Assembly: GCA_029572935.1 (NCBI GenBank)
Contig: JAKQHM010000024.1
Span: 35,547 to 99,546 of the forward strand
Origin: Bacteroidota bacterium
Lineage (GTDB): Bacteria > Bacteroidota > Bacteroidia > Chitinophagales > Saprospiraceae
Length of the DNA: 64,000 nt
Direction of reading: 5' to 3'
Within the stretch, counting starts at the first letter, position 1; every line of letters begins with the position of its first letter. Position numbers and translations under genes: made by a program. Shown here piece after piece: positions 1 to 64,000 of the stretch. A model generated the notes under the pieces. It was given only the letters and a program-made list of their open reading frames with translations, did no database searches and was not told the DNA's origin.

Positions 1-72
1 TTCGCCAGGGTTTTCAAGCAGGAAACCGGCTTGTCACCGCAGGAGTGGCGCAGCAGGGACTTGAGTAAATAG
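1..72 (+). CDS. C-terminal fragment of an AraC-type HTH regulator (5' truncated by window edge)
   Basis: Frame +1 reads FARVFKQETGLSPQEWRSRDLSK*, matching the end of an AraC HTH (F..xFKxxTGxSPxxWR). Confidence 0.6.
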   Translation, partial: FARVFKQETGLSPQEWRSRDLSK

Positions 73-319
73 GATTTCCATTTTACTGATTTGTCCTGTT
101 GCATAAATTTTTCCAGGGATCGGATGGGAGCATTATTGATTTATGGAAATGCCATTTTTCTTCTTTAGTTACCTTTCCATTTAATTACATTGTATGCTAT
201 TTGACTTCATTGAATGATGAAATAATTGACCCGTTTTATGGCTTCAAAATTTAATCATAATTATGATCATTTAGAAATGAAGGTCTGAATCCATTTAGAA
301 AATGAATTTTTAAACATGT

Positions 320-535
320 TTACTTTTTTTCTTCTGCTACATATTCCAATATATCCCCAGGCTGGCAGTTTAATGCTTTACAAATGGATTCTAATGTGCT
401 GAAGCGAATGGCTTTTGCCTTTCCTGTTTTCAGGATGGATAGATTGGAGAGAGTTAGTTCCACTTTTTCAGATAGCTCATTCAGCGACATTTTGCGCTTT
501 GCCATCATGACATCTAAGTTTACAATGATAGGCAT
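320..535 (-). CDS. Small XRE/Cro-type HTH transcriptional regulator
   Basis: 71 aa; MSLNELSEKVELTLSNLSILKTGKAKAIRFSTLESICKALNCQPGDILEY is a typical HTH_26/YozG-like motif. Confidence 0.85.
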   Translation of the reverse strand: MPIIVNLDVMMAKRKMSLNELSEKVELTLSNLSILKTGKAKAIRFSTLESICKALNCQPGDILEYVAEEKK

Positions 536-538
536 GGA

Positions 539-1075
539 TTATACAGTTAATTCGTTTTCGTTTTGCAACTCTATCCCTTTTTTAAAGATCATGGCAATGA
601 CAAATAAGATGGCAGACATCATCAGATAGGCTCCACTGTCATCCCAGTAGCGACTGATCTCATGAGCATCATATCCCCTTTTGCTTATTTGTTTTACGAA
701 CTGATGGGCCAGGTAACTGATCAACCCAACTGAAAATGAGTAATAACTGATGGTTGTAATCTGATTTGAGATGGCTGTGGAAAATGGTTTTGAAATTTCC
801 ATTTTGGTAAACAATCTGATGACAAAGTAAAAAACAGTAGCCTTCAAAAATGAAAGAATGAGGATTAGGCTAAATAATGCATTGTACAGCAAAAAACTTT
901 GCTCATAGATTTTGGAGAGGTCCAGACCGAGATGCAGGTTATGAGTGGCAACAGGTTTGAATAAGCTGTAAACGAAATTGAAAATTAGTGTCCCGGTTTG
1001 AATGCAAAGTCCGGCGAAAATGAGCCAACAAGCGGTTTGAATGGCTTTCCAAATGAAATCGTCTGTTTTCGACAT
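539..1075 (-). CDS. DUF2975-type multi-TM membrane protein
   Basis: 178 aa with about 4 hydrophobic segments; directly upstream of the small XRE gene, the usual DUF2975-HTH pairing. Confidence 0.7.
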   Translation of the reverse strand: MSKTDDFIWKAIQTACWLIFAGLCIQTGTLIFNFVYSLFKPVATHNLHLGLDLSKIYEQSFLLYNALFSLILILSFLKATVFYFVIRLFTKMEISKPFSTAISNQITTISYYSFSVGLISYLAHQFVKQISKRGYDAHEISRYWDDSGAYLMMSAILFVIAMIFKKGIELQNENELTV

Positions 1076-1098
1076 AATGGTAATGTTTTTTAGTAGGG

Positions 1099-1106
1099 CA
1101 AAGGTA
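1099..1106 (-). promoter_or_regulatory. Putative Bacteroidota -7 element (TACCTTTG) for the DUF2975-XRE pair
   Basis: + strand caaaggta = TACCTTTG on the minus strand, about 24 nt upstream of the start; -33 box not clear. Confidence 0.4.
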
Positions 1107-1423
1107 TTTAGAAATTATTGAAAAACAATAAAAATATAACAAAAAACATTAAAAAAGTATTGAAATACGTATTTTTTAGGCATAATTTACTCTTAGTCAT
1201 TGAGTTGTGTCAAATTGATGTGATCACTCTTAATTCGTTATTTTGTCATGGATAATAAAATCATGCAGCTGCGAAGTGAATAAACATCATTACACATGGT
1301 AAAGGATCCAGTTTTTTCTTCAGATTCAGGAATGTCCAGGTGACTCGTGAAAGAGGATCATACAGATGACTTATGATTTAAAGAACCGGAACCGAACTGA
1401 TTACCTCTGTTCCCAATCCGTGC

Positions 1424-2659
1424 CTACTCGTGTACCCGGATTCGGCTTCGCTGACGATCGTCCACGGCCTTTCCCTCATCGGTATTGAATTCTGTCCAGT
1501 CACCGCTGCTTTGGCTCAGGTCAGGCTGACCGGCTTCTGTCCAGGCAGAGTACCACACAGACCCTATGGCAAGTATACAGGCTCGAAAACGGGCTTCTAC
1601 CTGACGGTCGAGTTGTTCGTGGTAGAGTCTTGCGTAGTCTCGGCAGGGTAGTTTGGTGACTACGCCAAGGCGGGTCTCGTAGCAGTATTGCAGATCGGCC
1701 GGCAAGCTCTGGCTGAGACGTTTTTCTATACTCAGTACGCTGTCTACCCCCTGGTGGCTGGCGCGTACCACATTCCAGATGAAGGCCTCCGGGTCAGGCA
1801 GGAAGGACGAGCGACCTACGAGAAAGTCAAATTCCTCTTCGGCAAAAAGTTCCGGGATCCGGCTTTCCCAAAAGGCATGAATGCCTTCCTGTCCTGTTAG
1901 TTGACCGTTGTAATTTTTGGTAGTATGCAGGGGTACGTGTGCATCCCCTATATAATGCCCAATGTCTGCCGAAAGTCTGACGATGGCGGGCAGGTTGCGT
2001 GCTTCGAAGGCCTTGATCAATCTTCTGTAGTGTTGTGGAAAAAAGTAGGGCAGGATCCCATGTTTGCTGAAGCGATCGTCGATCCATAACTGCCCTCCGG
2101 ATGATAGTTGTGTGCCTGTAAGTTCAGAGGCTATCGCTCCGGGCAATAACCAATCGTACTCGTCGTATTCGGCCAATGCATGCTCTTTGAGCCAGCGCAG
2201 TCCTTCTCGCTCCGGAATTTCGGACCTCAGCATCAGTCGGGCTGTGCGGAAAGCCTCCGTGAACCTGCGGGGGGATTCCCGCAGCACCTCCAGATCCATG
2301 GTGTCAAAAACCAGCAGGCTGTCCCTGTCTTCCACCCAATAGAACACGGCTGTCCGCCAGATCGCCCGTGCATGGTCTCTGGGTAAAGAATCCAATGCGC
2401 CCTTGCCCCAGTGATCCAGATCGATGTAATGCCGTACAGCTTCGCCCCGCACTGCGTAGCGCCGTTTGTCGGGATCAACGGCATGTTCCCGGATTTCCTC
2501 CAGATGTTCTTTGTAAAATCCGATCAGCTTGGGTGGCAGGGTATAGATGGCCAGTTCGTTTAGCTTCTTATGTGCATAAAAACCCCAGTCCTCGCAAAGG
2601 GGAGGGCGAAAGGATAGCAGAAAGAATGGCAATAGTAAATATGGGTATCTCCGGATCAC
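1424..2659 (-). CDS. Zinc-dependent phospholipase C / S1-P1 nuclease-like secreted protein
   Basis: Signal peptide then W (CEDWGFYAHKKLNE), HYIDLDHWG, and DIGHYIGDAHVPLHTTKNYNGQ...HAFWES zinc-ligand pattern; GTG start. Confidence 0.75.
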   Translation of the reverse strand: MIRRYPYLLLPFFLLSFRPPLCEDWGFYAHKKLNELAIYTLPPKLIGFYKEHLEEIREHAVDPDKRRYAVRGEAVRHYIDLDHWGKGALDSLPRDHARAIWRTAVFYWVEDRDSLLVFDTMDLEVLRESPRRFTEAFRTARLMLRSEIPEREGLRWLKEHALAEYDEYDWLLPGAIASELTGTQLSSGGQLWIDDRFSKHGILPYFFPQHYRRLIKAFEARNLPAIVRLSADIGHYIGDAHVPLHTTKNYNGQLTGQEGIHAFWESRIPELFAEEEFDFLVGRSSFLPDPEAFIWNVVRASHQGVDSVLSIEKRLSQSLPADLQYCYETRLGVVTKLPCRDYARLYHEQLDRQVEARFRACILAIGSVWYSAWTEAGQPDLSQSSGDWTEFNTDEGKAVDDRQRSRIRVHE

Positions 2660-2895
2660 AACGTAAATTTAGCCAGGATCCTGGAATGAAAATGATGATG
2701 CGGAAGAAAATATCTCTCCACGATATGAGCCGGCTATCCTGGTAAGGAAGAGATGGGTTAACTTAAAAAGATAGTACGCTGGAGTTTATGGTCCATAGAC
2801 CCATAAACTTGATTTTATTTTAAACCAAAGCAAGAAGACAAATGCTATGAGACATCAGCTTACATTAACTTAAGTGCATGTTTTCCATGCTTCCC

Positions 2896-3915
2896 TTATT
2901 CTCCCTTTTTCATCTCCTCCAGATTCCGGAGGATCGAGCTGATCTGCTGGATTTGCAGAATGAGGAAATCCCCGTCGCTTCGGTTGGCAAAGAAGCGGAA
3001 AAATTTCTTTCTGTTCAGAAATTCAGGGGAGAGGTCTACCGGCTTTTCGGTCTCTTCGTTGATGGGATACAGACTGACGATCAAGGAATCCTGACCACCT
3101 GTCCTGCCTGCGGCGATCCGGCAAAAGGGGATCATTTGGGCGATCTCGTTACGCTCCGGATTGCGGTTTTGGAAATTCTCTGTTTGAGCGATGCACAGGT
3201 TTTCGATGTAGGACCTCAGAAATTTCGATTTGACGCCGTCCAGGTGTTGATCCGATGATCCCGGAATGGAAAGCTTGTAGCTGTTTTCGATTTGCCGGAT
3301 GACGAAGGAAGATTCGGGTTGATAGGGATAACTTACCTCCACCCCGGTGATCTCGGCTGGATCCAGGGGAACCAGGGATCGGTCCCGCCAGTCATCCAAA
3401 GCGATGTCGTACCGATGGCGGATGTTGGATTGCTTCTTGTTAAGGTGCATGATGTAGGGCTGCCGGTAGCCATCCATCAGAAAATAGACGCCGGTCTCGT
3501 CGTTGGTGACGCCACCGATGTAATAGGTTTTGAGTTTCTCGTCGTTTTTTCCATAGATCTCGACCTTGAGGCCTACTTCCGCCAGGTCTTTCATTATCCC
3601 TTCATAGGCTGATTTGGGAGGGATGGATTTGATGCTCAGACCTGTCATGGCATCCAGCAGGTTGTTGATCGGACTTTTAAAAACACGGTATTTTCCATTC
3701 ACATACCAGATGTCTTGTTTTCGTTCCAGCGTAATGGGATCAGCGCCCCGTTTTGCCAAAAAAATCTTGTGGATGTCACGCGCATCTTCGATGGCAAATT
3801 TGCGATCGGCTGTATCGATCGTGGATTTGGGATTGATCTTGCGCCAGAGAAACCAGCTAGCCGATGCCAGCACAATAAAGGATATGAGAATCAGGTAAAA
3901 GTTTTTATTCTTCAT
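2896..3915 (-). CDS. DUF4340 domain-containing protein (gliding-operon associated)
   Basis: N-terminal TM then beta-rich domain; ATGA overlap with gldG at 3912-3915. Confidence 0.7.
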   Translation of the reverse strand: MKNKNFYLILISFIVLASASWFLWRKINPKSTIDTADRKFAIEDARDIHKIFLAKRGADPITLERKQDIWYVNGKYRVFKSPINNLLDAMTGLSIKSIPPKSAYEGIMKDLAEVGLKVEIYGKNDEKLKTYYIGGVTNDETGVYFLMDGYRQPYIMHLNKKQSNIRHRYDIALDDWRDRSLVPLDPAEITGVEVSYPYQPESSFVIRQIENSYKLSIPGSSDQHLDGVKSKFLRSYIENLCIAQTENFQNRNPERNEIAQMIPFCRIAAGRTGGQDSLIVSLYPINEETEKPVDLSPEFLNRKKFFRFFANRSDGDFLILQIQQISSILRNLEEMKKGE

Positions 3916-5612
3916 TTGAGATATTTCCTTTTTCTGATCTGATGATTGAATATTCCCAGAAGGCCAAGCAGAACGATGGGCAGCCCGATGTTGAATACTT
4001 GCCAGAAGGTTTTTTCTTTTTCTGTCTTCACCTTGTCCAGCAATCTGAGTTTAAATTGCTTGGATCGGGCAACGAGCACGTGGTTGGGATCGATCAGGTA
4101 CTCCACGGCATTGAGGACAAAATCTTTGTTACCGTCGAAGGTGGTTTTCTCCCAGCGGCTGTACCCCATGGGTGCGCTCTTTCCGGTTTCGGCATCGTAC
4201 AGGTTCCTGGGCAGGTCTCCATCCGCCACGACGATGACCGCAGTGGGATCAGACAAAGGCCTGAATTCCATGTTGAGAGAAGAGAGGGTGCTTTTCATTT
4301 CTTCCGTAACACGGTTTTCATAAAGAGATGAAAACTGGCCTTCCACGAGTACGGCAAGAGGCAGATTGGGTTTATTGAATTTATCGGGCTCTGGTTTGTA
4401 TCGAAGGATGTCGAAACCAACCTTCATGGGAGCCAGCTGGTAGCGGCTGTATTGGGAAGAACTGAGCAGTACGGATTTTTTCAGGGGCGTCTTGGTGCGC
4501 AGGGTGTCTATGGAAGAAACAAATTCAAAATTGACCCGGTCGATGTTGCTGACGATTGGGTGGTTGCCTTTTGAGGCCACCAGGGGATGATAATACCAGG
4601 GGAAAAGTTCGATCTGAGGTTTGCCACCTTGTTTGCCGATCACCTGTGGGATTCTGGAACATTCAATGTCAAGCACCAGATTGGGTTCTATGCGGACTCC
4701 AAATTCAAAGAAAAGATCACCCAGCCCCAGATCCAGTGGTTCAGGTATATATTCGTTTCGGACCGCGAGTGAATCGAGTGTCATGGCCATACCATCGACA
4801 AAGAAAAGGATCCGTCCGCCATGCATCAGGTATTGATCCAGTTTGAATTTATCCTTGTCCTCAAATTTGCGAATGGGTCTGGGTACAATGAGCAGGCTGA
4901 TTTCCGGGCTGATCTGCACCACACTGTCCAGGTTCAGACGACCTACGTTGTAAAAGGGATACAGCATACTGATGAGGGACTTGGCATACTCCGCTTCCAG
5001 TTCTCCATGTCCCGTGGAAATGGCGATGTTCTTTTTCTCCTTGTACTGGAGCTTATGGATGGCATTGGCAAATTTATATTCCAGCAGACTGATGGAGTTG
5101 CTGAGATTGGTCTCCTGATCCTGATCCGCAGAACTTTCCAGCAGGTTGACGGCGATGCTTCTTTCTCCGAAACTGAAAATAGCATAGGGATAAATGATCT
5201 GTTCCTTGTTTTCAGATCCGCTTCGCACAAAGAGGTTGGTAGGAACCAAACCATCTTTGCGCAGCTCCTCGCGCCGTGCATTGATTTCCTGGATCGTGCC
5301 CGCATTGGGATCTTCAAACTCGTATTCGATGTAGCCGGACAGGGAGGCAAACTGATCCAGCATTTCTTTCGTGCTTTGCTGTAACCTCTTAAAACCGGCG
5401 GGAAATTCACCTTCGAGCAGAACACGTACCAGGATCACGTCTGGAACTTTACTGACGATCTCTGCCGTGGCGGGTGTCAGGGTAAACCTCTTTTCTTCAG
5501 TCAGGTCCCAGGATCCATAAAAAAAGGATCCCAGAATGTTGATAAAAACGAGGATTCCAGCGACCAGAAGGATGCTGAGCGTGTTTTGGAATTTGCTTCT
5601 AACATTCATCAT
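3912..5612 (-). CDS. gldG: Gliding motility-associated ABC transporter substrate-binding protein GldG (copy 1)
   Basis: 566 aa, TM at each end; DLTEEKRFTLTPATAEIV, ISTGHGELE, LFFVDGMAM; adjacent to gldF and gldA. Confidence 0.85.
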   Translation of the reverse strand: MMNVRSKFQNTLSILLVAGILVFINILGSFFYGSWDLTEEKRFTLTPATAEIVSKVPDVILVRVLLEGEFPAGFKRLQQSTKEMLDQFASLSGYIEYEFEDPNAGTIQEINARREELRKDGLVPTNLFVRSGSENKEQIIYPYAIFSFGERSIAVNLLESSADQDQETNLSNSISLLEYKFANAIHKLQYKEKKNIAISTGHGELEAEYAKSLISMLYPFYNVGRLNLDSVVQISPEISLLIVPRPIRKFEDKDKFKLDQYLMHGGRILFFVDGMAMTLDSLAVRNEYIPEPLDLGLGDLFFEFGVRIEPNLVLDIECSRIPQVIGKQGGKPQIELFPWYYHPLVASKGNHPIVSNIDRVNFEFVSSIDTLRTKTPLKKSVLLSSSQYSRYQLAPMKVGFDILRYKPEPDKFNKPNLPLAVLVEGQFSSLYENRVTEEMKSTLSSLNMEFRPLSDPTAVIVVADGDLPRNLYDAETGKSAPMGYSRWEKTTFDGNKDFVLNAVEYLIDPNHVLVARSKQFKLRLLDKVKTEKEKTFWQVFNIGLPIVLLGLLGIFNHQIRKRKYLK

Positions 5613-6344
5613 TCAGAAGATCCTGTTTTTGATCCAATGGATCGTGAGGTAAAGGAAGAATGCGATCAGGCTCAAGAAGTAAATCACATTTCGAGAATCT
5701 ACATTGCCTTTGCTGAGCGCATTGTAGTGGTAGTCCATTCCGATCATCGCGACTATGTCATCTGATTTTCCGAAAAAGAGGGGAAGCTTACTCAGGAAAT
5801 AAAATCCATAGTAAAACAAAAAGCAAAGCAAGACCGAAAAAAGGAAGGACACGATTTGATTTTTGCTGAGTGCTGAACCAAAAATTCCGACAGCCGTAAA
5901 GGATGAGGCCAAAAAGACCAATCCGATGTAAGATCCTGCCACTGCGCCGCTATCGAGATTTCCAGGCGGTGATCCCAATTGATACACCGAGTAATAATAC
6001 AGCAGGGTAGGGATCAGCGTAATGGCAGATAGGCTGACACAAGCCAGGAATTTTCCGAGGACGATCTGGGTCTCAGTGATGGGTTTGGTAATCAGGATCT
6101 CAAGTGTTCCGGATTGGATTTCTTCTGAAAAGGAACGCATGGTCACTGCCGGTATGATGAAAAGTAAAATCAAAGGAGCCAGACTGAATAATGGATCCAT
6201 GGAAGCGTAAGAGGAATCCAGAATTCCGGTATCCGGAAAAACCCACATGGTGAGCCCCATAATCAGCAGAAATACGGCAATGACCACATAACCGATCAGC
6301 GAACTGAAGAAAGAGGAAAGCTCTTTTTGATAGATAGTCCACAT
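5613..6344 (-). CDS. gldF: ABC transporter permease GldF (copy 1)
   Basis: 243 aa, 6 TM; MRSFSEEIQSGTLEILITKPITETQIVLGKF. Confidence 0.85.
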   Translation of the reverse strand: MWTIYQKELSSFFSSLIGYVVIAVFLLIMGLTMWVFPDTGILDSSYASMDPLFSLAPLILLFIIPAVTMRSFSEEIQSGTLEILITKPITETQIVLGKFLACVSLSAITLIPTLLYYYSVYQLGSPPGNLDSGAVAGSYIGLVFLASSFTAVGIFGSALSKNQIVSFLFSVLLCFLFYYGFYFLSKLPLFFGKSDDIVAMIGMDYHYNALSKGNVDSRNVIYFLSLIAFFLYLTIHWIKNRIF

Positions 6345-6350
6345 AGCGGA

Positions 6351-7268
6351 TCAGTTTTTTGTAGTTTTTGTGAGCAGGGAGAACACGTCTTCCACACTTG
6401 ATTTTTCGCGACTCATTTCGAGAAGGGTCCACCGGTTTTGAACGGCTGTGTGAAAAATGGTTTCTCTGAGGTCTGATTTGAGGTTGGCATAGATGGTGTA
6501 TCTTCCCTTGCCATGGTGTTTGACATTTTGCACGCCTGAGAGCGCTTTGATGATGCTTTCGACCACTTCTCCGGCAAACTCCACATGCACGATCTGGCGG
6601 TCCAGCCCCATGGACTCGAGCGTTTCAATGGAATCATCTGCCACGATTCTACCTTGGTTGATGATGATCACGCGGTCGCAAAGAGCCTTAACCTCTTGCA
6701 TGATGTGTGTGGAGAAGATCAGTGTTTTCTCTTTTCCGAATCCTTTGATGAGGTTTCGGATATCCTGAATCTGATTGGGATCCAGTCCGGAGGTCGGTTC
6801 GTCCAGGATGAGGACTTCCGGGTCGTGGATGAGTGCCTGACAAAGTCCGACCCGCTGGCGATATCCTTTGGACAGAGAGCCAATCTGTTTGTTTTGTTCG
6901 CGACCGAGTCCCGTCAATTCGATCAGCTCATTGATCCGTTTCGTGGGTTGGGCAGTGTCCGTGATGCGGGCAAATGTCTGCAGGTATTCCCGTACATACA
7001 TATCCTTGTACAAGGGGTTGTGCTCAGGCAGGTAACCGATTTTTCGCTTGGCCTCGACGGGATGCTCCGAAACGTCGAAGCCACAGATGCGCGCCGTGCC
7101 TGAGCTCGGACTCAGATAGCCGGTCAGGATCTTCATCGTGGTGGTCTTTCCGGCTCCGTTGGGCCCCAGAAATCCCAGGATCTGCCCTTTGGAGACTTCA
7201 AAGCTGATGCCATCCAGCGCTTTCTGGTTTCCGTAAATTTTCACCAATTCATGGACTTGTACAGACAT
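6351..7268 (-). CDS. gldA: ABC transporter ATP-binding protein GldA (copy 1)
   Basis: Walker A GPNGAGKTT, signature LSKGYRQRVG, Walker B LILDEPTSGLD, H-loop STH. Confidence 0.88.
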   Translation of the reverse strand: MSVQVHELVKIYGNQKALDGISFEVSKGQILGFLGPNGAGKTTTMKILTGYLSPSSGTARICGFDVSEHPVEAKRKIGYLPEHNPLYKDMYVREYLQTFARITDTAQPTKRINELIELTGLGREQNKQIGSLSKGYRQRVGLCQALIHDPEVLILDEPTSGLDPNQIQDIRNLIKGFGKEKTLIFSTHIMQEVKALCDRVIIINQGRIVADDSIETLESMGLDRQIVHVEFAGEVVESIIKALSGVQNVKHHGKGRYTIYANLKSDLRETIFHTAVQNRWTLLEMSREKSSVEDVFSLLTKTTKN

Positions 7269-7293
7269 GCATTTTATTTTTGGAGCAGAGGGC

Positions 7294-7301
7294 CAAAGTT
7301 A
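7294..7301 (-). promoter_or_regulatory. Putative -7 element TAACTTTG for the gldA1 operon
   Basis: + strand caaagtta = TAACTTTG, ~26 nt upstream of the gldA ATG. Confidence 0.5.
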
Positions 7302-7308
7302 GAACGAA

Positions 7309-8046
7309 TCAGGCACTTAAAGGTGGATCTACAGGCTGCAGTTTTTCGACCAGATTTTCAAGAGACCATGCCTGATCAACGGAATAATCTCCGATCCGGG
7401 TCCTTTTCAGGGAGGATAGATAAGCTGAATTGCCCAATCTTTGGCCAAATTCGTGGGCAATGGATCGGATGTAGGTTCCTTTGGTGCAACTGATCTCAAA
7501 ACCGATGACCGGGAAATGATCCGGATGCACATCAAACCGGGAAATATAGATCGGACGAGGGGGAAGAACCAAGGTTTCTCCTTTCCGGGCCATGGTATAG
7601 GCTCGCTTGCCGCCAACTTTTACGGCGGAATGAACAGGTGGCACCAGCTCCTGATATCCCATGAATGAAAGTCTTACAGCTTCGAGCTGTTCCAGACTGA
7701 TGCCAGAGGGGTCCGGGCCTGGTATGATTGCTTGTTCCAGGTCATAGCTCTCTGTACTCGCACCCAGGGTGAATGTCCCGGTATAGGTCTTTTCCATATC
7801 CTGAAAGTCCTGGATTTTCTTGGTCATCTTGCCTGTGCACACGATCAGTAAGCCGGTAGCCAAAGGATCCAGTGTGCCGGCATGACCGATCTTGAGTTTT
7901 TTGAATCCCTTGTTACGCAAGACGCGTTTGATTTTTTCCAGAGCCAGGAAGGATGTGATCCCATAAGGTTTGTCGATCAGGATCAGCTGTCCGCCTTCAA
8001 AATCGAGATGTGAAAGGTTTTCTTCTGGCGGTATCTGATCGCTCAT
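7309..8046 (-). CDS. truB: tRNA pseudouridine(55) synthase TruB
   Basis: KIGHAGTLDPLATGLLIVCTGKMTKK catalytic motif; the start MSDQ at 8046 forms an ATGA overlap with uppP. Confidence 0.93.
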   Translation of the reverse strand: MSDQIPPEENLSHLDFEGGQLILIDKPYGITSFLALEKIKRVLRNKGFKKLKIGHAGTLDPLATGLLIVCTGKMTKKIQDFQDMEKTYTGTFTLGASTESYDLEQAIIPGPDPSGISLEQLEAVRLSFMGYQELVPPVHSAVKVGGKRAYTMARKGETLVLPPRPIYISRFDVHPDHFPVIGFEISCTKGTYIRSIAHEFGQRLGNSAYLSSLKRTRIGDYSVDQAWSLENLVEKLQPVDPPLSA

Positions 8047-8843
8047 GCGGAGAATTGAAGGTAAAGGATCATCAGAGTACCGGCAGCCATGCAATACCAG
8101 GCAAAATAGTGAAGTTTGATGCGCTGGACAACCAGGATCATCAGTTTACAGGCGAAGATACCGGTGACAAAGGCAGATACAAAACCAAGTGCTACAGCTC
8201 CAAGCGAATAATTGGAGACCATAAGTCCTCCGTCCATCAGGTCTTTGGCAATCTTGCCCAGGATCAGGGGTACGACCATGAGAAAGGAAAAGGTGGCAGC
8301 CTGATTGCGGTCTATGTTCATCAGCATGGCAGTGGATATGGTGCTGCCCGAGCGGCTGATGCCGGGTAGTATGGCCAGGGCCTGGCTGAGACCCATCACA
8401 AATGCCTTTGGACCCGTGATAGCTCCTTGAGCGGGAGGACGTATTTTGGAACTGAAAAGAATGAGCCCATTTACAAACAAAAGGATCGAAACCAAAAGGA
8501 TCCGTCCCTCAAAAAGCTGGCTGACCTGCTCCTCAAAGAAAAGTCCAACAATGGCTGCCGGTATCATCGAGAGGATGACATTCATGGCAAAACTCTTGGA
8601 TGCCTGATCTCTTTTGGTTAACAGATCGGTCAGGATGCGGATGATGTCTTTTCGGAAGACCACCATTATACTCAATGCAGTAGCCATATGCAGGATTACG
8701 GTCAGTTGAAGACTGTCAGCCGCACCTGAGGTATCGCCGGTCAGGTATTTGGCCAGTTCGAGGTGGCCATCGCTCGAAATAGGTAAAAATTCGGTTATTC
8801 CCTGGACTATGCCCAGGATGAGGGTGATCAGATATTCCTGCAT
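8043..8843 (-). CDS. uppP: Undecaprenyl-diphosphatase UppP/BacA
   Basis: ITEFLPISSDGHLELAKYL and LPGISRSGSTIS motifs; likely start MQEYLI at 8843. Confidence 0.93.
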   Translation of the reverse strand: MQEYLITLILGIVQGITEFLPISSDGHLELAKYLTGDTSGAADSLQLTVILHMATALSIMVVFRKDIIRILTDLLTKRDQASKSFAMNVILSMIPAAIVGLFFEEQVSQLFEGRILLVSILLFVNGLILFSSKIRPPAQGAITGPKAFVMGLSQALAILPGISRSGSTISTAMLMNIDRNQAATFSFLMVVPLILGKIAKDLMDGGLMVSNYSLGAVALGFVSAFVTGIFACKLMILVVQRIKLHYFAWYCMAAGTLMILYLQFSA

Positions 8844-8847
8844 CCGG

Positions 8848-9159
8848 TCAGCTCTTGAAAATGGCGTACACCTGCACGGCGAGGCCTGCAATAATGAAAG
8901 CTGGAGCCAAAACGGTTCTCCTGAAGGAATAAATGATGCTTTCGTCCCATACCTCGGGTGAAGGCATATGGCCTCCCGACATCAGGACCAGGCCAAGGGC
9001 GATCAGGGCCAGTCCAATGAGGACTATACGGATGTGTTTCTTGCCATAGGTAAATTCCTGTAAGGACCTGCTGCTGCTGGCTGTACCGGTTGAACTGCTG
9101 GCCGGTGTTTTGGCAGCCTGCGGGGCCGGGACCGTTTTTTTGGATTTGGCTTCTCCCAT
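8848..9159 (-). CDS. DUF3098 membrane protein
   Basis: FTYGKKHIRIVLIGLALIALGLVLMSGG...; sits between ftsX and uppP as in many Bacteroidota. Confidence 0.8.
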   Translation of the reverse strand: MGEAKSKKTVPAPQAAKTPASSSTGTASSSRSLQEFTYGKKHIRIVLIGLALIALGLVLMSGGHMPSPEVWDESIIYSFRRTVLAPAFIIAGLAVQVYAIFKS

Positions 9160-9170
9160 GATTCGATGTT

Positions 9171-10019
9171 TTATATTTGAAAGGATTTAATGCTTTGTCT
9201 TATGCTGATATAATGGAGTCCAGGACCTGTGATCAGAAGAACGACGACTGTGATGAGAAAATTTTTCAGGTCCAGTAAATGATATACCCACGGTGCCATA
9301 TAATATAATACCAACAGGGCCAGCCCCAGCATGCTGACTGCCATCAAGGCGCTTGCCAGGCCATGGATAATCGCTAGTCGGGTGTAAGGACCTGCAATTT
9401 TTCCGGGTTCTGCTCCCAGAAGCCCCATCAGGCGAATGACGGGCGCTTTTGTTTGAAAAAAGATACGCACCAGGTACCCGATGATAAAAAAAGCCATCAG
9501 AGCAAGCAGGAGGGTAGAAAAAACCAATACGGTCTTGACCTTGCGGACAGAGTCTGAAAATCCTGCCTGTCCTGCGATGGGATTGGATGCCGAACTGATG
9601 AAACCAAAACCTTTGAGGAATTCCTGTAGTCTTGAAATGGAGGCCTGTTCATCCTGTTCGGGGTCCAGGTTCAGTACGATCAGATCGAAAAAGGGGTTTT
9701 CACCGGGTGAAAGGGCCAGGTCTTGTTCTTTGCTCATTTCTTGGACAGCACGGTCGCGCGGGATCATGGAAACGCTTTTGGATACAATGCCAGGCAAGCT
9801 TTCCAGTTTGTCCATAAGGTATTTGAGGGAATCTGACTGGTATCCGGGTCTCAGTTCGATGACAAATGGTGTTTCTGTCCGAATTCGTTTTTCCAGCCTG
9901 ATCGAATGCACAAAAGCCAGAAATGCCAGTCCTACCAATGACAATACCAAGGCCACGGCCAGCACATGGAGGAGATTGGAGCTTCGCGTTTCTGAGATCA
10001 GATTAAGAAATTTTTGCAA
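9171..10019 (-). CDS. ftsX: Cell division protein FtsX-like permease
   Basis: 4 TM, extracellular domain after TM1, FtsX-like C-terminus; conserved position upstream of DUF3098-uppP-truB. Start appears to be TTG. Confidence 0.85.
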   Translation of the reverse strand: MQKFLNLISETRSSNLLHVLAVALVLSLVGLAFLAFVHSIRLEKRIRTETPFVIELRPGYQSDSLKYLMDKLESLPGIVSKSVSMIPRDRAVQEMSKEQDLALSPGENPFFDLIVLNLDPEQDEQASISRLQEFLKGFGFISSASNPIAGQAGFSDSVRKVKTVLVFSTLLLALMAFFIIGYLVRIFFQTKAPVIRLMGLLGAEPGKIAGPYTRLAIIHGLASALMAVSMLGLALLVLYYMAPWVYHLLDLKNFLITVVVLLITGPGLHYISIRQSIKSFQI

Positions 10020-10138
10020 ATGTAGTTAAATTCAACGTTTCAGGAAGGAGCAATGAAAGCCGCGACTAATGGTTAAAATAACCTTCCTTGTATTAAATGG
10101 GAGGTGGTTTATTGCCCGAAAGAGCAGCATGGACTGCT

Positions 10139-11248
10139 TTAATGCTCATTCAGGGTTTGAATCAAATCGGTGAGTTTTTTTGATTCCTGCTCCCAACACC
10201 AAATAGATTTGGCTAATTTGCAAGCATCCTGCATCCGTATGTATCGTTCTGAATCATCTAGCTCTTTAAAGGTGGAAAGGAGCGTTTCAGCAGCCAGATT
10301 TTCCACGAGCAAAGCACAGTCGAACTGGTTCACCAGTTTGCGGTACTCAGGAAAATCCATATGCAAAGCTGGAAGACAGGCTTGCACGTAGTCAAAGCTT
10401 TTATTGGCCAGGGAGTTCAGATAGTTTTGATTATCATCTGATAGCAGGTTGATTCCGACCCAGGCACGGCAGGCTTCCTCATGAAGCTTGTCTGAGCTGA
10501 GCCAGCCTAGGAACCAGACTCTATCCTCCAGATTCAGATCCCGGACGAGTACCCTCAAATAATTGGAAAGATCTCCTTCTCCGGCCAGGACCAGATGATG
10601 ATCAGGTAATTGAGGCATGAGCCGGATCATTTCCTCCAATCCCCGGCCCACATTCAAAACACCCTGATACCAGATCCTCTTTTTGTTTTTGGATACGGTG
10701 CAGTCGGGCTTTCTGATCGGCAGGTTGCGGATGGTGTGAAAGTTTTTATGATACCGCCTGGCCAATTCAACTGCCAGGGAATCGGATACTGTAATGCACA
10801 GTTCTGCCCGCCCAACGCCAATTCGGGTCACCCAGCGCCACACAAATTGAACAAAGGGCTTGTGTACGATCTCCGGGCTCTGCTCAAAGTACTCATGGGC
10901 GTCGTAGATCAGCTTTTTGCGCCGTACGATGGACACAAGGGTGCAGCCAGGCAGCGTGTCTGAGTCCGCACTGTACAGGATATCTGCTTTCTGAAACAGA
11001 AGATAGAAGCTCAGCCTCAGGTTGTATTCCAGGTAAAACAGAAAGGATCTTCGGAACCACGTTTTAATCCGGATGCCATTGATTTTATTTTCGAACCTGT
11101 CCATTTTATTTCTGGAAAGGGTTTTCACTACAAATCCTGCTTGAACCAGGCTTTCCTCAATTCTTTGAAGCCTTTGGTCGTAGCTCAGGTCCGAAGTGGT
11201 AACTATATGAATGATGGTGGGATTCAATGCAATAGGATAACGCGTCAC
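10139..11248 (-). CDS. Glycosyltransferase, group 1 / GT4-like
   Basis: VLAGEGDLSNYLRVLVRDLNLEDRVWFLGWLSSDKLHE typical GT4 C-terminal domain; DAHEYFEQSPE. Confidence 0.8.
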   Translation of the reverse strand: MTRYPIALNPTIIHIVTTSDLSYDQRLQRIEESLVQAGFVVKTLSRNKMDRFENKINGIRIKTWFRRSFLFYLEYNLRLSFYLLFQKADILYSADSDTLPGCTLVSIVRRKKLIYDAHEYFEQSPEIVHKPFVQFVWRWVTRIGVGRAELCITVSDSLAVELARRYHKNFHTIRNLPIRKPDCTVSKNKKRIWYQGVLNVGRGLEEMIRLMPQLPDHHLVLAGEGDLSNYLRVLVRDLNLEDRVWFLGWLSSDKLHEEACRAWVGINLLSDDNQNYLNSLANKSFDYVQACLPALHMDFPEYRKLVNQFDCALLVENLAAETLLSTFKELDDSERYIRMQDACKLAKSIWCWEQESKKLTDLIQTLNEH

Positions 11249-12645
11249 CGGCAGCCCAATTGTGCCCTGGATAATTTATCGGCATTTGGAAAACAAAAAC
11301 CCGAAGGTACAGATTCGGGCTCATAGCGCTTTAGTCTGGGATCGTACAAGGCATTTTCCAGGAAATCGGTCAAAGCCTGAATTTCTTTTTCGTTGAGGTT
11401 CAGAGGTCGAAAATGGACAGAAATCTGTTCTTTCGGTACTGCGTCGTTTTGGGCTTTTCCTGCATTTTTATATCGGATCACTTCTTCTACCGAACAGAAG
11501 TTGCCGCCATGCCCTAGGAAGCCTGCATCTTTGAGATTATAGAGTTGAGGGGTTTTAAAAGCATATCGGTCCTCGCTTTTTCCAGTGAATGCTCCTCGGC
11601 CCAGATTGTGATCCTGACTGCCTGATTTGGGGATGATGCCTGGACCTTCCATATCCGACATACCCAGAACGTGAAAACTCATGGAGTTTAGAGCGGGTCC
11701 TGTGTGACACTGGACACATTTTGCTTTTCCAAAAAAAATAGCTGCTCCTTCCTTTTGCCTTTTACTCAGTGCGCTGCTGTCTCCGCGCAGCCAGACTTGC
11801 CAGGGAGCCAGGTCGCATACCACGGTCCTTTCCCATGCTGCAATCGCACGCGCCATGCTGAAACGGCGGTATCTTAGTTCGTCCTTTTCTGTTGGAAAGG
11901 CCTCGTCAAAAAGTTCTTTGTATTTGGTTTGGGTCAACAAATCGGAACTCATCCGCATGCCGTGTGCTTCGAGGGCCACTCTGGCCTGGGTTTCGACTCC
12001 TTGAAGACCCAGCTTGTTGAGTTCCAGGAAACTGCCAGCAGGCCATAGAGAATCTGTGCCCTGGTTAGGCCCCGTCCCGCCCAGTTTGCCACTCCACAAC
12101 TGGACCTCCTGCCATGCGCAATGGGCAATAGAGGGGGTGCGAAGCATCTGCACATCCACCTCGCTGGAGTCGCAGGAGGGATGCTTGTGCCTCAAAAAAC
12201 CATGTCCCCGGCCTCCGCCCGCAATGCTTTGTCTGATCCCTGCCTGAAATCCGGCTGCTGCAAAATGGCAGCTCGCGCAACTGAAGGTTCGTGCAGCAGC
12301 CTTGCAGGCAGGATCAAAGGAAATGGCAGGGTCAAAGAAAAGAGCCTGCCCAAGCCTGACCTTGGCAGGGGTAATGGGGTTCAGGGAGTCTGCCGGGAGA
12401 TCTGTCCACTCTTCGGGTCCGGGCAGCCTAAAGAAACGCAATCCTTTCGCCCCACCCAGCAGGCTCAGACGCTCCCTGAAAGTAGCATCGGAAACATAGG
12501 CTGATTCGGACTCCCGGGTTCCGCAACCAGGCAATAAACCAAATGATAGGGAGGCTATGATCAAGAATCGGTACACACCAGCAAAAATAGCGGAATAGGC
12601 ATTACGCGACATGATCAGACTGGCAGGTATTCGTCTTGAAGACAT
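11245..12645 (-). CDS. Di-heme cytochrome c peroxidase / MauG family lipoprotein
   Basis: Two CxxCH motifs (CASCH, CVQCH), KVRLGQALFFDP, lipobox-like LLPGC. Confidence 0.85.
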   Translation of the reverse strand: MSSRRIPASLIMSRNAYSAIFAGVYRFLIIASLSFGLLPGCGTRESESAYVSDATFRERLSLLGGAKGLRFFRLPGPEEWTDLPADSLNPITPAKVRLGQALFFDPAISFDPACKAAARTFSCASCHFAAAGFQAGIRQSIAGGGRGHGFLRHKHPSCDSSEVDVQMLRTPSIAHCAWQEVQLWSGKLGGTGPNQGTDSLWPAGSFLELNKLGLQGVETQARVALEAHGMRMSSDLLTQTKYKELFDEAFPTEKDELRYRRFSMARAIAAWERTVVCDLAPWQVWLRGDSSALSKRQKEGAAIFFGKAKCVQCHTGPALNSMSFHVLGMSDMEGPGIIPKSGSQDHNLGRGAFTGKSEDRYAFKTPQLYNLKDAGFLGHGGNFCSVEEVIRYKNAGKAQNDAVPKEQISVHFRPLNLNEKEIQALTDFLENALYDPRLKRYEPESVPSGFCFPNADKLSRAQLGCR

Positions 12646-12711
12646 ATTAAAAAAAACTATATATTTACGCCATTGAATAAACTAATTCAGCCAGATCGGA
12701 ATATCCGGCAA

Positions 12712-14034
12712 ATGAGTCTTGAAAAAATGAATGGCTACAGAATTTATGGGATTGGGATCATGGTCTGTTTGATCCTTGCGTCGGGTCAATGGGGTTTCTC
12801 GCAATCTCTGAAGCCTATTTTTCTGAGCGAAGATGGAAAGTACTACCTGAAGGCTACCTGTCTGGCGCAGCTATGGGGGAGGTACGTATCGCTGAATCCA
12901 GGCTCCACTATTTCCGGCTACCAAAAACAGGATGTATGGGATCTGGCCATCAGAAGATACAGACTCCAACTGTATGGTCCGGTAGCAGAACGGGTATTTT
13001 TTTATTCGCAATTGGGCGAAAATAATTTCAGCACGCTTTCTGACCGCAAGCTGGGTTTCTTTGTGCACGATCTGACCGGTGAGTATGAGTTTGTACAAAA
13101 GAAACTATCCCTTGGAGCCGGACTGAATGGCTGGGTGGGGATGTCCCGTTTCTCTGCTCCGGCGGCTGGTGCGATCATGGGCATCGATGCGCCCCTTTAC
13201 CTCCAGACCACCAGCGATGTCACGGATCAGTTTTTAAGGCGGATGTCCGTATATGCCAAAGGCAATCTGGGATCGCTGGAGTACCGGCTGGCGCTTGCAA
13301 AACCTTTTGCGATCCAGAAGTCTGCCTTTTTTGCACCCATCCGGCTTGAATCAGCTACGCATTCCCACAGGCCGGCGGCTTTTCAGTGGAATGGCTATTT
13401 CGCCTGGCAATTCCGGGACCACGAGAGCAATCTGTTGCCCTATAAGCCCGGAAGTTACCTGGGCCATAAGAATGTCATCAATCTGGGAGCAGGATTTGTC
13501 TATCAACCCGATGCCATGTGGTATCTCTCCGGTCCTGGAGAAGACACCCTCACACATGATCTGCTGGCAATCAGTGCAGAGTTTTTTGCAGATGTGCCGG
13601 TGGGGGAGCAGGGCGCGGCGTTTCATGCATTTGTCAATTACAGTTACATGGATTATGGTCCCCGTTACCTGCGCAATCTGGCTTTGCTCAATCCGGCTAA
13701 TGGCACCATCCTGCCTGAGCTGATCAATGGCTCTGGCAATGGGTATCCTGCTTTTGGTACCGGGCAGGTTTTGTATGCACAGCTGGGATTTAAGACCCGC
13801 GATGGTCTGTGGACGGGATCCGGCATGATGCCATATGTGGCGCTGCAATGTTCAGACTACCGTGCGGTAGATGATCCAATGCTCTTTTGGGATCTCGGAT
13901 GTAATTTTTTCCTCAAGGACCATGCTGCCAAGTTTACCCTGGCCCTTCAAAACCGCCCTCTGGTATTTGTGGATGGTACTGCCCGTGGCCGCCGCAATTC
14001 ATTAATATTGCAGTATAATATTCTAATCCAGTGA
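12712..14034 (+). CDS. Outer-membrane porin-like beta-barrel protein
   Basis: Signal peptide (MVCLILASGQWGFSQ), repeated amphipathic aromatic strands, C-terminal ILQYNILIQ; ATG at 12712 preferred over TTG at 12673. Confidence 0.65.
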   Translation: MSLEKMNGYRIYGIGIMVCLILASGQWGFSQSLKPIFLSEDGKYYLKATCLAQLWGRYVSLNPGSTISGYQKQDVWDLAIRRYRLQLYGPVAERVFFYSQLGENNFSTLSDRKLGFFVHDLTGEYEFVQKKLSLGAGLNGWVGMSRFSAPAAGAIMGIDAPLYLQTTSDVTDQFLRRMSVYAKGNLGSLEYRLALAKPFAIQKSAFFAPIRLESATHSHRPAAFQWNGYFAWQFRDHESNLLPYKPGSYLGHKNVINLGAGFVYQPDAMWYLSGPGEDTLTHDLLAISAEFFADVPVGEQGAAFHAFVNYSYMDYGPRYLRNLALLNPANGTILPELINGSGNGYPAFGTGQVLYAQLGFKTRDGLWTGSGMMPYVALQCSDYRAVDDPMLFWDLGCNFFLKDHAAKFTLALQNRPLVFVDGTARGRRNSLILQYNILIQ

Positions 14035-15362
14035 CAGAGCAAAAAGAAGAAGAGAAAATCCTGGGAGGATTTTCGCTGACCATGATCACGGTAAGCCTGG
14101 TGATCGGGATGGGCATTTTCAGGACTGCCTCCGACGCAGCTCTTGCATCGGCGAGTCCTGCCGTATTTTTCTCGGCCTGGATACTGGGCGGGATCGTAGC
14201 TATATTCGGAGGTTTGACTTTTGCGGAGATCGGAGCAAGAAGACCTGTGACCGGGGCATATTACCGCATATTTGCCGATTGCTATCATCCCTCCGTGGCC
14301 TTTGCGCTCAACGCGGTGATCATATTGGCTAATGCAGGTGCTCTGGCGGGCATTGCCCTCATTGGCAGCGATTATCTCCTGGCAGGACTGTCGTCGTTTA
14401 TGGACACTAATCCAGCCTGGAAAACCTGGATCGCCGGCACGTCCATCATCGTATTTTTTGGTGTCAACCTGTTGGGACTCCGCATGAGCTCCAACACCTT
14501 GAATGTATTGATGCTTTTAAAACTGTTGATGCTGGCTCTGATCATCTCCGGTATTTTCATCGCCGAAGGAGCGGAGCAGACCCAGGTAAGTACAGCTACA
14601 ACACCTGGTACTGTGGAATTTTTGAAATCACTGGGACTGGCTCTTGTGGCAGTCTGTTTTACCTATGGAGGATACCAGCATACCATCAATTTTGGCGGTG
14701 AAGTAAAAAAGGCTGGCAGGATGGTGCCCTTGAGCATCGCTGCGGGTATGACCCTGGTCATTGTTCTGTATCTGGGAGCCAATTATTCTTATTATCATTT
14801 GATCGGTTTTGAAAACCTGAAGCAGGCTGATGGCATTGCATCGCGCGTGGGTGAGGCAATATTTGGTCCTGCCGGCAGGATCGTTTTTGCTCTCTTGCTC
14901 TTTGTGGCCGCCCAATCCTATGTCAACATCATGCTGATGACCAACCCCAGAATCCTGGAGGCCATGGCTACCGATCCGCTCTTTCGCAAATGGTTTCAGT
15001 CGGGATCCGGATCAGGCAACAGGCAATTATATTTTTTTACTTTTTTGACTCTGGTGGTTTTATTTTTTGCAGGCACCTTTGATCGGATCATGGGATTTGT
15101 CATGGTTCTGGATTCAATGGGCATGGCCATGGGTGCAGCTACCTTGTTTTATTACAGGAAAAGGAGTGACCAATACGAAGGCTTCCGCATGCGTGCATAT
15201 CCCTGGCCGACGATTATTTTTATCCTGGCTTATGTGTACATCGTCGTAAGCATTTCAGCCGATCAAACCCAATTAGCCTTGACGGGATTTTTGGTTTTTG
15301 GTTGTCTGGCCGGTTTATACCTCTTGCTTCAAAAAAAATCTCAATCAGAAGTTCGACCTTAG
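14031..15362 (+). CDS. APC-family amino acid permease
   Basis: 12-TM profile; GFSLTMITVSLVIGMGIFRT, FGGLTFAEIGARRPVTGAYY. Confidence 0.85.
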   Translation: MTEQKEEEKILGGFSLTMITVSLVIGMGIFRTASDAALASASPAVFFSAWILGGIVAIFGGLTFAEIGARRPVTGAYYRIFADCYHPSVAFALNAVIILANAGALAGIALIGSDYLLAGLSSFMDTNPAWKTWIAGTSIIVFFGVNLLGLRMSSNTLNVLMLLKLLMLALIISGIFIAEGAEQTQVSTATTPGTVEFLKSLGLALVAVCFTYGGYQHTINFGGEVKKAGRMVPLSIAAGMTLVIVLYLGANYSYYHLIGFENLKQADGIASRVGEAIFGPAGRIVFALLLFVAAQSYVNIMLMTNPRILEAMATDPLFRKWFQSGSGSGNRQLYFFTFLTLVVLFFAGTFDRIMGFVMVLDSMGMAMGAATLFYYRKRSDQYEGFRMRAYPWPTIIFILAYVYIVVSISADQTQLALTGFLVFGCLAGLYLLLQKKSQSEVRP

Positions 15363-15365
15363 ACT

Positions 15366-16529
15366 ATGGACATTTCTTATATACTCAATGAACTTGGTGA
15401 GCATCGCTCGGAGTATTATCATGCGATCACTCCACCCATTGTACAAACCAGCAATTTTGCTTTTGAGACGGTGGATGAAATGAGGGCCCGTTTCAAAGAC
15501 GAGTACAGTGGGTATCTATATAGCCGTGGACTGAATCCCACGGTGGACATCCTGCGCAAAAAACTGGCGGCTCTGGATGGAGCGGAAGATGCTTTGGTTT
15601 TCAATTCAGGTGCCGCAGCGATTTTTTCCTCTGTCATTCCATTTGTACAATCCGGTGATCACATCGTGTCCGTGAGCGCTCCTTATACCTGGGCGCAGAA
15701 GCTATTTGATCTTTTTCTGCCCCGCTACGGAGTACAAACGACTTACGTTCAAGGAACGGAACTAAGCGAATTTGAAGCGGCGGTTCGGCCGGAGACGAAA
15801 GTGATCTATCTGGAGTCTCCTAATAGCTGGGATTTCCGCATTCAGGATCTGCGTGCCGTTGCCGCTTTTGCCAAAGAGAAGGGCATTCTTACGGTCGTGG
15901 ACAACTCCTATTGCTCTCCGGTCTATCAGCGCCCCATATCCATGGGGATCGATCTTTGCTTGCAATCTGCCACTAAATACATTGGTGGTCACAGCGATGT
16001 GGTCGCCGGGGTACTGACCGGCAGGAAAACTATGATGAAAAAAATTTTCGATCTCGAATACCTTCTGGCAGGAAACGGGATTCAGCCGTTCAACGCCTGG
16101 TTGCTGCTCAGAGGGCTTCGTACGCTGCCCATGCGGTTGGATTGGATCAGCAAAACTACCCGTGAGCTGGTGACTTTTATGAAGTCCAGACCGGAAGTGG
16201 AGAAAGTATTGTTTCCGCTGGATCCCGATTTCGATCAGTTTGAACTGGCGGCATCGCAAATGGATGGTGCCTGCGGATTGTTTACTGTAATCCTGCATTG
16301 CAGGGATGTCAACAAGATAGAGAGGTTCTGTGAGGATTTGCACACTTTTAAAATGGCCGTCAGCTGGGGCGGACACGAGAGTCTGGTCATTCCGCGTTGT
16401 GCAGGCGTCCCCCGCAATGAATTCAATCCTGATAATGTCGAGCATCGCATGGTCCGTTTTTACATCGGTCTGGAGAGTCCGGATTATCTGATCCGCGATC
16501 TCATAGAAGGAATACAAAGATTGGCTTGA
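15366..16529 (+). CDS. Cys/Met metabolism PLP-dependent enzyme (cystathionine gamma-synthase / gamma-lyase family)
   Basis: YSRGLNPTVDILRKKLAALDGAEDALVFNSGAAAI; PLP-lysine motif SATKYIGGHSDVVAGVLTG. Confidence 0.88.
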   Translation: MDISYILNELGEHRSEYYHAITPPIVQTSNFAFETVDEMRARFKDEYSGYLYSRGLNPTVDILRKKLAALDGAEDALVFNSGAAAIFSSVIPFVQSGDHIVSVSAPYTWAQKLFDLFLPRYGVQTTYVQGTELSEFEAAVRPETKVIYLESPNSWDFRIQDLRAVAAFAKEKGILTVVDNSYCSPVYQRPISMGIDLCLQSATKYIGGHSDVVAGVLTGRKTMMKKIFDLEYLLAGNGIQPFNAWLLLRGLRTLPMRLDWISKTTRELVTFMKSRPEVEKVLFPLDPDFDQFELAASQMDGACGLFTVILHCRDVNKIERFCEDLHTFKMAVSWGGHESLVIPRCAGVPRNEFNPDNVEHRMVRFYIGLESPDYLIRDLIEGIQRLA

Positions 16530-16915
16530 TGGGAAGCGGTAGTTCCTGATTTTCACAAACACGGATCCAAGAGATGAGAATCTGAATTTCGTTTATAATT
16601 ATCCTGCTTTGATGGGATCTGGATCTCTCATGATCTATCATTCATTAATTGATATGCGTCAAATGCAATAAATTCAATCGGATCAAAACTCTCAAAGGAT
16701 AAAATATTTTTGAAACCTTGAGCTAATTAATCCATCTTAACTATTTACGAATTATACTGGATTCAATAGAACGTAACATCCTGAATTCTGTGAAAATTAA
16801 TTCGCTTTGAAGAATGCCTTTAAGAATAGATGAATAGTTATTGTAACGGATATGCCTGAGTAAATGAGGAATTTGAAAAAAGATATTTTTATGGATGATT
16901 ATTGCTTCCTTAATC

Positions 16916-17587
16916 TCACTGAGCTGCATGACCTCGATCATGGGCATTCACTCTTTCTTTTTCCCATTGGTGCCAGCCGTAAGCTGCCAGCAAGGTGAAG
17001 ATTATAAATTCAAAGGCTACAAAGTAAATTCCCTTGGAGATATACAAATAAATGCAAAGGATATCGACAGCGATCCAGATCGGCCAGTTTTCGATCACGC
17101 GCCGGGCCAGGAGTGTGTTGGCAATGATGCTGGCCACTGCGACTAAAGTATCCCAAAAGGGAAAAGCGGCCTCAACGGGGAAAAGATCCGGAAACCACAA
17201 ATGCAGATGGGAGATCAGGTAGGTTCCTGCAGCAGTGCAGACAGCCACCCAGATGAAAAGATTCAGTTTTTCAGATAAGTTGAGTTTTCGGATGCGTTTC
17301 TTATTCTTCTGATCTTCCTTCCAGAAAAACCACCCGTACAGGGCTACTCCGGCAAAATAAACCTGAAGGAACATATCGGAATAGAGTTGCACCTGATAAT
17401 AGATCATAAAAAAAAGTGCAATGTTGATCAGCCCTACCGGCCAGGTGAGAATTCTGGATTGGGCGGCAAGCCATACTGCGGCGATCCCGAAAACGGTACC
17501 AAAAAATTCTATGTAACTGACCGGATAAGTGCCTACAGAAAATAGCTCATGGCCAACGGAAAAAAAATGTGTGAGGTCCCGGAACAT
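16916..17587 (-). CDS. PnuC-family vitamin (nicotinamide riboside or thiamine) transporter
   Basis: TM-rich; EFFGTVFGIAAVWLAAQSRILTWPVGLINIALFF; C-terminal NWPIWIAVDILCIYLYISKGIYFVA. Confidence 0.88.
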   Translation of the reverse strand: MFRDLTHFFSVGHELFSVGTYPVSYIEFFGTVFGIAAVWLAAQSRILTWPVGLINIALFFMIYYQVQLYSDMFLQVYFAGVALYGWFFWKEDQKNKKRIRKLNLSEKLNLFIWVAVCTAAGTYLISHLHLWFPDLFPVEAAFPFWDTLVAVASIIANTLLARRVIENWPIWIAVDILCIYLYISKGIYFVAFEFIIFTLLAAYGWHQWEKERVNAHDRGHAAQ

Positions 17588-17621
17588 GCGCTTAAATTAG
17601 GGACTTTTCGGAAACCAGGTA

Positions 17622-20072
17622 TTAGAATTCCAAAATGAATCCAATAGTAGGGAGCAAAGTGGCATTATTTTCTGTGAGTAAGATCGGGATTGCATTGGAA
17701 CCGTCGGCTTTGAGGGCCTGTCCATCCGTTGTTTCAAATCCGCTGTTGTCGGAATTTCGCTGGAAGGTGTAGTTTGGAAATCCTGGGTTGGCCCTTAGTA
17801 AGATGTTTTGCAGATCGGCATAAAGGTCCAGCGTAAACCTCCGGAAATTCCACTTCTTGTCAATCCGCATATCGAGTTGCATGAAGTCCGCCAACTCAGC
17901 TCCATTCAACCTGCGGTAGTCGAGAGTACCGCGACCTTCCACAGGATAGTTGATGCGGCTGAGTGCGGTGTCAAAAGGTGTGTAAGGAGTTCCACCCTGA
18001 TAGCGGAATTTGACACCCAGTTCCCAGTTGCCTCTGAACTTGTAACCCGCGAGAAGGGACAATAAATGACGGGTATCCCAGGCAGATCGGATGTATGGAT
18101 CATTGACGCCGGTGAACTCAGACCAGAAAAGAGTGTAGGAGCCCGTGAAGTAAAGATTCTTGCTAAGCTTTTGTTGTGCAAACAATTCCATTCCATAAGC
18201 ACGGCCTGTGCCATTGGCCTGAATCGCTTCATTGCCGATGATACCGAAATCCCCACCGAGATTCGCAAGAGAGATGCCGTCCCGGATCGAAACAGGATAA
18301 CTGCTGTATTCTTTATAGAATCCTTCCAGGGTAATGCGAAGGTTGGCCTCCGGGATGAATTCAAGTCCTGCTACGAAGTGGTCGGAACGGGTATAGGGCA
18401 GGTCGCGGTTGACCAGTTCGCTGTTTTCATTTTTATATCCCAGCACCGTATAGGGCAGGATCTTGTAATATCGTCCTACGCTGGCGTTGAGCGTCCATTT
18501 GGAATGCAAAACATAGGAGGCGCTCAAACGGGGACTGAGAGTGTTCCATAAGTTTTCGGCCCCCTCAGAGGAGAAGCTGTTTGCATCGCTCCGAACACCC
18601 AGAGAAAGACTCAGTCTGTCGTCGAGGAACCGGCGGTTGACCTGGCCGAATAAACCATATTTGAAAAAATCGATGGCGGTATTGAAGTTAAAATTGACTC
18701 CGGGCTGGATGATGTTGCCGGCGCTGTCTCTGACTTCAGGGCGGCCGCGCGTGAAAGCATTATTGGAGTATTTAACGTATTGAAGGGAAGCACCATAGGA
18801 GAATTTCCAGGCACCCGTGATGCGGTTGTTTTCAAATCTGAGTTTGTTTTCGATCTCCTGGCTGTTTATGCCCAGGGTTCTTTTGCTTTCGTCGTTTTGT
18901 TTTCCGTTGAAATTGTCCTCAAATTTATCCAGTCTGTTGTCAAACATATTCCTGCTGAACGTAAGGTTCCAAAAGCCTTTAGGCAGGACGCGCTTGAGCG
19001 TGAATCCCTGAGTGTAATTCCATTGGTTAATGAGTGGATTGCTACCGAGGACATAAAGATTCTCAGGAGTCGTTTCTCTGGGAAGGCCGAAGCTAAAATC
19101 GTCAATGGCACCAATCCCGATGGCGGTCAGCGTCGTACGTGAGTCAATGCGATGGGTGAGCTTGTACTGGAAGTCCCAGTAGTTGGGGCGAATGGGCAGA
19201 TCCAGTGCTTCAAATAAAAACTGGAGATAAGACCTTCTGGCCGATGCCAGAAAGGTCGTTTTCGATCCAATAGGCCCTTCGGCCGTCAGAGCTGCTTCGG
19301 TGCCACTGAGCCTGAAATTTCCTTGCAGCCGATCTGAGTTCCCATCTCTTTGTTTGAATTGCAACACGGCAGAAAGGGGGTTGTCATAGCGTGAATGAAA
19401 GGCACTGGATGAGAGCGTGGCATCCTCGATGAAGGAAACGTTGAGTATACCGGTAGGACCGCCTGCGGCGCCCTGGGTAGCAAAATGGTTGAGGATCGGG
19501 ATTTCTACTCCGTCGAGATAATATACATTTTCGTTTGGTGCCCCACCTCGGATGACCAGGTCGTTGCGGAAGCTTCCATTGCCTGAGGTACCCCCGACGC
19601 CAGGTAGTGCCTGTACGACCCTGGAGATATCGAAGTTGCCTCCTGGATTGCTTTTAATCTCTTCTGCACTCAGGTTTTGAATGGACAGTGGGGTTTCGGT
19701 GCTGGCTATCCGGATACTTCTGTTTTCAGAGAACACCACTTCCGAAAGGGCCTTGCTTTCGGGTTGAAGTTCGAAGTTTAGCTGTGCACTGTTTCCGGCT
19801 GTGATGACGATGTTGTATTTGGTCTGCGCCTGGTATCCCAGGAGCGATGCCGTAATGTTCCAACTTCGCGTGGGAATATTGGTGATGCGAAAAACCCCGT
19901 CCAGATCTGTGACGGCACCCAGCGAGGTTTCGGCGATCACTACAATGGCACCAATAAGAGGCTGCTGGGTTTCGGCATCTTTAACCGTTCCGATCAGGGT
20001 GCCGTTTGATTGTGCTGAAAGAAAAGATACTACCAGGACACCCAGAAAAAAGGACAGAATTATACGTTTCAT
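17622..20072 (-). CDS. TonB-dependent outer-membrane receptor with carboxypeptidase-like regulatory domain
   Basis: Signal peptide, GTVKDAETQQPLIGAIVVI plug-preceding domain, PGVGGTSGNGSFRNDLVIRGGAPNENVYYLDGVEIP plug, C-terminal aromatic ILEF; start MKRIIL at 20072. Confidence 0.9.
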   Translation of the reverse strand: MKRIILSFFLGVLVVSFLSAQSNGTLIGTVKDAETQQPLIGAIVVIAETSLGAVTDLDGVFRITNIPTRSWNITASLLGYQAQTKYNIVITAGNSAQLNFELQPESKALSEVVFSENRSIRIASTETPLSIQNLSAEEIKSNPGGNFDISRVVQALPGVGGTSGNGSFRNDLVIRGGAPNENVYYLDGVEIPILNHFATQGAAGGPTGILNVSFIEDATLSSSAFHSRYDNPLSAVLQFKQRDGNSDRLQGNFRLSGTEAALTAEGPIGSKTTFLASARRSYLQFLFEALDLPIRPNYWDFQYKLTHRIDSRTTLTAIGIGAIDDFSFGLPRETTPENLYVLGSNPLINQWNYTQGFTLKRVLPKGFWNLTFSRNMFDNRLDKFEDNFNGKQNDESKRTLGINSQEIENKLRFENNRITGAWKFSYGASLQYVKYSNNAFTRGRPEVRDSAGNIIQPGVNFNFNTAIDFFKYGLFGQVNRRFLDDRLSLSLGVRSDANSFSSEGAENLWNTLSPRLSASYVLHSKWTLNASVGRYYKILPYTVLGYKNENSELVNRDLPYTRSDHFVAGLEFIPEANLRITLEGFYKEYSSYPVSIRDGISLANLGGDFGIIGNEAIQANGTGRAYGMELFAQQKLSKNLYFTGSYTLFWSEFTGVNDPYIRSAWDTRHLLSLLAGYKFRGNWELGVKFRYQGGTPYTPFDTALSRINYPVEGRGTLDYRRLNGAELADFMQLDMRIDKKWNFRRFTLDLYADLQNILLRANPGFPNYTFQRNSDNSGFETTDGQALKADGSNAIPILLTENNATLLPTIGFILEF

Positions 20073-20103
20073 CGGGAAATTGAATTTCAAAACAGAGAAC
20101 ATG

Positions 20104-20111
20104 CAAATTTA
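20104..20111 (-). promoter_or_regulatory. Putative -7 element TAAATTTG for TonB receptor-pnuC operon
   Basis: + strand caaattta, ~32 nt upstream of the preferred start. Confidence 0.45.
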
Positions 20112-20288
20112 CAGATGGTTTTCAGGCGTGGGAGAATCCGGAAATGAGCGTTTTTAGCTAATAAGCTGATTTGAGACCTTGAAAAACAGGATGGTTTTTA
20201 CCTTCCAGTTTACCATCAAAGACAATACACTTTCGGCATTGAAGCTACTGCCCAATGTCAGAAAACAAGAGATAAAGACTGGAGAGAT

Positions 20289-20879
20289 TTACTTCAGTTC
20301 ACCGCAGTCAGTGATCACCACTTTGGCACTGGTGGCGCCGCTCCTGGAACCTGTTGCTTCCATTTTACTGACGACATCCATTCCCTCCGTCACTTTTCCA
20401 AAAACAGTATGTCTGCCATCCAGCCAGGGGCATGGTACGGTGGTGATAAAGAACTGGCTTCCATTGGTGTTGGGACCTGCATTGGCCATAGAAAGCAGTC
20501 CCGGGCCGGTATGTTTCAGGGTAAAGTTTTCGTCGTTGAAGCGATCACCGTAAATGGATTTTCCTCCGGTGCCGTTGTGGTTGGTGAAGTCACCGCCCTG
20601 ACACATAAACTGAGGGATGATCCGGTGAAATCCGCTGTTTTTATAGCCAAAGCCTTTTTCGCCTGTGCACAGCGCGCGAAAATTTTCAGCAGTGAGAGGA
20701 GTCACGTCGGCAAACAACTCAAAAACGATCCTTCCAGCCGGTTGATCTCCAATGCTGATGTCAAAATAAACCCTGGGGTTCTTATTCATTTTATCTGATT
20801 TTTTTTGGTTTTGAGCAGAAACAAGGTTACTGGCGAGTAAAAGGCAAACCATGCCGATCAAAAAACTTGTGTATTTCAT
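20289..20879 (-). CDS. Exported cyclophilin-type peptidyl-prolyl isomerase (eukaryotic-like)
   Basis: Signal peptide; [28 protein letters not shown]...[31 protein letters not shown]. Confidence 0.92.
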
Positions 20880-20988
20880 GTATTGGATTTTGGTAACCAA
20901 CGCATTTTCTGACTTTTTGTTTTCTTATATGTGCGGTGTATTTGATTTATTTGCCGGGGACTTGTTATTTTTCGGGCACATCGAGCGT

Positions 20989-22215
20989 ATGAAGGATCAA
21001 GGTTCTGAGTCAATTGGTTTGCGGAGTGTTCTGCTTGTATCCACACTGGGGTATTTTGTGGACGTTTACGATCTCCTGCTGTTTAGTGTGGTCAGGACGA
21101 AAAGTCTGACGGACCTTGGAGTTGCAGAAGAAGATCTGCTGACGACTGGTTTGTACCTGCTTAACTGGATGTTGGGCGGCATGATGGCGGGAGGGGTGTT
21201 TTGGGGTGTATTGGGTGACAGGAAAGGTCGTCGCACGGTGCTTTTTGGTTCCATTCTGATTTATTCTCTGGCTAATCTGCTCAATGCATATGTTACCGAC
21301 ACCGGAACCTACACCTTCCTTCGTTTTGTGGCAGGTTTTGGTCTCGCGGGTGAGTTGGGGGCTGGAATTACCCTGGTCTGTGAAATGAAGCGCCCCGACC
21401 GGCGAGCTTACGGGACCTTACTGATTACGGCTATTGGGCTTTTGGGGGCTGTTTTCGCAGCCTATATCGGTCAGAATTTTGACTGGAGATTTGCTTTCAA
21501 GCTAGGCGGGTATATGGGGCTGGCTCTTTTGTTTTTGAGAATGGGGTCTTCCGAAAGCAAGATTTTTCTGAAAGGCCTTGAAAATCCGGTTGCCAAAGGA
21601 AACTTTCTGGATTTGATTTTTAGAAGGTCGCTGGCGCTCCGATTTTTGAAAATGATCCTGCTTGGCCTGCCTATATTTTACGTGATCGGAATACTCGTTA
21701 CCGGTACACCTGAATTTGCCAAAGAGTTTCAAATGAAGGAAATCCCGGAAACGGGGACTGCGATCATGATCAGTTATACTTTCATTTCAATGGGGGACAT
21801 ACTCTGTACTTATTTCAGCCAGATTTTTAAAAGCCGGAAAAAGGCTCTGGCGCTCTTTCTATGGTTGACATTGGGGGGGATTGTATTTCATCTGAACTTC
21901 CCTCCTGAAACTAAGGCAGCTTATTATTTTCGTTGCGCATTGATGGGCACCGGTATCGGGTATCTCTCCTTGCTGGTCACCTTCCTGTCAGAATCCTTTG
22001 GTACCAATCTCAGGGCAAGCGCTACCATTTCCGCTCCCAACTTCATCAGAGGCTTGCTGCCCCTGGTCGTTTCTCCGTTGTTCCTGATGCTTAATGGTCC
22101 TTTGGATCTGGTTCCCGCTGCAGTCATCGTGGGTTTGGTCTGTACCATTGTACCCTTGATCCTTTTGAGATATATACCCGAGGAATATGGAAAATCAATG
22201 GATTATATGGAATGA
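20989..22215 (+). CDS. MFS transporter
   Basis: 12 TM; GVLGDRKGRRTVLFGSILIYSLANLLNAY; ATG at 20989 (MKDQGSESIG) preferred over the 20851 ORF start, which overlaps the divergent PPIase gene. Confidence 0.85.
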   Translation: MKDQGSESIGLRSVLLVSTLGYFVDVYDLLLFSVVRTKSLTDLGVAEEDLLTTGLYLLNWMLGGMMAGGVFWGVLGDRKGRRTVLFGSILIYSLANLLNAYVTDTGTYTFLRFVAGFGLAGELGAGITLVCEMKRPDRRAYGTLLITAIGLLGAVFAAYIGQNFDWRFAFKLGGYMGLALLFLRMGSSESKIFLKGLENPVAKGNFLDLIFRRSLALRFLKMILLGLPIFYVIGILVTGTPEFAKEFQMKEIPETGTAIMISYTFISMGDILCTYFSQIFKSRKKALALFLWLTLGGIVFHLNFPPETKAAYYFRCALMGTGIGYLSLLVTFLSESFGTNLRASATISAPNFIRGLLPLVVSPLFLMLNGPLDLVPAAVIVGLVCTIVPLILLRYIPEEYGKSMDYME

Positions 22216-22332
22216 TTCCAGATGGAAGAAAATTCGGGGCTATAAACCCGGAACCAAGTGTATGCAATCTTTGGGGCGGTTCCTTTCGATTAGGTATAAT
22301 AAGTTGTTTTTCCGAAGATAATGAATGAATCC

Positions 22333-24888
22333 CTACCTGATCTTCTGAAAAGGAACCTTCCTGAGATCTGAATTCTGTTCCAGGATGATCTGATATTGAC
22401 CTTCCGGCAGAGAACGGACATCCATTTGTTGGCAGGCTTCATTTTGAAAATACAACTGACTTTGCCCGTATTCTTTGCCTTCCATACCCATAATCCTGAT
22501 TTGGACCCATCCCGAGAGTTGGGCATGAATTTCGATCTGATCTCTGGCCGGATTGGGCCAGACAGAAGCTTTTATGGGAATACTTGCCGTCCCGGTTGAA
22601 GAGGGTTCCAGACGGATCTTTTCAAGGGGGAAGCTCAGGATACTGCGTGCATAACTACCTGCGATCAGCGTACCTTCCACAGGATTTACTTCCAGATCGT
22701 TTACAGGGATAATGGGCATGTTGGTACCCACTCTTTTCCATTCAAATTTGCCATCCACGCAGGCATATACTCCCGTGAGGGTAGCGGCTGCCAGATCTTT
22801 ATCTGATGATTTCTTTAAGAACTGCAAATCAAAAACGGGAATTTCAGAAAGCGCTCCTCCCGTAATGTCTTCCCAGGTTTGGCCATTGTCTCTGGTTCGA
22901 AAGATCAGGGATCTCAACTGGTCGTTGCGATAACTAGTACTACTTACATAGAAGGTATTGGAATCTTCTCTGGAGCATTTAACAGAAGTAATCAATGAAG
23001 GAGGTAAACTGCCATTCACTCTGGTCCAGTTAGCGCCAGAATCCCTGCTGATCCAGACATTACCGCTGTTACTGCCGGTTATGAGGATTCCAGGCTGAAG
23101 CGGGGATTCATCCAGACAGGTCAGGGTAGCAGTGGCGGCTGTGCGATAGGGCCCTCCGGTTGCCAGATTGGGACTGATGGCTTGCCAGTCGTCTTCAATT
23201 GCGTTTCTATTGATGAACATTCTTTGAGCACCCGCGTACATGATATCGGGATCATGAGGACTGATCATATAGGGCATATCCCAGTTTTTAGTGCCGGTCA
23301 GTCCGTTTGTGAAGCGATCAAAACTGGCACCCCTGTCCTGTGTCTGAGCGAGACCTCCGTTTTGGGTGAGTGTCCAGAAAATGTCGGGATTGGTAGGGTG
23401 AAAGGCAGGCAAAAACCCATCCCCGCCATAAATACGTTCCCAATTATTTAAGTCTGTGGCATTCCCTCCGGAAGTGCCATTATCCTGGGCACCACCGTAA
23501 TACCAGTCCGGCCTGTGTGGATTGTATGCCACCCGGTAAAATTGTGTCGTCGGTATGTTTTCGATATCGGACCAGCGGTCTTCGGAGTCGTGATAGCGGT
23601 ACAGGCCTCCATCTGTTCCCAGAATGAAATCGCCATTTTCAAGCCATTCTATCTCGTGTTTGTCGGCATGCACCTCATAGGTCCACCAGGGCGGAGTCGC
23701 CAGATACCAGTTTTGCCCACCGTCCTTGCTCCTGTACATATCTACCCCCATGATCAGAAGGTCGTCTGCATTTTTTGGGTTGACGCCCATTCTGCCAAAA
23801 TACCAGCCGAATCCTCCCAGTGCGGAACACGGAATCTGAGAATCGTCGAATGTGATGTTTACCTTTTTCCAGGACGAACCCGAGTCATCAGATCGGTACA
23901 ATTGGCTGAACTGATGGCCTCCCTGACAAAATCCAGTGTCTGATCGGACGATCCTCGCATAAACTCGGTCGGGATCGTCTGCTGAAACACCCAAAGCGAT
24001 ACGGCCGAAAATCAGATTGTCAATGCCCTGGTGAATCTTCTGCCAGCTCGATCCCCGGTCGGTACTTCTGTAAACTCCACTGCCGGTTCCCTGCACCGTG
24101 CTGACACTGTCGTTTCTGACTCGGTGCCAGGCCGCTGCATATATCGTCTTACTGTCTCCGGGTTTGATGGCTATATCCGTGATTCCGGTGGATGGATCGA
24201 TAAACAAGACACGATTCCAGCTTCTTCCGGCATCTTCGCTTTTGTATAGCCCCCTGCTGTCATTGCGTGTAAAAGGGTTGCCCATGGCAGCGGCATAAAC
24301 GATGGAAGGATCTTCCGGATCGACCAGTATTTCATTGATAATCCGGGTTTCAGCCAAACCGATGTGCTGCCAGCTCTGACCGCCATTTACTGATTTGTAA
24401 AGGCCATTTCCTGTAAAGACATTGCCGGGTATGTCAGGGTCGCCTGTCCCAACATAGATGATGTCCGGATCTTTCGGATCCAGGGCAACTGCACCAATGG
24501 CGAGATTGGCCTCTCCATCAAAAATAGGTTTCCAGGATGAACCTCCGTCGGTCGTTTTAAAAATGCCTCCGTTAGAAAACCCGGCATACATAATGTTTTC
24601 ATTCTTCGGATGCAAGGCAAGGGCGGATACACGTGCGCCGATGTTGGCAGGTCCCTGCAGGGTCCAAAGTCCTTCAAAACCGGGGGTGCGGCTTTGCATG
24701 GATGTCTTTATCCTTGTGACGAGATTCTGCTTGTTTTTGATAAAAGTTTCAGTGCCGGGACCAAATCGGTCCAGAAGGTATAATTCGGAGGGTTTCAAAG
24801 GAACATGGTCCGGACCTCCGGACTCCTTTTGACACGAAAAAAAGAAAACAGGCAGGGAACAAAAAAGTAGCGCACGAAGAATTACCAT
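22333..24888 (-). CDS. Secreted BNR/sortilin-like repeat protein with T9SS type-A sorting domain
   Basis: Repeated GGIFKTTDGGSSWKPI / GLYKSVNGGQSWQHI / GVYRSTDRGSSWQKI blades; C-terminal VWPNPARDQIEIHAQLSG...LPEGQYQIIL. Lipobox-like FFSC near the N-terminus. Confidence 0.88.
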   Translation of the reverse strand: MVILRALLFCSLPVFFFSCQKESGGPDHVPLKPSELYLLDRFGPGTETFIKNKQNLVTRIKTSMQSRTPGFEGLWTLQGPANIGARVSALALHPKNENIMYAGFSNGGIFKTTDGGSSWKPIFDGEANLAIGAVALDPKDPDIIYVGTGDPDIPGNVFTGNGLYKSVNGGQSWQHIGLAETRIINEILVDPEDPSIVYAAAMGNPFTRNDSRGLYKSEDAGRSWNRVLFIDPSTGITDIAIKPGDSKTIYAAAWHRVRNDSVSTVQGTGSGVYRSTDRGSSWQKIHQGIDNLIFGRIALGVSADDPDRVYARIVRSDTGFCQGGHQFSQLYRSDDSGSSWKKVNITFDDSQIPCSALGGFGWYFGRMGVNPKNADDLLIMGVDMYRSKDGGQNWYLATPPWWTYEVHADKHEIEWLENGDFILGTDGGLYRYHDSEDRWSDIENIPTTQFYRVAYNPHRPDWYYGGAQDNGTSGGNATDLNNWERIYGGDGFLPAFHPTNPDIFWTLTQNGGLAQTQDRGASFDRFTNGLTGTKNWDMPYMISPHDPDIMYAGAQRMFINRNAIEDDWQAISPNLATGGPYRTAATATLTCLDESPLQPGILITGSNSGNVWISRDSGANWTRVNGSLPPSLITSVKCSREDSNTFYVSSTSYRNDQLRSLIFRTRDNGQTWEDITGGALSEIPVFDLQFLKKSSDKDLAAATLTGVYACVDGKFEWKRVGTNMPIIPVNDLEVNPVEGTLIAGSYARSILSFPLEKIRLEPSSTGTASIPIKASVWPNPARDQIEIHAQLSGWVQIRIMGMEGKEYGQSQLYFQNEACQQMDVRSLPEGQYQIILEQNSDLRKVPFQKIR

Positions 24889-24968
24889 TTCTGAATTGTT
24901 AGATTCAGTAAACGTACAATGGCTGCAAATCGTTGCCTCCTATACCTAATAATCCTCTGGGACTTTTT

Positions 24969-26450
24969 TCAGGAAAATCTTTGATCCATCCTTTGCTGTC
25001 TCTTGCGTCTGGAAGCTGCAGATCGATAAAAGCTGTAGGTGAGCAACAGGCCGATGGGAAGCAGGAAGTTCAGGTATTTATACATACTGCGGGTGGCATC
25101 ATCCAATTCCTTGATAGGACGGGTTGCTACAGCCTTGGTACGAAGTTCGATCAGTCCCGTATCATCGCTGAGCCAGTCGATTCCATTTACCAGCAAGGAA
25201 ACATTGTCTTCATTGACCTGCTGGTTGCGGCCTCTGCCCACGGGAAAGTCTCCGTCCCCATATACGATGATGCGACCCTGACCGGGTTCTTCTACCAGTC
25301 CTCCCATGCAAATGTTGGATTCCTGAAAGTCAGCCTGAGTCCATTGTTTGTTGATATCGATCATCAACGGGACCTTCTCGACAGCAGATTTATCGCTGCT
25401 GAGAATCAGCGGAGTGAAGCTGCCTGTACCCATATATCGGACTGGACTGACAAATTGCAATATGACTCGTTCCAGGCCTTTCGTGACCGGATGGGAAGGG
25501 AAGTTTTGGACCAAGGGCAGATAGGGTAGTTGTACAGGCGTGGCAAAGGAAAAAAATCCGGCTTGCTGTTGTACCTGAACGGATCCGCAGGCTGCATCGC
25601 GCACGAGTGCACTGTCCACAACGATGCCATGTGTAAGCAGCCAGGCTTCCAGACCGGTAGAAGCCATCATGGCAAGTCCTTGTTGAAGATCTGCCTGTAC
25701 ACTGTTGGCCGCGACCAGAAGATTTCCTCCCTTCTTGAGGTATTCATCTACCATCAACACGTGTTGGGCGGGGATGCTGTCCTGTGGCCTGACCCAGGCA
25801 AGTGTGCGGTATTTTTTCAAATCCGTGGAATCTGTGAGATATACGGATTCTACATCGTAGAGGATATCCAGGGACTGATAGACCTGAGCCATTTCCTGAA
25901 GGGAAGCTTCACCGTGCCCCTGTATAAAGCCTATGCGGGGTTTGTTGCTTACGGTCAGTTTTTTAATTCCGGTAGCCATGGCATATTCCATGGCTGTTCC
26001 GGGTTGAACGACAGGAACCACTTCCTTTTTTTCCTTGTACTGGATCGTCAATCCGAGAAAGGCTTTCAGCTGTTTGGACTGGTCTTTTTCGCGTACATTG
26101 ATCATGACCGGTTGAATGCCTTCCTTCATGGCCTCCTCTTCTTTTTTGGGATCCGCATTCGGAGAAATAAATTCGTACTCTACCTTACCCTGCGATATGT
26201 TTTTGAATTCACTCAGTAGATCGTTCAGTGCCTCTGAAGTTTTAGCGATATCGACCGGAAGGTCGTCAGAAAAGTATGCTTTAACCATGACCTTGTCGTC
26301 GAGATTGGATAGGATGTCTCGGGTGGCTTTACTGAGCGTAAACTCCTTGTTTTGGGTCAGGTCGATGCGAAAGCTTAGCCATCGGGATACATAATTGATG
26401 GCGATAAACAACAGAACGGATAGAATGATTTTGCTGGTAATTTGTTTCAT
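24969..26450 (-). CDS. gldG: GldG-like ABC substrate-binding protein (copy 2, divergent)
   Basis: 493 aa; RIDLTQNKEFTLSKATRDIL, GFIQGHGEASLQEM, GGNLLVAANSVQ; TM at both ends; adjacent to gldF- and gldA-like genes. Confidence 0.8.
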   Translation of the reverse strand: MKQITSKIILSVLLFIAINYVSRWLSFRIDLTQNKEFTLSKATRDILSNLDDKVMVKAYFSDDLPVDIAKTSEALNDLLSEFKNISQGKVEYEFISPNADPKKEEEAMKEGIQPVMINVREKDQSKQLKAFLGLTIQYKEKKEVVPVVQPGTAMEYAMATGIKKLTVSNKPRIGFIQGHGEASLQEMAQVYQSLDILYDVESVYLTDSTDLKKYRTLAWVRPQDSIPAQHVLMVDEYLKKGGNLLVAANSVQADLQQGLAMMASTGLEAWLLTHGIVVDSALVRDAACGSVQVQQQAGFFSFATPVQLPYLPLVQNFPSHPVTKGLERVILQFVSPVRYMGTGSFTPLILSSDKSAVEKVPLMIDINKQWTQADFQESNICMGGLVEEPGQGRIIVYGDGDFPVGRGRNQQVNEDNVSLLVNGIDWLSDDTGLIELRTKAVATRPIKELDDATRSMYKYLNFLLPIGLLLTYSFYRSAASRRKRQQRMDQRFS

Positions 26451-26460
26451 GTTCTTGTGT

Positions 26461-27180
26461 TTATTTTTTACGGGTAATCAGCCATTCCGCAGCTAAAAGT
26501 CCGAGCAGAGTAAGCGAAGTGAAATACAGAATATCCCTGAGGTCGATCACGCCGCGGGAAATGGATTCCACATGTTCGTTTACGGAAAGGTTGAGGAACA
26601 GATTGCCCAGAAAGCCTCTCATGCTGCTGCTCAGTACATCAAAAATAAAGTGAAAGAAGATTCCAATGAAAAGGGCCAACAGGAAGGCAACGATCTGATT
26701 GTTGGTGAGGCTGCTGGCAAACAGACCAATGGCAATGTAACCGGCACTCATCAGGATCAGGCCCAGATATCCACACCAGGTGGCGCCATGATCTACATTG
26801 CCCAATTGACTTACCGAAACGTAATAAACAAGAGTAAAGGCCAGGGTGATGAGTACGAGGAGCAGACAGGCCAGGAATTTACCCATTACCAATTGTCTGG
26901 CGCTCACAGCCTTGGTAAGCAGTAGCTCGATGGTGCCCGTTTTCTTTTCTTCAGCAATCATTTTCATCGTCAGTGCAGGAATGAAAAAGAAGAGGGTCCA
27001 TTTGGCAACCGAAAAAAAGACCTGCAGGTCAGCCTCCTTGCGGAGAAATATATCTCCACCATAAATCCATGTAAAGAATCCGCTAAAGCCTAAAAAGGCA
27101 ATGATCAGGATGTAAGCGGTCAGCGAATCAAAAAAAGAGCCAAGCTCTTTCGTTGCGATGATTTGAACAGGTGATTTCAT
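26461..27180 (-). CDS. gldF: GldF-like ABC permease (copy 2)
   Basis: MKMIAEEKKTGTIELLLTKAVSARQLVMGKFLACLLL; 6 TM. Confidence 0.8.
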   Translation of the reverse strand: MKSPVQIIATKELGSFFDSLTAYILIIAFLGFSGFFTWIYGGDIFLRKEADLQVFFSVAKWTLFFFIPALTMKMIAEEKKTGTIELLLTKAVSARQLVMGKFLACLLLVLITLAFTLVYYVSVSQLGNVDHGATWCGYLGLILMSAGYIAIGLFASSLTNNQIVAFLLALFIGIFFHFIFDVLSSSMRGFLGNLFLNLSVNEHVESISRGVIDLRDILYFTSLTLLGLLAAEWLITRKK

Positions 27181-27188
27181 ACATTAGC

Positions 27189-28115
27189 TCATTTAATAGT
27201 GAGGTCTCTGAAAATGTCCTCCAGCTTGGTCTCCAGGGGAGTCATCTCCAGCAGATCCCAACCTTTCTGGACGCAAAGTCTGAACAGGGTTTTGTTCAAA
27301 GGTTCCTCAGAGTTTGATTGAATTTCAAATTTATGGCTGCTTTTTTGAATTGGGTCCACCGACACCACGCCGGGAACTTCTTTTAGGCTTGAAAAAATTT
27401 CGTCCTGACTGGCCCCTTCTACGCTTAAATGAATGATCTGTCTGGATTCGGATTGTTTGCGCAGATCAGCGACCGTGCCGTCTGCCACAATCCTGCCTTT
27501 GTTGATGATCAGGATACGGTCACAGGTGGCTTCTACTTCCGGCAGGATGTGGGTACTTAAAATAACCGTTTTCTCCTTTCCCAATTGTTTGATCAGTTCG
27601 CGGATCTCTACGATCTGATTGGGGTCCAGACCGGTGGTGGGTTCATCCAGAATGAGGATCTTGGGATTGTGTATGATGGCCTGGGCCAATCCTACCCTTT
27701 GACGGTAGCCTTTGGATAATTCGCCTATCTTTTTGTGTTTTTCGATATCCAGTCCACATCGGACGATCATCGCCCTGACCCTGCCCGGTATGTCTGAATC
27801 AGCTACCCCCTGGAGTTGGGCACAGAAAGCGAGGTAGTCCATGACGGGCATATCCTCGTACAGGGGATTGTGTTCAGCCAGATATCCGATCGATCTTCTG
27901 ACATCGAGATCAGAATAACCGGTTTGTTCGCCATACTGAATTCTGCCCCCGTCCGGTTCTATGTATTGGGTCAGCATTTTCATCGTGGTGGTTTTACCAG
28001 CCCCGTTAGGTCCCAGAAATCCTACGATCTCCCCGGATTTAACCTCAAAGGTGATTCCGTCTACGGCTTTCTGAGTTCCATAACTCTTTGACAAAGAGAA
28101 TACTTTAAGATCCAT
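27189..28115 (-). CDS. gldA: GldA-like ABC ATPase (copy 2)
   Basis: GPNGAGKTT, LSKGYRQRVG, LILDEPTTGLD, STH all intact. Confidence 0.83.
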   Translation of the reverse strand: MDLKVFSLSKSYGTQKAVDGITFEVKSGEIVGFLGPNGAGKTTTMKMLTQYIEPDGGRIQYGEQTGYSDLDVRRSIGYLAEHNPLYEDMPVMDYLAFCAQLQGVADSDIPGRVRAMIVRCGLDIEKHKKIGELSKGYRQRVGLAQAIIHNPKILILDEPTTGLDPNQIVEIRELIKQLGKEKTVILSTHILPEVEATCDRILIINKGRIVADGTVADLRKQSESRQIIHLSVEGASQDEIFSSLKEVPGVVSVDPIQKSSHKFEIQSNSEEPLNKTLFRLCVQKGWDLLEMTPLETKLEDIFRDLTIK

Positions 28116-28152
28116 ATTATCTCGTTTGATTATGGTGCATCCAATGACCGTG

Positions 28153-28160
28153 CAAAATTA
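28153..28160 (-). promoter_or_regulatory. Putative -7 element TAATTTTG for gldA2 operon
   Basis: + strand caaaatta 38 nt upstream of the gldA2 ATG. Confidence 0.4.
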
Positions 28161-28327
28161 TCAAATCTGTTTGTGTTGAAATACCTTGAAAAAAGGCAAA
28201 TATTCCTTGGATGTCTAAAAGTGGGCTAAAGGTCTTGTCTTTCTTATCCCGCAGGTTAGTCTGAGCCAAGTGGACCGGGATCAGATTTGCTTATTATATC
28301 AGCTAATTAATATATGTAAAATATTCT

Positions 28328-28335
28328 TAGTTTTG
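28328..28335 (+). promoter_or_regulatory. Putative -7 element TAGTTTTG for the polysaccharide locus
   Basis: TAGTTTTGC in the divergent intergenic region before the Wzz-like gene; -33 element not evident. Confidence 0.35.
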
Positions 28336-28388
28336 CACTTAAATATGTTAAAAATATTAATTCAAAATCCCGGCTGACCGGGGGACTG

Positions 28389-29441
28389 ATGGATCAAAAA
28401 TTTGAAAATCAGGAATTTGGATTGAGAGACCTCTTTAGGTTGCTCCGTGAGTACCGTGCAGAAATCCTTCGCGGGAAGTGGATCTTTGTGGCATTATTCA
28501 CGCTTGTGGGTGGATATTTTCTGGGTCGTTGGATCTTTATTAAGCCTCAGTATGTGGCGACCACGAGTTTCATGCTCAATGATGCGGAATCCAGCAATCT
28601 GGGATTCAGTGCCATTTTGGGTCAGATCGGCCTGCCTTCAGGAGGACAAAGGCTGAACTTGCATAAAATTCTGGAGATTGCCAAAACCCGAAGGATTGGA
28701 GAGTCTGTTTATTTTACGAAGGTCAACCTCCAAGGCAAGGACGACTGGATGGGCAATCATCTGATCGAAGCTTTGCATTCCGAAGGCAAGTGGTTTTCCA
28801 ATCCTTTCTGGAGACCAAAAGACAGCATGCAGGCTTTTCGCTTTCCGGGCGAAGCATCAGAAAATAAAAGCCTTTCTGAGAAACTGGCCTTAAAGGAATT
28901 GCATTCAAACCTGATCAGAAAGATGGCTACTTTTTTCAATGAAAAAACAGGCATCATGGAGATCAGCATCCGGCTTGCGGATGAAGAGCTGGCCATAGCG
29001 TACAGCAGACTGCTCTACGAACAACTCAGCGAGTTTTACATTGACAAAGCGATTGAAAAACAGCAGGATACTTATCAGAAGCTGCAGTCCAAAGTGGACA
29101 GTCTGCGCAATATTATTTTTAAGAAAGATTACTCCCTGGCAGAAATCAAGGATAGCTACCGAAACCTGTACCTCAATCAGGATGCAGTCCCCCAGCAGCA
29201 AATAGACCGCGACATCAGGATGTTGTCCATAATCTATGGGGAAGCACTGAAAAACCTCGAGCTGGCATCGTTCAATCTGCAAAACAAAACTCCCTTTATA
29301 CAATATTTGGATCTGCCTACAGCACCGCTGGATGTCAAAAGAGAAAAATTGGGCATTAATCTGATACTCGCTTTGGTGATTTCAGCCATAGCAGGTATCA
29401 TGTGGATTGTATTGGGGAAAATCATTAGAGACAACAGATAA
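28389..29441 (+). CDS. Wzz/chain-length-determinant-like polysaccharide biosynthesis protein
   Basis: N- and C-terminal TM helices flanking a coiled domain; YVATTSFMLND; LPTAPLDVKREKLGINLILALVISAIAGIMWIVL. Confidence 0.7.
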   Translation: MDQKFENQEFGLRDLFRLLREYRAEILRGKWIFVALFTLVGGYFLGRWIFIKPQYVATTSFMLNDAESSNLGFSAILGQIGLPSGGQRLNLHKILEIAKTRRIGESVYFTKVNLQGKDDWMGNHLIEALHSEGKWFSNPFWRPKDSMQAFRFPGEASENKSLSEKLALKELHSNLIRKMATFFNEKTGIMEISIRLADEELAIAYSRLLYEQLSEFYIDKAIEKQQDTYQKLQSKVDSLRNIIFKKDYSLAEIKDSYRNLYLNQDAVPQQQIDRDIRMLSIIYGEALKNLELASFNLQNKTPFIQYLDLPTAPLDVKREKLGINLILALVISAIAGIMWIVLGKIIRDNR

Positions 29442-29444
29442 GAA

Positions 29445-30221
29445 ATGAAAGTAGTCATTTTGGCAGGAGGATTGGGCACCCGGTTGATGGAGGAGACAGA
29501 ATCACGACCCAAGCCTATGGTTGAGATCGCGGGCAAGCCCATTTTGTGGCACATCATGAAAATATACGAAGCCCAGGGTTACAATGATTTTGTCATCTGC
29601 CTGGGATACAAGGGGCACATGATCAAAGAATATTTCCTGAATTATTATCTCTACAATTCGGATGTGACCATTGAGTTGGCGAAAAACAAGGTCGATGTTC
29701 ATTTTTCCAATACAGAATCATTCAAGGTAACTCTGATCGATACGGGCATCAGCACCAACACAGCAGGGCGTATCAAAAGGATCAAACCTTATACAGGAGA
29801 CGGAAGCTTCATGCTGACTTACGGCGATGGTTTGAGCAATGTCGATCTGAAAGCGTTGGTAGATTTTCACAAAAAATCAGGAAAACTTGCTACCCTGACT
29901 TCCATACAGATGCCCGGACGATATGGACAACTGGAAATACAGGAGGATGGAACCGTGGATCGATTTCAGGAAAAACCCGATGCGGACGGACAATGGATCA
30001 ATGGTGGATTTTTTGTCTTAGAGCAAGGAATTTTTGATTATCTGGAGGGCGATATGGATCAGGTTCAGTGGGAGAAAAAACCACTGCTTGAAATTGCTCA
30101 GGATGGAAAATTGGCAGCCTATAAGCATAAGGGTTTCTGGAAAGGGATGGATGCTATGCGGGATAGAATAGAACTTGAAGAACTTTGGCAATCCGGGAAG
30201 GCGGAATGGAAAATATGGTAA
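29445..30221 (+). CDS. rfbF: Glucose-1-phosphate cytidylyltransferase
   Basis: MKVVILAGGLGTRLMEETESRPKPMVEIAGKPILWHIMKIY; GFWKGMDAMRDRIELEELWQSGKAEWKIW ending typical of RfbF. Confidence 0.95.
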   Translation: MKVVILAGGLGTRLMEETESRPKPMVEIAGKPILWHIMKIYEAQGYNDFVICLGYKGHMIKEYFLNYYLYNSDVTIELAKNKVDVHFSNTESFKVTLIDTGISTNTAGRIKRIKPYTGDGSFMLTYGDGLSNVDLKALVDFHKKSGKLATLTSIQMPGRYGQLEIQEDGTVDRFQEKPDADGQWINGGFFVLEQGIFDYLEGDMDQVQWEKKPLLEIAQDGKLAAYKHKGFWKGMDAMRDRIELEELWQSGKAEWKIW

Positions 30222-31297
30222 ACGATCTGAAAAGGATATTTGCCGGAAAGCGTGTCTTTGTGACAGGACATACCGGATTCAAAGGCGTTTGGCTTATGGA
30301 AATGCTGGATCTTCTGGGAGCGGAGACCTTCGGATATGCCTTAGCTCCAGAGGGCCGGGTTTCACACTATAATTTGATCGGAAAAAAATTTCAGGAAAAA
30401 ATTGGCGACATTAATGATCCAATGACCCTTTCCAAAGCCATTTTGGATTTTTCTCCGGACCTGTTGATTCATATGGCTGCCCAATCATTGGTCAGACAAT
30501 CGTACAAGGATCCTGTCGAAACCTATCAAACAAATGTAATGGGGAGCCTTCAAGTCTTGCATGCTGCGGCGCACTGCCGTTCACTGTCAGGGATCCTGAT
30601 GATTACCACGGACAAGGTCTATGAAAACAAGGAAATTCACTATGCTTATCGCGAATCTGACCGGCTTGGAGGTTACGATATGTACAGTTCCTCCAAGGCC
30701 TGTTGTGAAATATTGATTGATTCTTTCAGAAGGAGTTTTCTGTCACCCGATCAATACGGCAACTCCCACCACATCATACTTTGTTCTGCACGATCTGGAA
30801 ATGTAATAGGAGGGGGAGACTGGAATCAGGACAGACTGATTCCCGATTTGGTAGCTTCTGCTACCGGTGGGGTATCTGTCGCCATCCGCAATCCGGTAGC
30901 GGTAAGACCCTGGCAACATGTTTTAGATTGCCTGAATGGTTATCTGATGTTGAGCGCCCGTATGATGGAAAAGGATCTTGGCGTTTCAGGTGCCTGGAAT
31001 TTTGCTCCTAACTCTGACGATGTTCTAAATGTAAAGGAACTGGCTGATGAAGCCAGAAAGAACTGGGATAAGATTCAGTACCATTTGTTCAAAGATCCGG
31101 ATACTCCACATGAAGCCGGTTTGCTTCTGCTCGACCACCACAAGGCGGTGTCGAAGCTTGGCTGGAAACCCAGGTATCGTTCTGAACAATCGGTCAGACT
31201 GACTATGGACTGGTATAAAGCATTTTACGAAAATAATGAACTCATCACCCGGAATCAAATTGAGGATTTTTTAAAATCAGAGCCACATGAAATTTGA
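30206..31297 (+). CDS. rfbG: CDP-glucose 4,6-dehydratase
   Basis: GKRVFVTGHTGFKGVWLMEML, TTDKVYENKE, YSSSKACCEIL, CSARSGNVIGGGDWNQDRLIPD; start overlaps the rfbF stop. Confidence 0.95.
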   Translation: MENMVNDLKRIFAGKRVFVTGHTGFKGVWLMEMLDLLGAETFGYALAPEGRVSHYNLIGKKFQEKIGDINDPMTLSKAILDFSPDLLIHMAAQSLVRQSYKDPVETYQTNVMGSLQVLHAAAHCRSLSGILMITTDKVYENKEIHYAYRESDRLGGYDMYSSSKACCEILIDSFRRSFLSPDQYGNSHHIILCSARSGNVIGGGDWNQDRLIPDLVASATGGVSVAIRNPVAVRPWQHVLDCLNGYLMLSARMMEKDLGVSGAWNFAPNSDDVLNVKELADEARKNWDKIQYHLFKDPDTPHEAGLLLLDHHKAVSKLGWKPRYRSEQSVRLTMDWYKAFYENNELITRNQIEDFLKSEPHEI

Positions 31298-31832
31298 ATC
31301 AACCGGATTTGATGGATTGTACCTGATCCGTCCTGAACCCTATGCGGATGAAAGGGGATGGTTTTTTCGTACCTATTGCGAGCGGGAATTTGCATCGATT
31401 GGTTTTACGGGACATTTTGTCCAAATGAATTTGTCCCATAATAAGAAAAAAGGAACCCTGCGAGGAATGCATGCTCAGATTAAACCGCACCAGGAGGCCA
31501 AACTCATACGCTGCATCAAGGGCAGGATCTGGGATGTAGTCGTTGATCTGCGCGTCGGTTCGCCTACATTTCTTCAGTATTTTGCTGTTGAACTTTCTGA
31601 ATATGACTTTCTTTCTCTTTGGGTCCCTGAAGGTTTTGCACATGGCTTTCTGACCCTGGAGGATGCAACAGAATTGATCTATCATCATACCCATTTTTAT
31701 ACGCCCGGGGAGGAATTCTGTGTCCGGTACGACGATCCGGCAGTGGGCATCAAATGGCCCGATGTGGTGGAAACCGTCTCGGAAAAGGATAGATCTTATG
31801 CTTTTATTCAACAAGACTTTAAAGGAATATGA
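31287..31832 (+). CDS. dTDP-4-dehydrorhamnose 3,5-epimerase family (RfbC-like) sugar epimerase
   Basis: RGWFFRTYCEREF, QMNLSHNKKKGTLRGMHAQ, WVPEGFAHGFLTLEDATELIYHHTHFYTPGEE. Confidence 0.9.
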   Translation: MKFESTGFDGLYLIRPEPYADERGWFFRTYCEREFASIGFTGHFVQMNLSHNKKKGTLRGMHAQIKPHQEAKLIRCIKGRIWDVVVDLRVGSPTFLQYFAVELSEYDFLSLWVPEGFAHGFLTLEDATELIYHHTHFYTPGEEFCVRYDDPAVGIKWPDVVETVSEKDRSYAFIQQDFKGI

Positions 31833-31833
31833 T

Positions 31834-33063
31834 ATGAGCCATTGTAGATTTTGCGGAAACAAGCTGACAGAGGAATTCGTAGACCTCGGTTTTTCACCCC
31901 CCTCGAATTCCTTTTTGAAGGAGGAACAATTAAATTCTCCGGAAGTGCACTACCCCTTGAAGGTCATGGTGTGTACAAACTGCTTTTTGGTGCAGACCCA
32001 GGGATTTTCTCGTTCAGAAGAAATATTCCACTCTGATTACGCCTATTTTTCATCTTACTCCAGTACCTGGCTCCAGCATGCAAAAGCCTATTCCGAAAAT
32101 ATGATTGCACGTTTTGGATTGAATGAGTCCAGTCTGGCAATTGAACTTGCAAGCAACGATGGTTACCTGCTTCAATATTTTAAGGAAAAGAATGTAAAAG
32201 TGCTAGGGGTGGAACCAAGTTCCAATACAGCTGAAGTGGCCATTTCAAAGGGAATACGCACCATCGTGGATTTTTTTGGAACACGGCTGGCAAATGAAAT
32301 GGCCTCCCGTTCCGAGTTGGCCGATCTGCTGATTGGCAACAATGTGCTGGCTCATGTGCCTGATATCGGGGACTTTGTAAAAGGTATGAAAAAAATTCTG
32401 AAGCCGGACGGTTTGATCACCATGGAATTTCCTCACCTGATGAAATTGATACAATTCCATCAGTTTGACACGATTTACCATGAGCATTTTTCCTACCTTT
32501 CCTTAACTGTTGTGAAAAGAATTTTTGAATCTGCCGGATTGGAGTTGTTCGATGTTGAGGAAATTACCACTCATGGAGGATCGCTGAGAATTTTTGCAAA
32601 GCATCAGGGCTCAGAAGCCTATCCCATCAAGGATACAGTAGCCACCATGATGCGTAAGGAATCTGCATTTGGACTGGATCGGATGGATGCTTTTGCCCAT
32701 TTTCAAAACAGGGTCAATGCGATTAAGAACAGGTTCAATAAATTTTTAATAGACACCCGCATCAGTGGAAAAACCGTAGCAGCCTATGGCGCTGCAGCAA
32801 AGGGAAATACCTTGCTCAATTTTTGCGGCATACGGAAAGACCTCATACATTTTGTTGTGGATGCTTCCCCGCACAAGCAAGGTCGCTATACACCCGGTAC
32901 CCATATACCGGTCGTTTCGGAAGATTTGATCCGCGACGTAAAGCCGGATTATGTGGTCATATTTCCATGGAACATCAGGGAAGAAATATCCGGACAACTG
33001 GAGTACATCAGGAGATGGGGCGGAAAGTTTGTGGTGGCCATTCCGGGATTTGAAGTATTTTAA
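31834..33063 (+). CDS. NDP-sugar C-methyltransferase (TylCIII/NovU-like SAM methyltransferase)
   Basis: N-terminal zinc motif CRFCGNKL..FVDLGFSPPSNSFL; IELASNDGYLLQYF SAM motif; C-terminal AYGAAAKGNTLLNF; ATG at 31834. Confidence 0.85.
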   Translation: MSHCRFCGNKLTEEFVDLGFSPPSNSFLKEEQLNSPEVHYPLKVMVCTNCFLVQTQGFSRSEEIFHSDYAYFSSYSSTWLQHAKAYSENMIARFGLNESSLAIELASNDGYLLQYFKEKNVKVLGVEPSSNTAEVAISKGIRTIVDFFGTRLANEMASRSELADLLIGNNVLAHVPDIGDFVKGMKKILKPDGLITMEFPHLMKLIQFHQFDTIYHEHFSYLSLTVVKRIFESAGLELFDVEEITTHGGSLRIFAKHQGSEAYPIKDTVATMMRKESAFGLDRMDAFAHFQNRVNAIKNRFNKFLIDTRISGKTVAAYGAAAKGNTLLNFCGIRKDLIHFVVDASPHKQGRYTPGTHIPVVSEDLIRDVKPDYVVIFPWNIREEISGQLEYIRRWGGKFVVAIPGFEVF

Positions 33064-33066
33064 TAG

Positions 33067-33918
33067 ATGAAGATTTTGGTCACAGGAGGAACAGGCTTTT
33101 TGGGCAGGCATGTAGTTCGTGCGCTGGTCAGAAGGGAGTTACATCCTGTGTTACTGCATAGACCGGGTCAGGATGTTCCTGACTTTGAATTTCCAGATGG
33201 GAGTTTAAGTTATATCCAGGGCGACATGAATTCCTTAATTAATGGAGAAATAAACCCCTCTGTTATTAAGGATATAGAGCATGTGATCCATCTTGCATGG
33301 AGTGGTTTGCCCCGGTATCGCGACATGTTTCATATTGAAGAGAATCTGATGGAGCAATACCATTTTATAAAAAAACTAATCCAGTCCGGGATCCGCGATG
33401 TGACAATCACCGGCACCTGTCTGGAATATGGCATGAAGGAAGGTTGTCTTCATGCGGAAGACAAAACCGATCCGAAGGTCCCGTATGCAATTGCCAAGGA
33501 TTCCCTCAGGAGATTTCTGTTTCAACTGCACGACAGAATGCCTTTCAGAATCAAATGGCTCAGGTTGTTTTACACCTATGGCGAAGGTCAGTCAGAAACT
33601 TCACTGTTAAGCCAGTTGCAAAGAGCTCTGGACAGAGGAGATGCTGAATTCAACATGAGCCCCGGGGATCAGCTCAGAGATTATTTGCCCGTTGAGAAAA
33701 TGGCATCAGGCATTGTTCATGCTTCCGTTGATCTGGACAGAAGCAGCATTTTAAATTGTTGCAGTGGTCAACCGGTGACGGTATCTTCATTGGTACAGGA
33801 ATTTATTGAAAAGCATGGGGGAAAGATCAAACTCAATAAGGGATTTTACCCCTATCCGGATTATGAGCCTCATTCATTTTGGGGTAAACCGGATATTAAT
33901 TTTTCGAATATCAAATAA
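33067..33918 (+). CDS. NAD-dependent epimerase/dehydratase (probable NDP-4-ketosugar reductase)
   Basis: MKILVTGGTGFLGRHVVRAL; TGTCLEYG; PYAIAKDSLRRFLF. Confidence 0.85.
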   Translation: MKILVTGGTGFLGRHVVRALVRRELHPVLLHRPGQDVPDFEFPDGSLSYIQGDMNSLINGEINPSVIKDIEHVIHLAWSGLPRYRDMFHIEENLMEQYHFIKKLIQSGIRDVTITGTCLEYGMKEGCLHAEDKTDPKVPYAIAKDSLRRFLFQLHDRMPFRIKWLRLFYTYGEGQSETSLLSQLQRALDRGDAEFNMSPGDQLRDYLPVEKMASGIVHASVDLDRSSILNCCSGQPVTVSSLVQEFIEKHGGKIKLNKGFYPYPDYEPHSFWGKPDINFSNIK

Positions 33919-33930
33919 CTGAAATATAAA

Positions 33931-34659
33931 ATGGATCCGATTAAAGAATTTATCGACGAGAGAAAAAAGAGAATTGCTTCCTTTGATCAAAATGCTGAGT
34001 TAAAAAAGGCAGCACATGAATTTAATGTGGTGTCCAACCGAGAGAAATACTCGTACAATTTCAGCTGGATGGGAAGACCCATCATTCAATATCCACAGGA
34101 TATGATCGCCATGCAGGAGATTATCTGGGATCTCAAACCGGACCTGATTGTCGAAACGGGTATCGCACATGGAGGTTCGCTGATTTATTATGCTTCTATT
34201 TTGGAGCTCATCGGCAAAGGTGAGATCATCGGAATCGATATAGATATCAGGGAGCACAACAGACAGGAGATTGAAAAGCATCCCATGTATAAGAGGATTT
34301 CCATGATACAGGGGTCCAGTATTGACGAAGCCATTGTCAAAGAAGTAAGTGCCAGGGCGGCAGGCAAGGGTACCGTGATGGTTTGCCTGGATTCCAACCA
34401 TACACACGATCATGTATTGGCTGAATTGAAGTTATATCAGCATCTAGTTACTCCGGGATCTTATCTGGTGGTATTTGATACCATTATCGAGGAAATGCCT
34501 GCGGGGATGTACGATCGTCCCTGGGACGTGGGAAATAACGCCATGACTGCAGTCAATGAATTCCTGGAGGAAAACAAAGATTTTGAAATTGACACTGAAA
34601 TTGATCATAAACTTTTAATCAGTGTGGCACCTAAAGGATACCTGAGACGAAAGAAATAA
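33931..34659 (+). CDS. Cephalosporin hydroxylase (CmcI)-family protein, probable sugar methyltransferase/modifier
   Basis: IQYPQDMIAMQEIIWDLKPDLIVETGIAHGGSLIYYASIL; VCLDSNHTHDHVLAELKLY. Confidence 0.85.
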   Translation: MDPIKEFIDERKKRIASFDQNAELKKAAHEFNVVSNREKYSYNFSWMGRPIIQYPQDMIAMQEIIWDLKPDLIVETGIAHGGSLIYYASILELIGKGEIIGIDIDIREHNRQEIEKHPMYKRISMIQGSSIDEAIVKEVSARAAGKGTVMVCLDSNHTHDHVLAELKLYQHLVTPGSYLVVFDTIIEEMPAGMYDRPWDVGNNAMTAVNEFLEENKDFEIDTEIDHKLLISVAPKGYLRRKK

Positions 34660-34666
34660 AATTAGT

Positions 34667-36166
34667 TTGGTCGGCATCGGTAAAAATATCCTGTCCAATG
34701 CGGCTCTGCAAGCCTGGCTGGCCTTGTCTCAGGTTTTGTTGGTTCCCTTGTATATTCACTATTTGGGCATTGAAGCATATGGCCTCGTGGGGTTTTATGC
34801 CAGTATTCAGGCCATCTTTTTTATTTTCGATTTCGGATTTAGCGCTACCCTGAATCAGGAATTAGCCAGACCGGTTTCGAATATGCAAGGAAAAATTTCA
34901 CGGGCCGATCTGATTCGCAGCATGGAGCTGCTTTTTCTGATACTGGCATCTACGGCAGCATTACTGATCGTGATGGCAGCCCCCTGGCTGAGCAGGCGTA
35001 TGATATCAGACTCTGTTTTGGATCCCGATGTCATCACCTGGAGTATCCGGCTGATGGGTATATTGGTGGGTACAAGGCTTCCCATTGGATTGTACACAGG
35101 CGCACTGAATGGACTCGAAAGACAATTGAGATTAAACCTGATTCTGATCGCTTCTGAAGTTCTCAGATTCCTTTCCATCATTATCTGTCTGGTATGGTTT
35201 TGGAATCACATCTTTGCTTTCTTTTATATCCAGATAGTTTTCTCGTTTCTCACCTGGTTATTCTTGCGCTATGAACTTTGGAAAACGGAAAAAGTGTCCG
35301 GATACGTCCCAAATGCGGGATGGGCCCATCTTGCTTCCGGTTTTCGTTTCACAGCAGGAGTAGCGGGAGTCTCCATCGTATCGGTTATGATTTCTCAAAT
35401 TGATAAGATTCTGATCTCTGGATTGGTGAGCCTGGAACAATTGGGTTATTATACCCTTGCTTTTGCCATTGCCGCCATACCATCCAAATTCGTGGGACCG
35501 GTAGCCAATGCATTTTATCCCAGGATGGTAAAAGCCCATGCTCTGAATAACCCGGAGCAATTGTGGAAGGTCTATCAACAAGCCTGTCAGTTGGTGGCTC
35601 TTATCATTGTACCGGTTAGTTTCTGTCTAATTTTCTTTGCTGATTCCCTGCTTGTTCTTTGGTTGAGAGATCCGGATCTGACCGGACAAATAGCCAACAT
35701 GGTAAGAATTTTTACAGTAGGCTTTATGCTGAACGGAGTGATGACCATGCCATATTTTCTACAACTCACCGAACGTTGGACCTCCCTTTCGTTTTTCAAA
35801 AATCTGTTAGCCTCTCTGATCCTGATTCCCTTTTTATTTTTTGTTACAAAAATTTATGGTATTGTTGGTGCATCCTTCCTTTGGTTGATTTTAAATTTTT
35901 CCTATGTTGTGATAGAAATACCAATGATGCATAAAAGGTTATTTCCGGATATGATGGGATATTGGTATAGAAATTCATTTTTAAAGCCCGTCCTCTGGGG
36001 CAGCGCAATGAATCTTTTACTATATCTGATTTTGCACCCCCTGGACTTGCCTCCATTCGTTTTACTGCTGATCCTGGTGGGTGCTTTTGTGATTATGACA
36101 TTGTTGATTAACCGCATGTTGCCTTCAAGGCCACTGCTGACACTAATTAAACACAGTCCATTGTGA
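34667..36166 (+). CDS. Oligosaccharide flippase (Wzx-like, MVF superfamily)
   Basis: About 12-14 TM; FDFGFSATLNQELAR; DKILISGLVSLEQLGYYTLAFAIA; apparent TTG start. Confidence 0.82.
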   Translation: MVGIGKNILSNAALQAWLALSQVLLVPLYIHYLGIEAYGLVGFYASIQAIFFIFDFGFSATLNQELARPVSNMQGKISRADLIRSMELLFLILASTAALLIVMAAPWLSRRMISDSVLDPDVITWSIRLMGILVGTRLPIGLYTGALNGLERQLRLNLILIASEVLRFLSIIICLVWFWNHIFAFFYIQIVFSFLTWLFLRYELWKTEKVSGYVPNAGWAHLASGFRFTAGVAGVSIVSVMISQIDKILISGLVSLEQLGYYTLAFAIAAIPSKFVGPVANAFYPRMVKAHALNNPEQLWKVYQQACQLVALIIVPVSFCLIFFADSLLVLWLRDPDLTGQIANMVRIFTVGFMLNGVMTMPYFLQLTERWTSLSFFKNLLASLILIPFLFFVTKIYGIVGASFLWLILNFSYVVIEIPMMHKRLFPDMMGYWYRNSFLKPVLWGSAMNLLLYLILHPLDLPPFVLLLILVGAFVIMTLLINRMLPSRPLLTLIKHSPL

Positions 36167-37365
36167 ATGAGAAAGTCACCATCCTGATTCCAACACGGGA
36201 CCGGCAGGCTTATCTGGAATATGCCCTGAGGTCTTGTCTGAATTCCAGTTACTCCAATCTGGAGGTAATTGTTTGCGACAATTCCTCAACAGATGATTTT
36301 CAATCCGTGATGGCATCTTTTCAAGACAGTAGATTAAAATATGTTAAATCGCCCCTTTTTTTGAGCATGGTTGCCAATTGGGAATTTGCGCTTTCCCAGG
36401 TGGAGGATGGTTATGTCAGCATTCTGGGCGATGACGATGCATTTTTGCCAGATGGTATAAGGAGTGCCATGAATCTGCTGGAAAAATCAGGTCTGGATGC
36501 CATCAGCTGGCGGCAGTGTTTTTATCGCTGGCCGGGAAATGATTTTGTAAAGATTCCGGAATTGTATCAGATTCCTCTTCAATCCGGATGGGAAATACGT
36601 TCTACCGAAAAGTTTCTTCCCAGGGTACTGGAAGGAAAATGCATTCCCGGAGATCTGCCCTGGCTCTATGGCGGGATCGTGCACATACGCTATGTTCATT
36701 CCATCAAAAAGAAATCAGGTGGAAAGTTTTTCCATTCCAGGATTCCGGATATCTATTCTGCCATGGTGTTGGCATCAGAGATGGATTCCTATGTTTTTTC
36801 AAATGAACCATTCAGCATTGCAGGACACAGCGCTAAAAGCAATGGGGCCGTCCAATTGATGCACGATGAAAAGTTCAAGGAGCGGAAAGAGGATTTCCAC
36901 AAAGGTGAGGGTGACATACCTTTTCATACCAGTTTGGAATTTATTCATCTTTATCCCATTCTGGTTTGGGAGGCTTATCTCCAATCTTGTGAGACAGGTT
37001 GCCAGCGCTTCAAAAAAAATTTAATCGTCCCTGAGCAGCAACTCAGACGTGCAGTGATCGATGCAGTGGCACTTGGCTTTTACGAGGAAAATCGCGAGAG
37101 ATTGGACCGAATGGCCAGGAATTTGGGATGCGGTCAGGTGATGATGAATCATCGATTTCGTCAGAGATTGATTAAATGGTTCTTTAAATTTAGGGAGTAT
37201 GGCCAGGCCTGGACAAGGAATGTTTTTATTAATTGCCAGGCAGAAGGATTCCGAGATATAGGAGATGCAGCCTTTCATCACGATCGCATAAGGGCAAGGT
37301 ATCCGGGAATATTTAAGGCCTGGATTCACAATGCTCTTTTGTTGTTAAAAAGATTTGCATGGTAA
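36163..37365 (+). CDS. Glycosyltransferase family 2
   Basis: VTILIPTRDRQAYLEYALRSCLNSSYSNLEVIVCDNSSTDDF; ILGDDDAF; GTG start overlapping the wzx stop. Confidence 0.9.
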   Translation: MNEKVTILIPTRDRQAYLEYALRSCLNSSYSNLEVIVCDNSSTDDFQSVMASFQDSRLKYVKSPLFLSMVANWEFALSQVEDGYVSILGDDDAFLPDGIRSAMNLLEKSGLDAISWRQCFYRWPGNDFVKIPELYQIPLQSGWEIRSTEKFLPRVLEGKCIPGDLPWLYGGIVHIRYVHSIKKKSGGKFFHSRIPDIYSAMVLASEMDSYVFSNEPFSIAGHSAKSNGAVQLMHDEKFKERKEDFHKGEGDIPFHTSLEFIHLYPILVWEAYLQSCETGCQRFKKNLIVPEQQLRRAVIDAVALGFYEENRERLDRMARNLGCGQVMMNHRFRQRLIKWFFKFREYGQAWTRNVFINCQAEGFRDIGDAAFHHDRIRARYPGIFKAWIHNALLLLKRFAW

Positions 37366-38615
37366 GCGTTTTTCAAATCGGTTGGAGAATGCGGTATGCT
37401 GTACCCAGAGCACTGGAGCGGAAATCAATGTTAAGCAGGTTGTATACGGATCTTTGTCAGGAGGGTTCCATGCAGACTGTTATCAAATATTTATCTCCTG
37501 TATTTCCTCCTACCTGGATGGAGAAATGGGAAGCACGTCGTACAGAACTTCCGGGTGAAAGAATTGTGGATTATCCGTTCGTCGCCTTACGGAGTAAGTT
37601 CAGCGGACTCGCGATTAAAAACGAGGCGGACTCATGCCGGCATTTTATGAGATGGGATGAAAGGATCGGAAATAAAGTCTTGCGTGATTTAAAACAAGAT
37701 ACATGTGATTTTATATATCTTTTCAATACCGCTGCTTACACCGTATTGAGAGGGAATCGATCCGTAAAGGGGATCCTGGAGCAATGCAGTCTGCCTTACA
37801 GCACTTATCGGGAGGCAGTCATCCGGGAGTCAGCGAAATATCCGGACTGGACAAATTATTCAACTCCTGTTACGGGTGCTGATTCTGAAATAAAGGAATT
37901 CATCCATAGAGAAGAATCGGAATGGACCTTGGCAGAGAAGATTGTTTGCCCTTCTGTTCATGTCGCTCAGGATCTGAGCCAAAAAGGCATCGACCCCAAT
38001 AAAATTACCATCATTCCTTATGGTTTTAATTACGGAATTGTTCCGAAACTCAGACAAATCAAGAAAAATTCCAGGCTGAGGGTAGGTACAGTCGGGTATC
38101 TCTCCATCCGAAAAGGCATCCACCATTTTTATCAAACCATCCTCAAGTATCCGGTAGCGGAGTATGTGGCGGTTGGGCCGAGGGGCTTTGATCTCACAGA
38201 TTCAGGCATGGAACTTCTGGCTGATAAATGCAGACTTACGGGGCAATTAAGCAGCCGATCCATGGAATCAGAATATAAAAGTATGGACGTGCTTCTGTTT
38301 CTTACGATAGGGGAAGGATCTGCCACGGTAGTGTATGAAGCATTGAGTCTGGGCATCCCGGTGGTGACGACCCGTTCCTGCGGATCGATCGTAGAAGATG
38401 GCGTCTCTGGCTTTATAGTAGATCCGGATGATTACGACAAGGTCGTCTATTGTCTTGAGTTATTGTCAGATCCTGACTTCTATGGGCATATGTCCGAACA
38501 GGCTATTTTAAGAAGTGCGTTTGGGAGTACCCATGCTTATACGGATCGGTTGATTGCTTATTTTGAAGGACTGTCAACCAAGAGATCTGATGCTACTCAA
38601 ATTAATATTCAATGA
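37359..38615 (+). CDS. Glycosyltransferase (GT4-like)
   Basis: SRLRVGTVGYLSIRKGIHHFYQTI; LLFLTIGEGSATVVYEALSLGIPVVTTRSCGSIVEDGVSGFIVDPDD. Confidence 0.85.
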   Translation: MVSVFQIGWRMRYAVPRALERKSMLSRLYTDLCQEGSMQTVIKYLSPVFPPTWMEKWEARRTELPGERIVDYPFVALRSKFSGLAIKNEADSCRHFMRWDERIGNKVLRDLKQDTCDFIYLFNTAAYTVLRGNRSVKGILEQCSLPYSTYREAVIRESAKYPDWTNYSTPVTGADSEIKEFIHREESEWTLAEKIVCPSVHVAQDLSQKGIDPNKITIIPYGFNYGIVPKLRQIKKNSRLRVGTVGYLSIRKGIHHFYQTILKYPVAEYVAVGPRGFDLTDSGMELLADKCRLTGQLSSRSMESEYKSMDVLLFLTIGEGSATVVYEALSLGIPVVTTRSCGSIVEDGVSGFIVDPDDYDKVVYCLELLSDPDFYGHMSEQAILRSAFGSTHAYTDRLIAYFEGLSTKRSDATQINIQ

Positions 38616-38711
38616 GTATGAAAAGGAAGGTGGTGAATCACAGGGAACTTCAGTTTTATCGCAGGCTGATATTTGAGCTTTGGCCGGTTTATTCCAAAAA
38701 TTATTCCTGAT

Positions 38712-40019
38712 ATGTTCATGGAACTGGCTTCTATATCCATGCTTCTATGTGTCCTTTTGCTGGGATACTTTTTGCTGTTTAGGGCTGGCTTCAAGTCTCA
38801 TTTTGTTTTTGGATTTGGTTGGATCATATTTACAGTTTACTATTTTGCCACCCCGGTTTATTTTTATTTTCAGGACAGAAGCACAGTGTGGGGAAGCGTT
38901 GAGGCATTTCGTTTCGTTGGTGAAAACATCACTCCATTTTACGCCAGAGGTTTTCTTTATTTTTCATTGGCTCTGCTATTTATTTTGACCGGATATTTTA
39001 TCATGGGGAGGAACCAGCCCGGATACCCAACGGTTATGTTCCATCACAGAAAAGGCTTGTTGATATTTTTGTTTTTTACTTTTTACTTTCTCATTATTCT
39101 CAATTTTCTGATCTCAGGTATTAATCCATTGGATATACTGCTTGGATCAACCGATGAGACCTTATGGTCTGTGACAGGTGGAAGTAATTACCTGAAGAAT
39201 TTTGCAGACTCTTTGATCACCTGCCTGGTACTGGCCTGGCTCATTAAAGTGGACAGAAGGATGTTTTTCCTGATGGCTCTCCTGTCGCTAATCATTTTTT
39301 TACTAATGGGTTTCCGGTACCGGATCATCATGACTCTAGTGGGTTTGCTGACTCTGGGACTGCTCAACAAGAAAGTCGGTCCGGCTCTGATCGTTAGATC
39401 CGCTGCCACCGGTACTTTTATTTTATACCTGCTCTTATTCATTACCTACAACAGGTTTCAATTTGTATCAGGAGATTTTGATGCAATGGTTTTCTCGCCA
39501 TCTGAATTTGAAATTGTACATACGCTCGCTGAGCAGACCCGTGGAGCTTTGGATGATATCAACATCATACAGTATTATGAAACCAGACGCGAATCCCGGC
39601 ATGATTATGGTTTGACTTTTTTATATTTTATCATAAGGGCGATTCCCAGATCGCTGGCGGGAGAATGGAAAGACTCCATGTATCCTCCTCCTGCATTTCC
39701 GATCGTAGATGAGGCTTATAATCTTCCTGCAGATTGGGGGCCGACAGGAGAAGCGCCTTTGTTTTTATCTTATTTTTTGATCAGCGGAGGTTTGCCGGCC
39801 CTGATTCTGCTCTGCTTCCTGTCCGGTTTCATCATCAGAGGGTTCTTGCGAAACCGGTCTGTTCGAAATGATAGAGACCTGGCCTTTATGATCATTTTGC
39901 AGATGGCTTTATTTCAATGGTTTACCAGAGGTTACTTTCCTCAATTTGTGGATCATCTTTTTTTTCTTTTGGTGCCTTATTGGATTTATTTTAAAATGAT
40001 TCGCCGTGAAGAAGTCTGA
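38712..40019 (+). CDS. Multi-TM membrane protein, candidate O-antigen/capsule polymerase (Wzy-like)
   Basis: ~10-12 TM in the polysaccharide locus between glycosyltransferases; large periplasmic-type loop ETRRESRHDYGLTFLYFIIRAIPRSLAGEWKDSMYPP. Confidence 0.6.
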   Translation: MFMELASISMLLCVLLLGYFLLFRAGFKSHFVFGFGWIIFTVYYFATPVYFYFQDRSTVWGSVEAFRFVGENITPFYARGFLYFSLALLFILTGYFIMGRNQPGYPTVMFHHRKGLLIFLFFTFYFLIILNFLISGINPLDILLGSTDETLWSVTGGSNYLKNFADSLITCLVLAWLIKVDRRMFFLMALLSLIIFLLMGFRYRIIMTLVGLLTLGLLNKKVGPALIVRSAATGTFILYLLLFITYNRFQFVSGDFDAMVFSPSEFEIVHTLAEQTRGALDDINIIQYYETRRESRHDYGLTFLYFIIRAIPRSLAGEWKDSMYPPPAFPIVDEAYNLPADWGPTGEAPLFLSYFLISGGLPALILLCFLSGFIIRGFLRNRSVRNDRDLAFMIILQMALFQWFTRGYFPQFVDHLFFLLVPYWIYFKMIRREEV

Positions 40020-41124
40020 TGCCATCATTTTTATTGGACCATTGCCTCCTCCGGTCAATGGTCACAGTCTGGCTTTTCAATATGCCTTCCAGGGATTCAA
40101 CGGCAACAAAAGGATGATTTCACAAAATTGGGAAGGCAAAAGGGTCCTTTACAAAGTTTTTTTTTCATTTTGGGTTCTTTTTAAGTATCTCGCTTGTTTT
40201 ATTAAATACAGGAGGACTGTTATTTACATTGCAGGCAGTCGATCAATATCAGGCGCATTAAAGGACATTCTTGCTATTTACATGGCAAAATGGTTTTCAT
40301 CCAAAATTGTTCTGCATATCCATGCCGCTTATTTTGATAAGTTTCTGGATGGCTTGCCCTTTTTAATCAGGGGATTCTATTTGAAAGCCTACCGTCATGT
40401 GAATTGTTTTATCGCCTTGCATGAATGCATGTTGAATGAATACAACAGATTCATGCCCGGTTCCAGGTTGGAGGTGGTGCATAATTTCTACGATCCGGTA
40501 CTAGAGCTTCCGGATCCTTTTGTCGAAAAAACAGCAGATAGGTTCAGGATACTTTTCTTGTCCAATCTGGTATTCAGTAAGGGAATTCTCCAACTTGTAG
40601 AGGCTTTTAAAAAGTTGCAATTAAAGCATTCCAATCTGGAACTTTATGTGGCAGGTGCCTTTCAGAAGGATGATCATTATGATGAAGTATGGATGAAGGA
40701 GGAATTTGAAAAGAAAACGAAAGGGGTATCCGGTATAAAATATTATGGGATGGTGCAGGGTGAGCGAAAGGCTTCTTTGCTTCGCTGCAGCCATATCTTT
40801 GTTTTGCCCAGTTTTTACAGTAGTGAGGCCATGCCCATCTCCATTCTGGAAGCCTGTCGTGCAGGTTGTGCCATAGTTACGACGGATCATCATTACTTAA
40901 AACAACTGGTGGATGAATCTATGGGTATTTGCGTAAGACCAAACTCTGTGGATGATCTGGTAGCGGGCCTTGATCGATTAATTTGCCATCCGGAATTATT
41001 AAGAAGAATGGGGATGAACAATCTGGAATATAGTAAAAATAATTTTACCTTGGCTCTTTATCAGAAAAAAATAAACTCTTTGTTGATTCAGCTTTCAGAT
41101 GGGGAAGCAGATGCGGCAGAATGA
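40006..41124 (+). CDS. Glycosyltransferase (GT4-like)
   Basis: PLPPPVNGHSLAF; LFLSNLVFSKGILQLVEAF; FVLPSFYSSEAMPISILEACRAGCAIVTTDHH; GTG start. Confidence 0.87.
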   Translation: MKKSDAIIFIGPLPPPVNGHSLAFQYAFQGFNGNKRMISQNWEGKRVLYKVFFSFWVLFKYLACFIKYRRTVIYIAGSRSISGALKDILAIYMAKWFSSKIVLHIHAAYFDKFLDGLPFLIRGFYLKAYRHVNCFIALHECMLNEYNRFMPGSRLEVVHNFYDPVLELPDPFVEKTADRFRILFLSNLVFSKGILQLVEAFKKLQLKHSNLELYVAGAFQKDDHYDEVWMKEEFEKKTKGVSGIKYYGMVQGERKASLLRCSHIFVLPSFYSSEAMPISILEACRAGCAIVTTDHHYLKQLVDESMGICVRPNSVDDLVAGLDRLICHPELLRRMGMNNLEYSKNNFTLALYQKKINSLLIQLSDGEADAAE

Positions 41125-41165
41125 ATTCTGTCTGGTGCATTGGATCATAAGTTCAAATCGAAAGA

Positions 41166-43280
41166 ATGAAACAGATATTGCAGGAATTTAAAAGTGGCAA
41201 AACGTATTTGGTGGAAACCGCTGTTCCGGTCCCTGGTCCCGATGAAGTTCTGATCCGTACTTCTTTTTCACTTGTTTCTTCTGGGACGGAAAAAATGCTG
41301 GTTGAATTCGGCAAAAAGAATTTACTGGCTAAAGCAATGTCTCAACCCGATCGCGTGTACCAGGTGATCGAGAAAATTAAAAAGGATGGATGGGCTACCA
41401 CCTATAGAACCGTTTTGAATAAACTGGACACTCCAATTCCCCTGGGCTACTGTAGCGCCGGAATAGTGGAGGCTGTGGGTGCAAAGGTCACTCGATTCCG
41501 TCCCGGTGACAGGGTGGTATCCAATGGTGCTCATGCTGAATACGCCGCGGTTGCGGAAAACCTTGTGGCCAAAGTGCCGGATGGGGTTTCGATGGACGAA
41601 GCTTGTTTTACTGTTGCGGGCGCGATCAGTTTACAGGGCATTCGTTTGCTTGCTCCCGAGCTTGGAGAACGGATCGTAGTCATAGGACTTGGCTTACTGG
41701 GCCTACTCGCAGTGCAGTTGTTGGTCATGAACGGGTGCGAAGTCCTTGCATTGGATATTGATCCGATCAAGGTAGACAAAGCAGCCGATTATGGAGCAAA
41801 AACTTATTGTGTTTCTGATGGTCAGGATCCTGTAGATGAAATATTAAATGCTACAGAGGGAGTGGGTGCAGATGCAGTGTTGATCACCGCATCCGCATCC
41901 GGAGATGAAATCATCAGTCAGGCTGCCAGAATGTCCAGAAAAAGGGGAAGAATCGTGCTGGTTGGTGTGGTCGGTCTGGGCTTAAAGAGATCAGATTTCT
42001 ATGAAAAGGAATTGAGTTTTCAGGTTTCCTGTTCCTATGGTCCGGGCCGCTATGAACCGGCCTATGAAACCAAAAACATGGATTTTCCCATTGCCTATGT
42101 GCGTTGGACTGAGAACCGCAATTTTCAAGCCTTCCTCCGTGCTTTGGAATCGGGTAAACTCGAAGTGAAGAGTTTGATTTCCGGAATCTGTGATTTGTCA
42201 GATTATGATTCGGTTTATGAAAAAGTAAGCAAATCTCGGGGCCTGGCCCGTTTGTTCAGATATTCTGCTGAACTCCCAGCTCAATCAAATATTACAATAG
42301 GTCCGAATAAGGCACATGCTGCCAAGAACGATTCCATAGGGATCATGGGTGCAGGTGATTTTGTTTCGGGCGTCATTCTCCCGGAATTAACTGCGGTCCA
42401 TGCATCGGTTTCTTCAATCTGCAGCTCTCACAGTGCCAAGTTGGGACATTTGGCCAAAAAGTATTCCATTGCCAAAATATGTTCTGATCCTGATGAAATA
42501 ATAAATGATCCGGATGTCAGGGCTTTGATCATTGCTACCCGTCACCATACGCACGCTGATCTCGTCATCCGCGCACTGCGGCAAAACAAGCACGTTCTCG
42601 TGGAAAAGCCGCTTGCCCTGGACCTGGAGTCCCTGCAAAATATTACCCTTACTTTGTCAGAATCAGAGGGGTCTTTGACCGTGGGGTACAACAGAAGGTT
42701 TTCTACATTTTCAACAGCACTTAAAAAATCCTTGTCGGCCTCTCAGGCTCCTGTGCAGATTGTCGCCACCATGAATGCAGGGGAAATCCCCTTATCCCAT
42801 TGGACCCAGGATCCCGAGGAGGGTGGGGGAAGAATATTGGGAGAAGCCTGCCACTATTTTGATCTGATGATTTTTTTAACAGGCAGTGCCATCAAAAAGG
42901 TATTTATGAGTTCCATGGGGTCCTACAATCTGTACACGGACCACGCCAGCATCATTCTTGATTTTGAAAACGGTTCATCTGCCACCATACATTATTTTTC
43001 CAATGGAGCCCGTTCTTATCCCAAAGAAAGAATCGAAGTGCATCAACTGGGAAAAACAGCGGTCGTCGATAATTTTAGGAAAATGTATTCCTATGGTTTT
43101 TCCGGTTTGGGTTCAGTGTCGAGACAGGATAAAGGCCATCCTGGACAATTCAGGGCCTGGTTGGAATTTCTTAAAAAAGGTGGCTTGCCTCCCATACCTT
43201 ACTCCCAGTTGGAAAATGGCACCAGAGCTTGCCTGATGGCACTCGAGTCCTTTCGCCTGCAAATGCCAGTGCAGGTTTAA
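41166..43280 (+). CDS. Bi-domain oxidoreductase: zinc-type MDR dehydrogenase fused to Gfo/Idh/MocA oxidoreductase
   Basis: N-terminal VIGLGLLGLLAVQLLVMNGCEVLALDID Rossmann; C-terminal IMGAGDFVSGVILPEL...ATRHHTHADLVIRALRQNKHVLVEKPLAL. Confidence 0.9.
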   Translation: MKQILQEFKSGKTYLVETAVPVPGPDEVLIRTSFSLVSSGTEKMLVEFGKKNLLAKAMSQPDRVYQVIEKIKKDGWATTYRTVLNKLDTPIPLGYCSAGIVEAVGAKVTRFRPGDRVVSNGAHAEYAAVAENLVAKVPDGVSMDEACFTVAGAISLQGIRLLAPELGERIVVIGLGLLGLLAVQLLVMNGCEVLALDIDPIKVDKAADYGAKTYCVSDGQDPVDEILNATEGVGADAVLITASASGDEIISQAARMSRKRGRIVLVGVVGLGLKRSDFYEKELSFQVSCSYGPGRYEPAYETKNMDFPIAYVRWTENRNFQAFLRALESGKLEVKSLISGICDLSDYDSVYEKVSKSRGLARLFRYSAELPAQSNITIGPNKAHAAKNDSIGIMGAGDFVSGVILPELTAVHASVSSICSSHSAKLGHLAKKYSIAKICSDPDEIINDPDVRALIIATRHHTHADLVIRALRQNKHVLVEKPLALDLESLQNITLTLSESEGSLTVGYNRRFSTFSTALKKSLSASQAPVQIVATMNAGEIPLSHWTQDPEEGGGRILGEACHYFDLMIFLTGSAIKKVFMSSMGSYNLYTDHASIILDFENGSSATIHYFSNGARSYPKERIEVHQLGKTAVVDNFRKMYSYGFSGLGSVSRQDKGHPGQFRAWLEFLKKGGLPPIPYSQLENGTRACLMALESFRLQMPVQV

Positions 43281-43306
43281 TCTTACTTTAAGGTTTGCTT
43301 CGGAAT

Positions 43307-44038
43307 TTATTTTCGGAGTTCCCAAAGCAAATTGGGCGTATGGATCAAACCTTGTGTACTGGAACCTGAGGCAAATGTTTTGATTTTTTGTTCCAGCGTA
43401 AAAGCTGTCCAGAATAATTTTCGTAACAATTCCTTGAGAGGATTCCTGATGCTCAGGTCCCCGGCAAAAACCCTGACCTCCTTGTATCCGCAAGCCAGGC
43501 CGAGTTGTGTAGCGGAGGATGGATTCAGCAGACATTCGTGTGTAAAGTCTCCATAGCTGAATTTGTTGGGCACCAGTGCATCCATGTTGGGGGTTCGGAA
43601 CAGGGCCCTTCCTTCCTTGGATAATTTTCCTCTGAGCGCAAGCAACAGTTCCGTTAATTCATTTTTAGTAAAATGTTCTACGATGTCCATGCCGAGGATC
43701 AGATCGTATTGATTTTCAGTCTCGGCCAGAACTTCCCGAATATCCTGACAGCGTATGTTCTTGACCCCCATTTTCTGGGCTATTTCCACTTGCTCCGGGC
43801 TGATATCTACTCCTTCTGTATGTTCGTAACCATTTTTCTGCAGAACGTAGACCAGGCTTCCATTGCCACATCCAATGTCCAGTATCCTGGCGCTTTTAGG
43901 CAGATCCCTTATCAGGGGTATGATTTCTCTTTCAAACCTCCAGCTTTCATTTTCGAATTGGTTCCTCACATCCATTGGGGCCAGCCTGCCGCTTTGGGTG
44001 CTGTGGTATCGGTTATATAATATTTTTCTATATTCCAT
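43307..44038 (-). CDS. Class I SAM-dependent methyltransferase
   Basis: ARILDIGCGNGSLVYVLQKNGYEHTEGVDISPEQVEIA; LILGMDIVEHFTK. Confidence 0.87.
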   Translation of the reverse strand: MEYRKILYNRYHSTQSGRLAPMDVRNQFENESWRFEREIIPLIRDLPKSARILDIGCGNGSLVYVLQKNGYEHTEGVDISPEQVEIAQKMGVKNIRCQDIREVLAETENQYDLILGMDIVEHFTKNELTELLLALRGKLSKEGRALFRTPNMDALVPNKFSYGDFTHECLLNPSSATQLGLACGYKEVRVFAGDLSIRNPLKELLRKLFWTAFTLEQKIKTFASGSSTQGLIHTPNLLWELRK

Positions 44039-44204
44039 GAGCTATGAATAGATGAGGAATTATTGTCCTTTCCTTTTAAACTCTAAAAAAGCAGGAACTT
44101 TCCTGAAGCAATGCAAAAATAGTCTTCCCCTCTGACTGCCAGATATTAATTCACCGACCTCTGGCAAATATTACCTGGCCGATCTTTTGGCAGTCTGAAT
44201 TGCC

Positions 44205-44212
44205 TACCTTTG
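44205..44212 (+). promoter_or_regulatory. Putative -7 element TACCTTTG for the FtsE-like gene
   Basis: Located inside the 5' extension of the ORF-track entry starting at 44200, so that TTG start is unlikely. Confidence 0.45.
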
Positions 44213-44229
44213 TCCCACACAAAACGCTC

Positions 44230-44904
44230 ATGTCTGCACATCTGATCACTGCCCGAAAACTTTCCATTTCTCATGGCAATCACTTGATATTTAATGAATT
44301 AAATCTGGATATCTGCGAAGGTGAATGGGTGGAGTTCATTGGGCCCAACTCATCAGGCAAATCCAGTCTTCTGAATGCCTTTTATGGCCTGGCCAATGAT
44401 ATATCCGGTCAGTTGAACGTTTTGGATTTTAGCCTCAATCCTGTTCAAAAGGATTTTCAGTCAGCGAGAAGGAAAATGGGTTTTTTTAGCACCCGGATAC
44501 CGCTCCTGGATGACAGAACCGTCAGGGCTAATCTGGCTATTGCATTAAATGCAGCAGACCGGGTCAAAGATCTCTCCGGAGACCAGGGAATATCTGAATT
44601 GTTGTCAAAATTCGGACTGCTCGACAAAATATCCAATCCGGTTTCCGACCTCTCTTCAAGTGAAAAAGCGATGGTCATGCTGGCCAGGACCATGATCCAT
44701 AAACCCAGGCTGATCCTCCTGGATGCAGCCTTTGATTCATTGGATGACCAAAGGGTCCGCATGGTCAAAGGGGAACTGGAAAATATGGTGCGGAGGGATG
44801 GTTGCTGTCTGATTTCCACAGGGGTTGAGCTCAAACCGCACAGCCCGGAACAGAGAAAAATCATGTTCATTGAGGATAAACAGGTCCGCATTATTGGGTC
44901 CTGA
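44230..44904 (+). CDS. FtsE-like ABC protein with degenerate ATPase motifs
   Basis: GPNSSGKSS Walker A kept; RRKMGFFSTRIPLLDDRTVRANLAIAL aligns to the FtsE Q-loop region; LSSSEKAMVMLARTMIHKPRLILLDAAFDSLDD aligns ungapped to the FtsE signature/Walker B. Confidence 0.75.
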   Translation: MSAHLITARKLSISHGNHLIFNELNLDICEGEWVEFIGPNSSGKSSLLNAFYGLANDISGQLNVLDFSLNPVQKDFQSARRKMGFFSTRIPLLDDRTVRANLAIALNAADRVKDLSGDQGISELLSKFGLLDKISNPVSDLSSSEKAMVMLARTMIHKPRLILLDAAFDSLDDQRVRMVKGELENMVRRDGCCLISTGVELKPHSPEQRKIMFIEDKQVRIIGS

Positions 44905-44935
44905 TATAGCCTTGCTTCTTGTTCCCGGGCTTGCT

Positions 44936-44943
44936 TATCTTTG
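44936..44943 (+). promoter_or_regulatory. Putative -7 element TATCTTTG for ffh
   Basis: TTG (44912-44914), 21-nt spacer, TATCTTTGCAGCCCC; ATG at 44968. Confidence 0.55.
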
Positions 44944-44967
44944 CAGCCCCGTACTTAAATCTGGAAT

Positions 44968-46305
44968 ATGTTTGAAAGTTTGAATGAAAAGCTCGAATCC
45001 GCCTTTAAAAGCCTAAAGGGTGAAGGAAGGTTAACGGAACTCAATGTCGCTGAATCCATTAAAGAGATCAGAAGGGCCTTGGTGGCTGCGGATGTCAATT
45101 ACAAGATAGCAAAGGAATTTACAGATAAAGTAAAAGAGCAGGCTCTCGGGACCCGCAATGTTTTACAATCGGTAAAACCCGGGGAGCTCATGGTCAAGAT
45201 CGTCATGGACGAATTGGTGGAGCTCATGGGAGGGCAGGCCGCAGGCCTCAATCTCAGTGGAAATCCCTCGGTTATTTTAATTTCCGGTTTGCAGGGTTCC
45301 GGTAAAACCACTTTTTCCGGTAAGCTGGCTCATCATCTGAAGAATACGAAAAATAAAAAGGTCCTCCTCACTGCCTGCGACGTGTACAGACCTGCGGCCA
45401 TTGATCAGCTTACTGTTTTGGCTGAACAGATCGGCGTGGAAATTTTCAAGGACGTGGAAAGCAAAGATCCTGTCGATATTTCCCAAAGGGCCATCCGGTA
45501 TGCTGCAGATCAGAAATTGGACGTGGTGATTATCGATACCGCCGGCCGTACTGCTGTGGACGAGGAAATGATGAATGAGATCGAAAGAATCAAAAATTCA
45601 ATCAATCCTTCCGAAACTCTTTTTGTCGTGGATGCCATGACGGGACAGGATGCAGTGAATACGGCACTTGCCTTCCACGAAAGGATTCGATTTGACGGAG
45701 TTGTGTTGACAAAAATGGATGGGGACACCCGGGGTGGTGCCGCACTTTCCATCAAATACACCGTAGGCAAGCCTATCAAATTTGTTTCGGCAGGGGAAAA
45801 AATGGAAACCCTCGATGTGTTTTATCCGGACAGGATGGCACAAAGGATCCTCGGCATGGGGGACATCGTATCACTGGTTGAAAAAGCTCAGGCCAACTTT
45901 GATGAAAAGGAGGCTAAAAAGATCGAAAGCAAAATTCGCCAGAATAAATTTGATTTCAATGACTTCCTCGTTCAGCTCAACCAGATAAAGAAGATGGGCG
46001 ATATCAAGAGTCTTCTGGGGATGATTCCGGGCGTTGGGGGAGCTATTAAGAATCTCGACATCGACGACAAAGCCTTCAGCAAAGTAGAATCCATCATCCA
46101 GTCCATGACCCCCACAGAAAGGTCGAATCCGGATATGCTCAACATGTCCAGAAAGACCCGCATTGCGAAAGGCTGTGGAAGGACCATCCACGAAGTAAAT
46201 GCCTTCATCAAGCAATTTGAAGAAATGAGGAAGATGATGCACATGATGAGCAAGGGAAACAACATGGCCAATATGATGAAGCAAATGCAAAATATGCGCC
46301 GCTGA
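44968..46305 (+). CDS. ffh: Signal recognition particle protein Ffh
   Basis: GLQGSGKTTFSGKLA, DVYRPAAIDQL, DTAGRTAVDEEMM, TKMDGDTRGGAALS, Met-rich C-terminus. Confidence 0.97.
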   Translation: MFESLNEKLESAFKSLKGEGRLTELNVAESIKEIRRALVAADVNYKIAKEFTDKVKEQALGTRNVLQSVKPGELMVKIVMDELVELMGGQAAGLNLSGNPSVILISGLQGSGKTTFSGKLAHHLKNTKNKKVLLTACDVYRPAAIDQLTVLAEQIGVEIFKDVESKDPVDISQRAIRYAADQKLDVVIIDTAGRTAVDEEMMNEIERIKNSINPSETLFVVDAMTGQDAVNTALAFHERIRFDGVVLTKMDGDTRGGAALSIKYTVGKPIKFVSAGEKMETLDVFYPDRMAQRILGMGDIVSLVEKAQANFDEKEAKKIESKIRQNKFDFNDFLVQLNQIKKMGDIKSLLGMIPGVGGAIKNLDIDDKAFSKVESIIQSMTPTERSNPDMLNMSRKTRIAKGCGRTIHEVNAFIKQFEEMRKMMHMMSKGNNMANMMKQMQNMRR

Positions 46306-46342
46306 TCTGAAGAAAGCTTGCTTTTGTCTTTCTCCTTTATGT

Positions 46343-46367
46343 ATGAAAGGATTCTGATTCCTTTCAT
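46343..46367 (+). terminator. Possible terminator hairpin downstream of ffh
   Basis: atgaaagga-ttctgat-tcctttcat perfect 9-bp stem, 7-nt loop; only a weak T-run follows. Confidence 0.35.
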
Positions 46368-46415
46368 TTCTGAATTTACGTAAGATTGATTATTTTTATG
46401 GCATATTTTCGGTTC

Positions 46416-49400
46416 ATGAAAAAAATCGCTCAAACCGCGCTCCTTGTAATTTTATCCACCATCGTTTCCTTTGCTCAATTGGCCAATGGCAGCTCAGCCT
46501 ATGAAATATCCGCCAATGACATCAACAACAATGGATATTCATTGACTGCGGCCATGGCAGGTGGGAAGTCCGCCTGCATTGACTTTATGGCTACCTGGTG
46601 TGGCCCCTGCTGGTCGTTTCACAACACACAGATCTTAAAAAACGTACACAACAACTTGTCTGCCCTGACCACCGTGGTCATGATCGAAGGGGACTTTGCT
46701 ACGAATACCAATTGCCTTTATGGGGCATCAGGGTGCACAGGCAAAGGTACTCAGGGCAACTGGGTAGCCGGTGTTCCTTACCCGATCATTGACCTAACCT
46801 CCAGCAATGGGGGCTCGGTAATGAATGATTACAACGTAAATTACTATCCGACCCTCTATGTCATATCTCCCGATTTTCGGGTTTGGGAGATCAAAAACAG
46901 ATCCTACGATGAATATTATAACTGGATCGTTCATAGCTTTTCGCTGAATGCCAGTGCTCAGGTCACCCATTCTACCTGCGGGGACAACGGAAGAGTTGAT
47001 CTGAATCCAACCGGGGGCTATGCCACCCTAAAGTATAAATGGAGCAATGGCGCCACCACGGAGGACCTGGTCAATATTCCGGGCGGAACCTATTCAGTCA
47101 CTGTTACCGATGCCAATGGTTATTTTGAATCTTACGGTCCCTGGACAGTAGATGGACCTTCCAAAAGAGTGGGCATTGTCAGCCAGAATGTCGTGCACAA
47201 CGACTGCTTTGGTTATCAAAAAGGCAAAATCACTGTTCAGGTTTCTTACGGTACTCCACCGTACAATTTTTCCTGGAGCAATGGCGGACAGATCAATGAA
47301 ATCAAGGATCTTCCGGCTGGCTCCTACACCCTGACCGTAACCGATGCAGTGGGTTGTACCACCAGCCGAAACTATCAGATCACAGAACCTCCTCTGCTTA
47401 CCGGTACAATTTTGGTAGGGCATGAAACCTGTGATTCAAAAAATGGATTCATTGCCATTACAGCGACGGGGGGGACACGTCCTTATTTCTACGATATAGG
47501 TTCAGGCAAGAAAACCAATTCGGTATTCGACAAGCTCAAAGGAGGTACCTACAAAGTGATTCTCACGGATTCAAAGAACTGTTTGTTTCAGGACGAAGCT
47601 GTGCTCGATGCCACCCACAAACCCAAAACAGTGGCTGGCGCACCTCAGGATTTGATTTGTGGGAAGGATACGGTTTTTTTAGAAGGATTTGGTACTGAAA
47701 CCGGCAATGATCTGGTCTATTCCTGGTCCACCAGGGGAGGCATCATCACAGGTGATTCCAACAACCTTCAGATCAGGGCGGTCAAAGAGGGTGTCTATTT
47801 TCTGAAAGTTAAAAATCTGATCACGGGATGTGAAAATACCGATTCTACCAGGGTTTTTGACAAACGAATATTGCCGGATTTGCAGATCAGTGCGGATACA
47901 ATGATCAATTGTTACCACCCTGTGGTGGAGCTCAAAGGCCAAAGTAAAAATTCACACACAAGACATTTCTGGACTCAGCTTCAAAGCAACTTCCTGGACA
48001 CTTCCTCCAGTATCCGTATAGGGGTAGGAGGAAAATATGTATTTCATGTCCGGGATACAGTGACGGGTTGCGAAGCAAAAGATACTGTAGTAGTGATTGA
48101 GCATCTTACTCAGCCTTATGTGGAGTTTAAGCCGGTAGAAAACCTGAGCTGTAAGCTCGGTCGACTCCGTCTCGATGCAAGTTTATCTGATTCAGGTACG
48201 GACTTCGTTCCGGAATGGATCACAGGAGACGGAAATATTCTGGAGGGTGCCACAGGGTATCAACCCCTGGTCAATCAAGGGGGCACCTATGTGTTTATAC
48301 TGACAGATAAGAGAAACGGATGCCAAAGCATTGAATCTTATTTTCTTTTGCAGGATACGGTTTTACCTTCGATCGAATTTCAACCTGTCAACGACCTGAG
48401 CTGTAAAAGGAGCGAGGTGATTTTGGAAAATCAAAATCATGAGCTTTCATGGTCCTACAGCTGGTTTACCCTGGATGGCCATATCCTGGATAGTACCTGG
48501 AGCAAGTCTGTAAGAGTGGACAAGCCGGGTGTGTACCATCTGAATGTGCTGAATCAAGTCAATGGATGCTCGTCTGAGAAATCCCTGGCAGTACTCAAAC
48601 AAGAAAATCCCGTTTCTTCTTGGAGTCATCAGGTCGAAGATCTGATGGTCAGATTTAAAGATCTGTCTGTCGGTGTCCCCAGGTCCTGGTTTTGGGATTT
48701 TGGCGACGGTACCTTTTCAATAGAGCAAAATCCGGTTCACCAATATGCCGGTCAGGCGAATTACGATGTTTGCCTGACAGTTGGAAATGATTGTGGACAA
48801 AACATTTCCTGTCGTCTTATGGCGATCGGTGGTTCAAACCGCGATCTCAACTTTTCTGCTTGGGAAATCGGTCATGTCAGCTGTCACGGTGGCAGCGACG
48901 GAAGGATCAATCTGATCATTCAGGGCGGAATCCCTCCATATCGTTACGAGTGGTCACAGGGGACAACCGATTCCTTGCTGAATTCAATCCCGGCTGGTAG
49001 CTATTCGGTCACAGTTACGGATCAAGCGGGGGCCCGGATACAGAGATCTTTTGTGATCAAGGCACCCACTCCGATTGAATTGGCTGATGTAAAAATTGAA
49101 AATATTACGGCTCAGGGTTTGGGCAAAATCAGCCTCACCATAACAGGTGGAGTTCCCCCATACGAATACTTGTGGTCTCATGGTGGGAATTCAGAAACAG
49201 AGGAAAATCTTCTGAAAGGAAGCTATCAGGTTGAAGTGACAGATGCCAATGGTTGTTCCATTGTTTTGGGACCATTTGAGATTATAGACGTCTCTGGACT
49301 TGACCAGGTTCAGGACCAGGGATTTTTGGATTTAATACCCAATCCGGCAAAAGATGAAGTTCGGATCCATTATCAATTCAATAGTGTTTCTGAAAATGAT

Positions 49401-49574
49401 CCGATCCAGATCCTGATAGCCGACCTGCAGGGTAAAGTACTTTACGAAATCCATACCCGATCTGGAACAGACCGGTTGACTTTGGATTTGAGTGGACTGG
49501 CCGCCGGCCTTTATGTCGTGGATGTAATCTGTCCTTCAGGCCACCTCAGACGCAAACTGCAAAAGATACCTTAA
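46416..49574 (+). CDS. Large secreted multidomain protein: thioredoxin-like (CGPC) + SprB/Ig/PKD repeats + T9SS sorting domain
   Basis: MKKIAQ signal peptide; IDFMATWCGPCWSFHN; repeated GGxPPYxxxWSxG...LPAGSYTLTVTDAxGC; SWFWDFGDGTFSIEQNPVHQY PKD; LIPNPAKDEVRIHY...LAAGLYVVDV CTD. Confidence 0.88.
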   Translation: MKKIAQTALLVILSTIVSFAQLANGSSAYEISANDINNNGYSLTAAMAGGKSACIDFMATWCGPCWSFHNTQILKNVHNNLSALTTVVMIEGDFATNTNCLYGASGCTGKGTQGNWVAGVPYPIIDLTSSNGGSVMNDYNVNYYPTLYVISPDFRVWEIKNRSYDEYYNWIVHSFSLNASAQVTHSTCGDNGRVDLNPTGGYATLKYKWSNGATTEDLVNIPGGTYSVTVTDANGYFESYGPWTVDGPSKRVGIVSQNVVHNDCFGYQKGKITVQVSYGTPPYNFSWSNGGQINEIKDLPAGSYTLTVTDAVGCTTSRNYQITEPPLLTGTILVGHETCDSKNGFIAITATGGTRPYFYDIGSGKKTNSVFDKLKGGTYKVILTDSKNCLFQDEAVLDATHKPKTVAGAPQDLICGKDTVFLEGFGTETGNDLVYSWSTRGGIITGDSNNLQIRAVKEGVYFLKVKNLITGCENTDSTRVFDKRILPDLQISADTMINCYHPVVELKGQSKNSHTRHFWTQLQSNFLDTSSSIRIGVGGKYVFHVRDTVTGCEAKDTVVVIEHLTQPYVEFKPVENLSCKLGRLRLDASLSDSGTDFVPEWITGDGNILEGATGYQPLVNQGGTYVFILTDKRNGCQSIESYFLLQDTVLPSIEFQPVNDLSCKRSEVILENQNHELSWSYSWFTLDGHILDSTWSKSVRVDKPGVYHLNVLNQVNGCSSEKSLAVLKQENPVSSWSHQVEDLMVRFKDLSVGVPRSWFWDFGDGTFSIEQNPVHQYAGQANYDVCLTVGNDCGQNISCRLMAIGGSNRDLNFSAWEIGHVSCHGGSDGRINLIIQGGIPPYRYEWSQGTTDSLLNSIPAGSYSVTVTDQAGARIQRSFVIKAPTPIELADVKIENITAQGLGKISLTITGGVPPYEYLWSHGGNSETEENLLKGSYQVEVTDANGCSIVLGPFEIIDVSGLDQVQDQGFLDLIPNPAKDEVRIHYQFNSVSENDPIQILIADLQGKVLYEIHTRSGTDRLTLDLSGLAAGLYVVDVICPSGHLRRKLQKIP

Positions 49575-49676
49575 TCCTGTTCAAAGCTCTTTGCCATTTT
49601 AGTTGTCCGGTTTTTAACCTGACAAAACGTAATGATCTTTTCATTTTCACTTTACAATGAGGCAATACCGGCCGGC

Positions 49677-49684
49677 TACATTTG
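49677..49684 (+). promoter_or_regulatory. Putative -7 element TACATTTG
   Basis: TACATTTGC ending 7 nt before the ATG of the 65-aa ORF. Confidence 0.35.
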
Positions 49685-49691
49685 CTGTTAA

Positions 49692-49889
49692 ATGAATATT
49701 TTGAAATCCAGGATTGCTTTTGAATGGGGGTTGGTGGTATTGATTTTAATTGCCACTGTTTTTTTTGTTTTCAGGGTTTCTGCATATGTTTCTGTTCCTC
49801 TTTCCCAATATGGAGACAACCGGGAGGAATCTGTCAGACCTCACCCTTCTGAAACATCGCATGATTGTGCAGAAAACTGCACTCTTTGA
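49692..49889 (+). CDS. Small hypothetical single-TM protein (65 aa)
   Basis: One hydrophobic helix EWGLVVLILIATVFFVFRVSAYV; promoter-like motif just upstream; no family recognised. Confidence 0.35.
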   Translation: MNILKSRIAFEWGLVVLILIATVFFVFRVSAYVSVPLSQYGDNREESVRPHPSETSHDCAENCTL

Positions 49890-49993
49890 GTTTGGGGTAA
49901 ACCCTTTGATATGGGGTGAATTCAACTGCTCCGTGGCGCCATTAAAATGAGGAATCCTGCAATAAATTAAGCTTCACGTGCAGCTGAAATGGT

Positions 49994-50001
49994 TATATTT
50001 G
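49994..50001 (+). promoter_or_regulatory. Putative -7 element TATATTTG
   Basis: TATATTTG 35 nt upstream of the ATG at 50037. Confidence 0.4.
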
Positions 50002-50036
50002 GGTCGAAATTAACCTGAACTCAAAATCGTTTTCTA

Positions 50037-51809
50037 ATGAAATCTTTTCTCCTCCTTCCGTTCCTCTGTTTCCTCCTGACTCAGCCACTTCTCGCTGATT
50101 TTAAATTGGTTTGCCCCCCGGATGTGACCATTTCCTGTACCGAAGATTATTCGGATTTGAATCGTTGGGGCAAGGCTTACACCGATGAAAATGGTCATAT
50201 TCAATGGCAGCATGATTGTAAAATTGTCTATCAGATCAATGATTGTGGAGTAGGGACCATCATGCGCACCTGGGGCGTATTAAGCCCGGAGACCTGGCAG
50301 TGGATTACCTGTTCCCAATTGATCACACTTTCCAATGCAAATGCCTTTGGTTATCGCGATATTACATTTCCTCCGTCCCTGACCATCGAAAGTTGTAACC
50401 CGGAGGATAGTCTGAAAAGACTTCCCAGGCCATACGATAAGCCTGTCTGGAAAACAAACAAATGTGCCAAACCCATGCTGAGCTACTCGGATGTGCGCTA
50501 TAAAACCACGGAGGGATGCACCAAAATAGTCCGGACCTGGAAGGTGCTGGATTGGTGTGTGTATGACCCTTATACCAATCCGGGAGCAGGTATTTTTGTG
50601 GGCACACAGGTGATCAAGCTCATTACCACCGATCCTACAGCTGCTTTGATCTGCCTGAAAGATACCTTGGTAATCGCAGACAAGGAGTGTGGTGGGGCCG
50701 ATGTCAGCCTGCCTCCCGCTCAGTTTGTGTCCGTATGCAACATACCCTTTGTGATCCGAAATAATTCTCCCTACGCCAGGGGGCAGGGAGCTGATGCCAG
50801 TGGAATCTATCCTGTTGGGATCACGAAGTTTTACTTCACGGCTGAATATGCCTGCGGAACTGAGATAAAATGTGAAATGGTGGTCCGTGTGGAAAGCAAA
50901 ATTCCTCCCACTCCTTATTGTCTGACGGGGGCCATCATTGATCTGATGCCCGTGGATGACGACAAGGATGGCGTGCCCGACAGGGGCATGATCGAGGTCT
51001 GGGCATCGGATCTCAACAAGGGAAGCTTCCATAAATGTCCCGGCCAAAAACTGGTCTTTTCTTTTTCAAAGGATCAAAATGATCGGGTTAAAACATTTAC
51101 CTGCGATGAGCTGGGCGATAATGAAGTCGAAATCTGGGTGACGGATACCTTGGGTAATCAGGATTATTGCAAGACGACCATTCAAATTCAAAACAATCTG
51201 GGCATTCCCAATTGCAAGAGAAAAAATCTGCAGGGTGGCAAATTTGAATTATCCTTTAGTCTGAGGCAGGCAGGCACGAATCAACCGGTTTCCAGCCTGA
51301 CGCCCTTGTTGCTTAGTCCGGCTGGCCAGATCATGATGCCATTTACGACTCCCAGGTCAGGTAAATATGAACAATTCGATTTAAATACTGAAACGTCCTA
51401 TGAGCTGAAGCTGAAGTGTTCACTCAACGATTTGCGCCATATCGATGGATTCGATTTGCTGAAACTGGAGGAAATGATACAGAATCCCTTATTACAAAAA
51501 GATCCCCTTCGTTTGCTGGCAGCTGATTTGAACGCCGACGATAAACTCGATGAAACGGATGTGAAAATGCTCAGGGCCTTGCTTTCATCCGAAATACGAC
51601 ACATCGATTTACCCACACCCTACAAAGTCATTCCGGCTGATTATGTTTTTGCCGATCCGCTCAATCCATTTACCGAATACAGGTCCCTGAAATTGGAGGT
51701 CCGTTCAGACCAGACAACCAAGCTGAATAAGGAATTCCTGGTGATCAAGACCGGAGATATCAGCTCTTACGGAATAGTCAGGAAAAAGTCAAAACCCGTT
51801 TCTGAGTAA
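50037..51809 (+). CDS. Secreted Cys-rich protein with HYR-like N-terminal region and dockerin-like C-terminal module
   Basis: Signal peptide; LVCPPDVTISCTEDYSDL; C-terminal RHIDGFDLLKLEEMIQNPLL...RLLAADLNADDKLDETDVKMLRALL...FLVIKTGDIS. Confidence 0.7.
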   Translation: MKSFLLLPFLCFLLTQPLLADFKLVCPPDVTISCTEDYSDLNRWGKAYTDENGHIQWQHDCKIVYQINDCGVGTIMRTWGVLSPETWQWITCSQLITLSNANAFGYRDITFPPSLTIESCNPEDSLKRLPRPYDKPVWKTNKCAKPMLSYSDVRYKTTEGCTKIVRTWKVLDWCVYDPYTNPGAGIFVGTQVIKLITTDPTAALICLKDTLVIADKECGGADVSLPPAQFVSVCNIPFVIRNNSPYARGQGADASGIYPVGITKFYFTAEYACGTEIKCEMVVRVESKIPPTPYCLTGAIIDLMPVDDDKDGVPDRGMIEVWASDLNKGSFHKCPGQKLVFSFSKDQNDRVKTFTCDELGDNEVEIWVTDTLGNQDYCKTTIQIQNNLGIPNCKRKNLQGGKFELSFSLRQAGTNQPVSSLTPLLLSPAGQIMMPFTTPRSGKYEQFDLNTETSYELKLKCSLNDLRHIDGFDLLKLEEMIQNPLLQKDPLRLLAADLNADDKLDETDVKMLRALLSSEIRHIDLPTPYKVIPADYVFADPLNPFTEYRSLKLEVRSDQTTKLNKEFLVIKTGDISSYGIVRKKSKPVSE

Positions 51810-51895
51810 TGGTATCCGAGAGCGTGATTTTGGAGAAGCGATCCCGGTTTCAATGGACTTGAGAAAATACGGGAGTGGTGGATTGGACATTTCAA

Positions 51896-52987
51896 ATGCG
51901 CAAAGTCTTTGGCTATTTCAGACTGTATGGGTTTAAGCGCAGTATTGTAAAATTTGTAGGCAGGAGACGGAACAGGTTTTTAAATTATTTTTCATGGTTT
52001 ATCAAAGCACCATCCATAAGGGCAGACATTTCTGTTATTGGTTGCGGACAATTTTCGTTTAGCACCATCTGTTTTTTTCTATATCAGAATTTAGGCAACC
52101 GGTTTCTGGAAGCCTACGATCCCGATTTGTCGAAGTCCGAAAGCATGAAGCGTTTCTGGAAGTTTCGCGATCATACCAATGATGCAGACCATCTGATCGC
52201 TAACCCGGATTGTACCTATGTGTACATTGCCTCTAACCACAGTACCCACCTGGCCTATGCAGAAAGAGCATTGGCTGCCGGCAAAAGGGTGCATATTGAA
52301 AAACCATTGTGTACCAATTTTGATTCCCTGGCTGTGTTAAAAAAACTGGTACAGGAATATGGATACAGGATGACAGCAGGATACAACAGGCCTTATGCTC
52401 CGGCTATTTTGGCAGCTGTGCCCTTGATCGGTCGCAACAGTCCTCTGATGATCCAGGCACATGTACATGGACACAAAATACCCATGGATCACTGGTACAG
52501 AGCCCCGGAAGAAGGCACGCGCATTTGTGGAAATACAGGTCACTGGATCGACCTGGCCGTTTATCTATGGAATGCAAAAGGCTCATTGGGTGTAGAATTT
52601 GAGATCCAGATCATACCGGCCGATCCGGATAATCCGGACGATAATTATACTCTTTGCATCAGGAATCAATCAGGTGAATTGCTTACCCTGAGCATGTTTT
52701 CTTTGCAGGAACCCGTTCTGGGTATCCATGAAATCCTTCATTTGCATCAGGAAAATCTCAACGTAACCATACAGGATTACAGGTTTATGGAAATTCAGAC
52801 ACCTTATGAGTGGTCCAGGCGGTCCTTTAACGTCAAAGACGTAGGTCATGAAAAATGCCTGCTTCAGCTCGTCCGGCATCAGATCAGAGACTGGTCGGAA
52901 TTATGTGTTTCTACAGAACTGACCCTACATATAGCCCAAATGGTCGTCAACAGGGACTTTAATAAGAAAGTATCGATACAGCACTGA
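51896..52987 (+). CDS. Gfo/Idh/MocA-family oxidoreductase
   Basis: IRADISVIGCGQFSFSTI; YIASNHSTHLAYAERALAAGKRVHIEKPLCTNFDSLAVL; ATG at 51896 preferred. Confidence 0.85.
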   Translation: MRKVFGYFRLYGFKRSIVKFVGRRRNRFLNYFSWFIKAPSIRADISVIGCGQFSFSTICFFLYQNLGNRFLEAYDPDLSKSESMKRFWKFRDHTNDADHLIANPDCTYVYIASNHSTHLAYAERALAAGKRVHIEKPLCTNFDSLAVLKKLVQEYGYRMTAGYNRPYAPAILAAVPLIGRNSPLMIQAHVHGHKIPMDHWYRAPEEGTRICGNTGHWIDLAVYLWNAKGSLGVEFEIQIIPADPDNPDDNYTLCIRNQSGELLTLSMFSLQEPVLGIHEILHLHQENLNVTIQDYRFMEIQTPYEWSRRSFNVKDVGHEKCLLQLVRHQIRDWSELCVSTELTLHIAQMVVNRDFNKKVSIQH

Positions 52988-53049
52988 GTGTTGTGAAAGA
53001 ATGTCGATAGGAGAGCAGAAAAAAATTTAGCTTACCCCTGCATCATTAT

Positions 53050-54165
53050 TTATGCAGGAAATTCCTGAACCACCAGGCCATTCCTGATCCTTGGCTCAAA
53101 CCAGGTGCTTTTTGGAGGCAATATCTTACCATGATCGGCAGTTTTCTTGAAATCTTTATGGTGGACAGGGTAAAAGCAAACACCCATCAAATGGGAATTC
53201 TGATCCACCTGTTTGGAAACCTGCCGGATGCCTTTGATGCCTTCAATATACTTGATACGGGGATCGCGGCGGACATCGTGAATATCCAGTGTACGATGCA
53301 AAATGTAATCGTTGAAAAGGTCGATATCAAATGCTATCCCGTTTTTATGTTCAGCCTGTTGAATCACTTTTTTATGCCACTTGAATCTGAACGTTCGATC
53401 GCCCAATAAAAGGATTATTTCATGGGCTTTGGCAGGTTCACGACGCTCGTCAATTTTCTTTATTTTACCAAAGGATTCAAACATTTTCACCAACTCATCC
53501 GGATCGATCAATTTCTCCAGGTCGACTACTCTGTTGTAGGGTAATATGGACAATTGATCAAAACTGAAAAATGCGCACATGATATGATCCAGGCCTTTTT
53601 CCAGCAAGTTTGGTCTGGACTCCACAATGTGACTGATCGCAGCCATTCTGTGATGCCCGTCTGCGATATAGGCAGATGGGACTTTCTTTTCAAATAACTT
53701 TTGGATCCTGTGGATATCAGCCTCTTCGTGTACACTGTAAAAATCATGGGTCTGCTCAGATTTGGGAAAGTGGACGCTGAGGTTTGGTTCCCGCTCATGG
53801 ATCTGGTGGTGAATAAAATTCACGATTTCATCTTCGGGAGGATAACAGAGGAGAACGGGTTTGATGATGGCATTTCTTTCAAGTGTCAGTGCGATCATAT
53901 TCTCCTCCTGGGTCAGAAGCGTATTTTCGTGTTTTTTAATGTTTCCAGTGAGGTACTCTTCCAGATTCACTCCGGCCAAAAGTCCCTGGAATTCGCGCTC
54001 CTGTGTGCGGATCCTGTATACAATGATACCCGCCTCTTTTACCGGATGGAAAATTTTCTTACTTGCCTGCAGTGTATAATTTTCCTTAAGCTTGTTAAAA
54101 AAGGATTCGTGCTTTTCTATCTTTTTCAGATCCGGGAGCAGATATCGGAAAGGTTTTATTTCCAC
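53050..54165 (-). CDS. DUF1015 family protein
   Basis: IADGHHRMAAISHIVE; MCAFFSFDQLSILPYNRVV; GVCFYPVHHKDFKKTADHGKILPPKSTWFEPRIRNGLVVQ. Confidence 0.88.
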   Translation of the reverse strand: MEIKPFRYLLPDLKKIEKHESFFNKLKENYTLQASKKIFHPVKEAGIIVYRIRTQEREFQGLLAGVNLEEYLTGNIKKHENTLLTQEENMIALTLERNAIIKPVLLCYPPEDEIVNFIHHQIHEREPNLSVHFPKSEQTHDFYSVHEEADIHRIQKLFEKKVPSAYIADGHHRMAAISHIVESRPNLLEKGLDHIMCAFFSFDQLSILPYNRVVDLEKLIDPDELVKMFESFGKIKKIDERREPAKAHEIILLLGDRTFRFKWHKKVIQQAEHKNGIAFDIDLFNDYILHRTLDIHDVRRDPRIKYIEGIKGIRQVSKQVDQNSHLMGVCFYPVHHKDFKKTADHGKILPPKSTWFEPRIRNGLVVQEFPA

Positions 54166-54215
54166 TATATTTTATTGAGTCTTTGGGCAGGGTCCCTTCA
54201 ATACAATCAGATTCA

Positions 54216-55331
54216 TTAGGATTTGGGAGACTTGTAGAATGGCAGGTCCACCACTTTGGCAGGCAGGTTCTTTGACCCCATGTTGACAAATACAGTAGTG
54301 CCGGGCCTGGATAACTCAATGGGCAAATAACAAAGGCCGATGGAAATGTTGAGTGAAGGGGAAAAAGTTCCGCTGGTCACCACTCCTGTTTCATTCCCAT
54401 TTTCATCTACCATGGTATATCCATGTCTGGGGACTCTGCGATCTTCCAGCTGGATGGGAGTAAGTTTTCTTTTCAGGCCGGCAGACTTTTGTGCCAGCAG
54501 CCAGTCTCTTCCTACGAATTCTCCTTTCTGAATTTTGGTGATCCAACCCAGTCCGGCTTCAAGCGGAGAGGTTGTGTCGTCTATGTCATTACCATACAGA
54601 CAAAATCCCATTTCAAGTCTGAGGGTATCTCTGGCACCCAGGCCGACAGGCGTGAGGCCTTTAGGACCGCAGATGGACATCAGGGTATCCCACAGTTTTG
54701 CCGTTTGGGAATTCTCTACGTACAGTTCAAAACCGCCGGCTCCCGTGTATCCGGTCGCAGATATGATCACATCGTCAATTCCTGCGAATCTGCCTTTTCG
54801 GAAACTATAATATGGGATGCTTTTTAAATTAATATCTGTAAACTCCTGCAAAAGATCTGCCACCGCTGGTCCTTGTACAGCAAGCAATCCGGTTTGATCT
54901 GAAATATTGATCATCCTCGTATCAAATTGATTGAAGCTGCTGATCCAGTTCCAATCTTTCTCGATATTGGAGGCATTCACCACCAGCATAAAGGCCTGTT
55001 CGCCTTCAGCACACTGATCGTCAAACAAACGGTAAACGAGCAGATCGTCCACTATTCCACCGGATGTATTGGGGAGACAGGAATATTGGGCCTCTCCCGG
55101 TTTGAGTTTGGAGACATCGTTGGAAGTCACTTTCTGCACCAGATCAAAGGCCTGTTTGCCCTTGACAATGAATTCACCCATATGGGATACATCGAAGATT
55201 CCAGCAAAATTTCTTACTGAATCGTGTTCTTCCTTGATGCCTTTATAGGAAATGGGCATGTTATATCCCGCAAATTCTGCCATTTTCGCTCCAAGAGCGA
55301 TGTGCTTGTCAGTTAGTGCTGTTTGTTTCAT
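54216..55331 (-). CDS. gcvT: Glycine cleavage system T protein (aminomethyltransferase)
   Basis: FDVSHMGEFIVKG, ISATGYTGAGGFELYVE, GLGARDTLRLEMGFCLYGNDID. Confidence 0.96.
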   Translation of the reverse strand: MKQTALTDKHIALGAKMAEFAGYNMPISYKGIKEEHDSVRNFAGIFDVSHMGEFIVKGKQAFDLVQKVTSNDVSKLKPGEAQYSCLPNTSGGIVDDLLVYRLFDDQCAEGEQAFMLVVNASNIEKDWNWISSFNQFDTRMINISDQTGLLAVQGPAVADLLQEFTDINLKSIPYYSFRKGRFAGIDDVIISATGYTGAGGFELYVENSQTAKLWDTLMSICGPKGLTPVGLGARDTLRLEMGFCLYGNDIDDTTSPLEAGLGWITKIQKGEFVGRDWLLAQKSAGLKRKLTPIQLEDRRVPRHGYTMVDENGNETGVVTSGTFSPSLNISIGLCYLPIELSRPGTTVFVNMGSKNLPAKVVDLPFYKSPKS

Positions 55332-57408
55332 TTTGTGGTTGGGTTGAATTTGATTTGTTGGAAATAGTCACGCTTTTCACCAGATCTCCCACCTGGATGA
55401 CAGCCAGGACATCCTGGCCCTTGGTCATTTTTCCAAATAAGGTATATTGACCGTCGAGATGAGGTGTAGCGGTGAAGGTGATAAAAAATTGGGAACACTC
55501 CGTATCCTGTCCGGCACTGGCCATACCTATCATGCCGGCACCATTATAGGTGAAATCTGAATGGACTTCGGTCCGGATCGAATAATCAAGACCACCGTAT
55601 CCATCTCCCCTGGGGCATCCGGTCTGGATTACGAAATTGGGGACTACGCGATGTATGGCCTTGTCCCGGAAATAATCCTCTTTTATCAGTTTTAGAAAAT
55701 TTACCACTGACCCGGGTGCAGCGGCAGGGTAGAGTTCCAGTTGTAGTTTTCCTTTGTCTGTTTCGATTTCTGACAGTATGGTGTCCCCCAATCCTTCCAG
55801 CAATTTCCACTCTATGGGATGATTGTACCCAGGCTTGCGAATATCAGCAGGTATTCTTTTTAATTTGGAAAGTGCCTTGGAAATGTCGTTGTACGTTTCA
55901 ATATCGCGGGGTAATTGAAGTCTCTCCTGCACAGTGGCCAGCACTGAATCCGGTTTGAATTGCGACTTGAGGTAGACCAGTTCATTTTGAGTGAAAGCAT
56001 CTGCGATCAGGGAAATGCTGCCCAGTCTGTTTTTTTGGCAGGATTGGTCCAGATATCTGGAAACGTTCTTGTAAATAGAGTTTTTAGGTCCGGGATAGGT
56101 CAGTTGGAAAACAGATCTTTTGACCATTTTAAGAATGGTCTCAGTCAGGGTAGTATGCACTACCTCTGCCTGTGAGCCGCTACCCAATGTAAGCAGATAG
56201 GGCAATTCCTTGAATTCACCGGCCAGCGCCCGAATGTAGGCAGCCTTTTCATATGGATTTTTGGATTGTTGTATTTGTGATTTGACCTGATAAATTAACC
56301 CGGATTTGGTGAGTACCTTATAAGCGGGAGTGATCTTCAACAGGGATTCGTATATCATGGACTTCACGATCCAGGATAATCCACCCTGTTCGATCAGTGC
56401 CCCAAGAGCATCTTCGTGTATTTCTTTCCCATGATCGAGAAAATACTGTGCACCCTGAATGGCTACCTGGATGGATGGATTTTGAATGGCCTTTAAAGCA
56501 AGGGCGTAACCCCGGCCATCCTGAAAATACTGGAGACCTTTGACTAATGAGGTCTGCACCCTTACATCCAGTCCTCTTCGGTAAAGTTCTTCCATTTCTG
56601 TCAAAACGGATTGGGAGCCGATGCGTGCAAAGGTCTGAATCAGACAAAGCCGTATGTCAGGGTCTTTCTCCTGATAACAGGCTTCCTTAAGCTGATTGAA
56701 ATAAGGTTTGGTATCGTGTTCTTTGAAGCGCATGAGGCTGTGCGCAGCCAGGATTCGGGTGCTGTCCGGGATTTTGGGATCCACAGAGATTTCCACCAGG
56801 CTTTGGGTGGACTCTGCACAAAACTTGCCTCGGAGTCCAAACCGGTACCATGCCGAGACCCATCCATGTAAATAGGAAGGTCTAGCTTGTTTGTAGGTTT
56901 TTACTTTGCAGAGCAGGCGAAGGGTTGAGTCAGTTCCACATCTTCCCAAAGCTTCCAAAATGACCGCATTGGTCTGAAGAAAGGGGCCGGCAGAGTCGAC
57001 GGGTATAAATGCCTGAATCAGCGGACTCTCAGCTTTGGGGTGGCCGATGAGGCCAAGACTGAAAGCAGCTTGCCTGCGCACGGCTTCGATTGGGTCCTTT
57101 AAGAGCCCGGCGATACGTTCAATGGCGTTTGAATCCTTGCAATTTCCCAATCCCCTGACTGCCAGTAGTCGTATATGTGCCCGATTGTCCTGGAGGAATC
57201 CGTAGAGGGAATCAGTGAGACGGGCATCCTGAAGATTGATGATTTTCTGAACTTCAGGATCCTGCAAGGAATAATGGGTAATGCTGTAATCCTTGATTTC
57301 CGGAGGAACACAAGCAGAGATCCAGGCACAGACAAAAAGAATCCAGGTCCAAACATACAGGATTTCCGGTCTGATCTTAGAGCGGATGGATGTTTGGTTG
57401 TTTTTCAA
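55309..57408 (-). CDS. HEAT-repeat lipoprotein with C-terminal cyclophilin-type PPIase domain
   Basis: Lipobox-like ISAC; repeated LKDPIEAVRRQAAFSLGLIGHPKAESPL; C-terminal FRDKAIHRVVPNFVIQTGCPRGDGYGG...ECSQFFITFTATPHLDGQYTLFGKM. Confidence 0.88.
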   Translation of the reverse strand: MKNNQTSIRSKIRPEILYVWTWILFVCAWISACVPPEIKDYSITHYSLQDPEVQKIINLQDARLTDSLYGFLQDNRAHIRLLAVRGLGNCKDSNAIERIAGLLKDPIEAVRRQAAFSLGLIGHPKAESPLIQAFIPVDSAGPFLQTNAVILEALGRCGTDSTLRLLCKVKTYKQARPSYLHGWVSAWYRFGLRGKFCAESTQSLVEISVDPKIPDSTRILAAHSLMRFKEHDTKPYFNQLKEACYQEKDPDIRLCLIQTFARIGSQSVLTEMEELYRRGLDVRVQTSLVKGLQYFQDGRGYALALKAIQNPSIQVAIQGAQYFLDHGKEIHEDALGALIEQGGLSWIVKSMIYESLLKITPAYKVLTKSGLIYQVKSQIQQSKNPYEKAAYIRALAGEFKELPYLLTLGSGSQAEVVHTTLTETILKMVKRSVFQLTYPGPKNSIYKNVSRYLDQSCQKNRLGSISLIADAFTQNELVYLKSQFKPDSVLATVQERLQLPRDIETYNDISKALSKLKRIPADIRKPGYNHPIEWKLLEGLGDTILSEIETDKGKLQLELYPAAAPGSVVNFLKLIKEDYFRDKAIHRVVPNFVIQTGCPRGDGYGGLDYSIRTEVHSDFTYNGAGMIGMASAGQDTECSQFFITFTATPHLDGQYTLFGKMTKGQDVLAVIQVGDLVKSVTISNKSNSTQPQNETNSTN

Positions 57409-57469
57409 TTTTAGTTTGCTTTTGTTTCTCTCAGATCAGGGCGTCCAACGGTGCAGAATAATCAATGGG

Positions 57470-57925
57470 TCAATCTTCGGGGAGCATCTCATCTACAGGT
57501 TGTCCTGGCTCCTCGTCATCAAACGAACTCCCGGGTCTGACTGGTTCCTGAGGGAGATGGGGTGTCTCTCTTTCCTTGGCTTTGACGCTTTTGGTGGCAT
57601 GAGGTACCAAAAGCAGGCGCTGCTTGTCGATCAATTCACCGGTGACTGAACAAATACCGTAGGATTTATTTTTAATACGCACCAGGGCCATTTCCAGGTT
57701 TTGTACAAATTGCCTTTGTCTTTCGGCCATTTTAGTGAGAAACTCGATTTCCGTGTGGATGCTGCTGTCGTCAAACCAATCTCCGCCTTGTTCATCAGAC
57801 ATATTTTCGCGCAATTCCATCATCTGCTGCTCGAGATCGTTGAGCTCTTTCTTGGCTGAGATCAGTTTTTCGTCGATCAGGGCTTTGAATTCTAGGAGTT
57901 CCTCATCTGAATACCTGGCTTTCAT
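57470..57925 (-). CDS. TraR/DksA-family protein (Bacteroidota type)
   Basis: YSDEELLEFKALIDEKL coiled coil; ALVRIKNKSYGICSVTGELIDKQRLLLVPHATKSV. Confidence 0.85.
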   Translation of the reverse strand: MKARYSDEELLEFKALIDEKLISAKKELNDLEQQMMELRENMSDEQGGDWFDDSSIHTEIEFLTKMAERQRQFVQNLEMALVRIKNKSYGICSVTGELIDKQRLLLVPHATKSVKAKERETPHLPQEPVRPGSSFDDEEPGQPVDEMLPED

Positions 57926-57930
57926 GTGTT

Positions 57931-57950
57931 TAATTTTGACCGCAAAATTA
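57931..57950 (-). promoter_or_regulatory. Hyphenated dyad TAATTTTG-CGGT-CAAAATTA overlapping a putative -7 element (57943-57950)
   Basis: Perfect 8-bp arms, 4-nt spacer, 6 nt upstream of the TraR/DksA ATG. Confidence 0.45.
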
Positions 57951-58001
57951 ACATGACTGCCCGCATTGCAGTCCTCTTTTTTTAATAAATAATCAAATGG
58001 A

Positions 58002-58040
58002 ATAATATGATTATGTATTAAAATCTGATAATCATATTAT
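58002..58040. repeat. 13-bp perfect inverted repeat ataatatgattat / ataatcatattat
   Basis: Arms 58002-58014 and 58028-58040, 13-nt spacer, in the intergenic region upstream of the TraR/DksA gene. Confidence 0.8.
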
Positions 58041-58085
58041 AATGTAAAAATACCTGGGAGGTGCGCAACTAAGTTTAAAGGAATA

Positions 58086-59021
58086 TTAATACTGAGGGCC
58101 CAGCTTTTCCAGCATATCTGAGGTCATGGCTGCCAGATTGAATTCCGGCTTCCAATCCCAGTCTTTACGGGCAGCAGAGTCGTCGATGGATTCTGTCCAG
58201 GATTCAGCTATCTGTTGCCTGAAATCCGGCTGATAGTCAATATGGAAGTCTGGAATGTGTTTTTTGATCTCCGCTGCAATTTCGGCTGGTGTAAAACTCA
58301 TGCCCGACAGATTGTAACCGGACCTCAGACTCAGTCTGTTCCCATCTGCTTCCATCAGTTCGATCGTGGCACGGATTACATCGTCCATGTAGATCATGGG
58401 CAGTCTGGTGTCTGCTTTCAAAAAACAGGCGTAGTGCTTGTTTTTCAAGGCGCCGTGATAAATTTCAACGGCATAATCTGTGGTCCCACCTTCCGGCAGG
58501 GATTGCCAACCGATGACCCCGGGGTAGCGCAAGGAGCGTACATCCAGGCCGTAGCGTTTGTGATAATATTCGCACCACATTTCTCCGGTAATTTTACTGA
58601 TTCCATATACGGTGCTCGGCATGAAAGAACCAAATTGCGGAGTATTTTGCTTGGGCGTGGTGGGACCATAAATGGCTATTGAACTGGGGAAAAAAATTCG
58701 CTCTATCTTCTTTTCAACGCCCAGGTCCAGCACGTTCAGCAAACCCTGCATGTTTACCTTCCAGGTCAATTCGGGATTTTTTTCTCCGCTGGCGGATAAA
58801 ATGGCGGCCAGATGATATATTTGACTGACGCCCAATTCATCGATAGTCCGGGAAAGTTTTTCCTTGTCCAGAACATCCAGTTCCAGGAACCTTCCGGTTT
58901 GATGTTTGGGAGGCCTGAGATCAGAGGTGATGACCTGATCAGAACCATACTTATTTCTGAGTGCTTCTGCCAGTACGGTGCCAATCTGACCGTTGGATCC
59001 CAGCATCAATATTCTACCCAT
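58086..59021 (-). CDS. SDR-type L-threonine 3-dehydrogenase / NAD-dependent epimerase
   Basis: ILMLGSNGQIGTVLAEAL; PSSIAIYGPTTPKQNTPQ; STVYGISKITGEMWCEYYHKRYGLDVRSLRYPGVIGW. Confidence 0.85.
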   Translation of the reverse strand: MGRILMLGSNGQIGTVLAEALRNKYGSDQVITSDLRPPKHQTGRFLELDVLDKEKLSRTIDELGVSQIYHLAAILSASGEKNPELTWKVNMQGLLNVLDLGVEKKIERIFFPSSIAIYGPTTPKQNTPQFGSFMPSTVYGISKITGEMWCEYYHKRYGLDVRSLRYPGVIGWQSLPEGGTTDYAVEIYHGALKNKHYACFLKADTRLPMIYMDDVIRATIELMEADGNRLSLRSGYNLSGMSFTPAEIAAEIKKHIPDFHIDYQPDFRQQIAESWTESIDDSAARKDWDWKPEFNLAAMTSDMLEKLGPQY

Positions 59022-59032
59022 GGCAAACTTTC

Positions 59033-59046
59033 ATTTGACCGCAAAT
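59033..59046 (-). promoter_or_regulatory. Dyad ATTTG-CGGT-CAAAT upstream of the threonine dehydrogenase-like gene
   Basis: Same TTTGCGGTCAAA core as 57935-57946, 12 nt from the ATG. Confidence 0.4.
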
Positions 59047-59104
59047 AAATGAAATTAGTTACAACTGCTGGAGAATTCTTTACAGAATCGGAGCGGGTAG
59101 TGTC

Positions 59105-60085
59105 TTACTTGAGCTTTAATTTACCCTCGCCCACTTTGTATCCTTTGTTATAGACCTCCACCTGATAGATACCTTTCTGGAAACCGCCAGGGTTGCTGAA
59201 TTTTCCGCATCCCTCTTGCTCCGTATTGGTATAACTTACATTGGCCGTGGTGCTGTATTTTACTTCTTCATTGGTGGCCAGATTGCGGATCATGCCGGAG
59301 CCTGCAGATTCGTTGGTCTGTGTTTCTCCAATGGGGCTGATAATCCGGATGTAAAAAGTTTCCTTTCCACTATCTGTCTGGGCATTTTTGGTGGTTTTGA
59401 AACAAACCTGAAGGAAATCTACCTCTGAGGCTGATGACTTTGACTTGGCTTTTTTGCCGTCTCTGGATTGAAATCCTTCGACTTCCACCTTTGAAAGCTG
59501 GATGGCTGTGGCTTTATTTACCCGGGCCCTGAGTGCCTCCTTTTCGGCTGAAAGGTTTTCCTTTTCATTCATCAGGGAGGATTTGGTCTCTGATAATTCG
59601 CGGTTTTGGGCATCCTTCATCTGAACCTCTTTGCTCAGCTGATCCTTGTCGGCTGACAGCTGCTGATTCTGATTATTCAATTGCTGCACATCTTCTTTCA
59701 GCCTATTGATCTCCGCCACGTATTCACTTAACTTGGCCTTCATAGTGGCCATTTCTTCTCTGGCCTTGCGTAGATTTTTGCTGTCACCTAAAAGCAGGTT
59801 GATTTTGTCCTTCTGGATACGGAGCTCTTCTTTTTGAACTTCAATGCTTCTGTTGAGTTCCTCATTATCCGTCTTCATCGTATTCAATTCCGCGACTGCG
59901 TCCTGATATTGTTTTTCCAGTTCGACCTTTGCCTTATCCAGGTCCATGATTTCGGTCTCCTTGGCTACATTATCCTGCCGTAGACTGTTGTTGTTGACAA
60001 ATTGATACACGTTTGCACCCAATAAGGCCAGGATCGCTACCAGCCCAAAGGCTTTAAGATTTTGATTCGATTTGTTGTCTGCCAT
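59105..60085 (-). CDS. Membrane-anchored coiled-coil protein
   Basis: N-terminal TM (LKAFGLVAILALLGANVYQFV), long heptad region, C-terminal beta domain; no specific family recognised. Confidence 0.65.
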   Translation of the reverse strand: MADNKSNQNLKAFGLVAILALLGANVYQFVNNNSLRQDNVAKETEIMDLDKAKVELEKQYQDAVAELNTMKTDNEELNRSIEVQKEELRIQKDKINLLLGDSKNLRKAREEMATMKAKLSEYVAEINRLKEDVQQLNNQNQQLSADKDQLSKEVQMKDAQNRELSETKSSLMNEKENLSAEKEALRARVNKATAIQLSKVEVEGFQSRDGKKAKSKSSASEVDFLQVCFKTTKNAQTDSGKETFYIRIISPIGETQTNESAGSGMIRNLATNEEVKYSTTANVSYTNTEQEGCGKFSNPGGFQKGIYQVEVYNKGYKVGEGKLKLK

Positions 60086-60163
60086 TTTTCTATCCTTTTA
60101 TTAATTAACTTCGTAAAAATAGGAGTAATTGTCTAATATTGTTAAAACATTTTAAGAAATAAC

Positions 60164-60871
60164 ATGGAGAATCAAAAGTTATTGTTCCTGGATATCGAGA
60201 CGGTGTCCGGAAGTCCTGATTATGAGCAGCTTAATGATCGCTGGAAAGATCTTTGGGCGACGAAATCCCGTTTTATGGCGCTTCAGCATCCGGATCAGAG
60301 TCCGGGGCAATTGTACTCAGACCGGGCCGGCATTTTTGCAGAATTTGGCCGGATCGTATGCATCAGCATCGGATATTTCAATGGTGCCACTTTTCGCGTC
60401 AAAAGTTTTACCGGAGAAGAAGGTGCATTGCTCAGAGAATTTTTCAACCTGGTGGGCCGGCATTTTTCTGATCCCAGACAGCATGGATTCTGTGGTCACA
60501 ACATCCGGGAGTTTGATCTGCCTTATTTATGCAGACGGGCCGTCATCCATCAGATAGAGATCCCGGCCATTCTGCAGCTTTCAGGGAGAAAACCCTGGGA
60601 AACAAATTACATTGTGGACACTCTGGAATTGTGGAAATTTGGAGATGTGAAAAATTTTACCTCGCTGGACCTGTTGGCGGCTTGTCTGGGTTTGCCGACT
60701 TCCAAATCAGATATCAGCGGCAAGGATGTTGGCAAAGTATTCTGGAAAGAAAACGATGTGAATCGGATCGCTCAGTATTGCGAAAAAGATGTGGTGTTGA
60801 CAGCCAGAGTGTACCTGAGACTGGCCGGCAAACCTGCTCTGGACGACGCCCTGGTAGAATACGTGGATTGA
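60164..60871 (+). CDS. 3'-5' exonuclease, RNase H-like / PolB-exo2-like
   Basis: LLFLDIETVSGSPDYEQL (DxE), GHNIREFDLPYLCRR, YCEKDVVLTARVYLRL. Confidence 0.88.
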   Translation: MENQKLLFLDIETVSGSPDYEQLNDRWKDLWATKSRFMALQHPDQSPGQLYSDRAGIFAEFGRIVCISIGYFNGATFRVKSFTGEEGALLREFFNLVGRHFSDPRQHGFCGHNIREFDLPYLCRRAVIHQIEIPAILQLSGRKPWETNYIVDTLELWKFGDVKNFTSLDLLAACLGLPTSKSDISGKDVGKVFWKENDVNRIAQYCEKDVVLTARVYLRLAGKPALDDALVEYVD

Positions 60872-60887
60872 TGGGTAAGCGATAGAA

Positions 60888-62789
60888 TTATTTTTCGGAT
60901 GGGGCCATGAGCTTGTCAAACTTCCTGATGATCTTTTCTTCTCCGATCAGTTCCAGTATGATTTCTTCGATCCGTTCTTTTTGATGGGAAGGAAATTGGG
61001 AAAGCATTTCCCTTAGCAGGATTTCCCGGTGCTTTTCGATCAAATGCAAAATCTTCCTTTCGTACTTTTTCTTTTGTTGCGGATCAGGGGAGCTTTGTTT
61101 TTTTCTGAGGCAATGGTCGCATATTCCGCAATCCGCCTCCGGGTTTTCGCCAAAGTACCGAAGGACAAAGGATTGCCGGCAATCTACGGTGTGTACAAAA
61201 TCTTTCATATACTCCAGTCTGCGCTCATATCTGCTGCGCAATTCATGTATCGCACTCAGATCCGGGATCCTGATATCCGGATCTGCGATGCTTATTATGA
61301 GTGTGGCCTTTGACCTGGGCGTGTATTTGATGAGTTGATTTCGGTTCAGAATAAGCAAAAATTCGCTCAATTCTTCCGAAGATATACCCAACAGTTGAGA
61401 AAGCAGGTCTTCGTGAATTTTGACCGGAACATCCAGGATGGATTCGTACATCCTCAGTATCGTACGGATCCACTCGGTTTCTTTTGCCAGGGATCTTGCT
61501 TCCATTTCCAGGTAGAGCTGGTCCGGTGCCATGTGAAAGTGGAGCAAGCTCGGTTCCAGGGCATCATGCTCCATTTCGATGACTCCTGCCTTTTCAAGAC
61601 AGCGTAGACAGGTATAAATTTCCTTGATTCCCAGGTTGCATGTTGAGGATAATCCAATCAGGTCGGGCGTTATTTCGAAGCTTTTCCGATCGGCTGGGAG
61701 CATCCTGATCAGTTCTTCGTAAAATTTCAGTAGTTTTTCTTCGGAGGGATAATTTGAATTCGCCTTTTCCGATAATTTTAAAAGATCCCGCTCGTGATAC
61801 AACAACACGCCATATGAACGCTGGCCCCCTCTGCCTGCGCGCCCCACTTCCTGAAAATATTCCTCGATGCTGTCCGGCAGATCCATGTGCAGGACCAGAT
61901 TTACATCCGGTTTGTCCACGCCCATTCCAAAAGCGTTGGTGCAACACATCACAGGAGTTTCGTCCCGCAACCACCGATCCAGGGCAGATTTTCGTTCCTG
62001 TAATTCCAGACCGGCGTGATAAAATCCGGCATGGATACCCTGTTGATTCAGGTATCTGGCTGTTGAGACCGTATGACTCCGGTTGCGCATATACACCAGA
62101 GAGGATACGCCTAACTTTTTCAGGATCCTGCTCATTTTGTCCGCCTTGTTTTCTTCTTCCAGGACACTCAGCGATATGTTTTTTCTGACGAAAGAACTTT
62201 TAAAAATGAATGGATTTCTTAATTCCAGTTTTTCGCATATTTCATTTTGAACTTCCGGCGTAGCGGTGGCTGTGAGGGCTATGACCGGACATTCGGAGAT
62301 CTTCCGGAATGCCTGAATTTTGAGATAAGCAGGTCTGAAGTCATGTCCCCATTGGGAAATGCAATGCGCTTCATCCACTGCTAAAAAACTCCAGTTCACC
62401 TGCCGAAACCAGCTGTGCACCAAAAGCGATCCCAGTTTTTCCGGACTGAGATACAGGATTTTGATTTCTCCCTGGATCACCGCATGCATCAGGGATTCCT
62501 GCTCGACAGCATTCAGTCCAGAGTAAAACATCGAAGCCGGGACACCTCTCTTGCGCAATGCCGTGACCTGATCCTGCATGAGCGCGATCAGGGGAGAAAC
62601 GACCAGGCATACACCTTCCAGGATCAGGGCGGGTACCTGATAGCAGAGAGATTTTCCCCCACCGGTAGGCAGCAGAGCAAAAGTATCCTGTGCACGAAGG
62701 ATGGAGGCGATAATGGCGTCCTGTCCGGACCTGAACTCAGAGTATCCCCAATATTGTTTTAAGACCTGTATCGGGAGCTTGGGGTGCAT
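60888..62789 (-). CDS. recQ: ATP-dependent DNA helicase RecQ
   Basis: LLPTGGGKSLCYQVPAL, VDEAHCISQWGHDFRPAY, AFGMGVDKPDVNLVLHMDLPDSIEEYFQEVGRAGRGGQ, zinc-type CGICDHC. Confidence 0.95.
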   Translation of the reverse strand: MHPKLPIQVLKQYWGYSEFRSGQDAIIASILRAQDTFALLPTGGGKSLCYQVPALILEGVCLVVSPLIALMQDQVTALRKRGVPASMFYSGLNAVEQESLMHAVIQGEIKILYLSPEKLGSLLVHSWFRQVNWSFLAVDEAHCISQWGHDFRPAYLKIQAFRKISECPVIALTATATPEVQNEICEKLELRNPFIFKSSFVRKNISLSVLEEENKADKMSRILKKLGVSSLVYMRNRSHTVSTARYLNQQGIHAGFYHAGLELQERKSALDRWLRDETPVMCCTNAFGMGVDKPDVNLVLHMDLPDSIEEYFQEVGRAGRGGQRSYGVLLYHERDLLKLSEKANSNYPSEEKLLKFYEELIRMLPADRKSFEITPDLIGLSSTCNLGIKEIYTCLRCLEKAGVIEMEHDALEPSLLHFHMAPDQLYLEMEARSLAKETEWIRTILRMYESILDVPVKIHEDLLSQLLGISSEELSEFLLILNRNQLIKYTPRSKATLIISIADPDIRIPDLSAIHELRSRYERRLEYMKDFVHTVDCRQSFVLRYFGENPEADCGICDHCLRKKQSSPDPQQKKKYERKILHLIEKHREILLREMLSQFPSHQKERIEEIILELIGEEKIIRKFDKLMAPSEK

Positions 62790-62792
62790 GTT

Positions 62793-63647
62793 TTACCGGA
62801 TTGTCGGATTTTTCAACTTGCCCCTGCTGGATTTTTTTTGTCGTTTGTCCTGATATCCCAGATCAAATAGTTTGTATTGAAAGCCCAGTAAGAAAGTTTG
62901 AAACCAATCATTGTCGTGGATATTTCCACGTTGAGCTCCCGCGGGTGCTTTAATCCCGTTGCCGATCTCGGCAGCGATTCTGCCCCTACTGTTCAATAAC
63001 AAATCATAATCGGCATATTTCCCGGACACATCGTCGAGAAAATCTGTGCTTGTGCTCCTCCACATGGCTTCGATAAATGTTGACCATTTCGAGTTGATCT
63101 GATAGTGCAAGGAGCCTCCAAAACTGAGTGAAGTTGAACTCAACCTGTAAAATGGAGGTCGTCCTGGCAAGCCTTGACCTTCTGTGCCCAATTCCACCAA
63201 TCTGATATCGTTTCCTTCAAAATTCCTCATCGGATCAAAATGGAAAATGCTGAATCCGGCCGATACAATGGGTGACCAACGGCCCAACATTTGATATCCT
63301 CCAAATGGTTTGATATCGAATAAAAAATCAAAATCCTGCACAGTTGAATGAAAACTCAGATTTCTTTTGATTTTCCAATCCTGCTTCGAAATGGCATCTG
63401 ATGCAGTAAGTTGCAATAGATGAAACTGCAAACGGACCCCAAAAAACGGGTGTAGTGAATATCGAACCAATATCCCACCTGCAGCTCTGGTTTGACGCAG
63501 CGAGGCGGCTGCGTTTTCAGTCAGATCTCCTGAATAATTGGCTCCTCCCAGCGACCATCCTGCTTCAAAGTCCTGCGCGTAAGCAACAGGAGCGAATGAA
63601 ATAGAGATTAGATATAATATGATTATAAAGTTTAATACTTTATTCAT
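62793..63647 (-). CDS. DUF6089-like outer-membrane beta-barrel protein
   Basis: Signal peptide; EAGWSLGGANYSGDL; ILVRYSLHPFFGVRLQFHLLQL; alternating-strand pattern. Confidence 0.7.
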   Translation of the reverse strand: MNKVLNFIIILYLISISFAPVAYAQDFEAGWSLGGANYSGDLTENAAASLRQTRAAGGILVRYSLHPFFGVRLQFHLLQLTASDAISKQDWKIKRNLSFHSTVQDFDFLFDIKPFGGYQMLGRWSPIVSAGFSIFHFDPMRNFEGNDIRLVELGTEGQGLPGRPPFYRLSSTSLSFGGSLHYQINSKWSTFIEAMWRSTSTDFLDDVSGKYADYDLLLNSRGRIAAEIGNGIKAPAGAQRGNIHDNDWFQTFLLGFQYKLFDLGYQDKRQKKSSRGKLKNPTIR

Positions 63648-63679
63648 TGATAAAATGTATGATATACATGATTGAAAAG

Positions 63680-63687
63680 CAAATTTA
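63680..63687 (-). promoter_or_regulatory. Putative -7 element TAAATTTG upstream of the DUF6089-like gene
   Basis: + strand caaattta 33 nt upstream of the ATG. Confidence 0.45.
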
Positions 63688-63896
63688 GAATTTTTTTTTC
63701 ACTTGTACCTACTCCATTCCGATCCAGCCTCAACTCAAAAGTGCTGGGCAAGCCTGGTCGCTGAAAAACAGCAGTATTAAGGATACTCAAAGAGCTTTAC
63801 TATACCGCGATTTTTTTCATATATTAAAAATAGTTAATATTTAAGTGATGTATTTACGACACAACTGTCCAAAATAATTTTTTAAAATTAAACTTT

Positions 63897-63923
63897 CCCA
63901 CTTTTTGTCGCGCAAAAAGTGGG
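63897..63923. repeat. 11-bp perfect inverted repeat cccactttttg-tcgcg-caaaaagtggg
   Basis: Arms 63897-63907 and 63913-63923 in an intergenic region at the window edge. Confidence 0.75.
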
Positions 63924-64000
63924 CAAAAACGCAGCCTTTTCTAAGGCGGCTTCTCCTTTGGCTACTATAGTCCATACTAGCCTCTTTTTGCAAGTTTTAC

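Follow-up and report, generated by a model that had tools for sequence, protein, structure and literature searches.

The window, that is, the whole stretch of 64,000 nucleotides that was analysed, contains at 44230..44904 on the forward strand an open reading frame encoding 224 aa plus a stop, which we describe here, from the ORF and its alignment, as a non-catalytic FtsE orthologue (a pseudo-ATPase). Its product matches the ABC nucleotide-binding domain (PF00005) at 79.6 bits. In 9/9 genomes of the genus, whose members are Saprospiraceae-like bacteria, the gene that follows on the same strand is ffh (44968..46305), the SRP GTPase, identified from sequence; ftsE lies directly upstream of it (44904-44968), an SRP linkage reminiscent of the E. 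coli ftsY-ftsE-ftsX arrangement. The expected membrane partner, ftsX, is encoded on the minus strand at 9171..10019 (TIGR00439, E 6.6e-18). A scan for promoters and terminators gave no information on operon structure.

We compared the motifs of the protein by alignment with E. coli FtsE and with 27 canonical FtsE from related genomes, and all substitutions named in the initial annotation of this ORF were present. Walker A (GPNSSGKSS, residues 38-46; 44341..44367, forward strand, as for all features of this gene) is intact, and its G43-K44 is invariant in 9/9 orthologues. Also intact are S142 of the signature, D165 of Walker B, and R80 (44467..44469; 9/9 invariant), which corresponds to E. coli FtsE R78, a residue that contacts the FtsX coupling helix in that species (PMC11491553). 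The segment DRTVRANL (44512..44535), which adjoins the FtsX cavity, has T97, R99, and N101 invariant in 9/9. At the Q-loop position Gln86 of E. coli is replaced by Thr88 (44491..44493), and four of the nine orthologues retain Gln. The signature reads LSSSE in place of the canonical LSGGE (44650..44664), with G140 and G141 becoming S143 and S144; its L-S is present in 9/9, and G140 and G141 in 1/9 each. Within Walker B (LILLDA, 44710..44727) the Asp is retained in 9/9, and the catalytic Glu163 has become Ala166. The switch His195 is missing from the H-loop region (ISTGV, 44812..44826), where the position falls on G198 or V199 according to the choice of alignment. The same alignment shows further losses at F85, D87, Q144, R145, A161, the PTGN of the Walker B/D-loop, P170, and A193. 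Structure prediction from the window protein alone, made without an alignment, was unusable (pLDDT 36).

Each of the 8 remaining genus genomes contains a single orthologue, with 29-38% identity to the window protein. Because the same catalytic losses recur in these separately assembled genomes, sequencing error and chance are excluded and the singleton explanation is ruled out; the initial annotation had already judged sequencing error unlikely, and the alignment of orthologues that it proposed shows a lineage-wide loss, in 9/9, rather than one decayed copy. Both the catalytic Glu and the switch His are found in 0/9. The residues at position 163 of the nine orthologues are A, Q, C, Q, C, N, N, D, and C, and the substitute varies by subclade, as expected if the position is free to drift. 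The complete ATPase motif set (Glu163, His195, LSGGE) is missing from the genus orthologues, and given that Glu163 and His195 are lacking in all nine and the signature Gly residues are mostly gone, we use the term FtsE orthologue rather than FtsE ATPase. The 27 canonical FtsE, which come from other genera, retain every motif apart from one conservative Ser/Thr exchange.

When the 48 positions with at least 95% conservation among canonical FtsE were scored, 15 were kept, 10 mixed, and 23 lost in the genus; those kept include the nucleotide-binding core and FtsX-side residues, and those lost include the hydrolysis and sandwich-dimer machinery. Sixteen alignment positions are invariant across the nine orthologues. 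In E. coli numbering these are G40, K41, L44, G57, R78, L90, T95, N99, L122, L138, S139, R150, L160, and D162, together with positions 80 (Lys) and 97 (Arg), which are variable in canonical FtsE. The second FtsX-contacting residue, Arg79, is Arg in 6/9 and Lys in 2/9, next to Arg78 in 9/9.

These patterns bear on the possibility that slow ATP hydrolysis persists, either by means of a non-canonical base or in a heterodimer with a canonical ABC subunit that would leave one active site. Walker A and the Walker B Asp are retained in the genus, an Asp three residues past the missing Glu (column 166) occurs in 5/9, and the window genome has many canonical ABC subunits; heterodimeric ABC exporters in which one site is degenerate are also well known (PMC7756269, PMC12038006). 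Column 166 is, however, Arg or Ile in the other 4/9, and no unpaired canonical NBD was recognised adjoining ftsX or ftsE in the loci examined, except gldA, which has its own permease. In a heterodimer it is usually the degenerate half whose signature, still intact, completes the active site, whereas the signature glycines are lost in 8/9 of these proteins. We consider continued slow hydrolysis unlikely.

FtsX is present at full length in 9/9 genus genomes, with the coupling-helix motif LG[AG] in 9/9 (one of them MGA) and the Gly matching E. coli FtsX G262 retained in 9/9. In E. coli, R78 and R79 of FtsE form hydrogen bonds with the FtsX coupling helix at K259 and G262, and either of the mutations R78A and R79A impairs division (PMC11491553). 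The order of genes at the ftsX locus, in the members read, is ftsX, a short DUF3098-like gene, uppP, truB, and gldA; uppP is missing from the ftsX-DUF3098-uppP-truB locus in three genomes (G004, G005, and G008; loci L133, L134, and L136). The initial annotation drew attention to the roughly 34 kb between ftsX and ftsE; the ftsX gene is real, but since the two genes are also unlinked in the canonical relatives examined, the distance is unremarkable.

The protein may instead have left FtsX for another task, such as one with the signal recognition particle, and its same-strand adjacency to ffh in 9/9 genomes would fit such a role. Yet E. coli ftsE also adjoins an SRP gene, ftsY, so the ffh linkage alone says little. 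The FtsX-docking Arg and neighbouring residues have stayed invariant despite the loss of catalysis, FtsX evolves at a similar rate and was never lost in the genus, and FtsX would be without a recognisable NBD if this FtsE had departed. A role away from FtsX seems to us improbable.

We estimated selection from pairs of genomes. In the pair G007/G005, dN/dS was 0.134 for this ftsE and 0.169 for ftsX, with values of 0.034-0.046 for two canonical ABC ATPases and Ffh; in the pair G004/G008, in which synonymous sites are near saturation, ftsE gave 0.108. A dN/dS of about 0.13 indicates a functional gene, and the ORF is intact in 9/9 genomes at about 32% identity. The gene is under purifying selection that is less tight than that on working ATPases. 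The mean amino-acid distance within the genus is 0.68 for the ftsE product versus 0.22 for Ffh, a fast evolution that a decaying pseudogene would also show, but intact ORFs in 9/9, dN/dS values of 0.13 and 0.11 in two pairs, and 16 invariant positions lead us to reject decay as very improbable. Pairwise distances of FtsE and FtsX gave a partial correlation of 0.72 given Ffh (p 0.0002), and the control CcmF reached 0.82 with FtsE in the same test; because the control equals or exceeds the FtsX signal, the rate correlation is not specific, and we reject a specific FtsE-FtsX co-evolution and do not count this result as evidence.

Assignment to FtsE was examined with profiles of FtsE and of four other ABC subfamilies, built from paralogues. 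The FtsE profile scored highest of the five for 9/9 genus proteins, and in profile-profile comparison the genus family scored 292 against FtsE and at most 212 against the other subfamilies. FtsE was also the best NCBIfam model over the nine members (1.6e-35), and of the PDB chains with a single NBD it was the best match. In the TIGR02673 search suggested with the initial annotation, the window protein did not reach the curated cut-off (82.7 versus 264.85 bits), and a canonical Saprospirales FtsE likewise fell under it at 231.7 bits. In a maximum-likelihood tree the nine proteins formed one clade (98/99) on a long branch, and the fork that it shares with FtsE and one other group of paralogues was weakly resolved. 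The gene is divergent from and adjoins ccmE-ccmF in 5/9 genus genomes, and in six further genera of the family canonical ftsE is found at this same place (ccm gene names were assigned from sequence). Judged by profile affinity and by this shared gene position, the product of 44230-44904 is an FtsE orthologue, as the initial annotation had it.

A CcmA-like heme-exporter ATPase, suggested by the ccmE-ccmF neighbours in 5/9 genomes and by CcmA being the top NCBIfam match of the window protein (99 bits, slightly above the FtsE model), is highly improbable: 99 bits compares with a cut-off of 195, FtsE rather than CcmA is the best model across the nine, E. coli CcmA scored lowest of all rows against the family profile, other genera carry canonical FtsE at the same ccm-adjoining position, and ccmB matches lie on other contigs, with none found in five of the nine genus genomes (one of them incomplete). 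We rejected this identity on the nine-member NCBIfam result together with the subfamily profile scores.

A canonical ftsE elsewhere in the genome, a possibility raised with the initial annotation, was sought with a profile of canonical Saprospirales FtsE in the 9 genus genomes and 52 outgroup genomes. Canonical FtsE was recovered in 43 of the 52 outgroup genomes (E <= 5.7e-81), and among the matches listed all others were at 7.5e-52 or weaker. The same profile found no canonical FtsE in the nine genus genomes, where nothing was better than 1e-48, and a second canonical copy in the genus was rejected on this search. Given that the window genome is 66.8% complete, the question had to be settled in its relatives; the other eight genus genomes, at 97-100% completeness, contained none.

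Every genome of the genus also encodes one putatively secreted protein of about 375-410 aa. It combines a long coiled coil with a LytM domain that, like that of EnvC, seems to have lost its zinc ligands. The name EnvC is used by architecture only, and NCBIfam gave only weak LytM-family matches. Proteins of this kind occur in nine outgroup genomes examined, and none was seen in G012, a genome without FtsEX. Within the genus, these coiled-coil/degenerate-LytM proteins (G000:C6:35362 (L224) and its counterparts) have a mean distance of 0.70 and evolve as fast as FtsX.

FtsEX is taken to couple ATP hydrolysis by FtsE to the activation of cell-wall hydrolases. The retention of phosphate-binding and FtsX contacts alongside the loss of catalysis is best explained by ATP binding without hydrolysis, which would hold or gate FtsX, and we put a probability of roughly 0.6 on a genus-wide FtsE that binds but does not hydrolyse ATP and is still docked on FtsX. 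In the ancestor of the genus, the sole FtsE would have lost the Walker B Glu, the switch His, the signature glycines, and the D-loop consensus, and selection would have retained the degenerate protein as the partner of FtsX on the cytoplasmic side. Mg-ATP would most likely still be bound via Walker A and the Walker B Asp, and FtsE would dock on the FtsX coupling helix through its conserved Arg. Rather than a cycling motor, a non-hydrolysing clamp or binding-only switch would then set the state of the FtsX/EnvC-like complex. The initial annotation had likewise proposed a nucleotide-bound, non-hydrolysing scaffold for FtsX; the selective retention of Gly-Lys, Asp, Ser, and the docking Arg is consistent with this, but as the signature glycines are gone in 8/9, ATP binding might not close the dimer, and if the ATP sandwich cannot close without them FtsE would be a structural clamp. 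The sequence losses, their conservation pattern, the orthology, the lack of a canonical copy, and the selection were observed; from them we infer ATP binding, the lack of hydrolysis, docking on FtsX, and control of an EnvC-like activator. Counting against a non-hydrolysing FtsE docked on FtsX are the tree, in which the long-branch clade is not firmly joined to FtsE, and the low TIGR02673 score, with CcmA slightly ahead for the window protein alone.

In described FtsEX, ATP binding joins two FtsE, and FtsX relays the motion either to EnvC or straight to a hydrolase (PMC11627006). The proteins of the genus resemble the FtsE of these systems (type VII ABC; E. coli, S. pneumoniae, and M. tuberculosis) in length, in the Walker A Lys, Walker B Asp, and Arg78, in the LL-x-(D)-R/K-T-V segment, in the presence of FtsX in the genome, and in a gene position shared with related genera. 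They differ in having no catalytic Glu, switch His, signature Gly, or D-loop consensus, in keeping the Q-loop Gln in 4/9, in their fast evolution, and in scores far under the TIGR02673 cut-off. Loss of the Walker B Glu, switch His, and signature consensus with Walker A kept is also seen in degenerate-site ABC exporters (type IV; PMC7756269, PMC12038006), but in those one site of the heterodimer stays active; with the single FtsE gene found here, a homodimer would have two inactive sites. The laboratory ATP-trap E163Q of E. coli FtsE alters the same residue and causes a strong division defect (PMC11491553), which argues that loss of hydrolysis is not neutral in the E. coli system. Gln at this position is natural in 2/9 genomes, and whereas E163Q as a single change impairs E. 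coli division, in the genus the change is fixed in nature, and the His and the glycines of the signature are gone as well. A literature search, for which subscription papers were largely out of reach, found no description of a non-catalytic FtsE.

This FtsE orthologue falls outside the ATPase part of the family definition. FtsE is normally an ATP-driven cell-wall switch, and going by its residues the form in this genus probably works without burning ATP. We see even odds that a complete FtsEX/EnvC-like cell-separation system runs genus-wide without ATP hydrolysis, with FtsE as a nucleotide-binding or structural clamp; if so, hydrolase activation would be set by binding, by FtsX/EnvC abundance, or by divisome contacts, and not by an ATPase cycle. 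The genus offers a natural separation-of-function experiment, with the catalytic residues gone and FtsE, FtsX, and the EnvC-like activator under selection, and it poses the question of whether hydrolysis, ATP binding, or the FtsE-FtsX contact alone is the indispensable part.

In a sample of 298 genomes of the family the degenerate form was observed in this genus alone, the 24 best other matches inspected being canonical; the threshold was 1e-36, and FtsE that had degenerated independently in another genus could have fallen outside it. Four family members that are 95-100% complete (G012, G014, G025, and G032) had neither a canonical FtsE nor a full-length FtsX match, indicating that the system can be lost in the family, and loss of FtsEX seems to have happened in several of its lineages. 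The degenerate FtsE could be an intermediate on the way from a working motor to loss, but by the selection data it remains in use. A diverged FtsX adjoining uppP is encoded at G029:C4:36799-37497 (L137:3156-4043, minus strand), in a genome of the family that is 99% complete and in which no FtsE, canonical or degenerate, was detected; it is either an orphan FtsX or the partner of an NBD too diverged for recognition.
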